Assembly: GCF_000021565.1 (NCBI RefSeq)
Contig: NC_012440.1
Span: 884,210 to 948,209 of the forward strand
Source of the DNA: Persephonella marina EX-H1
Lineage (GTDB): Bacteria; Aquificota; Aquificia; Aquificales; Hydrogenothermaceae
Reading direction: 5' to 3'
DNA: 64,000 nucleotides
Part shown: positions 1 through 64,000 of the stretch, one piece after another
How positions within the stretch are numbered: the first letter of the stretch is position 1
Layout: each line of letters opens with the position of its first letter
Program-made: the position numbers and the translations under genes
The notes under the pieces: generated by a model
What the model was told of the DNA's origin: nothing
Seen by the model: only the letters and a program-made list of their open reading frames with translations
Databases searched by the model: none

Positions 1-246
1 GCAAAGGATGATCAGCTTGAGGATAAAGAGGAGGAGTTTGAGAGGGCAAATATAAAGCTTATTGATTATGTTCAGCTTCTGACTGAAGATTTCTGTGAGC
101 AGTTTGGCTGTGATCCAGATGGGGATTTTATAGTGATTATTGATAAGTATGGAACTGTTCAGTATGTAAGCAGTTCTGTACCGTCCTTTCAGGATATAAT
201 GAGTATAATATCTTTCTCTGAAGATGAAGGATGCTGTTCACTCTGA
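1..246 (+). CDS. C-terminal fragment of an unknown protein, possibly thioredoxin-fold
   Basis: The reading frame is open from the first base and stops with TGA at 244-246, giving 81 residues; the start lies outside the window. The fragment begins with a charged helix-like stretch (KDDQLEDKEEEFERANIKL) and continues with an alternating hydrophobic strand pattern (DGDFIVIIDKYGTVQYVSSS), then a C-terminal helix ending in GCCSL. The strand-turn-strand followed by a final helix resembles the end of peroxiredoxin or thioredoxin-like folds, but no active-site cysteine pair lies in this part. It reads into uvrC with a possible 23-base overlap, so the two are probably co-transcribed. Function is not assigned. 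Confidence 0.6.
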   Translation, partial: AKDDQLEDKEEEFERANIKLIDYVQLLTEDFCEQFGCDPDGDFIVIIDKYGTVQYVSSSVPSFQDIMSIISFSEDEGCCSL

Positions 247-1966
247 CGAGATGGAAGATCTAAAAAATTTAATAGATGAAGCTCCCCAGTCTCCAGGTGT
301 TTATCTTTTCAAAGGAAAGAAAGGTGAGTATATCTATATAGGAAAGGCAAAAAATATAAAAAACAGGCTTAAAGGCCATCTGAACCAGTACAGGATAGAC
401 CCTAAAGAGAAAAAGATATTTGATGAGAGCTCAAAGATTGAATGGATAATAACAAAATCAGATTATGAGGCATTTGTTCTTGAGAATGAGCTTATAAAAC
501 AGTATAAACCGAAGTATAACGTCAGATTAAAGTCAGGCTCAGGTTATCCGATGCTCGTTATAACGGATGATGAATATCCCACGGTTGTTATAAGCAGAAA
601 GTTTGGAGAGATTGAGGGTGAGTATTTCGGTCCTTTTTTACCAGCAAGAACTGCAAGAGCTATGAAAGACCTTATCCATAAACTGTTCAGGCTGAGAACA
701 TGTGATCCGTTGCCTAAAAGGGATATCGTATGTTTTGATTACCATCTTGGGCTTTGTTCCGCCCCGTGTGTAAACAAGATATCTAAAAAGGATTATAACT
801 TTGATGTAAAGGCTGCAAAAGCTTTCCTCTCAGGTGATGTTAAAAAGTTTATATACAGGCTTTATGACAGATTAGAGGAGTACAAAAATAAACTCAACTT
901 TGAGAAGGCATCTGTAGTCAGAGACCAGATACTTGCTATGGAAAATCTGATATCAAAACAGGAAGTCCTCGGTCTTCCTGTTAATGAGGCTGATATATTC
1001 TATTTTTCCGGAAAGGATGTTTATCTGATTGTAGTTAGAGGAAGCAGAATAGTGGGAAAGGAGTTTATACAGATAAAACAGGAAGGTATACAGGATTTTG
1101 AGATTTCTGTGATTTCAAACTATTACATCAGGGGAAACTTTATCCCTGAGGTTGTGATCTCAAACAGAAAGTTTTCAGACCATAAAAACCTAAAGAGATG
1201 GCTCTCTGAAAAAAAGGGAAGTGATGTTAGACTTCTGTTTGATATACCTGATGAGATAAAAGGATTTATAGACAGAAATATAGGGAGTGTTGATCTCTCC
1301 GATCTAAAGGAGATATTCAAGAGAACTTTTGGTTTTGATCTTCCGGAAAGAATAGAAGGTTTTGATATTTCAACACTTTTTGGTGATTTTACCGTTGGAT
1401 CCGCTGTTGTATGGGAAAATGGAAAGATGAACAAAAGGGAGTACAGAAGATTTAAGATAAAAACTGTTGATGGGATTGATGATTACGCATCATTAAGGGA
1501 GTTGCTTTTCAGAAGGTTCAGAAAGTACAAAGAGATGGATAATCCCCCCAGACTTGTTCTGATAGACGGTGGCAAAGGTCATCTTAAACAGGGTGAGATA
1601 GTCAGGGATGCATTAGGAATAAAAAATCTCAGGATCTTCTCACTGGCTAAAAAGGAAGAGATCTTATACACAGATGATGGTAAATCTGTTTATCTTTATA
1701 ATTACCAGCCTCTTTTGAAGCTTTTCACAACAATCAGAGATGAGGCACACAGGTTCGCATTATCGTATAATAGAAAGCTGAGGGAGAGGGATACCTTAAA
1801 AGAACTCCTTGATAAGATTGAGGGTGTTGGGAAAAAGAGAAAGGAGATCCTCTACAGAACGTACAAAACTGTTGATAGAATAGCACAGGCTTCTGTAGAG
1901 GAGTTGAAAAAGCTGGGTATTCCTGAGAAAGTCGCTCAGAATATTAAAAAGTATTTATCAGTATAA
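224..1966 (+). CDS. uvrC: UvrABC excinuclease subunit C
   Basis: UvrC makes the dual incisions around bulky DNA lesions in nucleotide excision repair. All expected parts are visible: an N-terminal GIY-YIG nuclease (GVY near residue 25, YIYIGKAKN near 37-45), a UVR helix that contacts UvrB (about 213-245), the RNase H-like endonuclease domain (GFDISTLFGD near 378, LIDGGKGHL near 446) and a C-terminal helix-hairpin-helix pair (KIEGVGKKRKEIL, residues 530-578). Length of about 575 is normal. Two starts are possible: ATG at 224, inside the upstream gene, or ATG at 251, five bases after its stop. Neither has a strong ribosome site, and 251 gives an N-terminus closer in length to E. coli UvrC. uvrA and uvrB are not in the window. 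Confidence 0.95.
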   Translation: MKDAVHSDEMEDLKNLIDEAPQSPGVYLFKGKKGEYIYIGKAKNIKNRLKGHLNQYRIDPKEKKIFDESSKIEWIITKSDYEAFVLENELIKQYKPKYNVRLKSGSGYPMLVITDDEYPTVVISRKFGEIEGEYFGPFLPARTARAMKDLIHKLFRLRTCDPLPKRDIVCFDYHLGLCSAPCVNKISKKDYNFDVKAAKAFLSGDVKKFIYRLYDRLEEYKNKLNFEKASVVRDQILAMENLISKQEVLGLPVNEADIFYFSGKDVYLIVVRGSRIVGKEFIQIKQEGIQDFEISVISNYYIRGNFIPEVVISNRKFSDHKNLKRWLSEKKGSDVRLLFDIPDEIKGFIDRNIGSVDLSDLKEIFKRTFGFDLPERIEGFDISTLFGDFTVGSAVVWENGKMNKREYRRFKIKTVDGIDDYASLRELLFRRFRKYKEMDNPPRLVLIDGGKGHLKQGEIVRDALGIKNLRIFSLAKKEEILYTDDGKSVYLYNYQPLLKLFTTIRDEAHRFALSYNRKLRERDTLKELLDKIEGVGKKRKEILYRTYKTVDRIAQASVEELKKLGIPEKVAQNIKKYLSV

Positions 1967-2021
1967 ATATTTTGCTGTTAAAACCGAACTTGATATAAAT
2001 CAATAAAATAGGGATATAAAG

Positions 2022-3410
2022 ATGGGAAGAATCAGACCTAAACCTATTAATAAGGAATCTGAATTTAAACCTGATGAGATCTTTTTTTCAAGTACAGATC
2101 TGAAAGGCATTATCCTCTCCGGAAATGATGTTTTTCAGAGAATAAGCAAGTACTCAATGGATGAGCTTATAGGAAGTCCACATAACATTATAAGACATCC
2201 AGATATGCCAAAAATAGTTTTTAAACTTCTTTGGGACTATATACAGTCTGGAAAGCCTATTGTAGCCTATGTGAAAAATATGGCAAAGGATGGAAGTTAT
2301 TACTGGGTTCTTGCTACTGTTATGCCTGTAAAGGATGAGTCTGGAAATATTAGAGAGTATATATCCATAAGAATAAAACCGACCACAGATTACTTTAAGA
2401 TAATCCCTCAGGTATATCAGGAACTTCTTGAGATAGAAAGAGAAGGAGGAATGGATGCTTCATATAAAGCTCTCACAGATACATTGAAAAAACTGGGTTA
2501 TGATAGTTATGATGATTTTATGAAGGATATACTGGTTGCAGAGCTGAAAGATAAATCCTCACTTCTTAAAATTGAGATACCATCAATCTCCAAACAGCTT
2601 TCAAAGGAGAATGTATCGTATTTCAATGATATTATCTCAAAATCAAAAAGTCTTGATAAACTTATAGAAGAGCTTTTTAACTCTATCTCAAACTTTGAGA
2701 AACTAAGAATGCTTTTTTCAGAAAAGTCAGAGAGTATTTACAAGGTAACAGATGAGATAAGGCTTACAGCTTTAAACTCCTCTGTTGAATCTTTAAGGCT
2801 GGGAAGTAAAGGTGCTGTTTTTTCCGTGATCTCAGCTGAGATGAGAAAGAACTCTGAAGAGGAAAGTAAGATAATAAAGCAGATGAAGGTTCTTATAGAT
2901 AAAAACACAGAAGAGATAAAAGATATCGTTTTTACACTCAGCCTCTCAAAACTTGAGATTATTATGTTTGGAAAGTTTTTAAGTTCACTTGTTAAAACAG
3001 GATCCGAGGATGAGATATTCAGTGCATTAAAAAGAGATGTGGCTAACTTCTTTTATCTTATATCATCGTCTCATGAGTACTTCCACAAACTTTCAGATCT
3101 GGTCTCTAAAAGTATTGGCTCACTTGAGGAGCTCAATAAAAGACTAAGGAAACTTAAGCTTTTGATAGAAGAGCTTGAGGCGATGTATTTTAGAGGACTT
3201 ATAGAGTCCGGTCATATGGAAGGAACTAACTTCTCAATCATATTTACATACGTTAGGAAGCTTGTAAATCAGACAAAGGAAAATATATCAGCACTTGAGG
3301 AGCCTTTAAGAAATATCTTTGATGATGAGCTGAAAATTAAACATAATATTAGAAAGATAAACTTTAATCTGGAAGATATAAGGGTAGATCTTGAGAGAAT
3401 ACTGAACTGA
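2022..3410 (+). CDS. PAS-domain protein with degenerate chemoreceptor-like signalling region
   Basis: A soluble 462-residue protein with no membrane segment. Residues about 27-125 form a PAS domain of the Aer type (IRHPDMPKIVFKLLW, then DGSYYWVLATVMPVKDE), a class that often binds FAD or heme to sense redox state. The rest is mostly helical. Around residues 244-280 there is a stretch (IRLTALNSSVESLRLG, FSVISAEMR) that aligns with the CheW/CheA-binding hairpin of methyl-accepting chemotaxis proteins (normally QTNLLALNAAIEAARAGE) but is heavily diverged. There is no HAMP domain and no C-terminal CheR-tethering pentapeptide. It lies 55 bases after uvrC and 9 bases before a HAD phosphatase. A redox-sensing adaptor is likely; coupling to a chemotaxis array is uncertain. 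Confidence 0.75.
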   Translation: MGRIRPKPINKESEFKPDEIFFSSTDLKGIILSGNDVFQRISKYSMDELIGSPHNIIRHPDMPKIVFKLLWDYIQSGKPIVAYVKNMAKDGSYYWVLATVMPVKDESGNIREYISIRIKPTTDYFKIIPQVYQELLEIEREGGMDASYKALTDTLKKLGYDSYDDFMKDILVAELKDKSSLLKIEIPSISKQLSKENVSYFNDIISKSKSLDKLIEELFNSISNFEKLRMLFSEKSESIYKVTDEIRLTALNSSVESLRLGSKGAVFSVISAEMRKNSEEESKIIKQMKVLIDKNTEEIKDIVFTLSLSKLEIIMFGKFLSSLVKTGSEDEIFSALKRDVANFFYLISSSHEYFHKLSDLVSKSIGSLEELNKRLRKLKLLIEELEAMYFRGLIESGHMEGTNFSIIFTYVRKLVNQTKENISALEEPLRNIFDDELKIKHNIRKINFNLEDIRVDLERILN

Positions 3411-3419
3411 GGACAGGTT

Positions 3420-4175
3420 ATGTTAGAGAATATTAAGGGCCTTCTTCTTGATCTTGATGGTGTTTTATACATAGTGGACAGACCCATAGAAGGTGCTCAG
3501 GAAACATTAAAAAAACTGAGGGAAAGATTCAAGGTTGTCTTTATAACAAATACAACAACAAAACCTAAAAAGGTTGTTTACCAGAAACTTATAGAGATGG
3601 GTTTTGATCTTAATGAGGATGAGATATTTTCAGCACTTGAGGCAACAAAGCAGTTTATCAAGGAGAAAGGTGGTGGAGCATACCTTCTTCTTACAGATCT
3701 TGCCAAGAAGGATTTTGAGGATATCCCGTCGGAACCTGTAAATTATGTGGTAATTGGTGATGCGAGGGAAAACTTCAGTTATGAGAATATGAATAAAGCT
3801 TTCAGATATATAATGGACGGTGCACAGATCATAGCTGCAGCAAAAAATAAATACTTTATGGACAGGGATGGGAAGCTTTCACTTGACTGTGGAGCATTCG
3901 TTGTAGGCCTTGAGTTTGCAACAGGTAAAGAAGCTTTAATCATCGGAAAGCCTTCCAAGGACTTTTTCTTACTTGCTGTTAGGAAGATGGGACTGAAACC
4001 TGAAGAGGTTGCTGTTATAGGTGATGATATTGAGGCTGATGTTAAAGGTGGGATGGATGCTGGTCTTAAAGGTATCCTTGTAAAAACAGGTAAGTTTACA
4101 CAGGATGATCTTAAGAAAGGCATAAAACCTGATCTTATACTGGATAGCATAAACCAGATTTTAGAGTATATTTAA
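3420..4175 (+). CDS. HAD-superfamily IIA hydrolase (NagD/LHPP-like phosphatase)
   Basis: A 251-residue cytoplasmic phosphatase of the HAD family, subclass IIA. Motif I is DLDGVLY (nucleophile Asp11, acid/base Asp13), motif II is the TNTTTKP turn near 43-49, and motif III/IV comprise GKPSKDFF (Lys near 178) and GDDIEADVKGG (near 200-210), which is typical of NagD and LHPP relatives. These dephosphorylate small phosphoesters or act as housekeeping phosphatases; the substrate cannot be read from the sequence. The start ATG has GAGGACAGG eight bases upstream. The gene follows the PAS protein closely and is probably in the same transcript. Confidence 0.85.
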   Translation: MLENIKGLLLDLDGVLYIVDRPIEGAQETLKKLRERFKVVFITNTTTKPKKVVYQKLIEMGFDLNEDEIFSALEATKQFIKEKGGGAYLLLTDLAKKDFEDIPSEPVNYVVIGDARENFSYENMNKAFRYIMDGAQIIAAAKNKYFMDRDGKLSLDCGAFVVGLEFATGKEALIIGKPSKDFFLLAVRKMGLKPEEVAVIGDDIEADVKGGMDAGLKGILVKTGKFTQDDLKKGIKPDLILDSINQILEYI

Positions 4176-4178
4176 GTT

Positions 4179-4388
4179 ATGGATAAAATAATTACGAAAA
4201 TTTGGCTTTTTATACTTATACTGACGGTTCTCTCATTCTCTTTCTTTATATCTTTCTTCCTTTTTATAGCTGTAGCTGTTCTTATTCTAATAACATTACC
4301 GTACTACTTTTATATGAAATACAGAATAAAAAAGGAGATGGAAAGAAGAGGTGTGTACAGGTATAGATTACCTGAGGATATAGATTAA
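4179..4388 (+). CDS. Small membrane protein of unknown function
   Basis: 69 residues starting three bases after the HAD gene. Residues 8-46 are almost continuously hydrophobic (WLFILILTVLSF, then FLFIAVAVLILITLPYYFY), which is enough for one long or two short membrane helices, followed by a basic tail (KYRIKKEMERRGVYRYR) likely in the cytoplasm. I recognise no family. Close spacing suggests it is the last gene of the uvrC-PAS-HAD transcript. Its stop codon overlaps the end of the convergent gene by four bases. The ribosome site is weak, so translation may depend on coupling to the HAD gene. Confidence 0.6.
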   Translation: MDKIITKIWLFILILTVLSFSFFISFFLFIAVAVLILITLPYYFYMKYRIKKEMERRGVYRYRLPEDID

Positions 4389-4407
4389 AAAAGTTCTTTA
4401 ATCTTTT
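4382..4407. terminator. Weak AT-rich hairpin spanning two convergent stop codons
   Basis: Bases 4382-4389 (AGATTAAA) are perfectly complementary to 4397-4404 (TTTAATCT) with a 7-base loop and a short T run after it; the other strand also ends in an A/T run. The hairpin contains the stop codons of both convergent genes, so it could work as a compact bidirectional terminator. The stem is only 8 pairs and mostly A-T, so at high growth temperature it would be unstable. Low confidence. Confidence 0.3.
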
Positions 4408-4732
4408 CCAGTATGCTTTTTTCTCTGGTTCTGTCCTCTTCCTGTATCTCCTCAATAGCCTCTTTAACTATTAGATTTACAAACTCCTCAGCCTCTTTCT
4501 CAGGGTCTTTAATGTGTCTGTGAACCTTTGGAGGAATTTTTTTCTCTATCTCAAGTGAAGATAACTTTTTCTCAATTTCTTTGAGAGTTTCCTCTTCATC
4601 TATCATCTGAACTTTTTCTGATCTTTCTTTCCTCTCTACTACCGGATTTATAATAATGTATCCTATCAGGTATACCATTATCATTGAAAATATAACCGGT
4701 ACTATAAGCAGGATATATCTCAATTTTTTCAT
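4385..4732 (-). CDS. Membrane-anchored charged coiled-coil protein, unknown function
   Basis: The frame is open further upstream to 4831, but the ATG at 4732 is chosen because GGGGGAT stands seven bases before it and because it puts a typical Lys-rich anchor at the N-terminus (MKKLRYILLIVPV). The 115-residue product has one membrane helix (residues 5-27) followed by a highly charged, Glu/Lys-rich segment with heptad-like hydrophobics (LKEIEKKLSSLEIEKKI) and an acidic C-terminus. The body probably faces the periplasm. I know no family for it. It is divergent from the nucleoside phosphorylase gene and has its own likely promoter at 4752-4780. Confidence 0.65.
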   Translation of the reverse strand: MKKLRYILLIVPVIFSMIMVYLIGYIIINPVVERKERSEKVQMIDEEETLKEIEKKLSSLEIEKKIPPKVHRHIKDPEKEAEEFVNLIVKEAIEEIQEEDRTREKSILEKIKELF

Positions 4733-4751
4733 ATAGATCCCCCACATAACA

Positions 4752-4780
4752 AATATAGCCCTTAATTTTATGCAAGGCAA
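4752..4780 (-). promoter_or_regulatory. Probable sigma-70 promoter for the 4385-4732 gene
   Basis: Read on the minus strand: TTGCCT (4780-4775), a spacer of exactly 17 bases, then TATATT (4757-4752). This is 4/6 and 5/6 to the TTGACA/TATAAT consensus and would start RNA about 14 bases before the ATG at 4732. Confidence 0.45.
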
Positions 4781-4829
4781 AAAGATAGCTGGTAAAATAT
4801 ACATCCTACAAAGTTTTAAGGGGTTTAGC

Positions 4830-5672
4830 ATGCTGGGTGTTATTGGTGGTAGTGGTCTTTATCAGGTTGATGATATAAACATTCTGGATGAGGTAAACAT
4901 TTCAACCCCCTATGGGGAGCCTTCAGACAGATATATTATTGCCGAGTACAGGGGAAAGAAAGCTGTCTTCCTCCCAAGACATGGTAAAGGGCATAAATAT
5001 CCACCCCACCTTATAAATTACAGAGCCAATATATGGGGATTCAGGAAGTTAGGTGTTGACAGAATTCTATCTGTTAGTGCTGTTGGAGGGATAAATCCTC
5101 TTTTGAAACCGGGAGATTTCGTTCTTTCCGATCAGTTTATAGATTTTACAAAGGTCAGACCTGTAACATTCTATGAGGGAGTATATACCATTTATGATGA
5201 GACAGATGGAAAAGATGATCTTGTTTCCGAGTATTTAAAAAACAACAGGGTTGTCCATATTGATGTTACGGATCCTTTTTGCAGTAGTATGAGGAAAACA
5301 CTCTCAGATATCCTTGATGAGAAAGGATACAGATACCATAAAAAAGGGACCTATATAGCAACTGAAGGTCCAAGACTTGAAACATCTGCTGAGATAAAGG
5401 CTTTCTCTATACTTGGTGCCGATATTGTTGGTATGACGCTTGTTCCAGAGATTGTACTCGCGAGAGAGCTTTCAATGCATTTTGCATCAATAAATGTTGT
5501 AACAAATCTTGCAGCAGGGATTTCAGGTGAGAGGCTTACATCAGATGAAGTTATTCAGATGATGAAAGAGAAAAATGATCAGATAAAAGAGATAATTCTC
5601 TCATTTATTGAGAAAGTTCCTGAAAAGCCTGACTGTAACTGTGAAGATGTTTTAGATGGAGCTGCCATTTAA
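4830..5672 (+). CDS. Methylthio-nucleoside / purine nucleoside phosphorylase (MTAP family)
   Basis: A 280-residue member of the PNP/MTAP family that cleaves 5'-methylthio-nucleosides or purine nucleosides with phosphate. The phosphate loop VIGGSGLY (residues 3-10), PRHGKGH, and TEGPRLETSAE are family signatures. MTA-specific enzymes carry two Asp in a motif like ATDYDCW that recognise the 6-amino group; here the same place reads VTNLAAG, with Asn and Ala, which is the pattern of 6-oxopurine-preferring relatives such as methylthioinosine phosphorylase. It is therefore named by family only. The frame is open from 4770, but ATG 4830 has AAGGGG ten bases before it and gives the normal N-terminus. 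It is probably part of purine or methionine salvage. Confidence 0.85.
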   Translation: MLGVIGGSGLYQVDDINILDEVNISTPYGEPSDRYIIAEYRGKKAVFLPRHGKGHKYPPHLINYRANIWGFRKLGVDRILSVSAVGGINPLLKPGDFVLSDQFIDFTKVRPVTFYEGVYTIYDETDGKDDLVSEYLKNNRVVHIDVTDPFCSSMRKTLSDILDEKGYRYHKKGTYIATEGPRLETSAEIKAFSILGADIVGMTLVPEIVLARELSMHFASINVVTNLAAGISGERLTSDEVIQMMKEKNDQIKEIILSFIEKVPEKPDCNCEDVLDGAAI

Positions 5673-6742
5673 AGCTCCACCTCAACCTTATTTTTTCCAG
5701 TTTTCTTTGCTCTGTACATTGCGGTATCGGCTCTGTGCAGTATTGAGTTAACAGTATCACCTTTCTTAACCTGTGTTACTCCAAAACTTGCTGTAACTCT
5801 TAGTATCTCATCCCTGTCCGGACCTATTCTTATCTCTCTGTTCTGGATTATATTTCTCAGTCTCTCTGCTATCTTTACAGCATCCTCTATCTCAACACCT
5901 GGAAGAAGTATGGCGAACTCCTCTCCGCCTATCCTTCCAATGATCGTATTTGCCCTGAGATAGAACTTAAATATAGTCGCTATCTCTTTCAAAACTATAT
6001 CACCAACACTGTGACCGTAGTTATCGTTGATATCCTTAAAGTTATCAACATCAACATATATAAGTGAGAACGGATAGTTTCTCTTTTCAAAATCCTTTAT
6101 GGCATCCTCAAGGGCTCTTTCAAATCTCCTTCTGTTAACAAGTCCGGTAAGAAAGTCCATAGAGGCTTCTGTTTTAGCGTGAGAAAGTTCCTGCCTGAGC
6201 TGGTGAATCTCCGAATGGTATTTCTTAATCTGATTTTTTAGAAACTCATTCTGAGATTTAAGTTCTTTAAGTTCATCAAGTATTAAATGGACTGTGGCAC
6301 TTATATCAGATATCTGCATCTCGCTTGTCTTCTCAGCAAGTGAGCTGGCATGACTGTCTATATTTGCCTGATAGTTATCAATATTTTGTATTAGCTCTTT
6401 CAGGGTTATATCTATCTTGTCGGCTATATCTCTAAGTTTTCCTGATACCTTTTCGGCTTCTTTCTCCTTGCTACCATTAATATCAACAATCTGGTAGTCC
6501 TCTTCATATATCTCTTTGTAAAGTCCTATTATCTCAAGATCGGAAAGATCTTTATTTTCTTCAACAAGAGAACAAAAAATATAAAACCATTTTTCATAGT
6601 TATTAGGAACAGGTGGAATATTGTGCTTGATAAGAAAACTCAGCTCTTTACGAACAATATTCATCAAGACCTTGATCTCGTCATGGGAAAGCCTCTTTTT
6701 GTTGCTAAGTTTTTCGTAAAATTTACACGTTATTTTCCCCAT
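5669..6742 (-). CDS. Diguanylate cyclase with coiled-coil N-terminal region
   Basis: 357 residues. The C-terminal GGDEF domain (about 195-355) has the active-site signature GRIGGEEF near residue 270 and the metal/substrate motifs DVDNFKDINDNYGH and GDIVLKEIA, so it should make c-di-GMP from two GTP. The I-site, normally RxxD five residues before GGDEF, reads RANT here, so product inhibition should be lost. The N-terminal half is helical with a coiled coil (about 95-190) that could dimerise the enzyme; I recognise no sensor domain and no membrane helix. Its ATG shares one base with the stop of the U32 gene (TAATG), indicating translational coupling. Confidence 0.92.
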   Translation of the reverse strand: MGKITCKFYEKLSNKKRLSHDEIKVLMNIVRKELSFLIKHNIPPVPNNYEKWFYIFCSLVEENKDLSDLEIIGLYKEIYEEDYQIVDINGSKEKEAEKVSGKLRDIADKIDITLKELIQNIDNYQANIDSHASSLAEKTSEMQISDISATVHLILDELKELKSQNEFLKNQIKKYHSEIHQLRQELSHAKTEASMDFLTGLVNRRRFERALEDAIKDFEKRNYPFSLIYVDVDNFKDINDNYGHSVGDIVLKEIATIFKFYLRANTIIGRIGGEEFAILLPGVEIEDAVKIAERLRNIIQNREIRIGPDRDEILRVTASFGVTQVKKGDTVNSILHRADTAMYRAKKTGKNKVEVEL

Positions 6743-8001
6743 TAATCTATCCCGGTATGCTCCTTTAAAAGTTCATTTTTTCGTGGATTTATATTACTAT
6801 CGGCAGAATCCGTCTCTTTCATTAGGTAAACTTTATCCCCAGGTCTTACCCTTTCTACAGTTTTCAATCCTACGACCGTTCCTCTTTCTGCAGTCTGTAT
6901 ATCTCTTCTGTCTATCTGCATTGAACTCACTTTCTGTCTTACAACACCTGTTTTCTTTCCTATTATATGTATTGTGTCACCAATGGAGATCGGATGATCC
7001 ACAACTCTAAGCTCAGCTACGCTGATTTTAGGGTAAAACTTAACAACCTCTCCAACGTATAGTTTCTGTTCTTTTGCTATTGATTTATTTATACCGAAAA
7101 GACCCTCACCAAAGTAAAAACCGCTGTCCCACTCTCTATGGTACACCCTTTCAAGCATATCCCACAGATCCTTCCATCCTTTCTTTTCCCATTCGCCGTT
7201 CAGTATTCTATCCCTTGCCTCCCTGTAAGCTTTAGTTACCATATAAGCGTAATCCGCATTTTTATTTCTACCCTCTATCTTCCAGCTGTCAGCCCATATA
7301 AGCCTGTCAACAAAGTTTATCGTTACAAGATCCCTTGCAGAAAGGACATAGTCTGATCCTAAGAAAAACTCAGTTCCTGTGTTTTTAGACACTATCTTTA
7401 CATCATACTCATGTCTGCAGACCTGATAGCATTCTCCCCTGTTCCCAGATTTTTCAAATACGTCATGTGAAAGGAAGCATCTTCCTGATACAGCCATGCA
7501 CATAGCACCGTGTATAAATATCTCAATCTCAAGGTTTGTTTTATTTTTAATATCAAGAAGTCCCTGCAGTTTGACCTCCCTTGCTGGAACTATCCTTTTT
7601 ACACCGAGTCTTTCGTAAAACTTTGCCGCTTCTGAGTTGGAGACTGAGGCCATAGTTGAAAGATGTGTCTCTAAACCTCTGGAAATAGACATTGATATTA
7701 CAGACATATCCCATCCTATGACAGCATCAACACCTATCTCCTTCAACTGATCAAGTGTCTCCTCTATATAAGGAAGATCTTCTTCAAAAACGATCGAGTT
7801 TAATACAATGTACTGTCTTACCCCTGCATCCTGTGTTATCTTTCTTATCTCTTTAACATCCTCCATTGTGAAATGTGTTTTTAACGCTCTCTGGTTTATC
7901 TTACCAACACCCATGTATATAGCATCTGCTCCTGCCTTTATAACAGCAGAAAGCCCCTCATAATGTCCTACAGGTGCAAGTATTTCAGGTTTTTTTCTCA
8001 T
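6742..8001 (-). CDS. Peptidase U32 family protein (TrhP/YegQ-like)
   Basis: 419 residues. The start (EILAPVGHYEGLSAVIKAGADAIY, abbreviated) and the signature region SGRCFLSHD plus NRGECYQVCRHEYD near residues 172-200 define the U32 family. Despite its name, characterised bacterial members of the YegQ branch (TrhP) act in prephenate-dependent hydroxylation of U34 in tRNA, and the conserved cysteines bind an iron-sulfur cluster. The C-terminal part (about 320-400) is a small beta-barrel-like domain, as in YegQ. A strong GGAGG lies before the ATG. It is first in a two-gene operon with a diguanylate cyclase. A tRNA-modification role is more likely than proteolysis. Confidence 0.85.
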   Translation of the reverse strand: MRKKPEILAPVGHYEGLSAVIKAGADAIYMGVGKINQRALKTHFTMEDVKEIRKITQDAGVRQYIVLNSIVFEEDLPYIEETLDQLKEIGVDAVIGWDMSVISMSISRGLETHLSTMASVSNSEAAKFYERLGVKRIVPAREVKLQGLLDIKNKTNLEIEIFIHGAMCMAVSGRCFLSHDVFEKSGNRGECYQVCRHEYDVKIVSKNTGTEFFLGSDYVLSARDLVTINFVDRLIWADSWKIEGRNKNADYAYMVTKAYREARDRILNGEWEKKGWKDLWDMLERVYHREWDSGFYFGEGLFGINKSIAKEQKLYVGEVVKFYPKISVAELRVVDHPISIGDTIHIIGKKTGVVRQKVSSMQIDRRDIQTAERGTVVGLKTVERVRPGDKVYLMKETDSADSNINPRKNELLKEHTGID

Positions 8002-8116
8002 CTATACCTCCATGTTTTGATCATAATAAAAGTAATATAAGTTTATTCAAATTGCTATCCACAAAAAATGATCAATATTAGCTTGTGATAAAATAAAAAT
8101 AAAAAGAGGTGTTATA

Positions 8117-8908
8117 TTGGACATACTTGACAGGATAATTCTTACAAAGAAAAGAGAACTGGAGAATTATTCAAAGGAGTATCTGGATCTTATTGATATT
8201 AAAATCTCAAAAAGAAAACACCCTGTTATAGATTTCAGATCCGCCTTTAAAAAAGGAAGAATAAATATAATAGCTGAGGTAAAAAAGGCATCACCATCAA
8301 AAGGTGTTATAAGAGAAGATTTTGATCCTGTTAAGATAGCGAAGATATATGAGGAAAATGGGGCAGCTGCCATATCGGTTCTCACAGATAAAGAGTACTT
8401 TAAAGGTGATATACAGTATATAGAGCAGATAAAAGAGTCTGGGATTAATATTCCTGTCCTGAGGAAAGATTTTATTATAGATAAAAGGCAGATAGATGAG
8501 GCTTTCGCCTTTGGGAGTGATACATTTCTCCTTATAGCAAGGGTTCTTGAGAATGAAGAACTTGAAGATCTCATAAATTACGGAAGATCTTTTGGTATGG
8601 AGCCTTTGATCGAGGTACACACAAAAGAGGAGTGTGAGAAAGCTGTATCGTCTGGTGGAAAGATCATTGGGATAAATAACAGGGATCTGAAAACATTTAA
8701 GGTTGATATCAACCTTTCAAAGGAACTCGCACCTTACCTAAAAGAACTTGGTGCAGATATAGTTATTGCTGAAAGTGGGATAAGCACCCATGATCAAATT
8801 GTGGAGCTTTTAGGGTATGGGGTTGATGGATTCCTGATAGGTGAGTCCCTGATGAGGGAAGAAGATATAGGAAAAAAGCTGAGGAAACTCTTAGGAGATA
8901 CTACTTAA
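8117..8908 (+). CDS. trpC: Indole-3-glycerol-phosphate synthase
   Basis: Cyclises CdRP to indole-3-glycerol phosphate in tryptophan synthesis. The 263-residue TIM barrel shows the N-terminal helix (DILDRIILTKKRELE), EVKKASPSKG (catalytic Lys), VLTDKEYFKGD, VLRKDFIID and IAESGIST (phosphate loop). The start codon is TTG at 8117, with AGAGGTG five bases upstream; no ATG gives the complete N-terminus. No other trp gene is in the window, consistent with the scattered trp genes of Aquificota. It ends 8 bases inside the convergent phosphatase gene. Upstream, the divergent 115-base gap to the U32 gene must hold promoters for both, but I see only weak candidates. Confidence 0.95.
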   Translation: MDILDRIILTKKRELENYSKEYLDLIDIKISKRKHPVIDFRSAFKKGRINIIAEVKKASPSKGVIREDFDPVKIAKIYEENGAAAISVLTDKEYFKGDIQYIEQIKESGINIPVLRKDFIIDKRQIDEAFAFGSDTFLLIARVLENEELEDLINYGRSFGMEPLIEVHTKEECEKAVSSGGKIIGINNRDLKTFKVDINLSKELAPYLKELGADIVIAESGISTHDQIVELLGYGVDGFLIGESLMREEDIGKKLRKLLGDTT

Positions 8909-9638
8909 AGCTGAAGTATACCTTTTCAGCTTTCTGGAATATAAATCTCTCCTCATCTGGTATGTAAGCTGTCAGCTTATTCCCAAGAACACAGCCTGTA
9001 TCTATGCCGTAACAAAGGTTGTTTATGTAAGGCTCTTCAAAAACCACATGACCGTAAACTATCTTTGGTGAGTCTGGCTTCAGTATCCTGTTTTTAGTCC
9101 AGTCTATCCTCTCAGGAAAACCCTCTTCCGTTACTCTTCCAGTTGTCTCACCGTAAAGGACAAAACTCTTTATTTTTTTACCTGTTTTACCTATCATCTC
9201 ATCTTTAATTCCTGCATGTGCAACAACGGTGTTGTCATTTATGATCAGATAGAGTGGACACTCAGAGTAGTAACTTATATATCTTTCCTTAAGCTCTTCT
9301 TTTTTACTTTCCGGTAGCTTATCAAACTGTTCAACAGTTTTCTGCATACCGTAACTTATCTTTACATATTCGCCTTTCAGCCATCTGACAAATTTATGAT
9401 TGTGATTGCTCTGAACTTCTAAAAAGTTACCTTCCTCATACATAGACATACACAGCTCTATCGTTTCAATATTGTAATCTCCCCTATCAACTGTATCTCC
9501 CGCTGATATTATAAGACAGTCCTCTCCGTACTCTTTTCTTATGATGCTGACCAGCTTCTCAAACTCCTTTACACAGCCGTGTATATCACCGATTACTGCA
9601 TATGGGCTGTCTATCTTTATTCTCAAAAAACTTCCCAT
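8901..9638 (-). CDS. PP2A-like metallophosphoesterase (bis-tetraphosphatase / Ser-Thr phosphatase type)
   Basis: 245 residues with the dinuclear metal motifs of the PPP family in order: GDIHG (17-21), GDTVDRG (47-53) and SNHNHK (about 78-83, in place of GNHE), then VVAHAGI and YGHV with metal His residues further on. Relatives include PrpE/ApaH-like phosphatases that cleave protein phosphates or dinucleoside tetraphosphates; the substrate is not known. GGGAGGAAAG precedes the ATG. The start lies 16 bases inside the end of the upstream metalloprotease gene, so the two are likely co-transcribed, although no functional link is obvious. Confidence 0.85.
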   Translation of the reverse strand: MGSFLRIKIDSPYAVIGDIHGCVKEFEKLVSIIRKEYGEDCLIISAGDTVDRGDYNIETIELCMSMYEEGNFLEVQSNHNHKFVRWLKGEYVKISYGMQKTVEQFDKLPESKKEELKERYISYYSECPLYLIINDNTVVAHAGIKDEMIGKTGKKIKSFVLYGETTGRVTEEGFPERIDWTKNRILKPDSPKIVYGHVVFEEPYINNLCYGIDTGCVLGNKLTAYIPDEERFIFQKAEKVYFSFK

Positions 9639-12370
9639 CTTTCCTCCCTGTATATTTTTAAGATCCTTATAAGAATTACAGAAATTATCAAGAAGAATGT
9701 ATAAAAATGATCATTATCTGAGAAAGAACATCCAGAGCCACCCTTACCTCCATCTATTACAGGATTTACTGTGACAGTGATCTTCTGGGATATATCATTT
9801 CCATTTGTATCCTTTACAGTCAGTGTGATTACGTATTCCCCAGGTTCTTTATAATACTTTTCTACCTTCTGGTTAGAACATCCGTAATCGGAGATATAGG
9901 TCCCATCTCCAAAATCTATCAGACATTCTATACTGTCTCCGTCAGGATCGTGGGCTTTATATCTGACGGTTATTTTATCCCCTTCTAACAGCTTAAAAGG
10001 ATCAACAGAAAATAGATCAACAACAGGATCATTATTCGATGAATAGACCTTTATAACCAGGCTTTTCTTAACTGTATCTTTCCCATCTGATACTTCCAGA
10101 ACCGCTGTGTATTCTCCTGGCTGAGTGTATGTAAAGTTGACTGTTTCTTCACCGCAATTATCTGATGTAAACTCAAAGCTGTTGTCACCGTCTGAATCAA
10201 AATTGCAAACTAAAGGATCACCATCTTTATCCCCAGCTTTAAATCTGAATGTTACCGTCAGAGGCAGATAACCTTCAGTTATGTCTGACTCAAATATCAG
10301 TATATCAGGAGGACTGTTCACAGTGGATGAAAGAACAATATCTGTATAAAAACAGTCTGACCAGTTGGAGAGATTATCAAGATCATCCTTTGCCTGTGCT
10401 CTTACACAGTACCTCCTTGGAGTATCCCACTGATAACCTCTCCTTCCAGAACCCCAGTCTGATACATTTCCATCTCCCCAATCAAATCTGTAGTATATAC
10501 TGTCACCATCTGGGTCTTTTGAGCTTGCCGTGAAGGGGTAAACGATATCTGTATAACCGGAGGTTACTCCCGATATTGAAGGTGTCTCAGGGGGACTGTT
10601 TTTCTGTTTTACCTGAATATTTATCTTATAACTTACAGTGTCATATCCATCATCAATCACAAGCTCTGCTATGTATGTACCTGGAATATTATAAACTCTG
10701 TTTACAGGACTACTATTACAACCGTTATCTCTGATCTCATAATTTCCGTTACCGTCAAGGTCAATTAAGCATATTAAGTTATCACCATCTGGATCAGATG
10801 CACTGTAGGAGAATTTTACAGTGTCCCCCTCATATATAACTGTTCTGTCTGCAGAAAAGCTCCCTGAAGGAGGTCTGTTTTGATTGACAGTTATACTTAA
10901 TGTTTTTGTGGTTATGTAAATGCCATCAGACACAGAAAGCTTAGGTGTGTAGCTCCCACCAGATGTATACTCATAACTGTATGTATATGTAGAACAGTCT
11001 GTTACCGTTATATCGTCTGTTCCATCACCATCAGCATCAAAGTTACATCTGAGGCTGTCTCCGTCAGGATCTGAAACATTCCAGTTAAAGGATACTGTTA
11101 GTGGAACTTTTCCTGATATTGGGTCTGCAGTGAAACTGTTTATCACAGGAGGATTTGAGGAAGGTACAGAGATATAGTTTGCCACTATCAGTCTTGTCCT
11201 GTTTATAGTTTTGGAGTTGTCTGCCGAATCAGGCTGACCTTCAGGAACACCTATGCTGTATCCTTTGTAAGTTATATTGGGGTTTGAGAAATACCTGATT
11301 GTAGGTCTGTCATAACTCATTACAGTTGCAAAAACTCCCTGAACATCATACCCGTAAGAGTATGAAAATGCTCCAGAACCTGTTGAGTGATCTCTATCGT
11401 GGCTGCACCCAAAGTTATGTCCCACCTCGTGTGCAAATGTTTCATCTGGACAGTAGTAAGATCCATAATTTCCTACTTCAACAACAGAAAAACCTGAACT
11501 GTAGTAACTTGAGGTATAGTATGAAAGATTCTGATCAAAGTTATCAGGTAGATTAACAATAATATACCCCAGACCACAGGTATTTCCTCCCTGGTATTTT
11601 CTGAGAAGTACAACGATATCAGCTTTTTTTAGTTTTCTCAGACTGTCTATATTCTGATCTGAGCTTAAGGTATTTAAAGCTGAATCCAGAGAAACTGTTT
11701 CATCTACAGATGTTATCTCTGAGATTCCTGCAAGATTTAAGGATGTATTGATATTACTGTTTATAAAAGACTGGTTTGCTATATCAATAAGAGATCGGAT
11801 AAAGGCTTCAAGTCCTGTTCCATACTCATTTTTTACAGCTGTAGTATATAGAACAAGAATATCTACCCTGCTTCCATCCTCAGGGTTTGATCCAAGAGCT
11901 TTTATATCTTCAATTTTTTTTTCAGGATAAAAAGGGACTGTATCTTCCTTTAATGGGACTATCTTTTTACCTGAAAGATCCTCAATCAGATACAGATTCT
12001 CTTCAGGTTTTAAAGGTTTTATCCTGTATCTTTTACCGTTGAAAATTACTGTTCCGTAAGCAACCCCTTTTTCTACCGTTATAATTACTGAACTGTTCTT
12101 CTTATCTATTACCTTTCCAAACCAGGAAAAACCTTCCTCTCTTGTTTCTGTTCTTGATCTTTCAACTGTAACTGAGCTTCCATCAGGAAGTTCCAATATA
12201 AGCTGTCTCGTTTCCTGTTTTGATATCCCGGGACTGAGATAATCAATGTTTAACTTTATAACAGAACTGCTATTCTTTATATCAACATTTTCCGTTAACT
12301 TTTTGGAGCTATCACCACAGGAAAAAAAGAATACAATTAAAAGCAAAAGGATATATCTTGTATATCTCAA
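9623..12370 (-). CDS. Secreted reprolysin-like zinc metalloprotease with five PKD domains
   Basis: 915 residues. The N-terminus is a signal peptide ending in a lipobox (IVFFFSCG, Cys18), so it may be a lipoprotein. After a prodomain-like region, the metzincin zinc motif HEVGHNFGCSH (about residues 314-324) and a downstream Met (VMSYD) identify a reprolysin-type peptidase. Five tandem PKD domains follow (about 400-865), each with SDPDGD-like cores and rich in Asp/Asn, which suits calcium binding and surface adhesion. The end is a Gly-rich GGKGGSGCSF, a hydrophobic helix and a basic tail, like a CTERM sorting signal. The start is TTG at 12370, with GGAG seven bases upstream; no ATG would preserve the signal peptide. 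It is probably a surface protease or adhesin. Confidence 0.88.
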   Translation of the reverse strand: MRYTRYILLLLIVFFFSCGDSSKKLTENVDIKNSSSVIKLNIDYLSPGISKQETRQLILELPDGSSVTVERSRTETREEGFSWFGKVIDKKNSSVIITVEKGVAYGTVIFNGKRYRIKPLKPEENLYLIEDLSGKKIVPLKEDTVPFYPEKKIEDIKALGSNPEDGSRVDILVLYTTAVKNEYGTGLEAFIRSLIDIANQSFINSNINTSLNLAGISEITSVDETVSLDSALNTLSSDQNIDSLRKLKKADIVVLLRKYQGGNTCGLGYIIVNLPDNFDQNLSYYTSSYYSSGFSVVEVGNYGSYYCPDETFAHEVGHNFGCSHDRDHSTGSGAFSYSYGYDVQGVFATVMSYDRPTIRYFSNPNITYKGYSIGVPEGQPDSADNSKTINRTRLIVANYISVPSSNPPVINSFTADPISGKVPLTVSFNWNVSDPDGDSLRCNFDADGDGTDDITVTDCSTYTYSYEYTSGGSYTPKLSVSDGIYITTKTLSITVNQNRPPSGSFSADRTVIYEGDTVKFSYSASDPDGDNLICLIDLDGNGNYEIRDNGCNSSPVNRVYNIPGTYIAELVIDDGYDTVSYKINIQVKQKNSPPETPSISGVTSGYTDIVYPFTASSKDPDGDSIYYRFDWGDGNVSDWGSGRRGYQWDTPRRYCVRAQAKDDLDNLSNWSDCFYTDIVLSSTVNSPPDILIFESDITEGYLPLTVTFRFKAGDKDGDPLVCNFDSDGDNSFEFTSDNCGEETVNFTYTQPGEYTAVLEVSDGKDTVKKSLVIKVYSSNNDPVVDLFSVDPFKLLEGDKITVRYKAHDPDGDSIECLIDFGDGTYISDYGCSNQKVEKYYKEPGEYVITLTVKDTNGNDISQKITVTVNPVIDGGKGGSGCSFSDNDHFYTFFLIISVILIRILKIYREERWEVF

Positions 12371-12428
12371 ACCTTTCTCCAGATGATCGTTGTAGAATAT
12401 TATAAATTAATTTAAAGGGTTTGAACTG

Positions 12429-13292
12429 ATGAAAAAAGGTCTTGTAATTGATAGAGAAGCTCAGATGATAGGGGTTTACCTTTTTGAGGATAAGAAGGTT
12501 TACAGGGGAATTCCGAGGAAAAAAATAATTAAAAAAACGAAGATATACGCAGGTGATTACGTTTTAGGAAATGTTATAGACAGTGAAACATTTGCGATCG
12601 AAAGTGTTGAGGAGAGGAAAAACTTCCTTGTCAGACCTCCTGTTGCAAATGTTGATAAGGTTATTATTGTTTTCACACTGAAAAAGCCTGATTTTGATAG
12701 TTTTCTCCTTGATAATCTTCTTGTTGTTTATGAGTATTTAGGTGCTGAGCCTGTTATTGTATTCAACAAGATAGATCTTCTTAACGATGATGAGAGGAAA
12801 GAGCTAAAAAGATGGAAGGATATTTATATCAACGCTGGGTATGATTTTATACCTGTAAGTGCAATTACAGGAGAAGGGATTGACACACTTAAAGAGCATA
12901 TAAAGGGAAATATATCAGTTTTTGCAGGTCCTTCAGGTGTCGGGAAAAGTTCAATACTTTCAGCTCTAACAGGTATTGAGCTTAAGGTAAGCCAGATAAG
13001 TGAGAAAACTGAGAGGGGAAGGCACACAACTACAGGAGTCAGGCTTTACCGGTTTAATGAGAACTCCTTTATAGGTGATACACCGGGATTCTCAAGTGTT
13101 GATGCCCTTTACTTCATGGAAAAAAGAGAGGTGAAAAACTACTTCAGGGAGTTTTTAAGGTATAGATGCAGGTTTTCAAACTGCACACACACAGATGAAC
13201 CTGGCTGTCTTGTTAAGGAAGCTGTAAAGAAAGGGGAAATATCAAAGGAAAGATACGAGAACTACCTCAAAATAATAGGCTCATCTAAGTGA
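12429..13292 (+). CDS. rsgA: Ribosome small-subunit-dependent GTPase A
   Basis: RsgA (YjeQ) tests late 30S subunit maturation near the decoding centre. The 287-residue protein has an N-terminal OB-fold, then the circularly permuted GTPase in the diagnostic order G4 (VFNKIDLLND near 112), G5 (VSAITGEG), G1 P-loop (GPSGVGKSS near 166) and G3 (GDTPGFSS near 218). The C-terminal zinc finger is present (CRFSNCTHTDEPGC). All catalytic parts look intact, and the length is typical of compact versions. It starts 58 bases from the divergent metalloprotease and ends 12 bases inside the convergent metal-binding protein gene. Confidence 0.95.
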   Translation: MKKGLVIDREAQMIGVYLFEDKKVYRGIPRKKIIKKTKIYAGDYVLGNVIDSETFAIESVEERKNFLVRPPVANVDKVIIVFTLKKPDFDSFLLDNLLVVYEYLGAEPVIVFNKIDLLNDDERKELKRWKDIYINAGYDFIPVSAITGEGIDTLKEHIKGNISVFAGPSGVGKSSILSALTGIELKVSQISEKTERGRHTTTGVRLYRFNENSFIGDTPGFSSVDALYFMEKREVKNYFREFLRYRCRFSNCTHTDEPGCLVKEAVKKGEISKERYENYLKIIGSSK

Positions 13293-14141
13293 TCTGTAAA
13301 CATTCTGTATATTGTATCTGAGCATCTGGATATAATCTTTTCCTGATCCAAAAGGATCAAGAAGTATTATGTTTACACCTGTCTGATCCTTTATTAAACG
13401 TCCGTACTTACTGTTGTAAAACTGTTTTGCGGCAAATATACTTTTTATCCTGTACTTTTTTATCTTTTTTATAACTCCCAGTAGATGTTTTGGTGTAGGT
13501 TCCCTTCCATGTCCAAGCTCTATAACATCAAGATAGACGAGATCAAAAGCCTGAGTAAAGTAAGGCCATGTGTAGTGGTACGATATAAAATATCTTTTTT
13601 TCAGATCTTTAAACCTGTCTTTCCATTCTGTATAAAGGGTTTCAATGGCCCTTTTGAATCTCTCAAAGTTTTTTCTGTAGTATTCTTTATTTTTACTGTC
13701 AATTTGTGAGAGTTTCTTATAAACAAACTCAGCTATTTTTATACCATTCATTGGATGAAGCCATAATGCTGGATGGATCTCTGAATGGTGATCGTGATCC
13801 TCACCAAACTCAAAATGATCTATTGTGTATATCCCTTTTATCCTTGATACTTTTACAGCCTCACCTCTTACATTTCTCAATATACCCTTTATATTTGGCT
13901 CTCCGGAACCTATGTAGAGAAACAGATCAGCTTTAAAAACAGCCTTTATATCTGAGCTTTTGTACTCATAAAAATGTAAAGACACGTCAGGTGGGATCAG
14001 ATATCTTACATCAACCTTATCGCCACCTACTGATCTCACAATATCTGAGAGAGGCTTAACCGTTGTTACAACAAGAGGCTTCCCGTAAGAGATAAGGACA
14101 GATATAAGTAAAATAAAAAATACACCTGATACCCTTGTCAT
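13281..14141 (-). CDS. Periplasmic zinc/manganese-binding protein (ZnuA/TroA family)
   Basis: 286 residues with a Sec signal peptide (hydrophobic residues 6-19). The cluster A-I fold is indicated by the start VVTTVKPLSDIVRSVGG and by metal ligands: a His in LHFYEYKSSD, a short His-rich loop (DHDHHSEIHPALWLHP, about 113-128), His in SYHYTWPYF and an Asp near the C-terminus. Such proteins deliver Zn(II) or Mn(II) to an ABC permease. No permease or ATPase gene is adjacent, so it is an orphan here and must work with a transporter encoded elsewhere, or act in binding only. It overlaps pncB by four bases (ATGA), so the two are translationally coupled. Confidence 0.88.
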   Translation of the reverse strand: MTRVSGVFFILLISVLISYGKPLVVTTVKPLSDIVRSVGGDKVDVRYLIPPDVSLHFYEYKSSDIKAVFKADLFLYIGSGEPNIKGILRNVRGEAVKVSRIKGIYTIDHFEFGEDHDHHSEIHPALWLHPMNGIKIAEFVYKKLSQIDSKNKEYYRKNFERFKRAIETLYTEWKDRFKDLKKRYFISYHYTWPYFTQAFDLVYLDVIELGHGREPTPKHLLGVIKKIKKYRIKSIFAAKQFYNSKYGRLIKDQTGVNIILLDPFGSGKDYIQMLRYNIQNVYRSLR

Positions 14142-15490
14142 ATCTCACCTTTTATCTTTTTAATGATTCTCTCAACAGTCTCCTTTATTTTACTGCTGAC
14201 ATGGGGCAGATGGTGTACGGTACTGTTTATATCTTTCATCTCATCAGGTAATGTCTCAAAGTTCTGTATGGCTTTCTCCCTTATCTTACTTAAAGATGGA
14301 AGATCGGCAACAAGCTCACCATTCTCAATATACTTTTTGAGTAAAGGTCTTCCACCTTTAACTTCCTCATCATATGCTGTTATAAGATCGTACTTTATCT
14401 TCCCATCCTCATAAAATCTGTATATCTGCTTTTTGTAGGGTAATGTAACCTTCTTTTTACTCAGTTTCATAACAGGTCTTCCATCATACTCAACAAGCTT
14501 GTAGGCGCAATCAAGATATGGAAGGTCTGCAGATACAACAAGCTCAGTTCCAACACCCCATCCATCTATAGGAGCTCCTCTATCAAGGAGATCTTTTATC
14601 TTGTACTCGTTTATACCTCCACTTGCTATAATGATCGCATCTTTGTATCCATTACTATCAAGTATCTTCCTTGCCTCTACTGACAGTTTCAGAAGATCTC
14701 CGCTGTCAAGCCTTACCCCTTTAAATCTCTCCATTCCCATCTCTTTCATAGCTTTTACAGCATTCTCAACACCTTTAACTGTGTCAAATGTATCAACAAG
14801 AAGAACAGCATTTTCAGGGTATACTTTTGCGAAAGCTTGGAATGCCTTTTTCTCATCACCGTAGGCTAGTATAAACGAGTGAGCCATAGTCCCAAATATA
14901 GGTATGCCGTACTCCTTTCCGGCGAGAACATTTGATGTCCCTGCAAAACCACCTATGTATGAAGCTCTTGCAGCTTTCATACCTGCGTCTGTTCCGTGAG
15001 ATCTTCTAAGACCAAAATCAACAAGAATAGTTCCCCTTGCAACTGAGTAAGATCTCATAGCTTTTGTTGCCACAAGTATTGGAAGCTGGAGAGTGTTGAT
15101 AAGAAATGTCTCAACTATCTGTGCTTCAATAAGTGGAGCCTCAACCTGAACAACAGGCTCATTTGGGAATATTATCTCACCTTCATCTATAGCATAAAGA
15201 TTACCTGTAAATCTGAAATTTTTAAGGTAACTGAGAAAGTCCTCATCAAACTTTCCGGTTGATCTGAGATAATCTATATCTTCATCTGTAAATCTTATAT
15301 TCAGAAGGTAGTAGATAAGCTGTTCAAGACCTGCATTTAAAAGGTAAGATCTGTTTTCAACAGGTCTTGTATAGAAATCAAATATGGCTGTTTTATTCAT
15401 ACCATCCTTAAAATAGACCTGAGCCATTGTAAGTTCGTAAAGATCTGTCAGTATAGACATATTATCTTCATTTACAAAGCCAAACCTCAT
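14138..15490 (-). CDS. pncB: Nicotinate phosphoribosyltransferase
   Basis: Converts nicotinate, PRPP and ATP to nicotinate mononucleotide in NAD salvage. The 450-residue sequence starts with the family pattern LTDLYELTMAQVYF, contains RRSHGTDAGMKAARASYIG (catalytic His and substrate-binding region) and GTMAHSF, and has the phosphoribosyl loop IIASGGINEYKI. It is the middle gene of a murC-pncB-metal-binding-protein run in which both junctions are four-base ATGA overlaps, so all three are probably translated from one mRNA although they serve different pathways. No truncation or missing motif is seen. Confidence 0.95.
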   Translation of the reverse strand: MRFGFVNEDNMSILTDLYELTMAQVYFKDGMNKTAIFDFYTRPVENRSYLLNAGLEQLIYYLLNIRFTDEDIDYLRSTGKFDEDFLSYLKNFRFTGNLYAIDEGEIIFPNEPVVQVEAPLIEAQIVETFLINTLQLPILVATKAMRSYSVARGTILVDFGLRRSHGTDAGMKAARASYIGGFAGTSNVLAGKEYGIPIFGTMAHSFILAYGDEKKAFQAFAKVYPENAVLLVDTFDTVKGVENAVKAMKEMGMERFKGVRLDSGDLLKLSVEARKILDSNGYKDAIIIASGGINEYKIKDLLDRGAPIDGWGVGTELVVSADLPYLDCAYKLVEYDGRPVMKLSKKKVTLPYKKQIYRFYEDGKIKYDLITAYDEEVKGGRPLLKKYIENGELVADLPSLSKIREKAIQNFETLPDEMKDINSTVHHLPHVSSKIKETVERIIKKIKGEI

Positions 15491-16866
15491 CTTAAAGCTC
15501 CTTCCTTATTTTTCAAGAACTGTGATATCTGGTCTGAAAGCCTTGTTACATTTCCTGCTCCAAGGATAAGGAGAACATCATCTTTCTTTAGTATATTCTT
15601 CAGTATATTAAATGTCTTCTGTAGATCCTCACCGTATAGAACGGTCTTCCCCGTTTCCTTTTTAATATCTGAAGATAGCTTCTCTCCGTTTACACTGTCA
15701 ATAGGGCTCTCACCTGCCGGGAATATCTCTGTTATAACTGTGATATCAGGAATGTTAAACGATCTTACAAAATGGTCATAAAGGGAGAAAGTCCTTGAGT
15801 ATCTGTGGGGCTGAAATACAGCAATGATCCTTCTTCCATCGAACATCTCCCTCGTCGCTGAAAGAGTGGCTTTTATCTCAGTAGGATGGTGGGCGTAATC
15901 ATCTATAACTGTTACAGAACCGTCATACTTTATCTCAAATCTTCTGTTTGCATTTTTAAAGTTTTCAAGAGCTTCCTTTATAACACAGAATGGTACTCCA
16001 AGCTCAACAGATATTGATATAGCAGCGAGTGCGTTGTAAACATTATGTTTTCCAGGGATAGAAAGGTATATCTCACCAAAATCATTTACCTTAAATCTGT
16101 ATCTTCCATTCTCAAGCCTCAGGTCATAACCTCTTATGTCTGAATCCTCTGAAATTCCAAACCTTATTATCTTTTTTTCTATCTCCGGGATTATATCTTT
16201 TATATTTTGATCATCTATATTTACGGCAACAGCACCATAAAAGGGAACTTTGTTTGCAAAATCTATAAATGCTCTTTTTATATCATTGAGATTTTTATAA
16301 AAACCTATATGTTCAAGGTCTATATTGTTAATAGAGACTATAGTTGGTGTTAATTTTAAAAATGATCCATCACTCTCATCAGCCTCAGTCACTATAAAAT
16401 CACCACTTCCTAACTTTGCATTGCTCCCGTACGCTTCAAGCTTCCCACCTATAACGACAGTAGGATCATATCCCGTTTTCCCAAGAATAGTCCCAACCAT
16501 AGAGGTTGTTGTCGTTTTTCCGTGACTTCCTGCAATAGCAATACCGTATTTAAATCTCATAAGCTCAGCTAACATCTCTCCCCTTGGGATAGTAGGTATC
16601 CCTAACTGTTTTGCCCTCAAAAGCTCAGGGTTGTCCTGTTTTACAGCAGATGAGTAAACAACAACATCAGCACCATCAACATTTTTAGGATCATGACCTA
16701 TATAGATCTTTGCACCCATATTTTTCAGGTTTATTACAGTCTGGCTCTCTTTAAGATCAGAGCCTGTTACGGTAAACCCCTGGTTTAAAAGAACCTGGGC
16801 TATACCGTTCATCCCTGATCCGCCTATACCTATAAAATGTATATGTCTTACCTTCCCTCTAAACAT
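15487..16866 (-). CDS. murC: UDP-N-acetylmuramate--L-alanine ligase
   Basis: Adds L-Ala to UDP-MurNAc, the first peptide step of peptidoglycan synthesis. About 459 residues with the UDP-binding loop GIGGSGMNG near residue 12, the ATP loop GSHGKTTTTSM near 110 and the Mur ligase motifs DEADGS-like (TEADESDGS) and NIDLEHIGFY. The frame allows GTG at 16869, but ATG at 16866 is better spaced from GGAG (six bases). It leads the operon with pncB and the metal-binding protein. Other mur genes are not in the window. It faces away from the glucosaminidase gene across a 71-base gap. Confidence 0.95.
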   Translation of the reverse strand: MFRGKVRHIHFIGIGGSGMNGIAQVLLNQGFTVTGSDLKESQTVINLKNMGAKIYIGHDPKNVDGADVVVYSSAVKQDNPELLRAKQLGIPTIPRGEMLAELMRFKYGIAIAGSHGKTTTTSMVGTILGKTGYDPTVVIGGKLEAYGSNAKLGSGDFIVTEADESDGSFLKLTPTIVSINNIDLEHIGFYKNLNDIKRAFIDFANKVPFYGAVAVNIDDQNIKDIIPEIEKKIIRFGISEDSDIRGYDLRLENGRYRFKVNDFGEIYLSIPGKHNVYNALAAISISVELGVPFCVIKEALENFKNANRRFEIKYDGSVTVIDDYAHHPTEIKATLSATREMFDGRRIIAVFQPHRYSRTFSLYDHFVRSFNIPDITVITEIFPAGESPIDSVNGEKLSSDIKKETGKTVLYGEDLQKTFNILKNILKKDDVLLILGAGNVTRLSDQISQFLKNKEGALR

Positions 16867-16937
16867 CACTTTCTCCGTAATGATTGATTTCTATCATAAA
16901 ACAGTTATTCAGAATATAGGTATTATATATCACAGAT

Positions 16938-17843
16938 ATGAAACCAAAAATATTTGATAGGTTTAAAAGCTTAAAGATATGGGAGATTTTTGTTGTTTCC
17001 ACCCTGATAGCTGTTTACTCAGGATATCTTTACTGGAAGGTTTTTATCTCCCAGAAGGAAGAGGAAGCCCTTAAAAAAGAGGCTGTTGTTTTTATAAAAA
17101 AGGTAAAACCTATATATATCTCGTTAACATCTCCTTACGGTATCCCCCCTGTTGAGAACTGTGACAGTGTAAATCCCTATATCTATACAAAGGTTGTATC
17201 CCTTGAATCACTCCCTGTACCAGAGAGAAAAAAGAGGTTTATATCACTAATGCTTCCTTCCATACTTATAGAAAATTTTGAGATAGAACAGAAAAGGGAT
17301 CTTGTTCTGAAAATAAAGGAGAAGTTTGAGAACAATCAGGAGCTATTACCGGTTGAGGAAAAGTTTTTGTCTGATATGTTTGAAAAATACAGGGTTGAGA
17401 ATATAAATGATCTTTTAAAAAGGCTGAATATATCCCCTGTAAGTATAATACTTGCACAGGCTGCTATAGAAAGCGGATGGGGAACATCAAGATTTTTTGT
17501 TGAGGCTAACAACGTTTTTGGTGTGTGGACATTTAACAAAAATGATGCTTACAAGATAAAGGCAAAAAAGAGTAATGCCTACCTTAAAAAGTACGATAAT
17601 ATTCTTCAGGCTGTTGATGATTACTACTACAGTATAAATGTGGGATGGGCTTACGAGAACTTCAGACTTGTAAGACTCCAGACTGATGACCCGTTACTTT
17701 TAACGAACCATTTAGAGAAATACTCTATACTGAGGAAGGTTTATGTTCAGAGACTTAAGAGCATTATCGTTTCAAACGATCTTCAGAAATACGATAACTG
17801 CAGGATTAATCCTGATTTTATCTATACTGATATACTCAGGTAG
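16938..17843 (+). CDS. Membrane-anchored glucosaminidase (FlgJ-C/Bax family, GH73)
   Basis: 301 residues. One N-terminal helix (about 15-33) should anchor the protein in the inner membrane with the enzyme in the periplasm. The C-terminal half carries the beta-N-acetylglucosaminidase signature, ILAQAAIESGWGTSRF (catalytic Glu near 177) and NVFGVW, as in Bax and the FlgJ hydrolase domain. It should cut peptidoglycan glycan strands. The linker between helix and enzyme has no recognisable domain. Its last 101 bases overlap the start of the polysaccharide deacetylase gene in another frame, which ties the two cell-wall enzymes together. FlgJ function is unlikely because no flagellar genes are nearby. 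Confidence 0.85.
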   Translation: MKPKIFDRFKSLKIWEIFVVSTLIAVYSGYLYWKVFISQKEEEALKKEAVVFIKKVKPIYISLTSPYGIPPVENCDSVNPYIYTKVVSLESLPVPERKKRFISLMLPSILIENFEIEQKRDLVLKIKEKFENNQELLPVEEKFLSDMFEKYRVENINDLLKRLNISPVSIILAQAAIESGWGTSRFFVEANNVFGVWTFNKNDAYKIKAKKSNAYLKKYDNILQAVDDYYYSINVGWAYENFRLVRLQTDDPLLLTNHLEKYSILRKVYVQRLKSIIVSNDLQKYDNCRINPDFIYTDILR

Positions 17844-18810
17844 TGTTAGGGCTGATTACGCAACTATTCTTATATACCATAAGTTTGATGAGGAAAAATC
17901 TCCATCAACATCCATTCCTATAGAGGATTTTGATAATCAGATGAGATATCTGAAGGAGAATAACTACAATGTTATATCCCTTGAAAAACTTGTCTGGCAT
18001 ATAAATAACCGAGTGCCTTTCCCTGAAAAAACCGTTGTTATAACGATTGATGACGGATACAGATCAACAATGAAAGCCTTTGATGTCTTAAAAAAATACA
18101 ACTTTCCCTTTACAGTCTTTCTCTATATGGAAGGTGTAGGTAGATACCCTGATTTTCTTACTAAGCAGCAGCTTGAAGAACTTAAAAAGTATCCAAAGAT
18201 AACATTTGGTAACCACTCATACGCACATAAAAGGTTTGGAAGGCTTATAAAAAAGATGGATAGAGACAAGTTCAGAGATCTGATCATTAAAGACACAAAA
18301 AAGGCTGAGAAGAGGTTTAAAGAACTGTTAGGTTACAGACCTGTTTATTACGCATTTCCTTATGGTGAGTACAACAGAGATTATATAGAGATACTTAAAA
18401 GTCTTGGTTACAAAGCCCTATTTACACAGGATCCTGCAAATGTTTCACACAACATATCACCTTTTCTTATACACAGACAGCCTATAGTTGGAAACTGGGG
18501 GAGTCTTGATCATTTTATCAAGGTTTTAAAAACTGAGGCCCTTGATGTTGAATACCATTATCCAGATGTAGGTTTTCTACCACAGAACCCTCTGCCCTAT
18601 ATAAAATTCAAACTGAAAGATCCTGAGAAATACCACAGATGTGAGATATATGTATCAGAACTTGGATGGAAATGGGCTGAAAGAGAAGGTGAATATCTTG
18701 TATGGAAAAATCCTCCTGAGTTTAAAAGGGATAAAAACAGGATAGGTATAAAATGCAGGGATAAAAAAACCGGAAAGGTAGGAACTTACTTTTATCTTAC
18801 ATTTAACTGA
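17743..18810 (+). CDS. Secreted polysaccharide deacetylase (NodB family)
   Basis: 355 residues with a signal peptide (hydrophobic residues 18-34, cleavage likely after SVRA). The NodB homology domain shows TIDDGYRST (catalytic and metal Asp near 105-106), HSYAHKRF (metal His near 160) and YYAFPYGEYN. It should remove acetyl groups from peptidoglycan or an exopolysaccharide; a C-terminal 100-residue extension of unknown role follows. The ATG at 17743 is inside the upstream glucosaminidase gene, but it has GAGGAAGG six bases before it, and no later start would keep the signal peptide, so the long overlap seems real. Confidence 0.88.
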   Translation: MFRDLRALSFQTIFRNTITAGLILILSILIYSGSVRADYATILIYHKFDEEKSPSTSIPIEDFDNQMRYLKENNYNVISLEKLVWHINNRVPFPEKTVVITIDDGYRSTMKAFDVLKKYNFPFTVFLYMEGVGRYPDFLTKQQLEELKKYPKITFGNHSYAHKRFGRLIKKMDRDKFRDLIIKDTKKAEKRFKELLGYRPVYYAFPYGEYNRDYIEILKSLGYKALFTQDPANVSHNISPFLIHRQPIVGNWGSLDHFIKVLKTEALDVEYHYPDVGFLPQNPLPYIKFKLKDPEKYHRCEIYVSELGWKWAEREGEYLVWKNPPEFKRDKNRIGIKCRDKKTGKVGTYFYLTFN

Positions 18811-19432
18811 ACCTTGGAAGACGCCAGTTGTAAAGTATAGCGAGTATTCTTATCATTAGAACAACAACACTGCATATAAATGCTGAACTTCCAACTGATA
18901 CGCCGGACTGGACAGAAAGATAGAAAGCTACAGCTCCAATAATAGAACAGCTCGCATAAAAATCATCCCTTAAAACAGTGGGGATCTTTCCAAGAAGAAC
19001 ATCACTTATAACGCCTCCCCCTATACCTGTTAATGTTGCAAGTATAACTATCCCGAAAAATGAGACATCGGCATTATAGGCTATTATAGCTCCAGTGGTT
19101 GTAAATGCTGACAGTCCGATTGCATCAGGTATAAGGATGAAATACCTGTTTTTGAAATCTCCTTTAAATATCCTGTAAAGAACTATAGCAAGCCATACAC
19201 CTACAAGTGCTACAGACATATCTGTGACCGATCTTAGAGCGTTCGGAATTGTGTTAACAAGAAGATCCCTTGTTATCCCACCTCCCAGAGCTGTCATCGT
19301 TCCAAGAACTGTTATACCAAAAAGATCAAGACCTTCCCTGATAGCTTTAAATGATCCAACAACAGCAAAGGCAAGGAGACCTATAACATTCATAAATGTC
19401 CATATATCAATACTCATCATCAGCTCTGACAT
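18803..19432 (-). CDS. TRIC-type cation channel family protein (UPF0126, YicG-like)
   Basis: 209 residues with about seven hydrophobic helices in two repeats of three, as in bacterial TRIC channels. Each repeat has the family Gly-rich motif: ALGGGITRDLL and GIGGGVISDVLLGKIP. TRIC relatives form monovalent-cation channels; some bacterial YicG/YadS members have been proposed to transport glycine, so the substrate is not certain. Several Met codons near the start (19432, 19420, 19417) are possible; the first overlaps sfsA by 13 bases. It is the last gene of a hemE-sfsA-TRIC operon and ends 8 bases inside the convergent deacetylase gene. Confidence 0.85.
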   Translation of the reverse strand: MSELMMSIDIWTFMNVIGLLAFAVVGSFKAIREGLDLFGITVLGTMTALGGGITRDLLVNTIPNALRSVTDMSVALVGVWLAIVLYRIFKGDFKNRYFILIPDAIGLSAFTTTGAIIAYNADVSFFGIVILATLTGIGGGVISDVLLGKIPTVLRDDFYASCSIIGAVAFYLSVQSGVSVGSSAFICSVVVLMIRILAILYNWRLPRFS

Positions 19433-20109
19433 AAAGGCATCTTACCGCTGAGTATTATCTTACCATCTTCCATAATCTTTATTTTAAATCCTGAGTACTT
19501 AACGCCTGATCTTAAAGCCTCAAAAAATGCCCTGCTGAAATCCGGATCAAGTTGTATGTTTGGTGAGAAACAGCTGCAGTCCCTTAGCCCCATTATAAGT
19601 ATATAAGCTTTATATCCTTCCTTCACAGCCCTGACAAGCTCATTAATATGTTTTACACCTCTAACTGTAGGTGCGTCAGGGAATAAGCATCTGCCATCTA
19701 AAAGCAGATTACTTCCCTTCAGCTCAACAAATGTATCATCATCAATGAGATAGTCTATCCTGCTCTCTCCAAACTTTACCTCTGATTTTATTCTCTCAGG
19801 ATAAAATCCAAGTATCCCTTTCTTTATAGCTTCCAGACCGATTCTGGAATGTATAGATGTGTTCACAAGAACCCATCCATCTTCCATCCTTGCTGAAACA
19901 AGTCTGTAATCTGTTTTAAGTTCAGGTCTGTTCTTTACTAAAATTATCTCCCTCCCTTCAGTCAGTATCTCCTTCAGTCTACCTGTGTCAGCTATATGAC
20001 AGGTGTATATATTACTCCCAATCCTGCACAGACCTGTAAATCTGTTAACCCTCTCTACAAATAAACCTTTTTCTAACTTTCCCAGTCTGTTCAGATCAAA
20101 AAGTTCCAT
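19420..20109 (-). CDS. sfsA: SfsA family DNA/RNA nuclease-like protein
   Basis: About 229 residues. SfsA proteins have an OB-fold followed by a restriction-endonuclease-like domain; the name comes from sugar fermentation stimulation in E. coli and the cellular role is unsettled. Family motifs are visible: HIADTGRLKEIL near the start, FGESRIDYLI (catalytic Asp), FVELKGSNLL (the E-x-K of the PD-ExK nuclease core) and FPDAPTVRGVKHI. ATG 20109 is preferred because its N-terminus matches family length; a GTG at 20124 is possible but sits one base from the GGAG. It lies between hemE and the TRIC gene. Confidence 0.9.
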   Translation of the reverse strand: MELFDLNRLGKLEKGLFVERVNRFTGLCRIGSNIYTCHIADTGRLKEILTEGREIILVKNRPELKTDYRLVSARMEDGWVLVNTSIHSRIGLEAIKKGILGFYPERIKSEVKFGESRIDYLIDDDTFVELKGSNLLLDGRCLFPDAPTVRGVKHINELVRAVKEGYKAYILIMGLRDCSCFSPNIQLDPDFSRAFFEALRSGVKYSGFKIKIMEDGKIILSGKMPLCQS

Positions 20110-20113
20110 AAAA

Positions 20114-21154
20114 CTATCTGACACTCTCCTTTTTTACAACATCAACAAGATACTTAACCTTCTCCACTTCCATATCAGGCATGAGACCATGTCCCAGATT
20201 GAATATATGACCTGTATCCTTTCCCCATTTGTTCAGGATACTTACAGCCTTTTCCCTTATAACATCCTTTGATGCATAAAGAACTATAGGATCAAGATTT
20301 CCCTGTGCTGCAGCTTTTCCATTTAGCTTTTCTTTTACCTCTGAAAGATCTATCATCCAGTCAACACTGTAAACATCAGCACCTGAGGTTATCATATCAT
20401 CAAAAAATCCAGCAACACCTTTTGTGAAATGTATAACAGGCTGGTAATCTCTCTTTATTCCCTTTATTATCTTTTTAACAGGTGGAAGTGCAAACTCCCT
20501 GTAATCATCAGGTGACAGATAACCTCCCCAGCTGTCAAATATCTGGACAGCATCAGCTCCAGACTCAATCTGGAAGTTGAGATACTCAATAAGCATATCA
20601 GCTAATCTGTCCAGAAGATCCTTAAATGCGTCCGGATAGTTGTACATAAAGGCTTTTGCCTTTTTAAAATCCCTTGATGTTCTCCCCTCTATCATATAAG
20701 CGGCAAGTGTGAAAGGTGCTCCGCAGAAACCTATCGTTGGTATCTCACGGTTTAAAGCTCTGTTTACACCTTTTATGATCTCACCTACATAGTAAACATC
20801 ATTTTTATCAAAAGGCTTGAGTTTTAAGATATCGTCAGGTGTTTCTATTGGATTAAGGAATACAGGACCTTCACCTTCCCTGAACTCAAATTTAACACCT
20901 ATACTCTCAAGTGGTGTAAGTATATCTGAAAATATTATAGAAGCATCAACACCAAGAAGTTTTCTTGGAAGTACCGTTGCTTTAACAGAAAGATCTATAT
21001 CCTTATAGAATGTTACAAAATTTCCTGCTTTCTCCCTGAGCTCTCTGTACTCAGGCATATACCTTCCTGCCTGACGCATAAGCCATATAGGTGTTCTCTC
21101 AACAGGCTCCCTTAAACAGGCTCTTAAGAAAAGATCATTTTTCAAATCCTTCAT
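20114..21154 (-). CDS. hemE: Uroporphyrinogen decarboxylase
   Basis: Removes four carboxyls from uroporphyrinogen III to make coproporphyrinogen III in heme synthesis. The 346-residue TIM barrel shows the signatures PIWLMRQAGRYMPEYRE (substrate-binding Arg residues) and ASIIFSDILTPLESIG (catalytic Asp), and NLGHGLMPD near the end. AAGGAGAG precedes the ATG by six bases. Upstream, a TATAAT on the minus strand (21210-21205) lies inside a Fur-box-like site, so hemE may be repressed by Fur when iron is plentiful. It is the first gene of the hemE-sfsA-TRIC run and faces away from two cytochrome c genes that use heme. Confidence 0.95.
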   Translation of the reverse strand: MKDLKNDLFLRACLREPVERTPIWLMRQAGRYMPEYRELREKAGNFVTFYKDIDLSVKATVLPRKLLGVDASIIFSDILTPLESIGVKFEFREGEGPVFLNPIETPDDILKLKPFDKNDVYYVGEIIKGVNRALNREIPTIGFCGAPFTLAAYMIEGRTSRDFKKAKAFMYNYPDAFKDLLDRLADMLIEYLNFQIESGADAVQIFDSWGGYLSPDDYREFALPPVKKIIKGIKRDYQPVIHFTKGVAGFFDDMITSGADVYSVDWMIDLSEVKEKLNGKAAAQGNLDPIVLYASKDVIREKAVSILNKWGKDTGHIFNLGHGLMPDMEVEKVKYLVDVVKKESVR

Positions 21155-21191
21155 TCTGCTCTCCTTTAAAAATTATTCTTAATTTGAAGAT

Positions 21192-21210
21192 GAAAATCAT
21201 AATCATTATA
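21192..21210. promoter_or_regulatory. Fur-box-like operator between hemE and cytochrome c
   Basis: The 19 bases GAAAATCATAATCATTATA match the classical Fur consensus GATAATGATAATCATTATC at 16 of 19 positions. Its right end (21205-21210) is also a perfect minus-strand TATAAT at the right distance for a hemE leader of about 44 bases. The site is 11 bases upstream of the -35 of the cytochrome promoter. Control of hemE is the more direct prediction. No fur gene is in the window. Confidence 0.5.
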
Positions 21211-21220
21211 AATTAAGTAG

Positions 21221-21249
21221 TTGTTAACTGAAAAATTTTTGTGTAATAT
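21221..21249 (+). promoter_or_regulatory. Sigma-70 promoter of the cytochrome c gene
   Basis: TTGTTA at 21221-21226, a 17-base spacer, and TAATAT at 21244-21249. RNA would start near 21256, leaving a leader of about 39 bases that contains GGGAGG (21281-21286) eight bases before the ATG at 21295. Confidence 0.55.
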
Positions 21250-21294
21250 ATAAACTTAGTTAATTATTTTATATCATTATGGGAGGTTAGACTA

Positions 21295-21618
21295 ATGAAG
21301 AAAGCTATCGTATCTGCAGTGGTAGGACTGGCTGTTGTAGCAGGAAGTGCTATGGCAGCTGACGGAGCAGGAATATTCAAATCAAAAGGATGTGGTGCTT
21401 GCCACAAACCAGCTGCTAAAAGTGTTGGACCATCTCTCAAGGATATTGCTGCTGCTTACAAAGGTAAGGAAGGAGATCTTATCAAGTTCCTCAAAGGTGA
21501 GGCTCCAGCTATCGTTGATCCTGCAAAATTCGGAATCATGAAATCTCAGCTCGCTAAAACAAAGGCTCTCTCTGACGGAGACCTCAAAGCTTTAGCTGAC
21601 TTTATAATGAACCATTAA
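21295..21618 (+). CDS. Periplasmic class I cytochrome c (c553-like)
   Basis: 107 residues: a signal peptide (residues 1-21, cleavage after AMA) and an 86-residue mature class I cytochrome. The heme site is CGACH near residues 37-41, with the axial Met probably in FGIMKSQ (about 83), and a C-terminal helix (DLKALADFIMNH). It should carry electrons between periplasmic oxidases or bc1 and terminal oxidases. A good promoter, strong ribosome site, regular codons and a strong terminator right after the gene suggest high expression. A second cytochrome gene begins inside the end of the terminator region. Confidence 0.92.
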   Translation: MKKAIVSAVVGLAVVAGSAMAADGAGIFKSKGCGACHKPAAKSVGPSLKDIAAAYKGKEGDLIKFLKGEAPAIVDPAKFGIMKSQLAKTKALSDGDLKALADFIMNH

Positions 21619-21624
21619 TCAAAA

Positions 21625-21643
21625 GCCCCTTCGGGGGCATTTT
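21625..21643 (+). terminator. UUCG-loop terminator after cytochrome c
   Basis: GCCCC (21625-21629), loop TTCG (21630-21633) and GGGGC (21634-21638) form a stem with the extra-stable UUCG tetraloop, followed by ATTTT. Seven bases after the stop codon, it fits an intrinsic terminator. Its right arm also sits about 10 bases before the ATG of the next cytochrome. Confidence 0.8.
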
Positions 21644-21648
21644 CATAA

Positions 21649-22035
21649 ATGGGATACACCATATATCTGATACTTCTTGTACTGTTAACATTAACAGAAA
21701 CGGCGATCTCACTGGACGGTAAAGATCTGTTTATTCGTTATAACTGTGGATCATGTCATGCACCGGATAGAAAGGTTGTAGGTCCTTCCTTCCTTGAGAT
21801 CTCAAAAAGGTATGGTAAAAGCGAAAAGGCTATAGAAAAGGTTGCGTATCTCATAATAAATCCAAAACCTTCAAACTGGCCCGGTTATGCCTATATGCCC
21901 CCTTTCAAGATACCGTTAGAGCATGCAAAAGCTCTTGCAAGGTATGTACTTATTGATTCTTTAAAAGAGATAGAGAAAAGAGAGAATGAAAAAAACCTTG
22001 ACGATATTCTGGATGATGAGTTCCAGTTTCACTGA
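21649..22035 (+). CDS. Second small class I cytochrome c
   Basis: 128 residues with a signal peptide (hydrophobic residues 4-20) and one heme motif CGSCH (near 37-41) followed by VGPSFLEISKRYG, close to the same region of the upstream cytochrome; the axial Met is probably in YAYMPPF (about 84). The C-terminus has a charged tail (KEIEKRENEKNLDDILDDE) absent from its neighbour. It is a paralogue with a probably different partner. The ATG at 21649 is only six bases after the terminator T run, and its only ribosome-site-like sequence is the GGGGGC of the terminator stem, so expression may depend on read-through and unfolding of that hairpin. Confidence 0.85.
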   Translation: MGYTIYLILLVLLTLTETAISLDGKDLFIRYNCGSCHAPDRKVVGPSFLEISKRYGKSEKAIEKVAYLIINPKPSNWPGYAYMPPFKIPLEHAKALARYVLIDSLKEIEKRENEKNLDDILDDEFQFH

Positions 22036-22265
22036 TTGTACTTTCTGTATCTCTCTTTATGTTTATCAGCGTTTACTTCCTGATTTTTCTTGACAAAGTA
22101 AAGTGATCCTGCAACAAGACCGACAACACCGATTATGATAAGTATCCCTTCTATAAAGCTGTTTGCGTTACAGAAAACACCAAATGAAGAGTATGGATCA
22201 CACTGATCAACTGTATTGTTAAATGGGTTTTCCTGGGATATTATTCTGTAAATAAACTTTTCCAT
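22029..22265 (-). CDS. Small single-helix membrane protein, unknown function
   Basis: 78 residues. A short polar N-terminus with two Cys (DQCDPYSSFGVFCN) is followed by one membrane helix (about 37-58, IEGILIIIGVVGLVAGSLYFV) and a basic C-terminal tail (KHKERYRKYNQ). The helix-basic tail order suggests the N-terminus is periplasmic and its two Cys could form a disulfide. AGGG lies seven bases before the ATG. It converges on the second cytochrome gene with a seven-base overlap. I recognise no family. Confidence 0.6.
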   Translation of the reverse strand: MEKFIYRIISQENPFNNTVDQCDPYSSFGVFCNANSFIEGILIIIGVVGLVAGSLYFVKKNQEVNADKHKERYRKYNQ

Positions 22266-22322
22266 TTTACAACCCTGATTGAATATTTTTATATTCTAAA
22301 TATAGCATAAATGGAGATAATT

Positions 22323-22745
22323 ATGCTCAGGATTTTCTTTATTTTTACTCTTATCTTTTCTGTCAGTTATGCCTTTCAGATTCCCTTTAAATGGGGAAGT
22401 GGCAGTTCAGATATCAAGGGTATAGAGATTTACAAAAGGTGTGACGGTCTTGAGGTATATATAAAGGATAGAATAAAGGGATACTCTGCAGATAGAGTTT
22501 TGCTTTATTTTTACAATGGGAAACTTTATAAGGTAAGTATCAGATACAGCTCTTTTTATGACTTTCTCGGTGATATAAAGAGTATAACAGGAAGGGCAGA
22601 AGTATATTTTTTCAGTATCCAGAGGTATGAGGTGGATGGCACTGTTGTAAAGATCATCCATACACCTTTCTCAAACAGGATAGATTTTATAAACAGTATC
22701 TATGAAAAAAGAGCAGGCTTAATAGAAAGATGTCTTACAAAATAA
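22323..22745 (+). CDS. Exported protein of unknown function
   Basis: 140 residues with a clear signal peptide (MLRIFFIFTLIFSVSYA). ATG 22323 is chosen because GGAG lies six bases upstream, whereas the in-frame ATG at 22311 has no ribosome site. The mature part is a beta-rich domain of about 120 residues with two Cys (in KRCDGLEVYI and near the end, ERCLTK), which may form a disulfide joining the two ends. No family is recognised. It sits alone between a divergent small membrane protein and a convergent histidine kinase, three bases from the end of the latter. Confidence 0.6.
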   Translation: MLRIFFIFTLIFSVSYAFQIPFKWGSGSSDIKGIEIYKRCDGLEVYIKDRIKGYSADRVLLYFYNGKLYKVSIRYSSFYDFLGDIKSITGRAEVYFFSIQRYEVDGTVVKIIHTPFSNRIDFINSIYEKRAGLIERCLTK

Positions 22746-22748
22746 AGA

Positions 22749-23909
22749 TTAAAATCTGATGATGAACTCATTGTACTTATCATCAACCTTAACCTTGATC
22801 TTAAATCTGTAGTAATCTGCTATCTCTTTAACAATGGATAAACCGAGACCTGATCCTTCAGTTGTCCTTGATTTTTCTTCTCTGTAGAACCTGTCAAATA
22901 TCTTTTTAATATTCTCCTTCTCTATTATCTTCCCTGTATTCTTTATTGATACCTGTTTGTTTTTTATTGTTATTATGATCTCTCCCCTCTCATAGTTATA
23001 CTTAACAGCGTTCTCAAGAAGATTTGAGAAGAGCATCTCCATATCCCTCTCATTTGCTGTTATGCTTATCTCACTCTCCTCGTCTATTATCAGCTTTATC
23101 TTTTTCTGTTCTATCTTAGGTCTTATTATCTCAATCTGTTTTCTCAGAAGTCTGTTTATATCTATCTTCTTTTTGTCCTTCTTTCCTATCTGTGTCATGT
23201 ATAAAAGATCCGAGATAAGGTTTTTCATATAATCAACATTTATCTGTATGTTCTCAATATGATTTTCTATATTCTGGAAGTTCTTCTGTTTTATAAGATA
23301 AAGGTTTGTTGCTATAACAGTCAGAGGTGTTCTAAGATCGTGGGACACATTCTGTGTAAATCTTTCCTGCTTCTCAACAGTTTCCTGAATGGGACGGAGT
23401 ATTCTCTTTGATATAAGAAATGAAAGAACAAGGATTATGGTAGATATGGCAAATGTTGAGTAAAAAAGTATGAATTTAAGTTTTTCAAGATTTACAAGAA
23501 CCTTTATCAGATTTTTACCTACATAAACATGGTAGTAATCAAAGCTCTTCTGTATCTTGACCCCGTAAACAACCTCACTGCCTATAAGCCTGAATCCTGT
23601 AAAATGCTTGTTTATCTCGCAAAGCTTCCCTTTGTAAAATATCATCGCTGCATTGTGGTTGAAAACACAGAGATACGTATCTGGTGGTATCCTTATCTGT
23701 TCAACAGCTGAAAAATCAGTTACAGGATCATCAAGTTTTTTTGATATCTCAAAAGCTATGCTTTTAAGCTCATCTGTTATCCCGTAAACGATCTGCTCTT
23801 TGTAAAAGTAGTAGATTGTTCCTGAGAACGCAGCTATGATAAATGTTGATATAAGTGATATAAGAACTGTTATTTTAATTCTGGCTTTTAAAAACTGGTC
23901 AAATTTCAT
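22749..23909 (-). CDS. Membrane sensor histidine kinase
   Basis: 386 residues. Two membrane helices (about 12-33 and 148-170) flank a periplasmic sensor domain of about 110 residues with two Cys (LCVFNHN and KLCEINK). The kinase part has the H-box VSHDLRTPLTV (phospho-His near 198), N-box LLENAVKYNYERG, and GSGLGLSIVKEI for ATP binding. There is little room for a HAMP domain. It autophosphorylates and passes phosphate to the response regulator encoded immediately upstream, with which it overlaps by four bases (ATGA). The signal is unknown. The window gives no clear target apart from itself. Confidence 0.92.
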   Translation of the reverse strand: MKFDQFLKARIKITVLISLISTFIIAAFSGTIYYFYKEQIVYGITDELKSIAFEISKKLDDPVTDFSAVEQIRIPPDTYLCVFNHNAAMIFYKGKLCEINKHFTGFRLIGSEVVYGVKIQKSFDYYHVYVGKNLIKVLVNLEKLKFILFYSTFAISTIILVLSFLISKRILRPIQETVEKQERFTQNVSHDLRTPLTVIATNLYLIKQKNFQNIENHIENIQINVDYMKNLISDLLYMTQIGKKDKKKIDINRLLRKQIEIIRPKIEQKKIKLIIDEESEISITANERDMEMLFSNLLENAVKYNYERGEIIITIKNKQVSIKNTGKIIEKENIKKIFDRFYREEKSRTTEGSGLGLSIVKEIADYYRFKIKVKVDDKYNEFIIRF

Positions 23910-24562
23910 TCTATTTTGTATCCCACTCCTGACACGTTATGGATGATATCCCTGTCCTGGAGTATCTTTCTCAGTAGCTTTATGTTTGCCCTTACTGTCT
24001 CCCTTGTTGGGTAATCATTAATATCCCAGCATTTGTTCATTAGGGTCTCGTATGTAACAACCTTTCCTCTGTTTCTCAGTAACTGTTCAAGTATACAGAA
24101 AAGTTTTGGAGTTATCATAAGTTTTGTACCGTTTTTTTTGACCTCCCTTCTGTTCAGGTCTATAACGAACTCTCCTATTTTTATGATATTACTTTTCTCA
24201 GCAGAAGCTCTTCTTATTAACGCCCTTACCCTTGCTATAAGCTCATCTATCTCAAAAGGTTTTACAAGATAGTCGTCAGCTCCTATATCAAGACCTTTAA
24301 CCTTGTCCTCAAGTCTGTCCTTTGCTGTAAGCATAAGAATAGGTGTGTTTATTCCTTTGTCCCTTGCAAGCTGACATACCTGATAGCCATCTATCTTCGG
24401 CAGCATGATATCAAGTATTATAAGATCGTACTCTGTTGCGTTAAGGTAGTCCAGTGCCTCTTCACCATCAAAAGCTGTATCTACAAGATATCCGTTTATC
24501 TCAAGAACCTCTTTAAGCGTATCGTTCAGCTGTACATTATCCTCAACTATCAGTATCTTCAT
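23906..24562 (-). CDS. OmpR/PhoB-family response regulator
   Basis: 218 residues. The receiver domain (1-118) has the acidic pocket (VEDN), phospho-Asp in LIILDIMLPKIDGYQ (Asp near 53), conserved Thr (MLTAKD) and Lys (YLVKPF). The C-terminal winged helix (about 128-218) is of the OmpR type, ending in RKILQDRDIIHNVSGVGYKIE. It is the DNA-binding partner of the histidine kinase that follows with a four-base overlap. A 40-base gap separates it from the repeat protein upstream on the same strand, so it may have its own promoter or continue that operon. Confidence 0.93.
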   Translation of the reverse strand: MKILIVEDNVQLNDTLKEVLEINGYLVDTAFDGEEALDYLNATEYDLIILDIMLPKIDGYQVCQLARDKGINTPILMLTAKDRLEDKVKGLDIGADDYLVKPFEIDELIARVRALIRRASAEKSNIIKIGEFVIDLNRREVKKNGTKLMITPKLFCILEQLLRNRGKVVTYETLMNKCWDINDYPTRETVRANIKLLRKILQDRDIIHNVSGVGYKIE

Positions 24563-24602
24563 GTTTTTAATATTAATTTTTTAGATGTGAAATATCGGTG
24601 AA

Positions 24603-24920
24603 CTACCATCCCTCTCTTAATGCTTCAAGCTTGTTTTTGTCAGACCTTTCCTCTTTTTCACTTGGTTTAACACCTTTTGGCCTGTAGTAGTTTGGGCTTT
24701 CTGAGATCTTCCCTTTATAGTATTTAGGTACTTTTTTCATATCACCTTTGTAATACCCCGGTGTATTTCTTATATCCCCTTTGTAGTAATTAGGAATCTT
24801 TCTGTGATCGGGTTTGTAGTATCTCGGCTTTGACGCCTCATAGAATTTATACAGACCATAACCTATAACAATAGCGAACATAACACTTATCGCAAAGAAA
24901 GTTAAGTTACTGATTTTCAT
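24603..24920 (-). CDS. Membrane-anchored protein with five 11-residue repeats
   Basis: 105 residues. One N-terminal membrane helix (about 5-25) is followed by five back-to-back 11-residue repeats (residues 32-86) with consensus PxYYKGDxxKx: PRYYKPDHRKI, PNYYKGDIRNT, PGYYKGDMKKV, PKYYKGKISES, PNYYRPKGVKP. The tail is charged. The repeats are strongly basic and Tyr-rich, which suits binding of nucleic acid, peptidoglycan or another polyanion, but which one is unknown. The ATG overlaps the stop of the DHH-CBS-nucleotidyltransferase gene (ATGA), so it is translationally coupled to it. I know no named family. Confidence 0.7.
   Translation of the reverse strand: MKISNLTFFAISVMFAIVIGYGLYKFYEASKPRYYKPDHRKIPNYYKGDIRNTPGYYKGDMKKVPKYYKGKISESPNYYRPKGVKPSEKEERSDKNKLEALREGW
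24663..24827 (-). repeat. Five tandem 33-base coding repeats
   Basis: Encodes residues 32-86 of the membrane-anchored repeat protein as five units of exactly 11 codons. The Pro-x-Tyr-Tyr-Lys/Arg core is kept in all five; the following Gly-Asp is kept in the central ones. The nucleotide repeats have diverged, so this is an old protein repeat rather than a fresh DNA duplication. Confidence 0.85.
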
Positions 24921-27538
24921 ATCTCATTTAATTTATATTTATTTTTCAGATACTCAAGGGCTTCTCTTCTGTTTTTTATCTCGCCGTCAAGATATTTAAG
25001 GAAGATCTCATCAAGTATCTCTTTAAATAATGGAGATGGTTTAAGCCCGAGTTCCTTCAGATCGTTTCCTGTAATGAGGAGCTTTCTCTCTTCCTCTTTT
25101 TTAAGAATGTAGATTATTCTTTCAGATATCTCAGCAGGAAGGTATGAGCATAGAAAAACGAGAACATCCTTTTTTATATTTTTAATGATCATGTAAAGCT
25201 CACTGTTCTTTTCAGGTATCTTTCGGAATCTTCCCTTCACAGAAAAGAAAAGCTTAAAGAGCTGTTTTCCATTTGAAAAATGGTATCTTTCCAAAAACTG
25301 GTAAGAAATATCAAGAGGAAGGTGATACATAAGTGCAAGAAGGTAGTTTGCAACCCTGTCAACTTTATGTCCGAAGAATATCTCAAATGTTACTATCATA
25401 TCCCTTAACCTGTTTATAACCTCCTCCCTCTTATCATCAAAGACAAACTCAGGTATAAGCTGGTGAAGTATTTTGTATCTGTTCATAAGGTAGATGATCT
25501 CCGTTGCCTTCTCCTCATTAAATGAGTATGAAAGCTCTGTATTCACCCTTCCTGTTGGTGCAACAAGTAAAAGATTCTCATCAACAGCAAGCTTTAAAAG
25601 TCTTTCAGTCATCTTACCTATCTTGAATCCAAACCTACCTGCAAACCTTACTGCTCTCAGTATTCTGACCGGATCTTCAATAAAGCTGAGCTGGTGAAGT
25701 ATCCTTATAACCTTATCTTTTATATCCCTAAGTCCATTAAAGAAATCTATAAGCGTCCCGAAGTTATCCTCTGTGATCTCAATAGCAAGTGTATTTATAG
25801 TAAAATCTCTCCTGTATAGATCCTCTTTAATACTTGCCTTTCTGACTTTGGGGTATGCTCCCGGATACTCGTATATTTCCTTTCTTGCCGTTGCAAAATC
25901 TATCTTGAGACCTGAAGGAAGTGTGACCTGAGCTGTCATAAACTCCTCAAAGTAGTAATACCTGTAGTTGTTCTCCTTAGCATACTTTTTAACAAGTTCT
26001 ATGGCATCACCTTCAACGATTATATCTATATCAAGATTCTTCCTTTTCATAACGATATCCCTTACTATCCCCCCGACAAGATAAGCCCTGAAGCCTGATC
26101 TTTTTGCTATAACTCCTATCTTTTTTAGCTCCTGTATAACATCATCAGGAAGATGCTGTTGCAGTTTCTCTCTGTAGTTCAGATACTTTGGTTTTATCCT
26201 TTCCCTTGTTATGAAAATATCCTTCTCAAAATCAAAGACCTGTCCGTGGAGAACCTTTAAAAGATAGTTCCTTGATACTATCCCTACAGGATAACCTTTT
26301 CTTAAAACAGGAAAATAGTCCTGTGATGAGTTAATAAGATATTTCTCAGCTTCTGCAACGGGCATACTCTCTTCAAATGTGACCACATTGTCTATAACAA
26401 AGTTTTCAACGGAGATATCATCAATACCATGTCTTATACTCTCTTTTAAAACTTTTGATAATGCTATACCTTCAAACTTTCCTTCTCTGTTTACAACAAA
26501 TATGACAGGTACTTTCTGGATTATATCTTTCAGCTCTTTTATAATCCTGCTTTTCTCAACCTTTATAACATTCCTGTACATTATGTTTGATATCTTCTGA
26601 TCCCTGTAAAACTCTCCTATAAGTATGTTCTCAAGGTATGTTTTTATCTCCTGTGTTGTCATACCTTTTATCATCGCACTTCCTGCAGCGTAATGCCCTC
26701 CACCCCCTAAGAATGAAAGTATCTTCCCAACATTTATATCTTTTGTTTTTGATCTCCCTATTATGCTTATCTTTCCAGATGCGTTTATTATCGCAAAGAA
26801 AGCATCTACCTCCTGAAACGGTTTTATTAGATGGAGATGTGCTGATATATCAGGTATGTACTCTTTACTGTAAGCAACGGATATTATTATCTTTTTATCC
26901 TTTACAGGGAAGTACTGTATATTTTCGATAAGCTGCTGGACTATATTTATCTGCTTCTCATCAATCCTCCTTTCAAGGATTGTCCTTACAGTCTCTAAAT
27001 CAGCACCTCTTTCCAGAAGAAATGCTGCAGCTTTTAGATCATCAGATGTTGTTATATTGTAAGTAAAAGAGCCTGTGTCTTCATATATGCCTAAAAGAAG
27101 AAGGGTTGAATCTTCAGGCTTCAGCTCTACCCCTTTTTCTCTAATTTTTTCTACTATAATGGTAGTAGCACTTCCTGTTTTCTTTATGTACAGATTGAGA
27201 TTTTCTGATTTTCTCAGTTTTGTAGGATGGTGGTCGTAAATATCTATTGCCGTTTTTTCTGTTAAATAGTTTTTAAGGTACTGTCTGGCTTTTTTAATGT
27301 TCGATGTATCTACAAGGAAAAGCCTATCTATCTTTGATAGATCCTTTTTCCTGATAGTCTTCTTATCAAGAAGATCCTTAAACCTGTTAATAGTGAGTCT
27401 TACAGAAGGTGATAAAGCATGTGGAAGAAGTATTTTTGCTTCAGGATATAAAAGTGTTATGCCGTAAGCTGAAGAGAAGGCATCAAGGTCTGCTCCTTCC
27501 TCTATATAAACCACTTGCAAAATTGTCTCCTTTTTCAT
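24917..27538 (-). CDS. DHH-CBS-tRNA nucleotidyltransferase (CCA/A-adding or poly(A) polymerase family)
   Basis: 873 residues with four parts. Residues 1-310 are a DHH phosphoesterase (IDIYDHHPTK, and DHHA1 motif GGGGHYAAGSAM), related to RecJ and oligoribonucleases. Residues about 315-430 hold a CBS pair. Residues about 465-620 are the class II nucleotidyltransferase head (LVGGIVRDIV, LDIDIIVEGD, YRRDFTINTLA), followed by an RNA-binding neck and body. This architecture is known in Aquifex-like bacteria, where CCA addition is split between a CC-adding and an A-adding enzyme; which activity this one has cannot be told by eye. The ATG overlaps the -10 box of the divergent tRNA-Leu promoter. Confidence 0.9.
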   Translation of the reverse strand: MKKETILQVVYIEEGADLDAFSSAYGITLLYPEAKILLPHALSPSVRLTINRFKDLLDKKTIRKKDLSKIDRLFLVDTSNIKKARQYLKNYLTEKTAIDIYDHHPTKLRKSENLNLYIKKTGSATTIIVEKIREKGVELKPEDSTLLLLGIYEDTGSFTYNITTSDDLKAAAFLLERGADLETVRTILERRIDEKQINIVQQLIENIQYFPVKDKKIIISVAYSKEYIPDISAHLHLIKPFQEVDAFFAIINASGKISIIGRSKTKDINVGKILSFLGGGGHYAAGSAMIKGMTTQEIKTYLENILIGEFYRDQKISNIMYRNVIKVEKSRIIKELKDIIQKVPVIFVVNREGKFEGIALSKVLKESIRHGIDDISVENFVIDNVVTFEESMPVAEAEKYLINSSQDYFPVLRKGYPVGIVSRNYLLKVLHGQVFDFEKDIFITRERIKPKYLNYREKLQQHLPDDVIQELKKIGVIAKRSGFRAYLVGGIVRDIVMKRKNLDIDIIVEGDAIELVKKYAKENNYRYYYFEEFMTAQVTLPSGLKIDFATARKEIYEYPGAYPKVRKASIKEDLYRRDFTINTLAIEITEDNFGTLIDFFNGLRDIKDKVIRILHQLSFIEDPVRILRAVRFAGRFGFKIGKMTERLLKLAVDENLLLVAPTGRVNTELSYSFNEEKATEIIYLMNRYKILHQLIPEFVFDDKREEVINRLRDMIVTFEIFFGHKVDRVANYLLALMYHLPLDISYQFLERYHFSNGKQLFKLFFSVKGRFRKIPEKNSELYMIIKNIKKDVLVFLCSYLPAEISERIIYILKKEEERKLLITGNDLKELGLKPSPLFKEILDEIFLKYLDGEIKNRREALEYLKNKYKLNEI

Positions 27539-27543
27539 ATAAT
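27515..27543 (+). promoter_or_regulatory. Sigma-70 promoter of tRNA-Leu, inside the start of the nucleotidyltransferase gene
   Basis: TTGCAA (27515-27520), a 17-base spacer, then a perfect TATAAT (27538-27543). RNA would start near 27550, eight bases before the tRNA. The -35 and spacer lie within the first codons of the minus-strand gene, and the -10 touches its ATG (27536-27538). Confidence 0.75.
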
Positions 27544-27557
27544 ATATTTCCTCACTC

Positions 27558-27644
27558 GCCCAGGTGGCGGAATTGGCAGACGCGCTATCTTGAGGGGGTA
27601 GTGCCCGAAAGGGCGTGCGGGTTCGACTCCCGCCCTGGGCACCA
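27558..27644 (+). tRNA. tRNA-Leu (anticodon GAG), CCA encoded
   Basis: The acceptor arms GCCCAGG (27558-27564) and CCTGGGC (27634-27640) pair fully; ACCA at 27641-27644 gives discriminator A and an encoded CCA. The anticodon stem CTATC/GGTAG encloses the loop TTGAGGG with anticodon GAG at 27592-27594. A long variable arm (GCCC-GAAA-GGGC) and the T arm GCGGG-TTCGACT-CCCGC mark a class II leucine tRNA reading CUC and CUU. It runs opposite to all neighbouring genes, and the thioesterase stop codon begins at the base after its CCA. I see no terminator hairpin downstream. Confidence 0.97.
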
Positions 27645-28037
27645 TTATTTTAATCTTAATTTAATCTCTTCCGGAACTGGTATCATCCTTCTTGTATCTC
27701 TGTCTATACAGCAGTGTCTTGTTTCTCCTGTTGAGACTGTATCATTCCCCTTTCTGATGGTGTAGAAAAATCTGAAGAAATACCTGTTTTCCATCTTCAG
27801 CTGTGTGAGTATCTCAAATCTGTCCCCGTAGTAAAGGGGATGTCTGTACTTAACATGAAGTTCAAGAAGGACTATATCAGTGTTGAGCTTTTCCCTGACA
27901 TCAGGGTATGGAAATCCTATACTTTCCAGGAAAAATCCCCTTGCCTCCTCAAAGTATCTCGGGTAGTTAGAGTGATGGACAACACCCTGTGCATCTGTCT
28001 CATAAAAGTTCACCTTTCTTGGGTAAATCACTTCCAT
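27645..28037 (-). CDS. Acyl-CoA thioesterase, 4HBT/YbgC family
   Basis: 130 residues forming a single hotdog domain. The catalytic region YETDAQGVVHHSNYPRYFEEAR (given here in parts: YETDAQGVVHH, SNYPRYFEEAR) carries the conserved Asp in the usual D-x-x-G-V-V-H-x-x-x-Y pattern of YbgC-type thioesterases, which hydrolyse short acyl-CoA or 4-hydroxybenzoyl-CoA. No tol-pal genes are nearby, so a cell-envelope link as in E. coli ybgC cannot be argued from context. It is two bases after the acidic 140-residue gene and ends directly against the antisense tRNA-Leu. Confidence 0.88.
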   Translation of the reverse strand: MEVIYPRKVNFYETDAQGVVHHSNYPRYFEEARGFFLESIGFPYPDVREKLNTDIVLLELHVKYRHPLYYGDRFEILTQLKMENRYFFRFFYTIRKGNDTVSTGETRHCCIDRDTRRMIPVPEEIKLRLK

Positions 28038-28039
28038 AT

Positions 28040-28462
28040 CTATTCCTCATGTTCCCCTTCCACTTCCTCACTTACAGCCTCCCACATTCTTTCAGCACCT
28101 GCTATATAACCTTTTAAGAATGGATCAAGCTCAATTGAAATTGTTATAGCATCATGAACGTTTCCGTGGTCAAGGTCAAACTGTGTAAGAAGTGCAACTG
28201 TTATCACACCTTTCTCAGAGAGTGCGTCCCATGCTTCTCCGTAAGGGAAAGCCATAAATATCTGGCCGTTATCCTTTAAAAGTGTAACCATAAGGTATGG
28301 TTCGTGTTCCTCCTCATCATAGTCAACATCAACATCAACTTCCCAGCATGTTTTATCGTTTTCTATCATCTCCTGTATGTAGCTGTCAGGTTCAACGATA
28401 GCGATAATCTCTTCATCCTCGGTCATCCTTACATCAAAAGGATGGTAAATGTGCTGTTCCAT
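28040..28462 (-). CDS. Conserved-looking acidic protein of unknown function
   Basis: 140 residues, strongly acidic, with no signal peptide or membrane helix. It reads as an alpha/beta domain with a long acidic run (VDVDVDYDEEEHEP near 41-54) and a Glu-rich C-terminus (SEEVEGEHEE). The pattern GGATAAAG before the ATG includes a strong GGAGG ribosome site at -10. It is sandwiched without spare bases between the phosphohexomutase gene (two bases) and the thioesterase gene (two bases), so it belongs to that operon. I recognise no family and do not assign a role. Confidence 0.65.
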   Translation of the reverse strand: MEQHIYHPFDVRMTEDEEIIAIVEPDSYIQEMIENDKTCWEVDVDVDYDEEEHEPYLMVTLLKDNGQIFMAFPYGEAWDALSEKGVITVALLTQFDLDHGNVHDAITISIELDPFLKGYIAGAERMWEAVSEEVEGEHEE

Positions 28463-28464
28463 CT

Positions 28465-29844
28465 TTATCCTCCAATCAATGTTTTTGCTTCTTCTAATAT
28501 CCGGTCAACCTGAGATCTCTCAGGCATCTCAACATAAATTCTTAAAACAGGCTCTGTCCCTGATGCTCTGAAAAGAACCCATCCGTCATTCTCAAATATG
28601 AACTTCACACCATCTGTAAGATCTGTTTCCTTTATCTTCAGACCGGCAAGCTCTTTAAGTGGCTCTTTTTTCAGTCTTTCAACAAGAATTCTGCCCTCAT
28701 CACCATTTACTTTAAGGTCTTCCCTTCTGTAGTATGCTGTTCCAAACTCAGAGAATAGATCCTCAATAATCTTTGATAGAGGTTTTCCGTGTAAGAGTAT
28801 CATCTCTATGATCATTAGACCTGATAAAAGCCCATCTCTCTCAGGTATGTGGAATCCAAAACCGTATCCACCTGACTCCTCCCCACCAAATGCTATCTTC
28901 TCTTTCAGAAATATATCAGCTATATACTTGAAGCCTACAGGTGTTTTGTAAAGCTTCCTGTTCTCTTTCTCACATATCCTGTCAACCAGATATGATGTTG
29001 ATACAGTTTTTGCTACAGCACCTTCAACCTTCTTATTTCTTAATGTGTGAAGAAGAAGAAGAGCATAACCTATCTGTGTGCTGACAAACTCACCTGCCTC
29101 ATCAACTATTCCTACCCTGTCTCCATCACCATCATTTGCTATTCCAACTAACGCTTCCTCTGCAACGACCTTACCTTTCAGTAATGATAGATTTTTGTCT
29201 ATAGGTTCAGGATGGTGTCCACCAAAGTAAGGATCTCTGTAGTGGTTTATCTGTGAAACATCTATGAAGGTATCTTCAAGTAGCTGTGATAAAAGCCCCA
29301 TCGCTGATCCGTGCATTGGATCGTGAACGACCTTTTCCATCTTCTGTCTGAAAAGCTCAGGCATGATGTATCTTTTTAATCTTTCTATATAAAGGCTGTT
29401 CAGATCAATCTCTTCCCATCTTGTTTTACCCTTTTTTACCTGTGATAATCCTATTTTCTCTTCAATATCCTTTATTATCTCAGGCGTTGCAGGTCCACCG
29501 TAACTTCCCTTTATCTTGTATCCGTTATACCTGTATGTATTATGTGATGCGGTTATCATAACACCTTCATCGGCGTTTAGCTCTTTAGTTGCAAGTGCAA
29601 GTGCAGGTGTTGTACAGACTGAAGAGGAAAGGATGACCTCAAAATCGTTACTTGATAAAACCTCAGCAACTATATATGCAAAATCCTCAGACATAAATCT
29701 TGGATCGTAGCCTATAACAACCCTTTTCCCATTTTTTTCCTTTAAATGATCAGCATGAGCCTGTGCAACTTTTGCGACAGCGTCAAATGTGAACTGGTCT
29801 GCTATTACAGCTCTCCATCCGTCAGTTCCGAACTTGATAGACAT
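28465..29844 (-). CDS. Phosphoglucomutase/phosphomannomutase family protein
   Basis: 459 residues of the alpha-D-phosphohexomutase family. It starts FGTDGWRAVIADQF, has the phosphoserine loop MITASHNTYRYNGYK (Ser near 95), the metal loop NDGDGDRVGIVDE (three Asp), the sugar-binding GGEESGGYGF and the phosphate-binding RASGTEPVLRIY. It interconverts hexose 1- and 6-phosphates for glycogen, LPS or exopolysaccharide; choice among glucose, mannose or glucosamine cannot be made. The frame is open to 29913, but ATG 29844 is preceded by GGAGGG at the right distance and gives the normal N-terminus. First gene of a minus-strand operon. Confidence 0.92.
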   Translation of the reverse strand: MSIKFGTDGWRAVIADQFTFDAVAKVAQAHADHLKEKNGKRVVIGYDPRFMSEDFAYIVAEVLSSNDFEVILSSSVCTTPALALATKELNADEGVMITASHNTYRYNGYKIKGSYGGPATPEIIKDIEEKIGLSQVKKGKTRWEEIDLNSLYIERLKRYIMPELFRQKMEKVVHDPMHGSAMGLLSQLLEDTFIDVSQINHYRDPYFGGHHPEPIDKNLSLLKGKVVAEEALVGIANDGDGDRVGIVDEAGEFVSTQIGYALLLLHTLRNKKVEGAVAKTVSTSYLVDRICEKENRKLYKTPVGFKYIADIFLKEKIAFGGEESGGYGFGFHIPERDGLLSGLMIIEMILLHGKPLSKIIEDLFSEFGTAYYRREDLKVNGDEGRILVERLKKEPLKELAGLKIKETDLTDGVKFIFENDGWVLFRASGTEPVLRIYVEMPERSQVDRILEEAKTLIGG

Positions 29845-29920
29845 GATTCCCTCCTGACTTGTGTTAAACACAATTTTAACATTAATGATAAGATTGATAA
29901 ATCTTGAAATCAAAGTGATC

Positions 29921-29949
29921 TTTAAAAATGGCTTTCAAGCTGATATACT
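29921..29949 (+). promoter_or_regulatory. Possible sigma-70 promoter of metG
   Basis: TTTAAA (29921-29926), 17-base spacer, TATACT (29944-29949), giving a leader of about 28 bases before the metG ATG. The -35 match is modest (4/6), so the call is tentative. Confidence 0.35.
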
Positions 29950-29980
29950 AAGGATTAGCTTTTATCACTGAAAGAGGTAA

Positions 29981-31858
<1,878 letters not shown>

Positions 31859-31867
31859 GGGGAGATA

Positions 31868-32356
31868 ATGGGAGAGTATATATATCTTACACCTGACATT
31901 TTAGAGAGGATAGACAGGCATCTTAATAAATTTCCCTTTCCACAGCAGGCGATAATACCATCCCTTCACGATATACTTGACAAATACAGGGATATACCTG
32001 ATCAGGCTGTATTTGAGCTCGCTGATTATCTTAAAGTTCCACCATCTGATATTGAGGGTATAGTCTCATTTTATGATATGTTCAGGCATAAGAAGAATGC
32101 CAGAAACCATATAAGGATATGCAGAAATCTCCCATGCCATCTTGGTAAATATCAGCTACTACTTGAGAAGATAAAAAATCTTACAGGTGCTGATATTGGC
32201 AAGAACAGCCCTGATGGAAAGTGGTATATAGAGCTTGTTGAGTGTATAGGAAGCTGTGCTATAGCTCCAGCATTCCTTATAAATGATGACCTTTACGACG
32301 GCAGTAAGATAGTGTCCGAAGAAGATCTAAAAAAAATACTGAGCAGGTATGAGTGA
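31868..32356 (+). CDS. nuoE: NADH dehydrogenase-type 24 kDa subunit (NuoE)
   Basis: 162 residues with the thioredoxin-like [2Fe-2S] domain of complex I subunit E. The four cluster ligands are seen as CRNLPC (C-x4-C, near 88-93) and CIGSC (C-x3-C, near 125-129). It passes electrons from the NuoF flavin. The N-terminal helical region (HDILDKYRDIPDQAV, VPPSDIEGIVSFYDMF) is typical. It begins nine bases after metG and its stop overlaps the nuoF start (TGATG). Only E and F are present here, without the other complex I genes, so it might serve a formate dehydrogenase, hydrogenase or a separate complex I locus. Confidence 0.92.
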   Translation: MGEYIYLTPDILERIDRHLNKFPFPQQAIIPSLHDILDKYRDIPDQAVFELADYLKVPPSDIEGIVSFYDMFRHKKNARNHIRICRNLPCHLGKYQLLLEKIKNLTGADIGKNSPDGKWYIELVECIGSCAIAPAFLINDDLYDGSKIVSEEDLKKILSRYE

Positions 32357-33654
32357 TGAGTATCAGGGATAAAATTCCTCATCTACCTGAGATACATGTT
32401 GAGAGTAATCTAAATCTTCTTCTTAGAAGGGCGAAGGAGAACAGAACTGTCGATATTGAGGAGTACGTTACTACAGGTGGTTACTCTGCCTTAAGGAAAG
32501 CTCTGGAAAGACTGAAACCTGAAGATATAGTTGTTCTTGTTGAGGAGAGTACGCTAAGGGGAAGAGGTGGAGCAGGATTCCCAACGGCGAGAAAGTGGAG
32601 ATTTGCACTTATGAACCCTGAACCAAGATATCTGATATGTAACTGTGATGAGTCTGAGCCGGGGACATTCAAGGACAGGATAATTGTTGAGAGAGATCCA
32701 CACCTTTTACTTGAAGGGATGATAATAGCAGGATATGCACTTGGTGCGAAGGAAGGTTATATATACATAAGGGGTGAGTATCCTGCAGGATATCTTATTC
32801 TTGAGAACGCTATTGAGGAGGCTAAATCTTACGGGTTTTTAGGTGAGAACATACTTGGAACGAATTTCTCTTTTGATATAAAGGTTTACAGAGGTGCTGG
32901 AGCGTACATATGCGGTGAGGAGACAGCACTTATTGAAAGCCTTGAAGGAAAAAGGGGACATCCAAGACTGAGACCACCATATCCTGCTCAGGTAGGAATA
33001 TACGGAAAGCCTACAGTAGTTAACAATGTAGAAACCCTCTCTAATATCCCAATTATAGTTACGTACGAACAGTACTTTATGAATATAGGTCCTTCAGGCT
33101 TTTATGGACCGAAACTTTTCCCTATCAGTGGAAAGGTAGAAAAGCCGGGTGTTTATGAAGCTACAATGGATATCACTCTAAGAGAGCTTATCGATATGGC
33201 CGGTGGTATTAAGAATGGAAAAAGATTTAAGGCTGTATTTTCAGGGGCTCTCGGTGTTTACTCGGAGAAGGATCTTGATATGCCCATGGATTACTCACCA
33301 AAAGGATTTGGTGGAACAGGAACAACGATAGTACTTGATGAGGACGACTGTATAATAGATTCACTTCTTGTGGTCGCAAACTTCTTTCATCATGAGAGCT
33401 GTGGTAAATGTACCCCCTGCCGTGTTGGAACTTACGAACAGATGAACATACTAAAAAAGATAAAGGAAGGAAGGGGAACAGAAAAAGATCTCGAGTATTT
33501 AAAGCATCTTTCAGAAAATATACCTGCAGGATCAATATGTGGACTTGGTTTTTCAGCTCCCCAGGCTGTATCAGACGCGTTACGAAAATTCCCAGAGGAG
33601 TTTGAAGCCCATCTTAACAGAAGCTGTAAAGTCTGTTTCCCTGATAGTGGATGA
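32356..33654 (+). CDS. nuoF: NADH dehydrogenase-type 51 kDa flavoprotein (NuoF)
   Basis: 432 residues. It carries the NADH/FMN loop RGRGGAGFPTARKW (near 70), FMN-binding ICNCDESEPGTFKDR, GAYICGEETALIESLEG, and the [4Fe-4S] ligands SCGKCTPC plus a fourth Cys in GSICGLG. It oxidises NADH and hands electrons to NuoE. ATG 32356 shares a base with the nuoE stop (TGATG); a GTG just before it at 32353 is less likely. Its stop TGA is directly followed by the reversed stop of katG, so TGATCA is shared by two convergent genes with no room for a terminator. Confidence 0.94.
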   Translation: MSIRDKIPHLPEIHVESNLNLLLRRAKENRTVDIEEYVTTGGYSALRKALERLKPEDIVVLVEESTLRGRGGAGFPTARKWRFALMNPEPRYLICNCDESEPGTFKDRIIVERDPHLLLEGMIIAGYALGAKEGYIYIRGEYPAGYLILENAIEEAKSYGFLGENILGTNFSFDIKVYRGAGAYICGEETALIESLEGKRGHPRLRPPYPAQVGIYGKPTVVNNVETLSNIPIIVTYEQYFMNIGPSGFYGPKLFPISGKVEKPGVYEATMDITLRELIDMAGGIKNGKRFKAVFSGALGVYSEKDLDMPMDYSPKGFGGTGTTIVLDEDDCIIDSLLVVANFFHHESCGKCTPCRVGTYEQMNILKKIKEGRGTEKDLEYLKHLSENIPAGSICGLGFSAPQAVSDALRKFPEEFEAHLNRSCKVCFPDSG

Positions 33655-35838
33655 TCAGGTTATATCAAGATTCATAACCTTATCCCACGCCTCAACAAAA
33701 TCCCTTATAAATTTTTCTCTGTTGTCATCCTGTGCGTAAAACTCAGCCTGAGCCCTCAGTTCTGAGTTTGAACCGAAGATAAGATCAACCCTTGTTCCTC
33801 TGTAAACAAGATCTCCTGTTTTTCTGTCGTATCCTTCAAAAATATCACGATTATTTACCCTTACAGGTTTCCATACTATACTCATATCAAGAAGATTCAC
33901 AAAGAAATCGTTGGATAAAGTTCCTACATTATCTGTGAAAACACCGTAATCTGTTGAGTCATAATTTGCACCGAGAACCCTCAAACCTCCCACAAGAACA
34001 CACATCTGTGGAACTGTCAGGTTTAACTGATCAGCTTTATCAATAAGAAGATACTCTTCAGGTATATCACACTCTGGCTTTATATAGTTTCTGAATCCAT
34101 CTGCTACTGGTTCTAAAAAGCTGAAAGATTTTATATCAGTCAGCTCCTGTGTTGTGTCATTCCTGCCAGGTCTGAAAGGAACCTGTATATCAAAACCTGC
34201 TCTTTTTATAGCCTCCTCAACTGCAGCACATCCAGCTAAAACTATAAGATCAGCAAGTGAAACCTTTTTGTCTGAGGACTGCTTGTTAAAATCTTCCTTT
34301 ATCTCATTCAGTATCTTCAAAACCTTTGGTACGTGTGTTTTATTAACCTCCCAGCTTATCTGGGGCTCTAAAGCTATCCTTCCACCATTTACTCCTCCTC
34401 TTCTGTCTGACTTTCTGAATGTTGATGCTGCTGACCATGCTGTATATACAAGCTCTGTTACTGTTGCATCCGATTTTAATATCTTTTCTTTTAGATTTTT
34501 TATATCATCCTGATCTATAAGCTGGTAGTTTATCTCAGGTATAGGATCCTGCCATATGAAATCCTCTTCCGGAACTTCAGGTCCAAGATACCTCCATTTT
34601 GGTCCAAGATCTCTATGTGTAAGCTTAAACCAGGCTTTTGCAAAGGCATCTCTGAAATATTCCGGATCTTCTAAAAATCTTTTTGAGACCTCTGAAAGCT
34701 CAGGATCAAGTTTTAAAGCAAGATCTGTGGTGAGCATTATCGGTGGATGGTATTTCCCAGGTATGTGAGCATCAGGAACAAGATCCTCCCTGTCAGGATT
34801 TACAGCTACCCACTGCCATGCTCCCGCTGGGCTTTTCTGCAGATTCCATTCGTACTTAAAAAGTATCCTTAAAAAGCTGTTATCCCATTTTATAGGTGTG
34901 GGTGTCCATGCCCCTTCAAGACCGCTTGTTATAGTGTCTTTCCCTTTACCCGTTCCATAACTGTTTTTCCATCCTAAACCCTGCTGTTCTATCGGTGCTG
35001 CTTCAGGCTCTGGACCTAAATATTTTGAAGGATCTGCCGCCCCGTGGCATTTCCCAAACGTATGTCCACCTGCGATGAGAGCTACAGTTTCCTCTATACT
35101 CATCCCCATCTTTCCAAAACTTTCTTTTATATCCTTTGCTGCTCCAAGTACATCAGGCTCTCCATTTGGACCTTCAGGGTTTACATATATCAGCCCCATC
35201 TGGACAGCCGCTAAAGGTCCTTTAATTTTTCCCTCTTCTGAATGTCTCATATCAGCGAGCCATTCAGTTTCAGGACCCCAGTATGTATCAATCTCAGGCT
35301 CCCATATATCTTCCCTTCCACCGCCAAAACCTATCGTTTTAAAACCCATATCCTCAAGGGCGACATTACCTGCCAGTATCATCAGATCAGCCCAGGATAT
35401 CTTATTACCGTACTTTTTCTTAACAGGCCATAAAAGCCTCCTCGCCCTGTCAAGATTTACGTTATCAGGCCAGCTGTTTACAGGTGCGAACCTCTGATTT
35501 CCGCCGTTTGCTCCTCCCTTGCCGTCTATAATTCTGTAAGTTCCAGCACTGTGCCAGGCCATCCTTATAAAAAGAGGTCCATAATGACCGTAATCTGCTG
35601 GCCACCATTCCTGAGATTCTCTCATTATCCTTCTTATGTCTTCTTTAAGCTCAAAGTAGTCCAGTTTTGAAAATTCTTCCCTGTAGTTGAAGTTTTTATC
35701 AAAAGGAACAAGGTCTGGATTGTTCTGCTGAAGTATTTTCAGGTTTAATCTGTGAGGCCACCATTTACTTATCGTATTTCCACCTTCAACGGCGTATAAA
35801 AAATCATCAATACTGAAACCGCATTCTTTCTTATCCAT
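33655..35838 (-). CDS. katG: Catalase-peroxidase
   Basis: 727 residues, a complete two-domain KatG. The N-terminal heme domain has the distal site with catalytic Trp and His ([13 protein letters not shown]), the proximal His in [15 protein letters not shown], and Tyr in [15 protein letters not shown], the middle member of the Met-Tyr-Trp adduct needed for catalase activity. The C-terminal non-heme domain is intact. It removes hydrogen peroxide, fitting growth at low oxygen tension. No peroxide-regulator gene or clear PerR box is seen in the 76-base upstream gap. It lies downstream of, and on the same strand as, an aminotransferase gene. Confidence 0.97.
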
Positions 35839-35914
35839 ATTATTTCTCCAGTTTTTAGATTAAGGTGGTAGTAAATAGATACAAAGTCAATACGGAAGCT
35901 GGAACTACTGAGTA

Positions 35915-37030
35915 TCAAAGGAGATAATCTTTCAGTCTCCTGACCCCTTCTTCCATATGTTGTATATCCCTTGTGTATGCAAATCTTATATACCTGTCTG
36001 TTCTGTAACTTCCAAAATCCACACCTGGAGTAACCGCTACATGTATCTTTTCAAGAAGCTCTTTAGCGAACTCAAAAGAGTTGTCAGAGTACTTCTCTAT
36101 ATTTGCCCAGATGTAAAAAGCCCCTTCAGGCTCAACATCTATTGTGAAGATCTCCTTAAGCTCTCTAAAAAGAAAGTCTCTCCTTTTCCTGAATATCTCT
36201 TTATTCTTCTCTAAATGTTTATGATCAAATGCTCCAAGTGCTGCATACTGGCTTATAGTCGGCGGTGAGATAAATACGTTCTGTATTATTATCTCCGCCT
36301 TTCTTACAAGCTTTTCAGGGAGTATTATCCATCCAAGCCTGAATCCCGGCATACAGAAGTATTTAGAGAACCCGTTTATAACTATAGCATTATCTGAAAA
36401 CTCAACTGCTGTATGCTCTTTTCCTTCATAAACAAGTCCGTGGTATATCTCATCGGATATAAAGTATATCCCTTTTTCATCACAGTACTCTACAAGCTCC
36501 TTTAGATTTTCTTTTTTATAAATATTTCCTACAGGGTTTGATGGTGATGATATATGAACAGCTTTTATATCACTGTACTCTCTCAGATGTTCTGCAGTAA
36601 GCTGGTATGAACTCTCTCTCCCTACAGGTATAAAAACAGGCTGTATATCAAGAAGATAAGCGAAATTTTTATAACATGGGTATGAAGGATCTGGAAGAGC
36701 TATCTTATCTCCTCTATTGAGAAGCATTGAGTATGCAACAAGGAAGGCACCTGATGTTCCTACTGTAAGAGCTATTCTTTCAGGTGCTATATCTACACCG
36801 TATCTCTCGTAATAAAATGAGGAGATCTTTTCCCTCAATAGAGGGAGTCCAAGACTTTCAGTGTAGTAATTAACCCTGTCCTTTACAGCCTTCTCAGCAA
36901 GCTCCCACACCAGAGGGGAAGGCTGAAGATCAGGCTCACCTATCTCAAAATGGACAGCATCTTTTATTTTTGATGCTTTTCTGACAATATCCATAACTAT
37001 AAACGGTCTGATCTTTTCAGTTCTTTCCAT
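35915..37030 (-). CDS. Class I/II pyridoxal-phosphate aminotransferase
   Basis: 371 residues of fold type I. The N-terminal arm HFEIGEPDLQPSP, the PLP-pocket VHISSPSNPVGNIY and the Schiff-base Lys in NGFSKYFCMPGFRLGWI (near 229) are all present, with the C-terminal carboxylate-binding Arg in YIRFAYTRD. It resembles aspartate/alanine/aromatic aminotransferases of the AspC-like 1-gamma branch; substrate is not certain. GAAAGGTG precedes the ATG. It sits three bases after thiO in a minus-strand run of SDR, MBL-fold, glycine oxidase and aminotransferase, which could be an amino-acid-linked group. Confidence 0.88.
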   Translation of the reverse strand: MERTEKIRPFIVMDIVRKASKIKDAVHFEIGEPDLQPSPLVWELAEKAVKDRVNYYTESLGLPLLREKISSFYYERYGVDIAPERIALTVGTSGAFLVAYSMLLNRGDKIALPDPSYPCYKNFAYLLDIQPVFIPVGRESSYQLTAEHLREYSDIKAVHISSPSNPVGNIYKKENLKELVEYCDEKGIYFISDEIYHGLVYEGKEHTAVEFSDNAIVINGFSKYFCMPGFRLGWIILPEKLVRKAEIIIQNVFISPPTISQYAALGAFDHKHLEKNKEIFRKRRDFLFRELKEIFTIDVEPEGAFYIWANIEKYSDNSFEFAKELLEKIHVAVTPGVDFGSYRTDRYIRFAYTRDIQHMEEGVRRLKDYLL

Positions 37031-37033
37031 AAC

Positions 37034-38122
37034 TCACCTTTCAAATCTTTTATAGCTGAAAGTCTGGGTGTATACACTTTCCTTCCTTTCAACAATAAGG
37101 TCTGATATTATCTTCGCTGTGACAGGTGCAAGGAGTATCCCATTTCTGTGGTGACCTGTGGCGATATAAAGATCTTCTATCTTGGTTTTACCCAGTACAG
37201 GAAGAAGATCAGGTGTTGAAGGTCTGTACCCGTACCATATCTCAATAAGATCTCTATATTCCATATCAGGTAAACTACTTACAAGCCCTTCAAGTAGCTT
37301 TTTTATTCCCCTGACTGTATTCCCCTCCTTAAACCCCACATTCTCTTCCGTTGCCCCAACAACTATTCTGCTTCTGTCTTTTCTCGGTATGATATAAGCC
37401 TTTGAGCTGTAAAATATTTTATCAAGAGGTCTGCCCTCTGTACTGACAGCTAACATCTCCCCTTTAATAGGGTAAACAGGTATATCAACTATCTGGCCGG
37501 ACCATGCACCTGCACAGACAACACAGAGATCTCCTTCTATATAACCTTTTTCCGTTTTTATCCCAGAGAAGATACCGTCTCTTTCTTCTACTTCTAAAAC
37601 CCTGCAGTTATTGATGATCTCAGCATTTAAATTTTTTACAGAGGTTACAAGGGCTTTAAGAATAGCTCTGCTGTCAACCTGACCATCCCTATCGTAAAGA
37701 ACTCCTCCTAAGATACTGCTTCCAAGCGGTGAGTAAATCTCTTCCAGCTCTTTTCTATCAAGCCATTTTCCTGTAAGTCCTTCAGATCTGTATATCTCCA
37801 GCCTTCTCTTAAGCAGATCTGCCTCATCCTCAGAGAAAGCAGGACAGACTATACCTGACTCCCAGTAACCTGTTTCTACACCGGTCTCATCTTCAATCTC
37901 CTCTATAAAACCCCTGTACATATCTCTGCTTTCTATACACAGATCAAGAAATACACCTTTATCAAGTCCTTCAGACTGGGGAGCAAGCATACCTCCAGAG
38001 GTCCATGAGGCACCTCTGCCTATCTCATCTTTATCTATTATTGTTACTGAGTATCCCTTCTTCAGAAATGATCTTCCAATGGAAAGGCCAATAATCCCAC
38101 CGCCTATGATGATGACTTTCAT
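37034..38122 (-). CDS. thiO: Glycine oxidase-type FAD enzyme
   Basis: 362 residues of the DAO family. The FAD-binding loop VIIGGGIIGLSIG is at the N-terminus and is followed by GRGASWTSGGMLAPQSEG, a pattern characteristic of ThiO/glycine oxidase; the C-terminus has LYIATGHHRNGILLAP, where the His-Arg-Asn-Gly loop is conserved in ThiO. In thiamin synthesis ThiO turns glycine into the imine used to build the thiazole. No thiG or thiS gene is adjacent, so the name rests on sequence only; another small amino acid substrate is possible. Length is typical. Confidence 0.85.
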   Translation of the reverse strand: MKVIIIGGGIIGLSIGRSFLKKGYSVTIIDKDEIGRGASWTSGGMLAPQSEGLDKGVFLDLCIESRDMYRGFIEEIEDETGVETGYWESGIVCPAFSEDEADLLKRRLEIYRSEGLTGKWLDRKELEEIYSPLGSSILGGVLYDRDGQVDSRAILKALVTSVKNLNAEIINNCRVLEVEERDGIFSGIKTEKGYIEGDLCVVCAGAWSGQIVDIPVYPIKGEMLAVSTEGRPLDKIFYSSKAYIIPRKDRSRIVVGATEENVGFKEGNTVRGIKKLLEGLVSSLPDMEYRDLIEIWYGYRPSTPDLLPVLGKTKIEDLYIATGHHRNGILLAPVTAKIISDLIVERKESVYTQTFSYKRFER

Positions 38123-38130
38123 ACTTTCCC

Positions 38131-38898
38131 CTAAAACTGTATTCTCATTCCGTCTTTAGCTGCCACAACTGGAATATCAGTTGTTTTGTTTATCTTCTTT
38201 GCAAGTTTTATCGGGTCTGCTTTCAGCATCGGTATACTGAAATGTGTGAGAACCGCCTTTTTCGGTTTTAATCTTTTTATCATCTTTTCAACATCTACTA
38301 TGGATAAATGGGAGTACCCATCTACAGGTCTTGGGAATGTTGTGTTGAAAACCATAAGATCAGCATTCTCAGGATATCCTGTCAGCATTTTGTCGTAAAA
38401 CTTTCCACAGGGAACATAAACGAATGTCTTATTTCCGGTACTGAACTGAAGTCCGAATGTTTTTGCCCCTTCATGTATATGCTTAACAGGTGCTTTTATT
38501 TTAAGATTTCCAAACTCTATCTCCTTTCCCTCTTCTGTATGCTCTATTCTCTCAATCCCATCTTTTATATACTTCAGGAGAACAGGATCATCACCTCCCG
38601 TTACATCATCAGGGGCAACAAGAAGTTTTAAAGGCCTTTTCTTACTGTCTGTTGCCGACTCAATAACAGCGTTTATATCTGAGCAGTGATCAAGATGCCT
38701 GTGTGAAACAGCGATAATATCAATATCCCTTGGATCAAACCCGAACTCAAATATTCTGATAAGAGATCCAGGACCGGGATCAATCAGTATGTTTATACCT
38801 TCAATATTCACCCAGAGCCCACCTGAATATCTTATCTGTCTGAAAACAACAACCCTGCCGCCGCCTGTCCCTAAAAATGTTATACTGTTTTTCAGCAA
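38131..38898 (-). CDS. MBL-fold metallo-hydrolase
   Basis: 255 residues of the metallo-beta-lactamase superfamily, closest in style to RNase Z or PhnP-like phosphodiesterases. Metal ligands are in SHRHLDHCSD (H-x-H-x-D-H), with later His in KHIHEGAKTFG and VLTHFSIP. The start GTGGGRVV and IDPGPG are typical. The start codon is TTG at 38898, with GGAGG nine bases upstream inside the end of the SDR gene, which it overlaps by seven bases. Substrate unknown; the presence of a large insertion around VTGGDDPVLLKYIKDGIE does not point to a known subfamily. Confidence 0.82.
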   Translation of the reverse strand: MLKNSITFLGTGGGRVVVFRQIRYSGGLWVNIEGINILIDPGPGSLIRIFEFGFDPRDIDIIAVSHRHLDHCSDINAVIESATDSKKRPLKLLVAPDDVTGGDDPVLLKYIKDGIERIEHTEEGKEIEFGNLKIKAPVKHIHEGAKTFGLQFSTGNKTFVYVPCGKFYDKMLTGYPENADLMVFNTTFPRPVDGYSHLSIVDVEKMIKRLKPKKAVLTHFSIPMLKADPIKLAKKINKTTDIPVVAAKDGMRIQF

Positions 38899-39617
38899 AT
38901 CAGTCTTCCTCCTTCAACAGGAATAAAGCTTCCTGTTGTAAATTCTGTTTTTATAAGATACTCAACAGCTTTACATATCTCTTTCTCACCGCCCCATTTT
39001 TTTAGAACGGTTTTTTCTAGAGGAACTTCTATATCTTCAGTACCTTCAGCAGGGATTATCGGACCTGGTAGAATACCATTAACAAGAACGTGAGGTGCAA
39101 GCTCTTTTGCCAGAACCTTTGTCATTGTGTAAAGTCCACCTTTTGTTACTATATAAGCTGAGTAATCCCTGTATGGTCTTAAAGGGGCATAATCAATAAT
39201 ATTTATAATTCTTCCGTATCCATTTTCAAACATGATCTTTCCAAGACTTTTTGAGATAAATAAAGGTGCTTTTATATGAACAGAGTAAAATCTATCAAGG
39301 GATTCCATACTTAGATCATCAAGTGGCGTTTTATAGTATACAGACGCATTATTTACAAGTATGTCTATCTTCCTGAACATCAGGAGACTCTCTTTTATGA
39401 TAAAGTTTATATCCTCTTCTTTCTCAAGATCAGCCCTTATCTTAATTGCTTTAACGCCGTAATCCTCAGCGAGAGCCCTTACCTTCTCAGCCTCATCTTC
39501 AGATCTGTTGTAATGTATTATTATGTTTGCACCTTTTTCTGCTAAAAAAAGTGCTATCTCCTTTCCTATTCTTTTTGAAGCTCCTGTAATAAGAGCATTT
39601 TTACCCTGTAGTTCCAT
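38892..39617 (-). CDS. Short-chain dehydrogenase/reductase
   Basis: 241 residues with a complete SDR fold: NADP-binding TGASKRIGKEIA (residues 9-20), NNAS, the catalytic Tyr-x3-Lys in YSAYIVTKGG (near 155-160), and PG after strand 6 (LPGPIIPAEGTED). The TGASKRIG variant, with Arg, is found in FolM/pteridine-reductase-like and FabG-like enzymes, so an NADPH-linked pterin or oxoacyl reductase is plausible; the substrate is not known. It leads the minus-strand run and is separated from the divergent ExeA-like gene by 62 bases, which contains a TATAAT (39648-39653) on the plus strand. Confidence 0.85.
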   Translation of the reverse strand: MELQGKNALITGASKRIGKEIALFLAEKGANIIIHYNRSEDEAEKVRALAEDYGVKAIKIRADLEKEEDINFIIKESLLMFRKIDILVNNASVYYKTPLDDLSMESLDRFYSVHIKAPLFISKSLGKIMFENGYGRIINIIDYAPLRPYRDYSAYIVTKGGLYTMTKVLAKELAPHVLVNGILPGPIIPAEGTEDIEVPLEKTVLKKWGGEKEICKAVEYLIKTEFTTGSFIPVEGGRLIC

Positions 39618-39679
39618 CTCGTCTCCACCATCATGATTTTCTTATTTTATAATAATATGAAATATACAGCGAGGATTAT

Positions 39680-40684
39680 ATGAGGCATCTCAATAAAGAA
39701 AATCAGGAGATCTTTCTCATACTGAAGATTCTCCTTAAAGATGGTGGACAGATAGGATTTCTGTACGGTAAGGACGGCAGATCTGCATCTCTTTTTATCA
39801 TGGATCTGTTAAACAGCCTTGATATACAGAAAAGGGTTTTGTTTGTATCCCCAAAATCTGGAGATATTTACAGACAGATACTCCAGAAGTTAGGGAGAGA
39901 TATTGATAATCTGACTGTTGAGCAGTTTCTGATTGAGTTTTACAACCAGAAAGAGAAGCTTGACAAAAGGGTATTTATTGTTATTGAGGATTCTGATTCC
40001 ATGGATCAGACTGATATTATTAATCTCATCAAGATCTTCGGTGGGGATAAGGATATATCAGTTATATTTACAGGAAGTGATAAGCTGGATAGGATCGTTG
40101 AAGAGATAAAACCAAAGAAGATCTTTTCTTACGTTAATTTTGTGTTTCAGCTAAAAGGAAAAGGCTTTCCTTTCCTAAAATTACTTATAGCCCTTTTGAT
40201 AATTTCAGGTCTTTCAGCAGGTTATTTTTACCTCAAAGATAATGGAAAAGAGATTAAAGAAGATAAGGTTAAGATAGTAAAGAAGGATAAGGAGATACTT
40301 AAGAGTCTGAAAGATAACAGGGTTGTTAAAAAAGAACCACCAGAGAGAAAAAAGGTAAGAGAGGAGATCTGTGATTTTGTATGTCTGTTTGATAAAACTG
40401 TGTATCCTGTAGTGATTAATAATCAGATACCGGATAAAAAACATAAAAAACCTGTTCTGAAAGAGAGATACAGAATTTATGCAGGTGCTTTCAGAAATTT
40501 AAAAAATGCCAGGTTTCTCTCTGACAGGATCTTTAAAAAAACAGGTCTAAAGGCTGAGATAGAAGACCTTGGAAGTATAAAAAATGTTTATATAAAAGCC
40601 TATAGAAGAGAAGAAGCTCTTGAGATAAGAGACAGATTGAACGAAATAGGAATAAAACCTTACATAAAAAGGTTAGAAAAATGA
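39680..40684 (+). CDS. ExeA-like protein with degenerate ATPase domain, membrane helix and SPOR domain
   Basis: 334 residues. The first 170 follow the ExeA/MshM AAA pattern of the next gene, but the P-loop reads YGKDGRSAS (no GK-S/T) and the Walker B region reads VIEDSDSMD instead of DEAQ, so ATP hydrolysis is unlikely. A membrane helix (about 172-190) is followed by a basic linker and a C-terminal SPOR domain (about 262-334, YRIYAGAFRNLKNARFLSD), which in known proteins binds denuded peptidoglycan. It overlaps the following ExeA-like gene by four bases (ATGA). Together they may form a peptidoglycan-remodelling pair for secretin insertion, as GspA/GspB do. Function is inferred. Confidence 0.75.
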   Translation: MRHLNKENQEIFLILKILLKDGGQIGFLYGKDGRSASLFIMDLLNSLDIQKRVLFVSPKSGDIYRQILQKLGRDIDNLTVEQFLIEFYNQKEKLDKRVFIVIEDSDSMDQTDIINLIKIFGGDKDISVIFTGSDKLDRIVEEIKPKKIFSYVNFVFQLKGKGFPFLKLLIALLIISGLSAGYFYLKDNGKEIKEDKVKIVKKDKEILKSLKDNRVVKKEPPERKKVREEICDFVCLFDKTVYPVVINNQIPDKKHKKPVLKERYRIYAGAFRNLKNARFLSDRIFKKTGLKAEIEDLGSIKNVYIKAYRREEALEIRDRLNEIGIKPYIKRLEK

Positions 40685-41856
40685 GAGACTTTGTTGAGTT
40701 TTTTGGTCTGAATGAGGATCCTTTCAGGATAACACCCGATATAGACTATTTCTATATGTCATCAGTTCATCAGGAGGCTTTAGGCTCTCTTGAGTATCTT
40801 TTAGAATCAGAGGAAGGATTTGCCGTTATTATAGGAGAACCTGGAACAGGAAAGACTATAACTATAAGAAAGTTTATACACCAGCTTGGTGATGATGTTG
40901 AGTACGCATACATACTTTTCCCCAATCTTTCCCCCGAGGAACTTCTAAAGGCTATACTTGAGGATTTTGGTATAGATGTTCCTTCAGACAGCTCTAAAAA
41001 TAAGGTTTTTTCATTGCTTAGAGACTTCCTTATCCAGAAGAAAAGTGAAGGAAAGAAGATCGTTATAATTGTTGACGAGGCTCAGAACCTTCCGGTTGAG
41101 ACACTTGAGGAGCTGAGAATTCTCTCAAACATGGAGACGGACAAGGAGAAACTTTTACAGATAATTCTCCTTGGCCAGCCTGAGCTTGAGGAGAAGCTTG
41201 AATCAAACCAGTTGAGACAGTTAAGACAGAGAATAACCATAATAACCCATCTCAGGAATCTGTCCTTTGATGAGACTGTCAAATATATTAACTACAGATT
41301 TGCCAAAGCAGGTAATCCTGCCGTTAACATCTCAGATGGGGTTTACAGACTCGTTTACAGTTATACCGAAGGTAATCTCAGAAAAGTCAACCTTCTTATG
41401 GAAAGAGCTTTAATGTCAGCATTTGTTGAAAATAATCAGTTTATAGATAACAGGCATATAAAAGCTGCAGCTGAAAGCTTAAAATTAAGAAAAAAAAGAT
41501 CATCAGTTAAAACCGCTGTTCCGGCAGTCTTTTCCGTTCTTCTCATTTTACTTTTCACAGCAGGTTACTATATCTACAGTATCTCAGATGATTCTGTCAG
41601 AAAATCTGTTAAGGAAGCAGAAAAAAAAGAGGTTGTGCAGGATAAGGTTTCAAATAGAATCAATGATAGTAAACAAATGAAGGTCAAGGCATACATGTTA
41701 AATATGAGAGAAAAACCTACAAAAGAGTCTGAAATCGTCTATCTTTTAAAGGAAGGTGATACTGTTGAGGTAGTTGGTAGAGATGGAGAATGGGTAAAAG
41801 TTAAAAAAGATGATATTATAGGGTGGGTCAAGGAAAAGTACTTATCACTGAAATGA
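40681..41856 (+). CDS. ExeA/MshM-type AAA ATPase with C-terminal SH3 domain
   Basis: 391 residues. The cytoplasmic AAA domain (1-265) begins with the family signature FFGLNEDPFRITPD and has an intact Walker A (GEPGTGKTITI), Walker B (IIVDEAQNLP) and sensor (LLGQPELEEKL). One membrane helix (about 279-300) leads to a periplasmic linker and an SH3b domain (about 330-391, LNMREKPTKESEIV, GWVKEKYL), which likely binds peptidoglycan. In type II secretion and MSHA systems, ExeA/GspA or MshM helps the secretin cross peptidoglycan. It is coupled to the preceding ATPase-dead relative and is followed by a diguanylate cyclase in the same direction. Confidence 0.88.
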   Translation: MRDFVEFFGLNEDPFRITPDIDYFYMSSVHQEALGSLEYLLESEEGFAVIIGEPGTGKTITIRKFIHQLGDDVEYAYILFPNLSPEELLKAILEDFGIDVPSDSSKNKVFSLLRDFLIQKKSEGKKIVIIVDEAQNLPVETLEELRILSNMETDKEKLLQIILLGQPELEEKLESNQLRQLRQRITIITHLRNLSFDETVKYINYRFAKAGNPAVNISDGVYRLVYSYTEGNLRKVNLLMERALMSAFVENNQFIDNRHIKAAAESLKLRKKRSSVKTAVPAVFSVLLILLFTAGYYIYSISDDSVRKSVKEAEKKEVVQDKVSNRINDSKQMKVKAYMLNMREKPTKESEIVYLLKEGDTVEVVGRDGEWVKVKKDDIIGWVKEKYLSLK

Positions 41857-41919
41857 TTTCTTGATTTTCCCGAAATTGTTATTAATTTAAAAGATAGATT
41901 AATAAAATAGGTTAAAAAG

Positions 41920-43167
41920 ATGGATGAAAAGATCCAAAAAGTAATTTTTTCTAATACGATAAAATATCTTGAAGGTCTGTCTGGATGTAAGGGTGTTGGA
42001 TTATACTTCAAAGATAAAAATATGGTAGAGGAGATATCAAACACCATATCCCGATCTTTTAACCTCTCATCTCAGGAAATCAAGAGAAAGTTTTTCTTAA
42101 TAGGCGGTGAGTATTACGATATGTCCGTTCCTTACTATATTTTTGTAGATATGTTTGATCATATAGAAAAGGATGTTATCAGAGAGCTGACCTTTGAAGG
42201 AGATATAAATGAGGGTCTGTTAAACAGGATAAACGATTATTTCAATACTGTGAAAGATGCTGTTTCATTCGGTTACCTACAGAGGATGATAAAATCGGAT
42301 AAGGACATAATAAGAAAAGAGCTCAGAAGTGTTAAGGACAGGAACTCAGAGCTGAGACCATTTTTAAGAGACTATCTGATATGGGTGAACAAGCTGACTG
42401 AGGATATTAAAAAGCTCAGAAGCTGTGATACCCAGTCCAACGTCCAGTGGAAGAATATTGATGAAAAGGAGTATATTTCCTCACTTCTGAATAAGGATGA
42501 GATAGAGGCTATAAGAGATGTCCATAATAAACTTATAAATCTGTCTTCAAGTATCTATTACGCAATAGATAAAAGAAAGTTCACACTTTTAACCTCAAAC
42601 TATATAGAACTTATAAAGCTTGTCGGAAAGCTTATATCCCTTGCTACTGTGAATATAGCCGCAAGAAGTCTTGAAGGTATAAATATAGATCATCTTACAG
42701 GGCTGCTGAACAGAAAAGCTATGGATTTCATACTTAACAGCCAGTATCAGATAGCAAAACTAACAGGAAAACCTCTATCAATAGTTATGCTTGATCTTGA
42801 TGATTTTAAAAATATAAATGATAGATATGGCCATCTTGTAGGTGATTGCGTTCTCCAGAACTTTGCCAAAGAGCTTCAGGAACATCTAAGAAAATCAGAT
42901 TTTATTTTCAGGTATGGTGGTGAGGAGTTTTTAATACTGATGCCCTTTACAGAGAAGAGAGATGCCTGTATCGTTATCAGAAATTTACTTGAAAAGATAT
43001 CTGACAGCTATATATGCTGTGGTGAGGACCTATATATTAATGTAACGTTCAGTGCCGGAATTGAAGATATAACAAGTAAACATGAATCGGTAATTGATAT
43101 CATAAAACAGGCTGATCAGAAGATGTATAAAGCGAAAAGTTCAGGCAAAAGTAAGGTTATCTGCTGA
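41920..43167 (+). CDS. Diguanylate cyclase with uncharacterised N-terminal region
   Basis: 415 residues, soluble. The C-terminal GGDEF domain (about 255-415) has DHLTGLLNRKAMD, DLDDFKNINDRYGH and the active site FRYGGEEF; the inhibitory I-site is intact (RKSD five residues before GGEEF), so it should make c-di-GMP with feedback. The first 250 residues are helical, contain a Cys in the SGCKGVGLYF region and no domain I can name. It resembles the N-terminal half of DGCs sensing via a small helical domain. Its position at the end of the ExeA-like run and facing the pilin genes suggests it supplies c-di-GMP to the pilus machine. Confidence 0.92.
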   Translation: MDEKIQKVIFSNTIKYLEGLSGCKGVGLYFKDKNMVEEISNTISRSFNLSSQEIKRKFFLIGGEYYDMSVPYYIFVDMFDHIEKDVIRELTFEGDINEGLLNRINDYFNTVKDAVSFGYLQRMIKSDKDIIRKELRSVKDRNSELRPFLRDYLIWVNKLTEDIKKLRSCDTQSNVQWKNIDEKEYISSLLNKDEIEAIRDVHNKLINLSSSIYYAIDKRKFTLLTSNYIELIKLVGKLISLATVNIAARSLEGINIDHLTGLLNRKAMDFILNSQYQIAKLTGKPLSIVMLDLDDFKNINDRYGHLVGDCVLQNFAKELQEHLRKSDFIFRYGGEEFLILMPFTEKRDACIVIRNLLEKISDSYICCGEDLYINVTFSAGIEDITSKHESVIDIIKQADQKMYKAKSSGKSKVIC

Positions 43168-43170
43168 TTT

Positions 43171-45258
43171 TCATCTGTCGGACACACTTCCATTATTGAG
43201 GTAGTTTACTCTGCAGTCGCCATTCCCACCATTACTCTGGATATCAGCATTCATAGCGTCAGAGTAGGATATCTTGTCAATTAAATCTGAGTTGTTATAA
43301 CGACAGACACACCAGCGCCAGAAACATATAGGGTAGTATCTCTCAATAAATTGACCATTTGTTAGTTTTAAAGTGGAAGTTGTTATCTCCTCTCCATCAA
43401 ATATTAAACCTACCTGAGTTCCATTTACAGTAAAACAGTAATATCCACCTGTGCTGTTCCATACTCTGTAACCCTGACATCCAACATAAACATCTGTAGA
43501 ACATGTACCTGTAAGAACACCGTTAGTGACATTAAGAGTGAATGTGTTAACTCCTTCTGTATTTAAGTTTCCTGTAGTACATACCCCAGAGGGATCAACT
43601 ACATTTGTACAGCTGCCGGAAACAGGACTGAAATAACCTGATGTGAAATATCCGGAGATATTCCAGGTAAGATCTGTTGTACCACCATATGGAATGACAT
43701 TAGGTGTGGCAGATAGAGTACAGGATGGCGGTGTAGGAGGTACAGAGGTATTAACAGTATAAACCCCTGTTATGCTTTGTTGTGGCGTACAGGAATCCGT
43801 GTAACTGACAGAGAATGTACATGATGACGTTGTTAATGGTGTTCCGGAAATTACAGCACCTGTTGTACTGCAGCTAAAGGTAAGCCCATTACAGCTTGCA
43901 GGCGAACAGGAGGTTAGATTTATAGGAGGATTCCCCCCGGAAAGAGATATTGATTGTGTAAAGGGAACTCCGACAGTTGCTGTAAAAACCGTCCCACTTG
44001 GTGGGTTTAAGAAAAAAGGGGTACAGGAACTACCTCCTGATCCTGCAGTCGAACAGTCAGGATCTATAACAGTAAGAGCAAATGCTTTGTAAGCTGTGTA
44101 TGAACCTGAGCAGGATGATACCTGAACAGTAAATGTGTAAGGTGAAGGGTTGGAACATCCTGTATCTGAATTTATTGTTCCTGTAATTGTTCCATCAGGA
44201 TTTAATGTTAATCCCGGTGGTAATGAGCCGTCAACTAATAACCACGTATAAGTAGTTCCACCTCCAAATGCAGACAGGGTTACGCTGTAACTGCTTCCTT
44301 CATAACCTGTTGGAAGAGTCTCTGTTACAATTCTAAGCTGCTGAGGATATACATTAATACTAAAGTTCTGATTAAAAGTGTTACCTGCAGAATCTCTTAC
44401 ACAGAGATTATTAAGGTTAATTGTACTACTACATGTGGACAGAGATCCCGGGGGAGATGAAGGTTCTATATTTATAGTACCGTAAATACTTCCATCGCTT
44501 TTCATTTTTAGACCGTTGCCGAGATCTATCTCGGTTGCCGGTATATTACAGGTCGTTCCATCATAAGATCCCCACTGGTACGGAGGTCTACCACCGGAAG
44601 CCTCTAACTTGTAGTTGTAAGGAGAGTCTTCAGTACCGTTAGGTAGAAGTGATGGGGTTTTTATCGTTAGAGACTCACATCCTTCTTTAGTCTGTAGCTC
44701 ATGAAGTGTAACCCATTTTACAATATCATCATAAGGTTCAGATCTATTCAGATCGGCAGGATAGTTGTCAACTACAATGCCATACTGGAAAACCCTTATC
44801 GTTGTAGGTGTTGTTATCTCCTGAGAACCTGTGGTCTGATTGTTGTAGTTACCATCACCACTCAGGATTAAAAATGCAACGTTACTAATTGTTGTGGATG
44901 TTGCACAGGAAGGGTCATCACATATCTCAACTGTTATATTTGTTGAGTTTAATCCGCAATGTCCATAAGGAGAAGATACTGTAAGATCTCTGTCATAAAC
45001 ATAGACGAGAGGTTTGCCGTATGAGTCTTCAAGTGTCCTTACGACCGTATTCAGTTCAGAAGCTGTTGGGATTCTCCCTGAGGATGACGCATATCCTGTT
45101 ATAGCCTCAACAGCTGCGTTTACAATCTCTTTACTCTCTGCATATTTTGCTCTCTTTATAAGAATGCTGAAAGTTGTTGCTCCTATTCCGATAAGAACAC
45201 CTATAATAACGAGGATCATTGCAAGTTCAATGAGTGTGAACCCTTTTTTATTTTCCAT
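43171..45258 (-). CDS. Very long prepilin-like protein with Ig-like (He_PIG) repeats, probable pilus tip adhesin
   Basis: 695 residues. The N-terminus is a class III/type IV prepilin signal: KKGFTLIELAMILVIIG with cleavage G6-F7 and Glu at +5, followed by the usual pilin helix and a globular domain to about 200. After that come three or four Ig-like repeats of the putative-Ig (He_PIG) type, e.g. LPTGYEGSSYSVTLSAFGG, then GSLPPGLTLNPDGTITGTI (about 315-400). The last 190 residues are rich in Cys and Tyr/Asn. Type IV pilins normally have 120-200 residues, so this is an outsized minor pilin with an adhesive tail, as in MshQ-like or PilY1-like tips. It is the last gene of the minus arm. Confidence 0.85.
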   Translation of the reverse strand: MENKKGFTLIELAMILVIIGVLIGIGATTFSILIKRAKYAESKEIVNAAVEAITGYASSSGRIPTASELNTVVRTLEDSYGKPLVYVYDRDLTVSSPYGHCGLNSTNITVEICDDPSCATSTTISNVAFLILSGDGNYNNQTTGSQEITTPTTIRVFQYGIVVDNYPADLNRSEPYDDIVKWVTLHELQTKEGCESLTIKTPSLLPNGTEDSPYNYKLEASGGRPPYQWGSYDGTTCNIPATEIDLGNGLKMKSDGSIYGTINIEPSSPPGSLSTCSSTINLNNLCVRDSAGNTFNQNFSINVYPQQLRIVTETLPTGYEGSSYSVTLSAFGGGTTYTWLLVDGSLPPGLTLNPDGTITGTINSDTGCSNPSPYTFTVQVSSCSGSYTAYKAFALTVIDPDCSTAGSGGSSCTPFFLNPPSGTVFTATVGVPFTQSISLSGGNPPINLTSCSPASCNGLTFSCSTTGAVISGTPLTTSSCTFSVSYTDSCTPQQSITGVYTVNTSVPPTPPSCTLSATPNVIPYGGTTDLTWNISGYFTSGYFSPVSGSCTNVVDPSGVCTTGNLNTEGVNTFTLNVTNGVLTGTCSTDVYVGCQGYRVWNSTGGYYCFTVNGTQVGLIFDGEEITTSTLKLTNGQFIERYYPICFWRWCVCRYNNSDLIDKISYSDAMNADIQSNGGNGDCRVNYLNNGSVSDR

Positions 45259-46268
45259 TACCTTTCTCCAAGAGCCTCTAATAATTTCAACCTTTCATTA
45301 ACAATATTGATAAGAAATTCATCATCACAACTTAAATTTAATATTTTTTTATAGATTTTGTAAGCCTCATCTGTAATTCCTTTGATCTCAAGCATTCTTG
45401 CGAAGGCATATGCTATGTATGGATCAGAAGGATTTTTTGTAAATGCCCTTTCATAATAGAAAAGAGCTCTGGATATATCTCCGTTTGCCTCGTACAGATA
45501 TCCGTACGCATAACTGATATAACCTTTTTTCTCTTTTTCTGAGTATCTGTCAAGAATATCTTTTGCACGGTAGAAATCTTCATTATCAATGAGTTTAACT
45601 GCTATAGACGATACTGTTTCCTCATTTTTAAGATCAGACAGATATTTTTTCATCTCATCAAAATTTCCCGTTTCCACAGCGAGGACAAGTAAGTTATTCA
45701 GTATATCTTCTGTTTTTTTCAGACTGTAAACCTTTTTGTAGTATCTGTAAGCTTCTGTAAGATTTCCCTCTTTTATATTTTTTTCTGCAAGAGATATGTA
45801 GGCTGATATCTCAGCTGGATCCGGTTCTTTTTTTATTATGGCAATATTAACAGGTTCTTTTTCTGACTTATTTATACTAATATCCTGAAGATCTGTTTTC
45901 TTAACTTTTTGTTCTATCTCATTTAGAACAAGATCAAGAGGTGGAAGAGGTTCATTACCAGAACTCTCTTTTTTTATCTCCTTTTTAATCTCCCGGGGAG
46001 ATGTCACCTGATTTTTTACTCTTTCTGTCTGATGTTTATTTACAGGTTTTTCTCTGACAATCTTTTCTGTACTGACAAGAATATTCTGTTGAGGGATAGC
46101 AGTTAGATAGTAATAGATGCCCATGCCTGAACCGATAAGTATTAATGTAATAACAGAAAGTATAAGAACCCTTTTGTTTACACTCTTTTTCACTTCAAGT
46201 CCCGGTGGTACGGGCTTTGCCCCCTTCTTATTTTTTATTTTCCTTAACATCTGGATCATCAGACTCAT
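45258..46268 (-). CDS. Membrane-anchored TPR protein (MshN-like)
   Basis: 336 residues. A short cytoplasmic stretch, one membrane helix (about 33-55, LILSVITLILIGSGMGIYYYL) and a basic linker precede TPR-like helical hairpins (about 150-330, e.g. YISLAEKNIKEGNLTEAYRYYKKV and ALFYYERAFTKNPSDPYIAYAF, quoted in part). MshN, which has the same layout, lies in MSHA pilus operons. It should hold pilus parts in the periplasm. Its ATG overlaps the secretin stop by four bases and its stop shares a base with the prepilin ATG (TAATG), so it is in the middle of the assembly operon. Confidence 0.75.
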   Translation of the reverse strand: MSLMIQMLRKIKNKKGAKPVPPGLEVKKSVNKRVLILSVITLILIGSGMGIYYYLTAIPQQNILVSTEKIVREKPVNKHQTERVKNQVTSPREIKKEIKKESSGNEPLPPLDLVLNEIEQKVKKTDLQDISINKSEKEPVNIAIIKKEPDPAEISAYISLAEKNIKEGNLTEAYRYYKKVYSLKKTEDILNNLLVLAVETGNFDEMKKYLSDLKNEETVSSIAVKLIDNEDFYRAKDILDRYSEKEKKGYISYAYGYLYEANGDISRALFYYERAFTKNPSDPYIAYAFARMLEIKGITDEAYKIYKKILNLSCDDEFLINIVNERLKLLEALGER

Positions 46269-47839
46269 TCTTCTAACCTGCTGTCAAATTTTATTATTCT
46301 TGGTTTCAAAAATATGATCAGCTCTTTTTTCTCCCTGTACACCTTTTTATTTTTAAAGAGATTTCCAAATACCGGTATGTTGCTGAGCAGAGGGATTTTA
46401 TTTTCCTCAACCCTTTTTTCTGTATTTATCATCCCACCTATGATTATCAGATCTCCATCCTTCACCTTTATGATGGTTCCTGCTTCTTTTATATTGAGAA
46501 CTGGTGCTTCAGCAACAACCTCATTGTTTTCCACAAGCTGTTTTGTCCCTTCTATTTTTGTTGATACTGGAACGATATTTATCATAATGTGATCACCTTC
46601 AATGTAAGGTGTAACCCCAAGCAAAACACCACTCAGAACACTTCTTCTTATATACATTACGCTCTGGGTTACAGTTGTTGTTCCAAGTGTTGTTATCTGC
46701 TTTTCCCAGTATGGAACTACAACTCCTGATGAGATAAGAGCTGTCTGTCCATTTAAGACTCTTATTCTGGGATTTGAGAGAGTCTCTATCCTGCCAACTG
46801 AAGAAAGTGCATTTATAACAGCGTTAAAATCAAGGCCTGCAACTACAACCTCACCATAACTTGAGGGAAGTGCAAGGGTCTGTCTTAACGATATGGAAGC
46901 ACCTGCCACATTTCTCAGTAATGCTGACCAGTTTATACCGTACTGCATTCCATCAGAAAGGGTTACCTCTACTATTTTTGACTCAATTAGAACCTGTTTT
47001 TTAACCTCTGAGAGAATCTTTTTTAAAAATTTCTCAACTTTTCTCATCTTATATTTAGGTGCTGTTACGACAAGGGTTCCCGTAAACTTGTTCAGTGTAA
47101 AACTGCTTTTTGCAAGTGAAGCAGAGAACTTTTCACCTTCTGTATCCTCTTTCAAAATATTTTTTAGCCCATTTTCTATCTGACCGTAAAAATCGTTAAT
47201 CTCCTCTGGATTTTCGTATTTCAGGGAAAAATCACCTGAAATGCTTCTAGCGGTAGAACCTGAAGTTCCACCACCTATTGTACCACCTCCATATCCTCCT
47301 CCTATACCACCTCCACCTGTCTGCATGGCTCCGCCGAGAACATCACCTCCAAGTTTTGAACTGAAAGATGAGTTTGTGTGGACATAAGGGATGTGGAATG
47401 TTTTTGTCGTTGATCCTTTTATATAGATGATATTCCCCTTTATCTGGTAATAAACGCCTGCAAGGTCTGTTACAACCTTCAACGCATCCTCTACAGGGGT
47501 TTTGTTAAAATTCGCTGTTATAAGTATGTTTGGATTTACATCGGGGGATATTATAAGGTTCATTCCTGTGTCATTGGCAATAGCGTAAAGAACAGCCTTC
47601 AGTGGAACCTGATCAGCTGAAAATGTAAAGAACTTATCCTTAAAAGGTGATATTTTTTTTATTACAGGTTTGACGATCTTTGGTGGAGGTTTTATGACAG
47701 GTTTGTAAACAACTTCTTCCTCCTTTTTTATCTCCTTTTTAAGCTCTTTTTTATCCTCTATCTTTTTTGTTGAAGTGGATCCACAGGAGACAAAAAATGT
47801 CAGAATAAAAATAAAGATCACCTTGAAAAATCTATCCAT
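46265..47839 (-). CDS. Type IV pilus/MSHA secretin lipoprotein
   Basis: 524 residues. The signal peptide ends in a lipobox (TFFVSCGS, Cys19), so the secretin itself is a lipoprotein like MshL. N-terminal STN/N0-like domain (FTFSADQVPLKAVLYAIA) and a second small domain are followed by a Gly-rich loop (about 175-200) and the C-terminal secretin barrel (about 275-515) with VPYWEK, LLGVTPYI and GGMINTEKRVEENKIPLLSNIP (partly shown). It forms the outer-membrane pore for the pilus. It overlaps the upstream PilP-like gene by 22 bases. Confidence 0.92.
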   Translation of the reverse strand: MDRFFKVIFIFILTFFVSCGSTSTKKIEDKKELKKEIKKEEEVVYKPVIKPPPKIVKPVIKKISPFKDKFFTFSADQVPLKAVLYAIANDTGMNLIISPDVNPNILITANFNKTPVEDALKVVTDLAGVYYQIKGNIIYIKGSTTKTFHIPYVHTNSSFSSKLGGDVLGGAMQTGGGGIGGGYGGGTIGGGTSGSTARSISGDFSLKYENPEEINDFYGQIENGLKNILKEDTEGEKFSASLAKSSFTLNKFTGTLVVTAPKYKMRKVEKFLKKILSEVKKQVLIESKIVEVTLSDGMQYGINWSALLRNVAGASISLRQTLALPSSYGEVVVAGLDFNAVINALSSVGRIETLSNPRIRVLNGQTALISSGVVVPYWEKQITTLGTTTVTQSVMYIRRSVLSGVLLGVTPYIEGDHIMINIVPVSTKIEGTKQLVENNEVVAEAPVLNIKEAGTIIKVKDGDLIIIGGMINTEKRVEENKIPLLSNIPVFGNLFKNKKVYREKKELIIFLKPRIIKFDSRLEE

Positions 47840-48282
47840 CTTTCACCCCATTTTCCTTTGAGTAATATCCTGTCTTTCTCAATTTTTATAATCCTTTCAT
47901 CCTTTGAAATTCTATCATTCTCCCTAAAAAGTTTTCCGTTAATCATTACGAACTTCTTGTTAATTCCTATATAAATAAAATTAACCTTATATTCTGGAGG
48001 TGGTTCTTTTATCTTTTTATCGGAAGTTATCTCTTCTTTATAAGGATGTACATCCAGGCTGTTTTTGATAAAGGCAGTATTTATTCTCATTTTATCTTTA
48101 TAACTCAGGTTTATTTCAGGGTAATTGATCTCAAGTTTAAAATGCGGTTCTACATATCTGTTTATGAGATCTCCTACAGTTCTGTCAATATAATCTTTAA
48201 AAAAAAGCGGTAGTACAGGGATTATAATCGGAATTAATAGCAGAAGTATGTATCTGGGAGGAATACTTTTTAACATGATCAT
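47818..48282 (-). CDS. PilP/GspC-like periplasmic alignment protein (MshK position)
   Basis: About 154 residues with one N-terminal membrane helix (about 7-24, ILLLLIPIIIPVLPLF) and a C-terminal beta-barrel of the PilP/GspC HR type: NFIYIGINKKFVMINGKLF, RENDRISKDERIIKIEKDRILLKG, WIDF. Such domains dock to the secretin N0 domain. The frame begins at 48297, but ATG 48282 comes after the stop of the preceding gene and has GGTGGA six bases before it, so it is preferred. It ends 22 bases inside the secretin gene. The position matches mshK. Confidence 0.7.
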   Translation of the reverse strand: MIMLKSIPPRYILLLLIPIIIPVLPLFFKDYIDRTVGDLINRYVEPHFKLEINYPEINLSYKDKMRINTAFIKNSLDVHPYKEEITSDKKIKEPPPEYKVNFIYIGINKKFVMINGKLFRENDRISKDERIIKIEKDRILLKGKWGERWIDFSR

Positions 48283-48283
48283 C

Positions 48284-48781
48284 TTACGTTCCACCATAAT
48301 ACGGTTGTGTCAGATTTATCATCATATTGACCGTTGTTCCATTTTTATCGTTATTTAAGAAAAATTTTTCTATCTCCGCTACAGGATACATTGACTGTTC
48401 AAATAATAAAATAGTATCAATAAGCTCTTTACTACTTTTTGGTTTTAAAGACAGGGAAAGTTTTACGTATACCGATCCCTCTTTAACTTCTGGTCCTTCA
48501 ATAATTTTCACAGGATATATCCTTTTAATACTATCAAGTTTGTTGAGTATTATCTCTTCTGCTTCCTCTTTTTTAACATATTTTAAGTTTAGAATATTCT
48601 TAAGTTCAATAATCTCATTTATATTTTCCTTTATCAGTCTTACCTTATCTGACATATGTCTGAGTTCCCTTTCTTTCTCTCTGAGATATCCATCAAAACG
48701 CTGAAAGGAGAGCATAAGGATAAGGTTTATACCTATCAGAATTGAGATCGTTATGTATACTGCATAACTTTTCTCTTTCAT
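48284..48781 (-). CDS. PilO/GspM-like inner-membrane protein (MshJ position)
   Basis: 165 residues. One membrane helix (about 7-25) is followed by a coiled coil (about 30-75, REKERELRHMSDKVRLIKE) and a small ferredoxin-like domain (YVKLSLSLKPKSSKELIDTI, then MYPVAEIEKFFL). This is the PilO/GspM layout, whose members pair with PilN through coiled coils. It begins directly after the PilM-PilN fusion stop (TAAATG). MshJ occupies this place in MSHA operons. Sequence similarity to named proteins is low, so the assignment rests on layout and order. Confidence 0.72.
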   Translation of the reverse strand: MKEKSYAVYITISILIGINLILMLSFQRFDGYLREKERELRHMSDKVRLIKENINEIIELKNILNLKYVKKEEAEEIILNKLDSIKRIYPVKIIEGPEVKEGSVYVKLSLSLKPKSSKELIDTILLFEQSMYPVAEIEKFFLNNDKNGTTVNMMINLTQPYYGGT

Positions 48782-50113
48782 TTATCTCTCCTTAACAATC
48801 TCAAGAAAGATCTTTCCGGTAAGATTATCTATGTTGTAGACAGATCTATCACGAATTTTAAAATCATTTAACTTATCAAGCTCATTTTTTAATTTTCTCT
48901 TAAAATCCTCTATCTCTTTTACACTTTTGAATTTTTGATCTGATCTGATAGTTATGTACCTTTTTCCTTCTGAATATGTAATGTTAATATTTTCATCTCT
49001 TATAACGGAAAGTATCCCAGATAGTCTGTTCAGAATATAGATCGTCTTTCTCTCTGGTGAGAGAAGGTTTATATACCTGACAAGATAAACGATCTGATCA
49101 TAGGTGAGTTCTTTTGAAAGCACTTCTCTCTGGAATGTCTGTTTAAGCGAGTAGTAGGAGTTTTTCAGTCTAAAAAATCTCTCTTTAAGATCCATAAATT
49201 TATTAAGGTTCAAAAATGAAAATATAAGCAGTACAAGAACAAGAAGATAGCTCAGTTTTTTACTTGCTCCTGAGAATATCTTTTTGTGCTTAACATCAAC
49301 AGGCAAGAAATTGTAGGTATCCTTGATGTTTAAAGATCCGATCTGGATAACATAGCTGTTAAACTGCTCAAAGCTTCCCTTTTTTACAAATAACTCAGGA
49401 AGAACAGTGTAGACAGGCTTGTTGGAAAATGTGTGTATAAGCTCAACGAACTGTTCATTTTTAGATATCTCACCTACAAGGCCTATAACGTCTATATCTA
49501 TTCCCTGATTCTGGGCAACATATATATATGTCAGGTTAAAGTTTTCATAATAGAAATTTATAAGCTGTTGTTCATCATTTACAAACTCTGGGATTTTAGT
49601 TGATCTGGTATACAGGATCTTCCCATTCTGACTGACTGTAACGATAAATTTTTCCTCATCTGTATAGGTCATAAAAACGGTCTCATCACCTGATATTTTA
49701 GACGTTATACCTGAAAGAGCAAACTGGGAAAGAGTGAAGACCTCTATACTTGTCAGATCCTTTATATTTAATCTTTCTACAGCTTCAAAAAACAGTTTTT
49801 CCGGTACAGCATACACATCATACTCAACCTGATTTTCCGAGACCTCTCTGTTCTTTACAGGTAGAAAGATATAATTTACGCCGGACTCAAGTTTGTCAGA
49901 CAACTTATTTTTTATCAGAAAAGAAAGGGTATTTTCATCCCTTACAGGTGGGATCACAATCTTTGAGTGTATAAAATCCTGATAAAAAACTGAGATGTAG
50001 TACCTGCCGGTTCTGTTTATATTGTAATCAACAATCTCAACAAAGCTGTTGTATCTTTTAAGGACAGCTCCTTTAACTTTACCATCTGAGATCTCTACAG
50101 TTATTAAACTCAT
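48782..50113 (-). CDS. PilM-PilN fusion (MshI/GspL-like assembly platform protein)
   Basis: 443 residues. Residues 1-270 form a cytoplasmic actin-like domain as in PilM or cytoplasmic GspL (LITVEISDGKVKGAVLK, later VFMTYTDEEKFIVTVSQNG). At about 275 the PilN-type N-terminal motif appears (DTYNFLPVD), followed by a membrane helix (about 292-310), a coiled coil (about 312-345) and a small periplasmic domain. So functions split between PilM and PilN in many bacteria are in one chain here, like MshI and GspL. It anchors the assembly ATPase to the periplasmic proteins. It starts a six-gene minus operon, divergent from the pilin gene. Confidence 0.78.
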   Translation of the reverse strand: MSLITVEISDGKVKGAVLKRYNSFVEIVDYNINRTGRYYISVFYQDFIHSKIVIPPVRDENTLSFLIKNKLSDKLESGVNYIFLPVKNREVSENQVEYDVYAVPEKLFFEAVERLNIKDLTSIEVFTLSQFALSGITSKISGDETVFMTYTDEEKFIVTVSQNGKILYTRSTKIPEFVNDEQQLINFYYENFNLTYIYVAQNQGIDIDVIGLVGEISKNEQFVELIHTFSNKPVYTVLPELFVKKGSFEQFNSYVIQIGSLNIKDTYNFLPVDVKHKKIFSGASKKLSYLLVLVLLIFSFLNLNKFMDLKERFFRLKNSYYSLKQTFQREVLSKELTYDQIVYLVRYINLLSPERKTIYILNRLSGILSVIRDENINITYSEGKRYITIRSDQKFKSVKEIEDFKRKLKNELDKLNDFKIRDRSVYNIDNLTGKIFLEIVKER

Positions 50114-50149
50114 AGCTATTAATACATCCCTTATTTTATTAAAATATAT

Positions 50150-50175
50150 TAAAATTTAAACTTAAAAGCCGATAA
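50150..50175 (+). promoter_or_regulatory. Sigma-28 (FliA)-like promoter of the pilin gene
   Basis: TAAAATTT (50150-50157), 10 bases, then GCCGATAA (50168-50175). The FliA consensus is TAAAGTTT, 11 bases, GCCGATAA: here the -10 is exact and the -35 is 7/8. RNA would start near 50182, leaving a leader of about 55 bases that ends with AGGAGG (50225-50230). Confidence 0.55.
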
Positions 50176-50192
50176 TTTAATATATATATCGG
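50169..50192. promoter_or_regulatory. Inverted repeat overlapping the pilin -10 region
   Basis: CCGATA (50169-50174) and TATCGG (50187-50192) form an inverted repeat with a 12-base AT spacer that overlaps the predicted -10 element and the transcription start. It may be an operator or a leader hairpin. The left arm is also part of the -10, so it could be partly coincidental. Confidence 0.3.
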
Positions 50193-50236
50193 TAATGGAA
50201 ATAATATAGTTAAAGTGAAAATACAGGAGGTGGATG

Positions 50237-50821
50237 ATGAGAAATCAAAAAGGTTTCACACTTGTTGAGCTTGCGATAGTCCTTGTGATTATTGGACTGA
50301 TACTTGGAGCTGTTATGAAGGGACAGGAGCTTATCCAGAACGCAAAGTACAAAAGGTTAGTAAATGACCTTAGAGGGTTAACAGCTGCAGCTTACACCTA
50401 CTATGACAGGTACAGAGCAATGCCAGGTGATGATCCAAAAGCTGGAGACAGATGGAGTGCAACATACCCTAACATACTAAATGGAAACGGAAACGGACTT
50501 ATAGATGGTGCAGCTAATTCAACAAATAATACCGATGAGTCTGTTCAGGCATGGAGACATTTAAGAGCCTCAGGAATAATAGCCGGTGACCCTAATGAAG
50601 CGACACTCACAAGACCTTCAAACCCATACGGAGGAAGATACGGTTTCTCTAATAGAAACTTCGGTACAGGAACATACAATTTTGTTTTTGTGGATAACGT
50701 CCCTGCAGATATTGGAAGGAGATTAGATGAAGAATTTGATGATGGTATCTGGAATACAGGATCTATACAGGCCAACGCTGATTACACTACAGGGGTAAGA
50801 GACATATTCTATAGATTTTAA
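50237..50821 (+). CDS. Major type IV pilin (MshA-like prepilin)
   Basis: 194 residues. The leader MRNQKG is cut before FTLVELAIVLVIIGLILG (Phe at +1, Glu at +5); the helix is followed by a globular domain with YYDRYRAMPGDDPKAGDRW, common in MSHA-like and epsilonproteobacterial pilins. Residues LNGNGNGLIDG (about 81-91) look like a calcium-binding loop (N-x-N-x-N-G-x-I-D). There are no Cys, so no C-terminal disulfide loop. ATG 50237 is preferred over 50234 because AGGAGG is six bases before it. It has its own promoter and a strong terminator, consistent with much higher expression than the machinery genes. Confidence 0.9.
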   Translation: MRNQKGFTLVELAIVLVIIGLILGAVMKGQELIQNAKYKRLVNDLRGLTAAAYTYYDRYRAMPGDDPKAGDRWSATYPNILNGNGNGLIDGAANSTNNTDESVQAWRHLRASGIIAGDPNEATLTRPSNPYGGRYGFSNRNFGTGTYNFVFVDNVPADIGRRLDEEFDDGIWNTGSIQANADYTTGVRDIFYRF

Positions 50822-50827
50822 ATAGTA

Positions 50828-50856
50828 AGGTGGGATCAGATCCCACCTCATTTCTT
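50828..50856 (+). terminator. Terminator between the pilin and assembly-ATPase genes
   Basis: AGGTGGGA (50828-50835) pairs with TCCCACCT (50841-50848) around the loop TCAGA, followed by CATTTCTTTTTA. It lies seven bases after the pilin stop and should end most pilin mRNA, letting part of the transcription continue into the ATPase gene. Confidence 0.8.
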
Positions 50857-50899
50857 TTTAACTTTTTACGAAAAGTTCTTAAAACAACAGGTGAACTAA

Positions 50900-52576
50900 A
50901 TGTCCCGCAAACCTATAGGTCAGTTATTAAAAGAGTTTGGTTATGTCACAGAAGAACAGATACAGGTAGCCCTTGAGGTTCAGAAAATAAAGGGGGGTCT
51001 CCTTGGAGAAATCCTACAGGAACTCTCCTTTGTATCACCCAGAGAAGTTGCAGAAGCTATAGCAAGACAGTCAGGAAGACCCTATATAGACCTTTCTCAG
51101 TACCCTCCAACAAGGGAGTCTCTAAGAATCCTTGATAAAAACATAGCAAAGCAGCTTGAGGTCCTTCCATTTGAGATAGATAAAGATGAACTTCATATCG
51201 CGATGACAAACCCTTACGATATAAATGCTATAGATGTTGTTAGCAGGAGAACAAATCTTAAAGTTAAAGTTTACGTGGCAGATAAGGAAACATTACTGAA
51301 AAGTATTGAGATACATTACTTTCTTTTAGAACAACCGATAGATCAGACAGTTAAGAGTTATATAGAAAAGGCAAAAACCGGAACTCTCGGAACTGAACTA
51401 CCAAAATTTATAGATACCGTTTTAAATCACGCTATTATTGACAGGGCAACAGATATTCATATCTCACCTGAAAGTGCAGCATCCCACATATTTTTCAGAA
51501 TTGACGGTATAATGAGGCATTACTATGCCTTTCCAAAATCAACACATAACGCTGTAGTATCAAGAATTAAAGTTCTAGCAAATCTTGATATTGCGGAACA
51601 GAGACTTCCTCAGGACGGGGCATTTACACATACTTTTTTTAATGAAAGTTTTGATATGAGGGTATCAACAATACCTACAGCGTACGGTGAGAATGTTGTT
51701 ATAAGAGTTCTTTCAAAAAATCTGTCTCTTTTCAATCTAAAGAGTCTCGGATTTGAAGATGATATGCTTTCACAGCTTGAGGAGGAGTTTTTAAAACCAC
51801 AGGGGATAGTCCTTGTTACAGGTCCTACAGGTTCAGGTAAAACAACAACACTTTATGCTGCTTTAAGAAGGATAAACGCACTTGAAAGGAATATTCTCAC
51901 AGCTGAAGATCCTGTTGAGTACAGATTTCCTTTTATAAAACAGACTCAGGTTAATGAGAAGGCTGGATACACATTTGCAAGGGCTATAAGACATTTCTTA
52001 AGACAGGATCCTGATGTTATTCTTGTTGGTGAGATAAGAGATGAAGAGACTGCAGAGATGGCTATGAGAGCATCAATAACAGGACACCTTGTTTTATCAA
52101 CACTTCATACAAATGACGCTGTCAGTGCGATACCAAGGCTAATAGATATGAAGATAAAGGATTATATGGTTGCCTCAGGTGTCTCAGCCATAACCGCACA
52201 GAGACTTGTAAGAAAAACATGTCCTTTCTGTATGGAGGAGGAGATTATAGATATTGAAGATCTTAAAAGTTATGGTTTTAGTGAAGACTCTATAAAAAGA
52301 TACGGATCTGATTATATAGATGATGGAAAGGTAAAGATTTACAGAGGAAAAGGTTGTGAACACTGCAAAGGAACAGGTTATCTTGGAAGGACTGTAATAG
52401 CTGAACTTTTAAAGATTGATGAGGATATAGCAGACCTGATAGTAAAAGGCAGTACTCCTCTTGGTATCGTTCAGAAAGCAAGGGAAAAAGGAATGAGAAC
52501 ATTAAAAGAGGACGGTCTTATAAAAGTTTTCAAAGGCGTCACAACCCCTGAAGAGATAAAGAGAGTAACAGGATAA
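50900..52576 (+). CDS. Type IV pilus extension ATPase (MshE/PilB/GspE family)
   Basis: 558 residues. Residues 1-120 are a MshEN/T2SSE N-terminal domain with two 24-residue repeats, starting at PIGQLLKEFG and LLGEILQELS; the Arg that starts the MshEN c-di-GMP motif is replaced in both. The catalytic part has Walker A (GPTGSGKTTTLY), the Asp box, Walker B (DVILVGEIRDEETAEMA) and the His box (ITGHLVLSTLHTND). A tetra-Cys zinc site is present (CPFCMEE, CEHCKGTG). It powers pilin polymerisation. It starts 51 bases after the pilin terminator and is one base from the platform gene. Confidence 0.94.
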   Translation: MSRKPIGQLLKEFGYVTEEQIQVALEVQKIKGGLLGEILQELSFVSPREVAEAIARQSGRPYIDLSQYPPTRESLRILDKNIAKQLEVLPFEIDKDELHIAMTNPYDINAIDVVSRRTNLKVKVYVADKETLLKSIEIHYFLLEQPIDQTVKSYIEKAKTGTLGTELPKFIDTVLNHAIIDRATDIHISPESAASHIFFRIDGIMRHYYAFPKSTHNAVVSRIKVLANLDIAEQRLPQDGAFTHTFFNESFDMRVSTIPTAYGENVVIRVLSKNLSLFNLKSLGFEDDMLSQLEEEFLKPQGIVLVTGPTGSGKTTTLYAALRRINALERNILTAEDPVEYRFPFIKQTQVNEKAGYTFARAIRHFLRQDPDVILVGEIRDEETAEMAMRASITGHLVLSTLHTNDAVSAIPRLIDMKIKDYMVASGVSAITAQRLVRKTCPFCMEEEIIDIEDLKSYGFSEDSIKRYGSDYIDDGKVKIYRGKGCEHCKGTGYLGRTVIAELLKIDEDIADLIVKGSTPLGIVQKAREKGMRTLKEDGLIKVFKGVTTPEEIKRVTG

Positions 52577-52577
52577 G

Positions 52578-53798
52578 ATGAGATTTTATCTAATTGAGGC
52601 TATTGATCAGGAAGGGAAGAAACAGAAGAAGGTTTTAAGCGTAACAGACGAGTCTGAGATATTTCCCCTTCTTGAGTTCTCTGGTCTTATACCTTTAAAG
52701 ATTAAAAAGCTTCCAGATTACTACAGATACCTCAATATAAGAAAGTATATATACAGAATTAAAAGACAGGAAATAATTGAAGTTTTAGAGAATCTACATC
52801 TAATTGTAAAATCTGGACTTCCTATAAATACAGGACTTATGGATCTTGCAGAAGATGCAGAGAACCCATCATTAAAAGAGATGCTTTTTGATATGGCATT
52901 TAAAATACAGGCAGGTGAGACATTATCTCAGGCAGCAGAAAGCTACAGGGATATTTTCTCAGATGTTGTTATATCCCTTTTCAAGATTGGTGAGGAGACC
53001 GGAAGTCTTGATAAAACATTAAAGGATGCAGCTGAGCATCTAAAAAAGATTGAAGATCTGAAAGCAAAAACGAAACAGGCATTGATATATCCTGCATTTG
53101 CATTTTTCAGTGTTTTAGGTGCAATGATATTCTGGCTTGTTTATGTTCTCCCAAAGATAATCGATGCTTTCAAGGATTTTAATATAGAGCTTCCTGCAAC
53201 AACTGTATTCATTATGAAAACATCAGATTTTTTAAGATCTTACGGTATATTTCTTGTTGTGGTTATTTTCATATTATTTATTCTTCTTCAGATGTTAAGA
53301 AAGAAGAATGAAAAGATAAGAATTGAGACAGACCGTCTAATTTTAAAGATACCTGTCATTGGCATAATCATTGAGAACTTTAATTATGCTTTTTTTGCTG
53401 AGTATGTAAGGCTTATGATACAGGCTGGACTTCCACTTTATCAGGCATTAAATATTATGGAAAATGCTATAAGAAATTATGTTTTTAAGACAGCCATAAG
53501 AAACTCAAGAAATGAGATTGAGCTTGGAAGATCATTTTCTGATTCCTTAAAAAAGGAGAATGTGTTTTCACCTCTGATCATAAGGATGATATCTATAGGA
53601 GAGCAGACAGGAGCTTTAGATGAGCAGCTTGACTATATATCAAATTACTATTACAACAAGGTTGAGTACATATCACAGAATATAGCCAAGATGATTGAGC
53701 CTATAATAATAGGTGTGGTGGGAGGATTTATGCTCATAGTTATGCTTGGATTTATAGGTCCTATATACGATCTGATATCACAGATCGGAAGAATGTGA
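52578..53798 (+). CDS. Type IV pilus inner-membrane platform protein (MshG/PilC/GspF family)
   Basis: 406 residues with two GspF domains (about 70-190 and 270-390), each with the family pattern LHLIVKSGLPINTGL / LIQAGLPLYQALNIM and GEETGSLDKTL / GEQTGALDEQLD, and three membrane helices (about 175-200, 220-245, 375-400). It turns with the ATPase to insert pilins. It starts one base after the ATPase stop, and its own stop overlaps the patatin start (TGATG). Standard length and no missing parts. Confidence 0.94.
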   Translation: MRFYLIEAIDQEGKKQKKVLSVTDESEIFPLLEFSGLIPLKIKKLPDYYRYLNIRKYIYRIKRQEIIEVLENLHLIVKSGLPINTGLMDLAEDAENPSLKEMLFDMAFKIQAGETLSQAAESYRDIFSDVVISLFKIGEETGSLDKTLKDAAEHLKKIEDLKAKTKQALIYPAFAFFSVLGAMIFWLVYVLPKIIDAFKDFNIELPATTVFIMKTSDFLRSYGIFLVVVIFILFILLQMLRKKNEKIRIETDRLILKIPVIGIIIENFNYAFFAEYVRLMIQAGLPLYQALNIMENAIRNYVFKTAIRNSRNEIELGRSFSDSLKKENVFSPLIIRMISIGEQTGALDEQLDYISNYYYNKVEYISQNIAKMIEPIIIGVVGGFMLIVMLGFIGPIYDLISQIGRM

Positions 53799-54553
53799 TG
53801 AAAATAGGTATTGCTCTTTCAGGTGGTGCTGTAAGGGGGGCAGCACATATAGGCGTTCTTAAAGCTCTTGAGGAAAGAGGGATAAAACCTGATTTTATAT
53901 CAGGATCAAGTGCAGGTTCTATAGTTGGTGCCTTTTATGCAGCAGGTTACTCTCCTCTCGAGATGGAAAAGATAGCATTAAACACAAAATTTCTCTCTTA
54001 CTTAAAGCCTGAGCTTTCCTTTAGCGCACTTTTTTCCCTGGAGAAGCTGGAAAAATTTCTTGAAAGGTACATAGGCAAAAAAGATATATCTGAGCTTGAG
54101 AAGAAACTATTTGTTTGTGTCACAAATCTGAATAAGGGTATTCCAGAGTATAAATCAAAGGGGGATCTTTTTTTATGGATATCAGCATCTTCCTCACTTC
54201 CGTTTATATTCAAACCTGTTGAGTACGAGGGAAATCTCTATATAGACGGGGGGATTATGGATAACCTCCCTGTAGAGCCTTTAAAAATTCATTCAGACTA
54301 TATAATCGGTGTGGATGTAAACCCTCTTGGAACAGAAGAGAGGCTCAACAACGCTTTTTCCATACTTATAAGGAGTTTTTATCTTGCTTTCAGATCAAAT
54401 GTTGAACTGAGGAAAAGGGTGTGCGATCTTTTTATACAGCCTGAAGATCTTGTTGATATAGGTCTTTTTTCTGCCTGGAGAATAAAGGATGCTATAGATA
54501 TAGGCTACAGATACACAAAGAATATTTTAAACAGGAATGATCTTAAGATATAG
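53798..54553 (+). CDS. Patatin-like phospholipase
   Basis: 251 residues with the catalytic dyad of patatins: oxyanion loop SGGAVRGAAHIG, nucleophile elbow GSSAGS (Ser near 39) and DGG (Asp near 148, IDGGIMDNLPVEPL). No signal peptide, so it probably acts at the inner face of the membrane on phospholipids. The bacterial RssA/YchK group looks like this. ATG 53798 shares one base with the platform-gene stop (TGATG), so it is translated with the pilus genes, which is unusual. Its last 27 bases overlap the convergent dnaJ gene. Confidence 0.88.
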   Translation: MKIGIALSGGAVRGAAHIGVLKALEERGIKPDFISGSSAGSIVGAFYAAGYSPLEMEKIALNTKFLSYLKPELSFSALFSLEKLEKFLERYIGKKDISELEKKLFVCVTNLNKGIPEYKSKGDLFLWISASSSLPFIFKPVEYEGNLYIDGGIMDNLPVEPLKIHSDYIIGVDVNPLGTEERLNNAFSILIRSFYLAFRSNVELRKRVCDLFIQPEDLVDIGLFSAWRIKDAIDIGYRYTKNILNRNDLKI

Positions 54554-55438
54554 ATCTCCCCTATTTCCCTCTAGATCTCTGTAACCTTCATTTTTAATCT
54601 TCAGGACAACAGGAGAGGATGTCCTTTCCGGTATTTTGATCTTCAGCTTTTTACCTTCAAAACCCTGAAAAGATATATAATCACCTCTTAAGGCTTTATC
54701 TTTCTGTATGTATATATCTTTATGTATATCAATCCCTTTAATCTTTATATTTTTTCCCTTTATAAATCTGATTTTAAGGTAAAGATCTCCGTAATCTCCT
54801 CCATAAACACCGCTGTCCCCACCACCTTCCAGTTTTAAAACGGTATTCTCAGATACTCCAGCAGGTATCTCTATTCTTTTTTCAGCCTGAACCTTAACCC
54901 TTCCTTCCCCGTTGCATATCTCACAGGGGTTTAGCACTAAAAAACCTCTTCCTTCACACTCCATACAGGGTATCTTAAGGAAAAGTTTTTTTATACTCCC
55001 CTTTCCTTCGCACCTTTTACATCTTTTTATTATTGAGTTCTCAGTAATACCTGATCCATCACAGTAGGAGCATTTCTCGTATCTTAGGTAGGATATACTT
55101 TTTATACAGCCTGAGAAACCCTCTTCAATTTTTATGTATATCTTTTTGTGTAGATCCCTTCCTCTCTTTGGTTTAGAGTGGTAACCTAAGATATCTGATA
55201 TAACCTCATTGATTCTGTCTCCAAGCTTTCTCTTTCTTTCTGTTGATATGTAGATATCGTAGGATTTTCTCTTTTCAGGATCAATTAATGTCTCATAAGC
55301 CTGAACAATCTTTTTGAAGATCTCCTCATTCTCTCTGTTGAGATCGGGATGGTACTTTTTAGCCTTCTCTCTGAACGCTTTTTTTATCTCTTCAGGGGTG
55401 GCATCTCTTCCCACCCCAAGTATTCTGTAAAAATCCAT
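54527..55438 (-). CDS. dnaJ: DnaJ-type co-chaperone, compact
   Basis: 303 residues. A J-domain (1-66) with the HPD motif (KKYHPDLN) that stimulates DnaK, then a short linker of about 30 residues where full-length DnaJ has a Gly/Phe-rich region, which is missing here. Four zinc-finger repeats follow (CSYCDGSG, CKRCEGKG, CMECEGRG, CEICNGEG) and one C-terminal substrate domain pair (about 190-300). At 303 residues it is shorter than the usual 375. It follows grpE directly (TAA-ATG), so the two Hsp70 partners are co-translated; dnaK is not in the window. Confidence 0.9.
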   Translation of the reverse strand: MDFYRILGVGRDATPEEIKKAFREKAKKYHPDLNRENEEIFKKIVQAYETLIDPEKRKSYDIYISTERKRKLGDRINEVISDILGYHSKPKRGRDLHKKIYIKIEEGFSGCIKSISYLRYEKCSYCDGSGITENSIIKRCKRCEGKGSIKKLFLKIPCMECEGRGFLVLNPCEICNGEGRVKVQAEKRIEIPAGVSENTVLKLEGGGDSGVYGGDYGDLYLKIRFIKGKNIKIKGIDIHKDIYIQKDKALRGDYISFQGFEGKKLKIKIPERTSSPVVLKIKNEGYRDLEGNRGDLYLKIIPV

Positions 55439-56005
55439 TTATGTTATCTCTTCCCTTTCCTCAGGTGGGATTGCAACAACAACCTTGGCAGGTCTTAAAA
55501 CCCTTCCCCTGTATCTGTAGCCTGTCTGGATAACCTTCACTATCTCGTTAGGTTTATACTCCTTTGATACAACAGTTTCAACAGCCTCATGTTCAAGGGG
55601 ATTAAACTCCCCTGTTGTTTCTATCTTTTCTATACCGTGATCTTTCAGAAATTTAACAAGCTGGTAATGGATCATCTGGACGCCTTTTATAAGTGCATTT
55701 ATATCAGTTGCTGTTTTCGCACTCTCAAGAGCCTTCTCAAAGTTATCAACTATCTCCATAAATCCTTTTGCTATCTTTACAATTCCTTCCTCTTTTGCCT
55801 CTTCCTTTTCCTTTCTTACCCTTATTTTGTAGTCCTCAAACTCTTTCTGGAGATTCTGGTAAAGCATGCTAAGTTTTTTTGCAGCCTCTTCAGTTTTCTC
55901 AAGTTTTTTTCTCAGATTTTCAATCTCTTCCTCAAGTTTTTTTATCTTTTCCTCTTTCTCTTCCTCTTTTACCTGAACTTCCTGTTCCTTTTTCTCTTCG
56001 CTCAT
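55439..56005 (-). CDS. grpE: GrpE nucleotide exchange factor
   Basis: 188 residues. The N-terminal third is a long charged coiled coil ([20 protein letters not shown]) that dimerises the protein and acts as thermosensor; the C-terminal beta domain has [14 protein letters not shown] and [16 protein letters not shown], the GrpE signature. It exchanges ADP on DnaK. GGAGG is 11 bases before the ATG. It forms a two-gene operon with dnaJ. No CIRCE element (inverted TTAGCACTC) or hrcA gene is seen in the 64-base gap upstream. Confidence 0.95.
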
Positions 56006-56069
56006 ATATATGGAAACCTCCTCATACTTATTTTTCTAAAAATATATTCTTGATCATCCAGTTTTTCAA

Positions 56070-56609
56070 TCAGAGGAAAACCTCTTCACCAAATGCTGTA
56101 AGGTCTATAAACTCATCTGCAACCTCAATAAGCTCTTTTGCTGCTGTCTGTTTAAAAGCTGCTATCTCAACCTTAACACCTTTTGTATGGAGATATCTGA
56201 CAAGATCAGCAAAATCACCATCACCACTTGCGAGAACGGCAACATCTATCTTTTCTGCAAGGGATATAGCATCCATAGCAATTCCCATATCCCAGTCAGC
56301 CTTTATTGTTGTCCATAAATTTCCATACTCATCAAGTCTTTTAAATATCTTTGGTTCTTTCACCCTTACCTGATAGCCAATATGTTTGAGAGTGTTAATA
56401 AAACCTTTCTGGTCAACACCCTGAAGTTTAACAAGGTATGCTATTGCCCTTACAAGAACTCTACCATTCAAAACTTTATCAAGAACGCTCTCAAAATTTA
56501 CCTTTCTGTTAAATGAGTCTCTTGCCGAGTAGTAAAGGTTCTGTATATCAAGGAAGACAGCTACCCTCTGATTTTTATAAAGATTTCTGAGTTTTTCATC
56601 TGAGTACAT
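56070..56609 (-). CDS. NYN-domain (LabA/DUF88-like) protein
   Basis: 179 residues forming one PIN-like NYN domain. Acidic residues that would bind metal are at FLDIQNLYYSA (Asp20) and VAVLASGDGDFADLV (Asp near 132 and 134), and the Rossmann-like pattern is complete. The LabA/DUF88 group includes putative RNases and a cyanobacterial circadian output protein; cellular role here is unknown. It lies upstream of grpE on the same strand, separated by 64 bases, and diverges from the DUF2892-like gene across 97 bases that include a TATAAT-like sequence usable in both directions. Confidence 0.85.
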   Translation of the reverse strand: MYSDEKLRNLYKNQRVAVFLDIQNLYYSARDSFNRKVNFESVLDKVLNGRVLVRAIAYLVKLQGVDQKGFINTLKHIGYQVRVKEPKIFKRLDEYGNLWTTIKADWDMGIAMDAISLAEKIDVAVLASGDGDFADLVRYLHTKGVKVEIAAFKQTAAKELIEVADEFIDLTAFGEEVFL

Positions 56610-56706
56610 AAGATCTCCTGTTTCTATTTAATATAAAGTTGTTGTAGATATAATTATATATTAAACTAAAAGTCTGAATAATTTAAAATCTTACAGGAGG
56701 TGATTT

Positions 56707-56910
56707 ATGATGTCCAAAACAGCTATAAGAGCACAGAGATTTATGATGGGTACTCTTCTCATTATAGCTATGCTTCTCGTTAATACAGGTTATGACTGGG
56801 GAAAGTATATAGTTTACTTTATAATATTTATGCTTTATCTATCAGCATTTACAGGTTTCTGTCCATCTGATGCTGTTTTTGAGAAACTTTTTGGTAAAAG
56901 AAGGGATTAA
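56707..56910 (+). CDS. DUF2892-like small membrane protein
   Basis: 67 residues with two membrane helices (about 13-30 and 33-52) and the end TGFCPSDAVFEKLFG, the pattern of DUF2892 proteins and of the YgaP membrane part, which are often fused to or found near rhodanese domains. The Cys in FCP is conserved in that group. No rhodanese is encoded nearby. A very strong ribosome site (AGGAGG at 56696-56701, six bases before the ATG) and a following TAATG overlap show that it is first in a two- or three-gene operon with the SbcD-like nuclease. Confidence 0.75.
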   Translation: MMSKTAIRAQRFMMGTLLIIAMLLVNTGYDWGKYIVYFIIFMLYLSAFTGFCPSDAVFEKLFGKRRD

Positions 56911-58061
56911 TGAGATTTTTACATCTAAGTGATACACATCTTGGATATAACCAGTACGGACTTTTTGAGAGGGGGAAGGACTTTTTTGATGCTTTCAATG
57001 AGGCTGTAGAGATAGCCATTGAAAGGGATGTTGATTTTGTTATCCATACAGGTGATTTCTTCCATTCATCAAGACCCTCAAACAGGGTTATAGTAGAGGC
57101 TATAAATATACTTTCACGTCTGAAGGACAGAAATATACCATTCTTTACCATATCTGGAAATCATGATAGGGGGAGTAATGTAAAGGATATATCCCCTTTA
57201 AATATACTCCAGACATCTGGTCTTACAGTTGTTGATCAGAGAGTTGTTGAACATGAAGGTGTTTTTATATCAGGAATAAAGTATGTCTCTAAAGCAGGAT
57301 TGAGACATCTTGGAGGTCTGAAGGAGAGTATAAACAGGCTTCTGGATCAGACAGGGAATGGTTTTAAGATTCTTATGCTCCATCAGGAGTTTTACCCATT
57401 TTTTCCTGAATCTGAGCTGTATCTCTCTGAGGAGATACCTGAAGGCTTTGATTATGTTGGTATAGGCCACTACCATATAGCTCAGGAACCTACCGAGATC
57501 AATAAAGCTGTTATTGTTCAGTCAGGCTCAACGGAGTTTACAGCGTATCATGAGTCTGAGGAAAAAAAAGAGAAAGGTGTTTATCTTGTTGAGGTTGATA
57601 GAGAGATAAAGGCTGAGTTTATAAAATTAAGGAGTTTAAGACCTTTTATCTCGGTCAGATTAGATGAGGACTCTCTTGATGATCTCATAAGGGATTTAAA
57701 GGAGAAGGTTGAGAAGATAGCTTCCTCAAGTGATAAAAATGCTGTCGTCATATTCAAAGGCATATTAAGAAAATCAGGTGTTAAGGATATACTCAAAATA
57801 CTTGAAGATTACGGATTAAAGGCGGGTTCAGATCAGATCTTACATTTTAACTTTAATATAACAAGGGAGATCCAGTTACAGGATGAGAGCTTTATACTGG
57901 AAAATGAGGAGAAGCTTATCTCTGAAGAGCTTAAAAAGATTATAGGAGATAAGGATCTTTACAGCAGTGTAAAGGAGGTTATAGATCATCTCAGATCCTT
58001 TGAAAGTATAGATGATGCAAAAAAATATCTGAAGGAAAATCCGGATTTACTGGAGCTTTGA
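56910..58061 (+). CDS. SbcD/Mre11-like metallophosphoesterase (DNA repair exonuclease)
   Basis: 383 residues. The phosphoesterase motifs are in order: DTHLGYNQYG (Asp8, His10), HTGDFFHSS (Asp49), SGNHDRG (near 84-90), MLHQEF and VGIGHYHIAQ. This is the Mre11/SbcD pattern for ends-processing of DNA breaks. The C-terminal capping domain (about 240-383) is present but differs from E. coli SbcD. The partner ATPase SbcC/Rad50 is not in the window. It shares one base with the DUF2892 gene stop (TAATG) and is one base from an aldo/keto reductase gene. Confidence 0.87.
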   Translation: MRFLHLSDTHLGYNQYGLFERGKDFFDAFNEAVEIAIERDVDFVIHTGDFFHSSRPSNRVIVEAINILSRLKDRNIPFFTISGNHDRGSNVKDISPLNILQTSGLTVVDQRVVEHEGVFISGIKYVSKAGLRHLGGLKESINRLLDQTGNGFKILMLHQEFYPFFPESELYLSEEIPEGFDYVGIGHYHIAQEPTEINKAVIVQSGSTEFTAYHESEEKKEKGVYLVEVDREIKAEFIKLRSLRPFISVRLDEDSLDDLIRDLKEKVEKIASSSDKNAVVIFKGILRKSGVKDILKILEDYGLKAGSDQILHFNFNITREIQLQDESFILENEEKLISEELKKIIGDKDLYSSVKEVIDHLRSFESIDDAKKYLKENPDLLEL

Positions 58062-58062
58062 G

Positions 58063-59070
58063 ATGGAGTATAGAAATTTAGGAAGGTCTGGTTTAAAGGT
58101 TTCTGTAATCTCCATTGGAGCTATGACTTTTACAGAAAAAGGATGGCGTTCTGCTGGAACAATGAGCTTTTCAGAGATACAGAGGGTTGTTGATTATGCC
58201 ATTGATCATGGTGTAAATCTTTTTGACACAGCTGATATATACGCTTTTGGAGAGTCTGAAACCTTACTTGGAAAAGCACTTGGAAACAGGAAGAATGATG
58301 TTATTATAGCCACTAAAGTAAGGGGTGTTATGGATGAAAACGATCCAAACAGAAGAGGACTGTCAAGGTACCATATAATCAGATCCTTAGATGAGAGCCT
58401 TAAAAGACTTGGAAGGGATTATATAGATATATACCAGTTACACTGGTGGGACAATCACACACCTATTGAAGAGACACTTGAAACACTCAACGATCTTGTT
58501 AGAGAAGGGAAGGTAAGATATATAGGGTTATCAGATTTTGCTGGATGGCAGATAGCAAGATCTGTATCAATACAGGAGATGAGAGGCTGGTCAAGGTTTA
58601 TCTCTGCCCAGATGTACTACTCACTACTTGGAAGGGATATTGAGTTTGAGGTTGTTCCTGCATGTCAGGAATCAGGCCTTGGTCTTATGATATGGAGTGC
58701 CTTAGCTGGAGGTTTTCTGACAGGTAAGTACAGCAGAGATAGTGGTATTCCATCTGATGGAAGATATGCAAGGATGGAAAGGCCTTTTTTAAGATTTGAT
58801 ATGGAAAAAGGTTATTTTGTTGTAGATGAGCTCAGAAAGATAGCTGAGAAGTACAACGCAACAGTTTCACAGGTTGCACTTAACTGGGTAAAATCAAAAC
58901 CTTTTGTCAGTTCAATAATAATCGGTGTTCGTTCATTAGATCAGCTTAAGGACAATCTGGGATCTGTAGAGTGGGATCTTTCTGAAGAGGATATAGAATA
59001 CCTTGATCAGATAACACAGCCTGTTAGACCATACCCACAGTGGTTTCTTGATATGTTTGCAGATCTTTAA
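58063..59070 (+). CDS. Aldo/keto reductase
   Basis: 335 residues, a TIM-barrel NADPH-dependent oxidoreductase. The catalytic tetrad is visible: Asp and Tyr in LFDTADIYAFGESE, Lys in VIIATKVRG, His in IYQLHWWDNHTPIEE. The NADPH-binding end WVKSKPFVSSIIIGVRSLDQL matches the AKR11/AKR12-like class with SIIIGVRS. Substrates are small aldehydes or ketones and cannot be named. GGAG lies seven bases before the ATG inside the preceding gene. It is the last gene of this run; a 34-base gap separates it from the GAF-HD-GYP gene. Confidence 0.93.
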   Translation: MEYRNLGRSGLKVSVISIGAMTFTEKGWRSAGTMSFSEIQRVVDYAIDHGVNLFDTADIYAFGESETLLGKALGNRKNDVIIATKVRGVMDENDPNRRGLSRYHIIRSLDESLKRLGRDYIDIYQLHWWDNHTPIEETLETLNDLVREGKVRYIGLSDFAGWQIARSVSIQEMRGWSRFISAQMYYSLLGRDIEFEVVPACQESGLGLMIWSALAGGFLTGKYSRDSGIPSDGRYARMERPFLRFDMEKGYFVVDELRKIAEKYNATVSQVALNWVKSKPFVSSIIIGVRSLDQLKDNLGSVEWDLSEEDIEYLDQITQPVRPYPQWFLDMFADL

Positions 59071-59104
59071 ATAGGATTTTAAATTAAATTAAAAACGGAC
59101 TGTT

Positions 59105-60196
59105 ATGGAAAGAAAACTAAAGATTCTGCTTGATTACTCCTCTAAGATCGCTAATGAGAAAGATCTGAGAAATGTTCTCCTTTTCTTAACAGATCTCGCA
59201 AAGGAGATAATGGAAGCTGATAGATGCAGTATATTTCTTTACGATGATCAGAAAAAAACTTTATGGACTATTGTTGCCCACGGTGTTGACAGGATTGAGA
59301 TAGATGCTGATAAAGGGATTGCAGGGTATGTTTTCAGAACAGGCGAGATCTTAAATATACCGGACGCTTACAAAGATCCAAGGTTTGACAGAGATATTGA
59401 TAAAAGAACAGGTTACAGAACAAGGACGATTCTTGCAGTTCCTCTTTTTGACAGAAAACAGAATATAATAGGTGTTTTTCAGGTAATAAATAAGCTAACA
59501 AACAGTGTATTTACAGAAGAGGATATTGAGCTTTTAAGACATATTTCCCTGTATGCATCATCAACTATTGAAAATGCCATCCTTTATGAAAAACTTAAAA
59601 AAGCCCATGAGGATGTTATATACAGGCTTTCCCATGCAACAAAATTTAAGGATCCTGAAACACAGAACCATATTATCAGGGTTGGACTTTACTGTGAGAT
59701 ACTTGCAAGAGAAGCTGGACTTGATGAAGAAGATGTTGAGCTTGTAAAGCTTGCAGCCCCCATGCACGATATAGGGAAGGTAGGTATACCTGACAGGGTG
59801 CTTCTCAAACCGGGAAAGCTAAACGATGAAGAATGGGAGATAATGAAGAAACATACGATATACGGCTATGAGATACTGAAAGGTGGAGACAGCAGACTTC
59901 TCCAGATAGCGGCTGATATAGCTATTGAGCATCATGAGAGATGGGATGGAACTGGATATCCTTTTGGAAAGAAGGGAGAGGAGATATCAATTTACGGGAG
60001 AATGACATCAATATCTGATGTGTTTGACGCTCTTACATCTGACAGGCCGTATAAAAAAGCATGGGATATGGACAGAACTGTAAGATTTTTTAAGGAACAG
60101 AAGGGGAAACATTTTGACCCATTTCTTACAGATATATTTTTAAAAAATATAGATCAGATGTTCAGTATAAAGAGGGAGCTTAGAGATGAGGATTAA
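59105..60196 (+). CDS. GAF-HD-GYP protein, c-di-GMP phosphodiesterase
   Basis: 363 residues, no membrane helix. A GAF domain (about 17-155) ends with GVFQVINKLTNSVFTEEDIE, close to the NKFDE motif (N-K-xn-F-x3-D-E) found in GAF domains that bind cyclic nucleotides, with the last Glu replaced. The HD-GYP domain (about 180-350) has HDIGKVGIPDRVL and EHHERWDGTGYP, all metal and GYP residues present, so it should hydrolyse c-di-GMP. It overlaps the FecR gene by 11 bases and precedes an adenylate cyclase and a cAMP-type phosphodiesterase. Confidence 0.92.
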   Translation: MERKLKILLDYSSKIANEKDLRNVLLFLTDLAKEIMEADRCSIFLYDDQKKTLWTIVAHGVDRIEIDADKGIAGYVFRTGEILNIPDAYKDPRFDRDIDKRTGYRTRTILAVPLFDRKQNIIGVFQVINKLTNSVFTEEDIELLRHISLYASSTIENAILYEKLKKAHEDVIYRLSHATKFKDPETQNHIIRVGLYCEILAREAGLDEEDVELVKLAAPMHDIGKVGIPDRVLLKPGKLNDEEWEIMKKHTIYGYEILKGGDSRLLQIAADIAIEHHERWDGTGYPFGKKGEEISIYGRMTSISDVFDALTSDRPYKKAWDMDRTVRFFKEQKGKHFDPFLTDIFLKNIDQMFSIKRELRDED

Positions 60197-60875
60197 AGCT
60201 GTTTTTGTTTTCATGATCTTTGCGATCACTTCTCTTTACGCTCAGGAGGCCGGTAAGATCGTTCAGTATGAAGGTGTTGTTAAGGTTCACAGGGAAGATA
60301 AAGTAAGACCTGTGAAGGTAGATCATCCTGATTTTCCTATTTTTGTCAGAGATATCGTAAGAACTAAAAGCAGGTCTCTTGCCTTTATCAGATTTATAGA
60401 TGGTTCAAAGGTAGTGCTTACAGAAAAGTCATCCCTTATTGTTCAGGATCTTGATATGGTATCTGCTAATGAAGGGAGAGTTCTTTTTAAGATAGAGAAA
60501 AGGGGTAAGCTTAAAGGACTGAAAGTTAAGGCGAGATCTGTTGTTATTGGCGTTAAAGGAACAAAGTTCATCATAGATATGACAGATGACAGTATGAATA
60601 TCTTTCTAAAAGAAGGTGTTATATCAGTCAGATCTTTAGTTGGAGAGTTTATAAGATACAGACAGAGAGAGATCTCCGAATTTGAGAGATTTAAAGAGGA
60701 GCAGATAGGTGGGTATGAAAAATACAAGAAGGAGATGGAAGAGGAGTTCAAAGAGTTTGTTAAAGAGTTTGAGATGAGAGGGGGGACGGCGGTCAGTATA
60801 AAAGATGGTGAGGTCAGGGATATAAAGATACCACCGTATATAGAAAAAGAGTTTGAGCTTTTAGACAGATTTTGA
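60186..60875 (+). CDS. Periplasmic FecR-domain protein
   Basis: 229 residues. A signal peptide (1-19, TSLYAQ) is followed by a FecR-type domain (about 20-150) with FVRDIVRTKSRSLAFIRFIDGSKVVL and VIGVKGTKFIID, here shown in parts; the C-terminal third is a charged helix (YEKYKKEMEEEFKEFVKEFE). FecR domains next to CHASE2 cyclases are common in bacteria and are thought to be periplasmic ligands or regulators of the CHASE2 sensor. GGGAG precedes the ATG, inside the HD-GYP gene. Iron transport regulation, as in FecR proper, is unlikely because there is no sigma factor or TonB receptor nearby. Confidence 0.85.
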   Translation: MRIKAVFVFMIFAITSLYAQEAGKIVQYEGVVKVHREDKVRPVKVDHPDFPIFVRDIVRTKSRSLAFIRFIDGSKVVLTEKSSLIVQDLDMVSANEGRVLFKIEKRGKLKGLKVKARSVVIGVKGTKFIIDMTDDSMNIFLKEGVISVRSLVGEFIRYRQREISEFERFKEEQIGGYEKYKKEMEEEFKEFVKEFEMRGGTAVSIKDGEVRDIKIPPYIEKEFELLDRF

Positions 60876-60877
60876 TC

Positions 60878-62941
60878 ATGTTTAAGATAAGATTTCTGAT
60901 CTTATTTTTTGTATCAGTTTTATTTCTTTTTGTTTATTTCTCAAAACCTTCTTCTATTACAAAGTTTGTTTACAATCTGGAAGATATAAAGTTCTATATC
61001 AAAAGCGTTCTTGGTGCTGACCATAAACCTTTTGATGATCTCGTAGTTGTTGCGATTGATGAGAAAAGTATAAACAGGTTTGGGAGATGGCCATGGGACA
61101 GAAAGGTAACAGCTGATCTTATTAACAGATTAAAAGAGGCTAAGGTTGTTGGTCTGGATATAGTTTTTTCAGAAAAAAGTAATCCAGAAAGCGATAGAGC
61201 TCTATTTGACTCAATAGGAAAGAATGGAAATGTTATATCAGGTTTTTTCTTCAGGGATTACGCAACACAGACAGTAACTGAAGAGGTTATAGATTTTCTT
61301 GAGGACTGCTCTCTACCAAGGTACAGGGTACTTTCTGAGAGTGTTGGTATACCGGAATTCTCATACATAGAGAGTAATATTCCACAGATACTAGAAAACT
61401 CACTTTCATGTGCATTTTTCAATATTAAACCTGATGTGGATGGTATATACAGACATTACCCTACAGTCTATCTTTTTGAGGGGATGATCTTTCCATCTCT
61501 GGCATTACAGCTTGTAAGATTCTATCTCGACAGGGAGATATACCTTGAGATAGATCAGCTTGGTGTAAAAAAGCTTAATATAGGAGATATTACGTTAAGC
61601 GAAAACTACATAAGACTTAACTTTTATAAGGATATAAAAACGGTCTCAGCTGTTGATATACTTGAAGGGGGTATAGACCCATCATTTTTCAAAGACAGGA
61701 TTGTTATAGTTGGTATTACTGAGATGGGAGTTTACGATATAAGACCAACGCCCGTTGATCCATTAATGCCAGGTGTTTTCCTGCATTATGTTGCTGTATC
61801 AAACCTTCTAAAGGGAGATTTTCTGAGGGAGTCTGCGATTTACGACATAACATTCACAGTGGTACTTCTTCTCTCAGTTTTCACAGTTGGATATATCAAA
61901 AAGCTAAAATACAGAATGCCTCTTTATGCATCTGTACTATTTATCCCTTTTCTTGTCCCTTCTCTCCTTTTCATTTATAAAAATGTATGGATAGTAACCG
62001 TTTATCCTTTTATATTTTCTTTTCTTTATATTATCGCACTTGAGATATACCAGTTTTTCAGAGTTGATCTCCAGACAAGGGAGCTTAAAAGAGCCTTCTC
62101 AAAATATCTCTCACCTGATGTTGTTGAGCAGATAGTAAAAGATCCTGAAAGTCTTGGATTAGGTGGTGAAGAGAAGGAGATCACAGTACTTTTTGCAGAT
62201 ATAAGGGATTTTACAGTTATTACAGAAAAGCTGAGTCCACATCAGGTTGCTAAACTCCTCAATATATACTTTGACAGTATGACAAAGATCATTCTGGAGA
62301 ATAAGGGACTTTTAGATAAATATATAGGTGATGCTATAATGGCTGTTTTTAATGCACCTTTAACTGTTCCGGATCATTCAGATAAAGCATGTAAGACAGC
62401 CCTTGATATGGTTAAAAGGCTTGATCAGGTAAACAGAAATTTAGAGAAGCAGAACCTCCCACATTTAAAAATAGGTATCGGGATCAATACAGGGAGAGCG
62501 ATTATAGGAAATCTTGGATCATCTTTAAGATTTGAGTATACAGCTATTGGAGATACTGTAAACCTTGCATCAAGGCTTGAAGGACTTAACAGGATCTACG
62601 GAACTGATATTATAGTCTCCCAGTTTACAGTAAGTAAGGTAAAATCAGACTTTCTATTCAGAAAGCTTGACAGGGTTAGAGTAAAAGGAAAAGAGGAAGC
62701 CGTTGAGATCTACCAGTTAATGGAAAAGAGTGAAAGGAATAAAAATATTAAGATCCTTTACGAGAAGGCTCTTGAACATTATTTTAATACTGAGTTCAGT
62801 ACGGCACAGGAGATTTTTAAAAAGTTGTGGGTAGAGTATGAAGACTATCCTTCAAAGATCCTTTTAGAAAGATCTGAGTATTATATTAAAAATCCACCTG
62901 AAGAGGGCTGGGAAGGTATCTATGAGTTCAAAGAAAAATAA
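60878..62941 (+). CDS. CHASE2-domain adenylate cyclase (class III)
   Basis: 687 residues. An N-terminal membrane helix (about 4-22), a periplasmic CHASE2 sensor (about 30-325), three membrane helices (about 327-400) and a class III cyclase domain (about 430-610). The catalytic residues are complete: metal Asp in VLFADIRDFT and DKYIGDAIMAVF, adenine-specific Lys in the latter, and Thr/Asp with transition-state Asn and Arg in EYTAIGDTVNLASRLEG. It should make cAMP. ATG 60878 is chosen over TTG 60872. A helical C-terminal tail follows. It belongs to the HD-GYP-FecR-cyclase-PDE run. Confidence 0.92.
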   Translation: MFKIRFLILFFVSVLFLFVYFSKPSSITKFVYNLEDIKFYIKSVLGADHKPFDDLVVVAIDEKSINRFGRWPWDRKVTADLINRLKEAKVVGLDIVFSEKSNPESDRALFDSIGKNGNVISGFFFRDYATQTVTEEVIDFLEDCSLPRYRVLSESVGIPEFSYIESNIPQILENSLSCAFFNIKPDVDGIYRHYPTVYLFEGMIFPSLALQLVRFYLDREIYLEIDQLGVKKLNIGDITLSENYIRLNFYKDIKTVSAVDILEGGIDPSFFKDRIVIVGITEMGVYDIRPTPVDPLMPGVFLHYVAVSNLLKGDFLRESAIYDITFTVVLLLSVFTVGYIKKLKYRMPLYASVLFIPFLVPSLLFIYKNVWIVTVYPFIFSFLYIIALEIYQFFRVDLQTRELKRAFSKYLSPDVVEQIVKDPESLGLGGEEKEITVLFADIRDFTVITEKLSPHQVAKLLNIYFDSMTKIILENKGLLDKYIGDAIMAVFNAPLTVPDHSDKACKTALDMVKRLDQVNRNLEKQNLPHLKIGIGINTGRAIIGNLGSSLRFEYTAIGDTVNLASRLEGLNRIYGTDIIVSQFTVSKVKSDFLFRKLDRVRVKGKEEAVEIYQLMEKSERNKNIKILYEKALEHYFNTEFSTAQEIFKKLWVEYEDYPSKILLERSEYYIKNPPEEGWEGIYEFKEK

Positions 62942-63686
62942 AATCAGGGTTTTAGGTGCTTACGGCAGCAAATACAGGGACATGAATCCCTCCACATTTC
63001 TTATTAATGATACTGTATGTATAGACGCAGGTAATATAATTGAACCTCTAAAAGAAGATATATTTAAGATCTCACACATATTTCTCACACATTCTCATTT
63101 TGATCATATAAGTGATATACCATTCCTTCTGGATCTAACATACTCTAAAAGGGAGAAACCTCTTTATCTGTACGCTCTGAAAGATACGATAAACACATTG
63201 AAGGAAGATCTTTTTAATCAGAGTATTTGGCCAGATTTTTCAAAGATAAAGCTTCCACAAACTGGAGAACCTGCCCTCCAGTTTATAGAGATATCATATT
63301 ATGAGGAGTATACAGTTGATGGTATAAGGGTAAAAACTTTTCCTTCAGAACATACAGTGCCAACTTCAGGTTTTATTATAAACGATCAGATACTTATATC
63401 AGGAGATACAGTATCAACAGATGTTATAATCAATCAGCTTAAAGAGAACCCTGATATTAAAAAGGTTTTCATAGATATCTCCTTCCCTGAAAGACTGGAA
63501 GATATCGCATACAAAAGTAAACACCACTCAACAAAAACTGTGAGGGATCTCATAAGAAAGTTAAATGGTCATATCAGTATATACGGATACCATCTGAAAC
63601 CTCTGTATGCCGAGGAGATAAAGAAAGAGCTAAAAGATGAGAGAGTTTCTTTTCTGGAAGAGGAGGACAGATTTTACTTTTTATAA
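62922..63686 (+). CDS. Class II 3',5'-cyclic-nucleotide phosphodiesterase-like MBL-fold protein
   Basis: 254 residues. The MBL metal motif is THSHFDHISDIPFL, close to the class II cAMP phosphodiesterase signature (H-x-H-x-D-H), followed by YLYALKDTINTLKEDLFNQSIWPDF (parts), a pattern found in bacterial proteins of that family. Further metal ligands are in SEHTVPTSG, ISGDT and KHHSTK. It would degrade the cAMP made by the cyclase whose gene it overlaps by 20 bases. GAAGG precedes the ATG. It has no signal peptide, so it acts in the cytoplasm. The cAMP substrate is inferred from family and neighbour. Confidence 0.8.
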   Translation: MSSKKNKIRVLGAYGSKYRDMNPSTFLINDTVCIDAGNIIEPLKEDIFKISHIFLTHSHFDHISDIPFLLDLTYSKREKPLYLYALKDTINTLKEDLFNQSIWPDFSKIKLPQTGEPALQFIEISYYEEYTVDGIRVKTFPSEHTVPTSGFIINDQILISGDTVSTDVIINQLKENPDIKKVFIDISFPERLEDIAYKSKHHSTKTVRDLIRKLNGHISIYGYHLKPLYAEEIKKELKDERVSFLEEEDRFYFL

Positions 63687-64000
63687 AAATGGGGTGATGG
63701 TCTTCCTATATAATAACCCTGTGCATAATCAATACCGACAGATTTTACAGCCTCAAGAATAACCTCATTTTCAACATACTCTGCAACAGTTTTTATTCCT
63801 AAATTCTTTGTTAATGTTGTTATACTGAGAACAAAGGCTCTGTCTTTAGGATTTTTTACCATACTTCTTATAAAATCACCCTCAATTTTCACTATATCTA
63901 TCGGGAATCTCTTTATATAATGGAAAGATGAAAATCCAGAACCAAAGTCATCTATCGCAAACTTAAATCCTTCATCTTTAAGTTTCATAACAAAATCTTC
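63674..64000 (-). CDS. C-terminal part of an EAL-domain protein (window edge)
   Basis: The minus-strand frame is open to the last base of the window, so the gene continues outside; 108 residues are seen. They contain the second half of an EAL c-di-GMP phosphodiesterase: KFAIDDFGSGFSSFHYI (the DDFGSG motif with catalytic metal Asp pair), DIVKIEGDFI (catalytic Lys/metal loop), VAEYVEN and AQGYYIGRPSP. The catalytic residues in this half are intact; the E-x-L motif itself lies beyond the edge. It converges on the PDE gene with a 13-base overlap. It may carry GGDEF or sensor domains upstream. Confidence 0.9.
   Translation of the reverse strand, partial: EDFVMKLKDEGFKFAIDDFGSGFSSFHYIKRFPIDIVKIEGDFIRSMVKNPKDRAFVLSITTLTKNLGIKTVAEYVENEVILEAVKSVGIDYAQGYYIGRPSPHFYKK

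Follow-up and report, generated by a model that had tools for sequence, protein, structure and literature searches.

The window analysed here is a 64,000-nucleotide stretch of the Persephonella marina EX-H1 genome (GCF_000021565.1, NC_012440.1, positions 884,210 to 948,209, forward strand), and all positions below are numbered within it. A pilus locus occupies positions 39680–54553. The coordinates and strands of its 13 open reading frames agree with those in a preliminary description, which had read the locus as an MSHA-like pilus rearranged into three arms around a shared divergent centre. This reading is supported, and the same three-arm layout is found again in relatives from two families. 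Pili of the MSHA type are filaments that grip surfaces and are known best in Vibrio. MshL orthologues occur in 24 of the 61 Aquificota genomes searched (one of them, G036, contributing only a contig-end fragment) and MshN adjoins the giant pilin in 20 of these 24 loci, the window counted, so that the layout is more than chance. The two main arms, I-J-K-L-N on the minus strand and E-G on the plus strand, are mutually inverted and are separated by a divergent promoter region (50114–50233, no strand assigned). As a side observation, a dyad, CCGATA-N12-TATCGG, lies in this region at 50169–50192.

The minus arm begins with MshI (48782–50113, −). In the AlphaFold2 model (pLDDT 88), a long helix links a PilM-like actin fold with a PilN-like domain, confirming the PilM–PilN fusion proposed earlier; the best PDB match in Foldseek was PilM (5eou, E 9e-13), and GspL structures are also among the matches to this one model. 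A proteobacterial MshI of 477 residues likewise gives a weak PilN match at its end. The following protein (48284–48781, −) matched no informative family and is therefore assigned to MshJ/PilO by position only; its conserved position agrees with the earlier label 'PilO-like', while the family assignment was not borne out. The 'PilP-like' label of the next protein (47818–48297, −) has to be dropped, as no PilP model matched; a weak hit to T2SSB/GspB below the cut-off (E 2.1e-4) and the conserved position identify it as MshK/GspB-like. The secretin (46265–47839, −; TIGR02519, 1.6e-67) scores 227.6 bits against the MshL model, 170.6 against PilQ and 152.5 against GspD. MshL is thus its best curated model, yet the score is under the 250.2 bits needed; in a related member of the Aquificota, an orthologue reaches 255 bits, above the cut-off. 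MshN (45258–46268, −) is a TPR protein by its domain matches and keeps a conserved position between the secretin and the giant pilin.

The GspB match of MshK and the GspL structures among the MshI fold matches could point to a variant type II secretion system. However, the secretin is nearer to MshL, and the genome encodes a separate type II system at about 769–781 kb with its own pseudopilins and with GspD and GspE above their curated cut-offs. The preliminary description had named the location of such loci within a type II secretion cluster, together with several pseudopilins, as what would refute its reading; this was looked for and not found, and no GspG–K pseudopilin series is present at the locus or in its relatives. 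On the secretin profile and tree and the separate system, the type II secretion reading is rejected as extremely improbable.

The main plus arm opens with a putative major pilin in the MshA position (50234–50821, +; N_methyl, 4.3e-9). A pilin of this type lies upstream of mshE in most relatives, and the sole basis of its identification as MshA is the N_methyl match and its position. MshE, an extension ATPase of the GspE/PilB type (50900–52576, +), carries an N-terminal MshEN motif (PF05157, 1.6e-16; NF053729, 57.5 bits, cut-off 38), which none of the three other extension ATPases of the genome has. In the motif alignment, three glycines (11, 18 and 40), two glutamines (32 and 61) and the hydrophobic residues of the c-di-GMP motif are conserved, with changes at one glycine and at both arginines. 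MshE may respond to c-di-GMP. By NCBIfam bits alone, the best score of MshE is with PilB, below the PilB cut-off. The arm continues with MshG, an inner-membrane platform of the GspF/PilC type (52578–53798, +; T2SSF, 5.1e-52), and a patatin-like lipase (53795–54553, +; Patatin, 1.4e-40), which has a GTG start and overlaps mshG by 4 bp.

N-methyl pilins and a PilB-like ATPase would also be compatible with a second ordinary type IVa or competence pilus, but the genome has separate PilB–PilT–PilC and PilM/PilQ clusters, and MshE and MshL are placed apart from the PilB/PilQ-type proteins of these clusters in both trees. By the secretin profile and the trees, PilB and PilQ are not the closest ATPase and secretin, and this alternative is highly unlikely.

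In the published MSH model, the mandatory genes are mshA, mshE, mshG, mshL and mshM (Denise et al., 2019; PMC6668835), and homologues of all five are present at the locus, that of mshA by N_methyl match and position only. The same source describes MSH loci as a class as being without a prepilin peptidase, as is this locus, and the MSHA pilus of V. cholerae is described as relying for its retraction on a PilT that also serves another pilus (PMC7096442). PilQ, GspD, GspE, PilB, two PilT proteins and one prepilin peptidase are encoded outside the locus. The search of the rest of the genome for pilD and pilT, proposed in the preliminary description, found a single PF01478 gene about 0.9 Mb from the locus and two PilT-family ATPases (TIGR01420, 493 and 470 bits, cut-off 319). 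Because the peptidase and PilT are encoded elsewhere, which is the usual arrangement for MSH, the earlier idea of a minimal, non-retracting pilus finds no support.

In the secretin tree, 54 MSH rows, proteobacterial ones included, are separated from seven PilQ/GspD-type rows (SH-aLRT 99), and every tree pairs the Aquificota proteins with those of Campylobacterota as sisters (98–99 for the ATPase, 97 for the secretin). When proteobacterial MshE sequences were added, nine of the ten fell on the PilB/GspE side (100), and uniting all MSH ATPases was mildly rejected (p-AU 0.037, in a quick tree with a long branch). Each tree represents one quick search, as each fold result represents one model. The ATPase trees used open reading frames of >480 residues from named loci and of at least 440 residues for paralogues, which removed PilT; for the tree with proteobacterial MshE, 18 of 85 earlier rows (near copies and long rows) were left out and ten added. 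The secretin tree took 26 of 80 further loci (eight from Campylobacterota, 18 others), ten more loci and seven outgroup loci; six Aquificota loci that were near copies or cut (L043, L044, L048, L049, L051 and L064) were excluded. Proteobacterial MSHA has the gene order I-J-K-L-M-N-E-G, Campylobacterota have I-J-K-L-N-giant pilin-E-G-pilin, and Nitrospirota and Geobacter have I-J-K-L-E-G-M-N; the two arms in the window, allowing for their inversion, retain the I-J-K-L-(M)-N-E-G order, which runs without a break in Campylobacterota, Nitrospirota and proteobacteria.

The ATPase tree and AU test could also be read as marking a distinct type IV pilus lineage, comprising Aquificota, Campylobacterota, Nitrospirota and Geobacter, that merely resembles gammaproteobacterial MSHA, with the same plan and a separate ATPase ancestry. 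Profile comparisons between Aquificota and proteobacterial MshI and MshJ, with only four and six sequences on one side, gave no significant match and point the same way. Against this, all MSH secretins group together, the gene order is shared and the proteobacterial ATPase branch is very long, so that the ATPase topology could be artefactual; a distinct lineage is a possible but minority reading. It is probable, at roughly 0.8, that the locus encodes an MSH (MSHA-type) type IV pilus for surface attachment, as supported by the tree and profile of the secretin, the genes present and their order, and the MshE-type c-di-GMP motif. Besides the ATPase topology and the MshI and MshJ profiles, the sub-threshold secretin score, the changed residues of the c-di-GMP motif and the presence of only two N-methyl pilins, one of them giant, versus several pilin-size genes in proteobacteria count against the MSH assignment.

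The remaining plus-strand genes form the third arm. Domain searches confirmed the ExeA-like pair noted earlier, here read as two MshM/ExeA-like proteins. The first protein, M1 (39680–40684, +; AAA_22, 1.9e-7; SPOR, 3.1e-4), consists of an AAA domain with a lost Walker A motif, a transmembrane segment and a SPOR domain, and is probably a pseudo-ATPase, with YGKDGRSAS at the Walker A position versus GEPGTGKT in M2. M2 (40681–41856, +; AAA_22, 1.9e-29; SH3_3, 1.4e-13) has intact Walker A and B motifs and a C-terminal SH3 domain. It lies near the giant pilin and convergent to it, as in five other loci (L052, L053, L054, L058 and L061).

A diguanylate cyclase follows (41920–43167, +; GGDEF, 4.1e-42), with a GGEEF motif and an RxxD I-site. 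It comprises an N-terminal helical region, a degenerate CZB zinc domain, which gave no match to Pfam CZB, and the GGDEF domain. The zinc ligand positions read Y-V-H-I in place of H-C-H-H, whereas the 3His/1Cys site is kept in 17 of 21 relatives; by alignment, the protein belongs to the DgcZ-like zinc-sensor family with three of four ligands lost. A fold search with its single AlphaFold2 model (pLDDT 84) found mainly GGDEF domains; the alignment to DgcZ (4h54) spanned 297 columns with an r.m.s.d. of 14.9 Å, and the N-terminal region is accordingly left without a fold assignment. A globin-like appearance of this region in the alignment was considered and not established. Only in the window genome does the gene lie beside the pilus, against 0 of the 23 other loci, and its nearest orthologues (46–47%) occur in two genomes without an MshL orthologue (97% and 78% complete), so that it is rejected as a standard pilus part. 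It is plausible that a cyclase without a zinc site, beside the pilus, serves as a local source of c-di-GMP. A GGDEF-EAL gene starts the two proteobacterial MSHA loci examined in this respect.

The patatin gene is found in 55 of 61 Aquificota genomes, many of them without the pilus, and is rejected as a pilus part for the family at large. In nine of 24 loci it adjoins mshG, with an overlap or a gap of 2 bp, and it is missing from this place in all seven other loci in which the mshG flank is visible. It is thus a general Aquificota gene, joined to the operon only in the genus of the window and one sister genus, and is probably a passenger, although a clade-specific link to the pilus is conceivable in these two genera. 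The claim that signalling and lipase genes are built into the locus is partly right at most. That both belong functionally to the pilus, for which the largely kept c-di-GMP motif in MshE and the close patatin–mshG spacing could speak, is unlikely given these distributions.

The most distinctive part of the locus is an oversized pilin with outer modules that differ between related species. In the window it is a protein of 695 residues (43171–45258, −) with an N-methylation motif at its base, Ig-like He_PIG stretches and a Cys-rich end. Among 22 family members the base is conserved and the C-terminal modules (Ig, PKD, lectin) are variable; a role as tip adhesin is proposed.

The machine itself belongs to a known kind. 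Its gene content, gene order, kinship and motifs are direct observations at this locus; adhesion, the tip location, the c-di-GMP response and retraction are inferred. The two MshM proteins, together with MshK, which is GspB-like, would set the secretin MshL in place across the wall and outer membrane, MshN acting as an accessory, and MshI, as PilM–PilN in one chain, and MshJ would couple the secretin to the platform MshG. At high c-di-GMP, MshE might polymerize the pilin encoded at 50234–50821, and the giant pilin could cap or decorate the filament and grip surfaces by its Ig-like modules (lectin-like in some relatives). Prepilin processing and retraction would fall to the single prepilin peptidase and the PilT proteins encoded elsewhere. 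A more speculative view, held with little confidence, is that Aquificota and Campylobacterota have their own type IV pilus lineage, with a main pilin and a giant pilin whose gripping end (Ig, PKD, lectin) is swapped from lineage to lineage, and that a private cyclase lacking the zinc switch here sets attachment by local c-di-GMP.

No report of an MSH pilus in Aquificota was found in the literature searched; the present assignment would extend these pili to deep-branching hot-vent and hot-spring bacteria. The nearest kin are in Campylobacterota, their vent neighbours, which bears on the exchange of attachment machinery between the two groups. The giant pilin offers a clean case of one pilus machine kept while its outer end varies, and the loss of the zinc site a simple way into the rewiring of a sensor cyclase.

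Among known systems, the Campylobacterota MSH loci (Sulfurimonas, Sulfuricurvum and others; L180–L186, L188–L190 and L200) are closest, with sister proteins and, where uncut by contig ends, I, K, L, N, giant pilin, E, G and pilin. They differ in being a single operon without a divergent arm, and no MshM, diguanylate cyclase or patatin was recognized in the stretches seen. Proteobacterial MSHA loci (L293–L301, MshL over the cut-off) share the gene order, MshM, a TPR-type MshN and, in some, a fused MshI, with a GGDEF-EAL gene at the start; in contrast to the window, they form one operon with several pilin-size reading frames and a large end gene, have no giant N-methyl pilin beside mshN and carry an ATPase from a separate branch. 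DgcZ-type cyclases, as described (PMC8262984), similarly combine CZB and GGDEF in one protein, whereas the window copy retains a single zinc ligand out of four. The giant pilin resembles PilB and PilC of S. sanguinis, in which C-terminal modules are grafted onto a pilin base, and the modules described for such modular pilins include He_PIG (PF05345) and a concanavalin-type lectin (PMC8179133); the window-type giant pilin differs in having a fixed place, next to MshN within an MSH locus.

All 13 open reading frames of the preliminary description were found in the window (G000:C2:884210-948209; host genome 1.98 Mb, two contigs) at the coordinates claimed for them. From the left, domain searches identify M1 (39680-40684, plus strand; AAA_22 and SPOR), M2 (40681-41856, plus; AAA_22 and SH3_3), a GGDEF protein (41920-43167, plus) and, on the minus strand, a 695-residue giant pilin with N-methyl pilin and He_PIG domains (43171-45258), a TPR protein (MshN, 45258-46268), a secretin (MshL, 46265-47839) and the K protein (MshK, 47818-48297), the last through a weak T2SSB match. 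Domain searches with the next two proteins, J (48284-48781) and I (48782-50113), gave no informative match. To the right of I lie, on the plus strand, a small N-methyl pilin (50234-50821), a GspE/PilB-type ATPase (MshE, 50900-52576), a GspF/PilC-type platform protein (MshG, 52578-53798) and a patatin (53795-54553). The nearest named loci in a secretin alignment search belong to Persephonella and other Hydrogenothermaceae/Aquificaceae.

The best curated model for the secretin is MshL (TIGR02519; 1.6e-67, 227.6 bits, below the curated cut-off of 250.2), ahead of PilQ (170.6) and GspD (152.5). The orthologues in the related genome G003 (255.3) and a Sulfuricurvum genome (258) are among those that pass this cut-off, three of ten genomes in total. 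The window genome's own GspD and PilQ reach only 135 and 111 bits with the MshL model, and 454.8 (above the cut-off) and 266.2 (below it), respectively, with their own best models. The secretin tree separates 54 MSH-type locus rows, including proteobacterial ones, from seven PilQ/GspD-type rows (SH-aLRT 99) and unites Aquificota with Campylobacterota at 97.

The ATPase evidence for MSH identity is less tidy than that of the secretin. Without proteobacterial MSHA, 60 MSH rows are split at 94 from 23 PilB/GspE paralogues and two Zetaproteobacterial rows, and in the same tree Aquificota (24 rows) and Campylobacterota (eight rows) are united at 98. When ten proteobacterial MSHA loci are added, nine of these sort to the PilB/GspE side of the tree (100), and constraining all MSH ATPase rows into one group costs 18.3 log-likelihood units (p-AU 0.037). 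Since the branch of the proteobacterial MSHA ATPases is so long (about one change per column), this disagreement is taken as a warning rather than a refutation.

Gene order was compared across 80 loci located by secretin alignment, J often being assigned by place alone. The Campylobacterota loci lie on a single strand in the order I-J-K-L-N-giant pilin-E-G-pilin, and those of Nitrospirota and Geobacter read I-J-K-L-E-G-M-N. MshL scored above its cut-off in 69 of 249 proteobacterial genomes; ten loci were retrieved, and all except L292 read I-J-K-L-M-N-E-G followed by pilin-size genes. The description of the locus as a rearranged MSHA is right, because the minus arm preserves the order I-J-K-L-N and a plus arm the order E-G. 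The three-arm arrangement is not private to the window genome. A secretin orthologue is present in 24 of 61 Aquificota genomes (one a fragment): the window's own family accounts for 22 of 37, and two other families for 2 of 17 and 0 of 7. Among the 24 loci compared (the window and L042-L064, several interrupted by contig ends), MshN and the giant pilin are neighbours in 20, and M2 is convergent to the giant pilin in the window, L052, L053, L054, L058 and L061. The larger sister genus (L042-L049) has its M1-M2 pair at a separate genomic site, with the same SDR gene still alongside in five of the eight M1-M2 stretches examined (L151-L158). In two genomes of one genus (L055, L057) the stretch examined holds J-K-L-N-giant pilin and none of I, E and G; this locus may be split or decaying.

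The divergent promoter region (50114-50233) contains a dyad, CCGATA-N12-TATCGG (50169-50192), overlapping a GATAAT -10-like box. It is the sole such site in the window (none in 100 shuffles) and occurs at a single further position in the genome; in the same genome-wide scan the reversed control pattern also gives two matches per strand. Read from the sequences, the dyad recurs with other loop lengths in L042, L043, L045, L046 and L049, the outer C-G pair being A-T in L042 and L043.

In the AlphaFold2 model of MshI (16 sequences, pLDDT 88), an actin-like domain ends near residue 270; a long helix then runs to about residue 333, and an alpha-beta domain makes up the rest of the chain. Foldseek against the PDB places P. 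aeruginosa PilM (5eou, E 9e-13) first, above GspL (1yf5, 1.6e-7), and by predicted structure the I protein is PilM-PilN. Such a fusion is not unusual, since a 477-residue proteobacterial MshI ends in a PilN match (E 0.0011, below cut-off). Profile comparison of Aquificota with proteobacterial MshI and MshJ gave no significant match.

M2 retains Walker A and B motifs. The Walker A motif of M1 is intact in L159, L160, L161, L131 and L061, partly altered in L151-L158 and missing from the window copy and L052, a stepwise loss among relatives while M2 keeps its own; with the motif thus changed or lost, M1, which ends in SPOR, has the look of a partner in decay or put to a new use. One genome (G012, L160) retains the pair without an MshL orthologue, suggesting that M1 and M2 may have another role as well.

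Of 61 genomes, 55 have a patatin orthologue, and many of these lack the pilus. The gene directly follows mshG in nine of 24 loci, all belonging to the genus of the window or to a single sister genus, with spacings from a 2 bp gap to a 4 bp overlap, and is absent from this position in all seven other loci in which the flank of mshG can be seen.

Residues 5-57 of MshE score 57.5 bits against the c-di-GMP motif model for MshE (cut-off 38) and are followed by an MshEN domain. Aligned to the 24-residue motif pair of V. cholerae MshE (PMC5013675), the protein retains the equivalents of glycines 11, 18 and 40, glutamines 32 and 61 and the hydrophobic positions; Arg9, Arg38 and Gly47 are replaced by Pro, Leu and Ser. 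Changes at Arg9, Asp12 or Gln32 are described as lowering affinity at most fivefold in V. cholerae, whereas changes at glycine 11 or 40 abolish ligand stabilization (PMC5013675). The window's MshE may therefore plausibly bind c-di-GMP. By alignment, the motif is absent from the three other extension ATPases of the genome.

No other locus of the 23 compared has the diguanylate cyclase beside its pilus; the closest full-length relatives of the enzyme (46-47%) come from two genomes of another genus, both without an MshL orthologue, and the window genome has two further full-length paralogues. The family is CZB-GGDEF. The zinc ligands H-C-H-H are retained in 17 of 21 aligned members and read H-T-H-H in L112 and Y-x-H-I/V in the window, L102 and L103; the Pfam CZB model likewise matches 17 of 21, the window copy not among them. 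Given these changes, and the reported inhibition of DgcZ by zinc bound at the CZB site (PMC8262984), zinc control has probably been lost in the window copy. In the alignment, GGEEF and RxxD are both intact. There is precedent for a signalling gene at an MSHA locus, since both proteobacterial loci examined (L293, L294) begin with a gene encoding GAPES4, GGDEF and EAL domains.

The proposal that the pilus is non-retracting finds no support. The genome encodes one prepilin peptidase and two PilT-family ATPases, one adjoining PilB and PilC; according to a large survey the peptidase is missing from all MSH loci (PMC6668835), and in V. cholerae a PilT shared with a second pilus is reported to retract MSHA (PMC7096442). 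A third PilB-like ATPase (575 residues), with close orthologues in two related genomes, lies at about 186 kb of the same contig (L003, L068).

The distinctive part of the locus is the giant pilin. Among 22 aligned members, at E up to 0.01, all have the N-methyl start, 18 He_PIG, five PKD, two an L-type lectin domain (best 3.5e-14) and one Laminin_G_3. Compared with the window copy, the members average 35-58% identity across residues 1-200, where at least 90% of positions are filled; past residue 400 the figures are 16-25% identity and 30-65% filled. The copy at L042:6351-8219 carries an L-type lectin domain (2.4e-13, below the Pfam cut-off) that the window copy lacks. Pfam places a Wzy_C/PglL-like membrane protein between the pilin-size genes and mshE at L058:4444-6201 and L054:9496-11328, and a like protein occupies the equivalent place in L176, assigned by position and size alone, which suggests a pilin-glycosylating enzyme in some MSH loci. 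Elsewhere in the window genome, a cluster of five N-methyl pilins and a 1256-residue open reading frame (L162) presumably encodes the minor pilins of the T4aP together with a large tip protein.

In its text, the large survey cited above lists Gamma- and Epsilonproteobacteria and Chrysiogenetes as carriers of MSH, and names Aquificae for T2SS only (PMC6668835). Searches of paper listings, with few subscription journals covered, showed no description of an MSH pilus from Aquificota. The system belongs to a known kind, and its giant pilin shares the modular-pilin plan of S. sanguinis PilB; modular pilins, with He_PIG among their common modules, are believed to occupy the tip of the filament (PMC8179133), and by analogy the giant pilin would do the same.

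Follow-up and report, generated by a model that had tools for sequence, protein, structure and literature searches.

TcpB, of type IVb pili, is a long multi-domain minor pilin thought to be located at the pilus tip, where it would present a binding partner. Another long multi-domain minor pilin of type IVb pili, CofB, is thought to do the same (PMC8179133), and in length and multi-domain build it resembles the protein described here. The description of modular pilins dates from 2021, when PF05345 was listed as one of the 15 modules most often added (Raynaud et al., PMC8179133). The modular pilins PilB and PilC of S. sanguinis are adhesins (PMC8179133; PMC9934059), and PilC was described in 2023 as a pilin-Ig-lectin adhesin (PMC9934059). 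PilY1 (PF05567) is a large extracellular protein with interchangeable modules, also thought to be at the pilus tip. For MSH pili, a survey in 2019 listed Gamma- and Epsilonproteobacteria and Chrysiogenetes, not Aquificae, and their loci lack a prepilin peptidase (Denise et al. 2019, PMC6668835).

Here, a long prepilin gene and its surroundings were analysed in the window, i.e. the whole stretch of 64,000 nucleotides from the genome of Persephonella marina EX-H1. The preferred reading, to which a probability of about 0.7 was assigned, is that the product of the gene is a modular minor pilin with an adhesive arm, belonging to the MSHA-type pilus of a thermophilic member of the Aquificota.

Gene and protein architecture

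The positions of the gene, of its parts and of the neighboring MSHA-like genes are collected in Table 1. The open reading frame starts with ATG, contains zero internal stops and encodes 695 residues. Its start is secure, since it overlaps the stop codon of the upstream TPR gene (TAATG) and since a GGAG-type ribosome-binding site is located immediately 5′ of it. An overlapping plus-strand reading of the same segment was rejected because the plus-strand translation is riddled with stops.

The N-terminus, MENKKG followed after the predicted cleavage site by FTLIELAMILVIIG, fits the criteria for class III prepilins, namely a basic leader ending in Gly, an aromatic or hydrophobic residue at position +1, Glu at position +5 and a hydrophobic helix. 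The predicted mature protein begins at F7, and E11 corresponds to Glu5; in an alignment of 24 homologs E11 is invariant and G6 nearly invariant. The prepilin signal had already been claimed by the sequence-only reading, and it was confirmed by the Pfam model N_methyl, which matches residues 3-25 with 22.3 bits (curated cut-off 21.2). He_PIG (PF05345) was detected with 56 bits against a cut-off of 24, the best stretch being residues 313-397.

An AlphaFold2 model, built with 24 family members, predicts a pilin fold over residues 9-192 (helix 9-60, strands 83-184) and Ig-like domains at 204-304, 313-395 and 415-505, all of them mostly with pLDDT values of 85-97. In a second model, covering residues 504-695, the C-terminal domain (593-695) is predicted to be compact and rich in beta structure over its roughly 100 residues, mostly with pLDDT values of 90-97 and with one 10-residue block at 74. 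The region before it (about 509-592) reached pLDDT values of only about 47-76 and is probably a fourth, poorly resolved Ig-like domain. Foldseek matches were mainly tandem cadherin and Ig ectodomains with E-values of about 1e-10 to 1e-12; as the global TM-scores were low, which is expected of flexible multi-domain chains, these matches support the predicted fold of the domains but not their arrangement. The Ig-like repeats suspected earlier were thus recovered in structure prediction as three confident domains of Ig fold. With the 504-695 model, the matches either span the Ig part or have a low TM-score (best Big_2-CBM56, E 7e-4, TM 0.26), and Foldseek gave no domain-level match of the end domain to a known binding domain. 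The protein combines a pilin module with a module foreign to type IV pilus biology (PF05345, Ig-like folds) and in this make-up agrees with the modular pilins of Raynaud et al. (2021); the swapped ends of the relatives and the S. sanguinis precedents suggest that the grafted module would also take a direct part in a function of the filament.

The C-terminal end had been described from the letters as rich in Cys and aromatic residues. The aromatics were found as described (15 of 103 residues). The 26 Cys are spread over the full length of the protein, and the last 103 residues and the third Ig-like domain hold 6 of them each. The end is set apart by its aromatics more than by its Cys.

Table 1. 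Features of the modular prepilin gene and of the MSHA-like locus (positions in the window).
Feature	Position	Strand	Basis
Modular prepilin gene, 695 aa	43171..45258	-	ORF, Pfam, AlphaFold2
Leader peptide MENKKG, residues 1-6, predicted class III signal peptide	45241..45258	-	Sequence, N_methyl
Pilin module, residues 7-195, conserved base	44674..45240	-	Alignment, profile, AlphaFold2
Ig-like domain 1, about residues 196-304	44347..44673	-	AlphaFold2 and repeat comparison
Ig-like domain 2 (He_PIG, PF05345), about residues 305-402	44053..44346	-	Pfam, AlphaFold2
Ig-like domain 3, about residues 412-505	43744..44025	-	AlphaFold2
Probable Ig-like domain 4, about residues 506-592, low confidence	43483..43743	-	pLDDT about 47-76; segments alike in L061, L066
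C-terminal end domain, residues 593-695	43174..43482	-	Second AlphaFold2 model, relatives
TPR protein, mshN-like, translationally coupled to modular pilin	45258..46268	-	Domain search, synteny
Secretin, mshL-like; TIGR02519 best family, below its cut-off	46265..47839	-	Profile search
mshK-like (weak T2SSB)	47818..48297	-	Domain search, synteny
mshJ-like/pilO-like by position	48284..48781	-	Synteny only
mshI-like/pilM-like by position	48782..50113	-	Synteny only
195-aa prepilin, candidate major pilin	50234..50821	+	Domain search, synteny
mshE-like extension ATPase, MshEN domain and c-di-GMP-binding motif	50900..52576	+	Profile search, above cut-offs
mshG-like inner-membrane platform protein, GspF/PilC-type	52578..53798	+	Profile search
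mshM-like AAA ATPase, C-terminal SH3 domain; ExeA/MshM-type, TIGR03015 256 bits	40681..41856	+	Profile search, synteny

The MSHA-like locus and other filaments of the genome

The modular pilin gene is the last gene of a minus-strand operon of mshI-J-K-L-N-like genes (50113 to 45258). The prepilin, MshE-like and MshG-like genes diverge from it on the plus strand (50234-53798), and the opposite flank (39680-41856) carries the MshM-like ATPase and a GspA/SPOR protein. Of the mandatory set of Denise et al. (2019), mshE (T2SSE with MshEN), mshG and mshM are represented at the locus, as judged by homologs of the class. The secretin of the locus reached 227.6 bits with the MshL family TIGR02519 (cut-off 250.2), the other two secretins of the genome 135 and 111 bits. 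A profile search gave no MshA-specific match for the 195-aa prepilin adjoining mshE, and neither an MshQ-type protein nor a further minor pilin was found in the locus.

The search of the genome for prepilin peptidases (PF01478) revealed one, at G000:C2:1847959, roughly 0.9 Mb distant by linear coordinates, and none in the MSHA-like locus, which agrees with the published absence of this gene from MSH loci (PMC6668835). MshE of V. cholerae binds c-di-GMP (PMC4624765), and by analogy the MshE-like ATPase could plausibly place the pilus under the control of this nucleotide.

A separate type IV pilus operon (G000:C2:1101-1108 kb) comprises four pilin-like genes beside a 1255-residue PilY1, the stand-alone PF05567 protein of the genome (G000:C2:1105k), and a type II secretion locus is located at 764-780 kb. 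The grafted pilin belongs to the MSHA-like pilus, since it is encoded last in the MSHA-type operon and since the type IV pilus with PilY1 and the type II secretion system are encoded separately. An assignment of the modular pilin to the PilY1 family was rejected, as Pfam gave no match to the PF05567 beta-propeller and the PilY1 of the genome is another gene. With PilY1 in a separate type IV pilus operon and the grafted pilin in the MSHA-like locus, the PilY1-type and the grafted solution coexist in one genome, each with its own pilus.

Several further features were noted around the locus. The prepilin gene at 50234-50821 (+) is the sole other prepilin detected in the window locus, and the pilus may need no more than two pilin types; two prepilins are found at this place in several relatives (L014, L021, L063, L070). 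A diguanylate cyclase gene (41920-43167, plus strand; GGDEF, intact GGEEF motif) and the modular pilin gene are arranged tail to tail; a conserved adjacency was rejected, as it was not seen among the relatives' loci. A patatin-like phospholipase gene (53795-54553, plus strand) overlaps the end of mshG by 4 bases and has the same place in four relatives (L057, L059, L060 and L062). The MshM-like ATPase with its SH3 domain (40681-41856, plus strand) adjoins the GspA-like ATPase with its SPOR domain (39680-40684, plus strand), and both ends are probably wall-binding.

Relatives and exchange of the end module

Relatives of the modular pilin were found in Aquificota and Nitrospirota, and the same type of architecture recurs in dozens of their genomes. 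By these relatives, the window itself falls in Aquificota. The profile of the pilin module matches 52 of 136 Aquificota genomes, a few of the weakest matches being possibly ordinary pilins. Of 25 Aquificota loci that were compared, 23 by our count have the modular pilin gene directly after the mshN-like gene. Five Nitrospirota loci have it near MSH-type genes, and the gene order differs. A frameshift or assembly fusion, which had been named beforehand as a finding that would speak against the sequence-only reading, was rejected because the fused architecture is present in many independent genomes of the two phyla. An origin from phages or plasmids was rejected as well: the end domain has no plasmid match and no PHROG, and viral contigs gave only weak, short matches to the N-terminal pilin part.

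The relatives have in common a conserved pilin base of about 195 residues, and their stalk varies from 0 to 5 Ig-like repeats. The end modules comprise a small domain family shared with the protein described here, L-type lectin-like modules and laminin-G, with lectin and laminin-G dominating among the recognised ends; some relatives stop after the last Ig domain and have no end domain. Kelch repeats or other long extensions were found in two neighboring genes with a partial match to the pilin module.

Within close pairs of relatives the identity drops from the base towards the end, from 80-88% in the base to 6-34% in the last third for L042/L064 and from about 80% to about 24% for L011/L009, and L092/L101 is a third close pair with a conserved base and a divergent last third. 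When the end types are mapped on the tree of the pilin module, they require no fewer than 24 changes, compared with a minimum of 6 and an average of 29.9 for shuffled labels; this count is soft, because the end classes were labelled partly by eye and the quick tree has several weak forks, whereas the drop in identity is not. These comparisons support the view that the end module is exchanged between close relatives on a conserved base.

Of the 46 complete family members, 45 have an even number of Cys, which fits disulfide pairing of the modular pilin outside the cell. The other proteins of the operon have mostly few or no Cys and follow no clear parity rule. The argument from parity is weakened by shared ancestry, which makes the cases non-independent, and by the mshE homologs, which also tend to an even count (16 of 21). 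In the last 60 residues, 16 of 46 relatives (e.g. L028, L016, L013), many of these sequences being kin, carry a DxDxDG-like motif, compared with a mean of 0.7 in shuffles. The protein described here has no exact DxDxDG motif, its loop being interrupted by an insertion. Profile searches gave weak, non-significant matches to EF-hand proteins (E 0.4 or worse), and the loop of the relatives is possibly calcium-binding.

Proposed role and alternative explanations

In the mechanism proposed for the modular pilin, the single prepilin peptidase encoded elsewhere in the genome would cut off the 6-residue leader. The pilin module (residues 7 to about 195) would then enter the filament via its alpha-1 helix, early, in an initiating complex at or near the tip. 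The three to four Ig-like domains would form a stack of spacers, probably braced by disulfides, and the C-terminal domain at the end of the stack would bind the target, which may be a surface, a mineral or a glycan. That the base is held in the filament and the arm presented outside is suggested by homology to PilB and PilC of S. sanguinis. Binding of a ligand is argued from the variable end and its lectin-like alternatives. Overall, the conserved base, the varying stalk and the swapped ends support an adhesin that is displayed on the pilus, probably at its tip.

GspK, the pilin thought to be located at the very tip of type II pseudopili, is not known to have Glu5. The tip is the likeliest place of the modular pilin. 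As Glu5 (E11) is invariant in its family, unlike in GspK, the modular pilin may also be located just beneath the tip or in the shaft. An insertion into the shaft at intervals, with the Ig arm projecting sideways, is nevertheless considered unlikely. It would agree with the retention of Glu5 in 24 of 24 aligned homologs, as in shaft pilins, and Raynaud et al. (2021) left room for modular pilins in the filament body (PMC8179133). However, a bulky arm of three to four Ig-like domains and an end domain should be easier to fit at the tip, the modular pilins of S. sanguinis were modelled in a tip-located complex (PMC9934059), and the locus contains only one other detectable prepilin, which makes the long one a natural candidate for initiation.

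The end domains bear on the function of the arm as well. Arm length and end domain vary freely among close relatives, unlike what is expected of a part fitting a conserved secretin, and some end modules are lectin-like. Both observations argue against the idea that the modular pilin is mainly an assembly primer or a mechanosensor, the arm of which touches the secretin or envelope or keeps the pilus from retracting fully, with adhesion being secondary; this idea is regarded as distinctly improbable, even though the adjacent mshE-like ATPase has a c-di-GMP-binding motif and MshE of V. cholerae binds this nucleotide (PMC4624765). Peptidase modules have been reported on some modular pilins (PMC8179133), and one relative, L113, weakly matches a 3-keto-disaccharide hydrolase family (E 0.044, below the cut-off), so that a secreted enzyme or degradative module linked to a pseudopilin was considered in place of an adhesin. 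This is considered very improbable, as the modular pilin matches no catalytic family in profile searches, its end domain is compact, beta-rich and about 100 residues long, and the recognised ends of the relatives are mostly lectin and laminin-G.

Beyond the adhesive modular minor pilin preferred here, a more general proposal can be put forward tentatively, and we regard it as possible rather than probable. In MSHA-like pili of Aquificota and Nitrospirota, a dedicated modular pilin would replace the MshQ/PilY1-type part and most minor pilins. It would have a constant base, a variable stalk and a fast exchange of ends, the commonest end being a new domain family with a DxDxDG-like, possibly calcium-binding loop in many relatives.

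Comparison with described systems

As in S. sanguinis PilB, an N-terminal prepilin module is combined with an extra module that is not pilus-specific (PMC8179133), but three to four Ig-like domains and an undescribed end domain take the place of the one vWA domain of PilB, and the locus is of MSHA type and from a diderm, whereas that of PilB is a monoderm type IV pilus locus. With PilC the order of the parts is shared, i.e. pilin, Ig-like and end module (PMC9934059). PilC has one Ig-like module, compared with three to four here, and ends in a ligand-binding lectin, whereas the end domain described here is no recognised lectin and lectin-type ends are found among its relatives. The Vibrio cholerae msh locus and the MSH model (PMC6668835) share the mshI/J/K/L/N order, the MshM-, MshE- and MshG-like proteins and the lack of a peptidase gene; the differences are the MshL score just under the family cut-off and the missing of any MshQ-type or extra minor pilin among the genes found. 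PilY1 resembles the modular pilin in being large, extracellular, thought to be at the pilus tip and equipped with interchangeable modules, but it is no pilin, and the PilY1 of this genome has its own minor-pilin operon. The solved CofB and TcpB structures gave no sequence match to the modular pilin at E <= 1.

The sequence-only reading had proposed that an adhesin is mounted on the pilus tip through its fusion to a minor pilin and not as a separate PilY1- or MshQ-type protein. The idea of an adhesive arm fused to a minor pilin is well supported by the position at the end of the MSHA operon, by the separate PilY1 and by the relatives with lectin, laminin-G and kelch modules. The novelty it implied is reduced, since the concept, its version with PF05345 and a pilin-Ig-lectin adhesin have already been published (PMC8179133, PMC9934059). 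The new details are the constant place in the Aquificota MSHA-like locus, the undescribed family of C-terminal domains and the swapping of the tip; the domain family and the exchange are parts that specialists might not know. A literature search of partial coverage for MSHA pili together with Aquificota found nothing by those terms, and the locus places MSHA-like pili in a phylum that was unlisted for them in the 2019 survey. One genome moreover shows both mounts for a large extracellular part, PilY1 on the type IV pilus and the grafted arm on the MSHA-like pilus.

The close relatives from thermophiles form a comparative set for what sets the choice of ligand of a pilus and for how far the length of the stalk varies. 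In Nitrospirota, modular pilins or pilin-like genes were also observed in tandem arrays (L027:4141-9917; L029:7974-12693; L024:1479-4358), one of which encodes a 1245-residue pilin with kelch repeats (L029:8956-12693).
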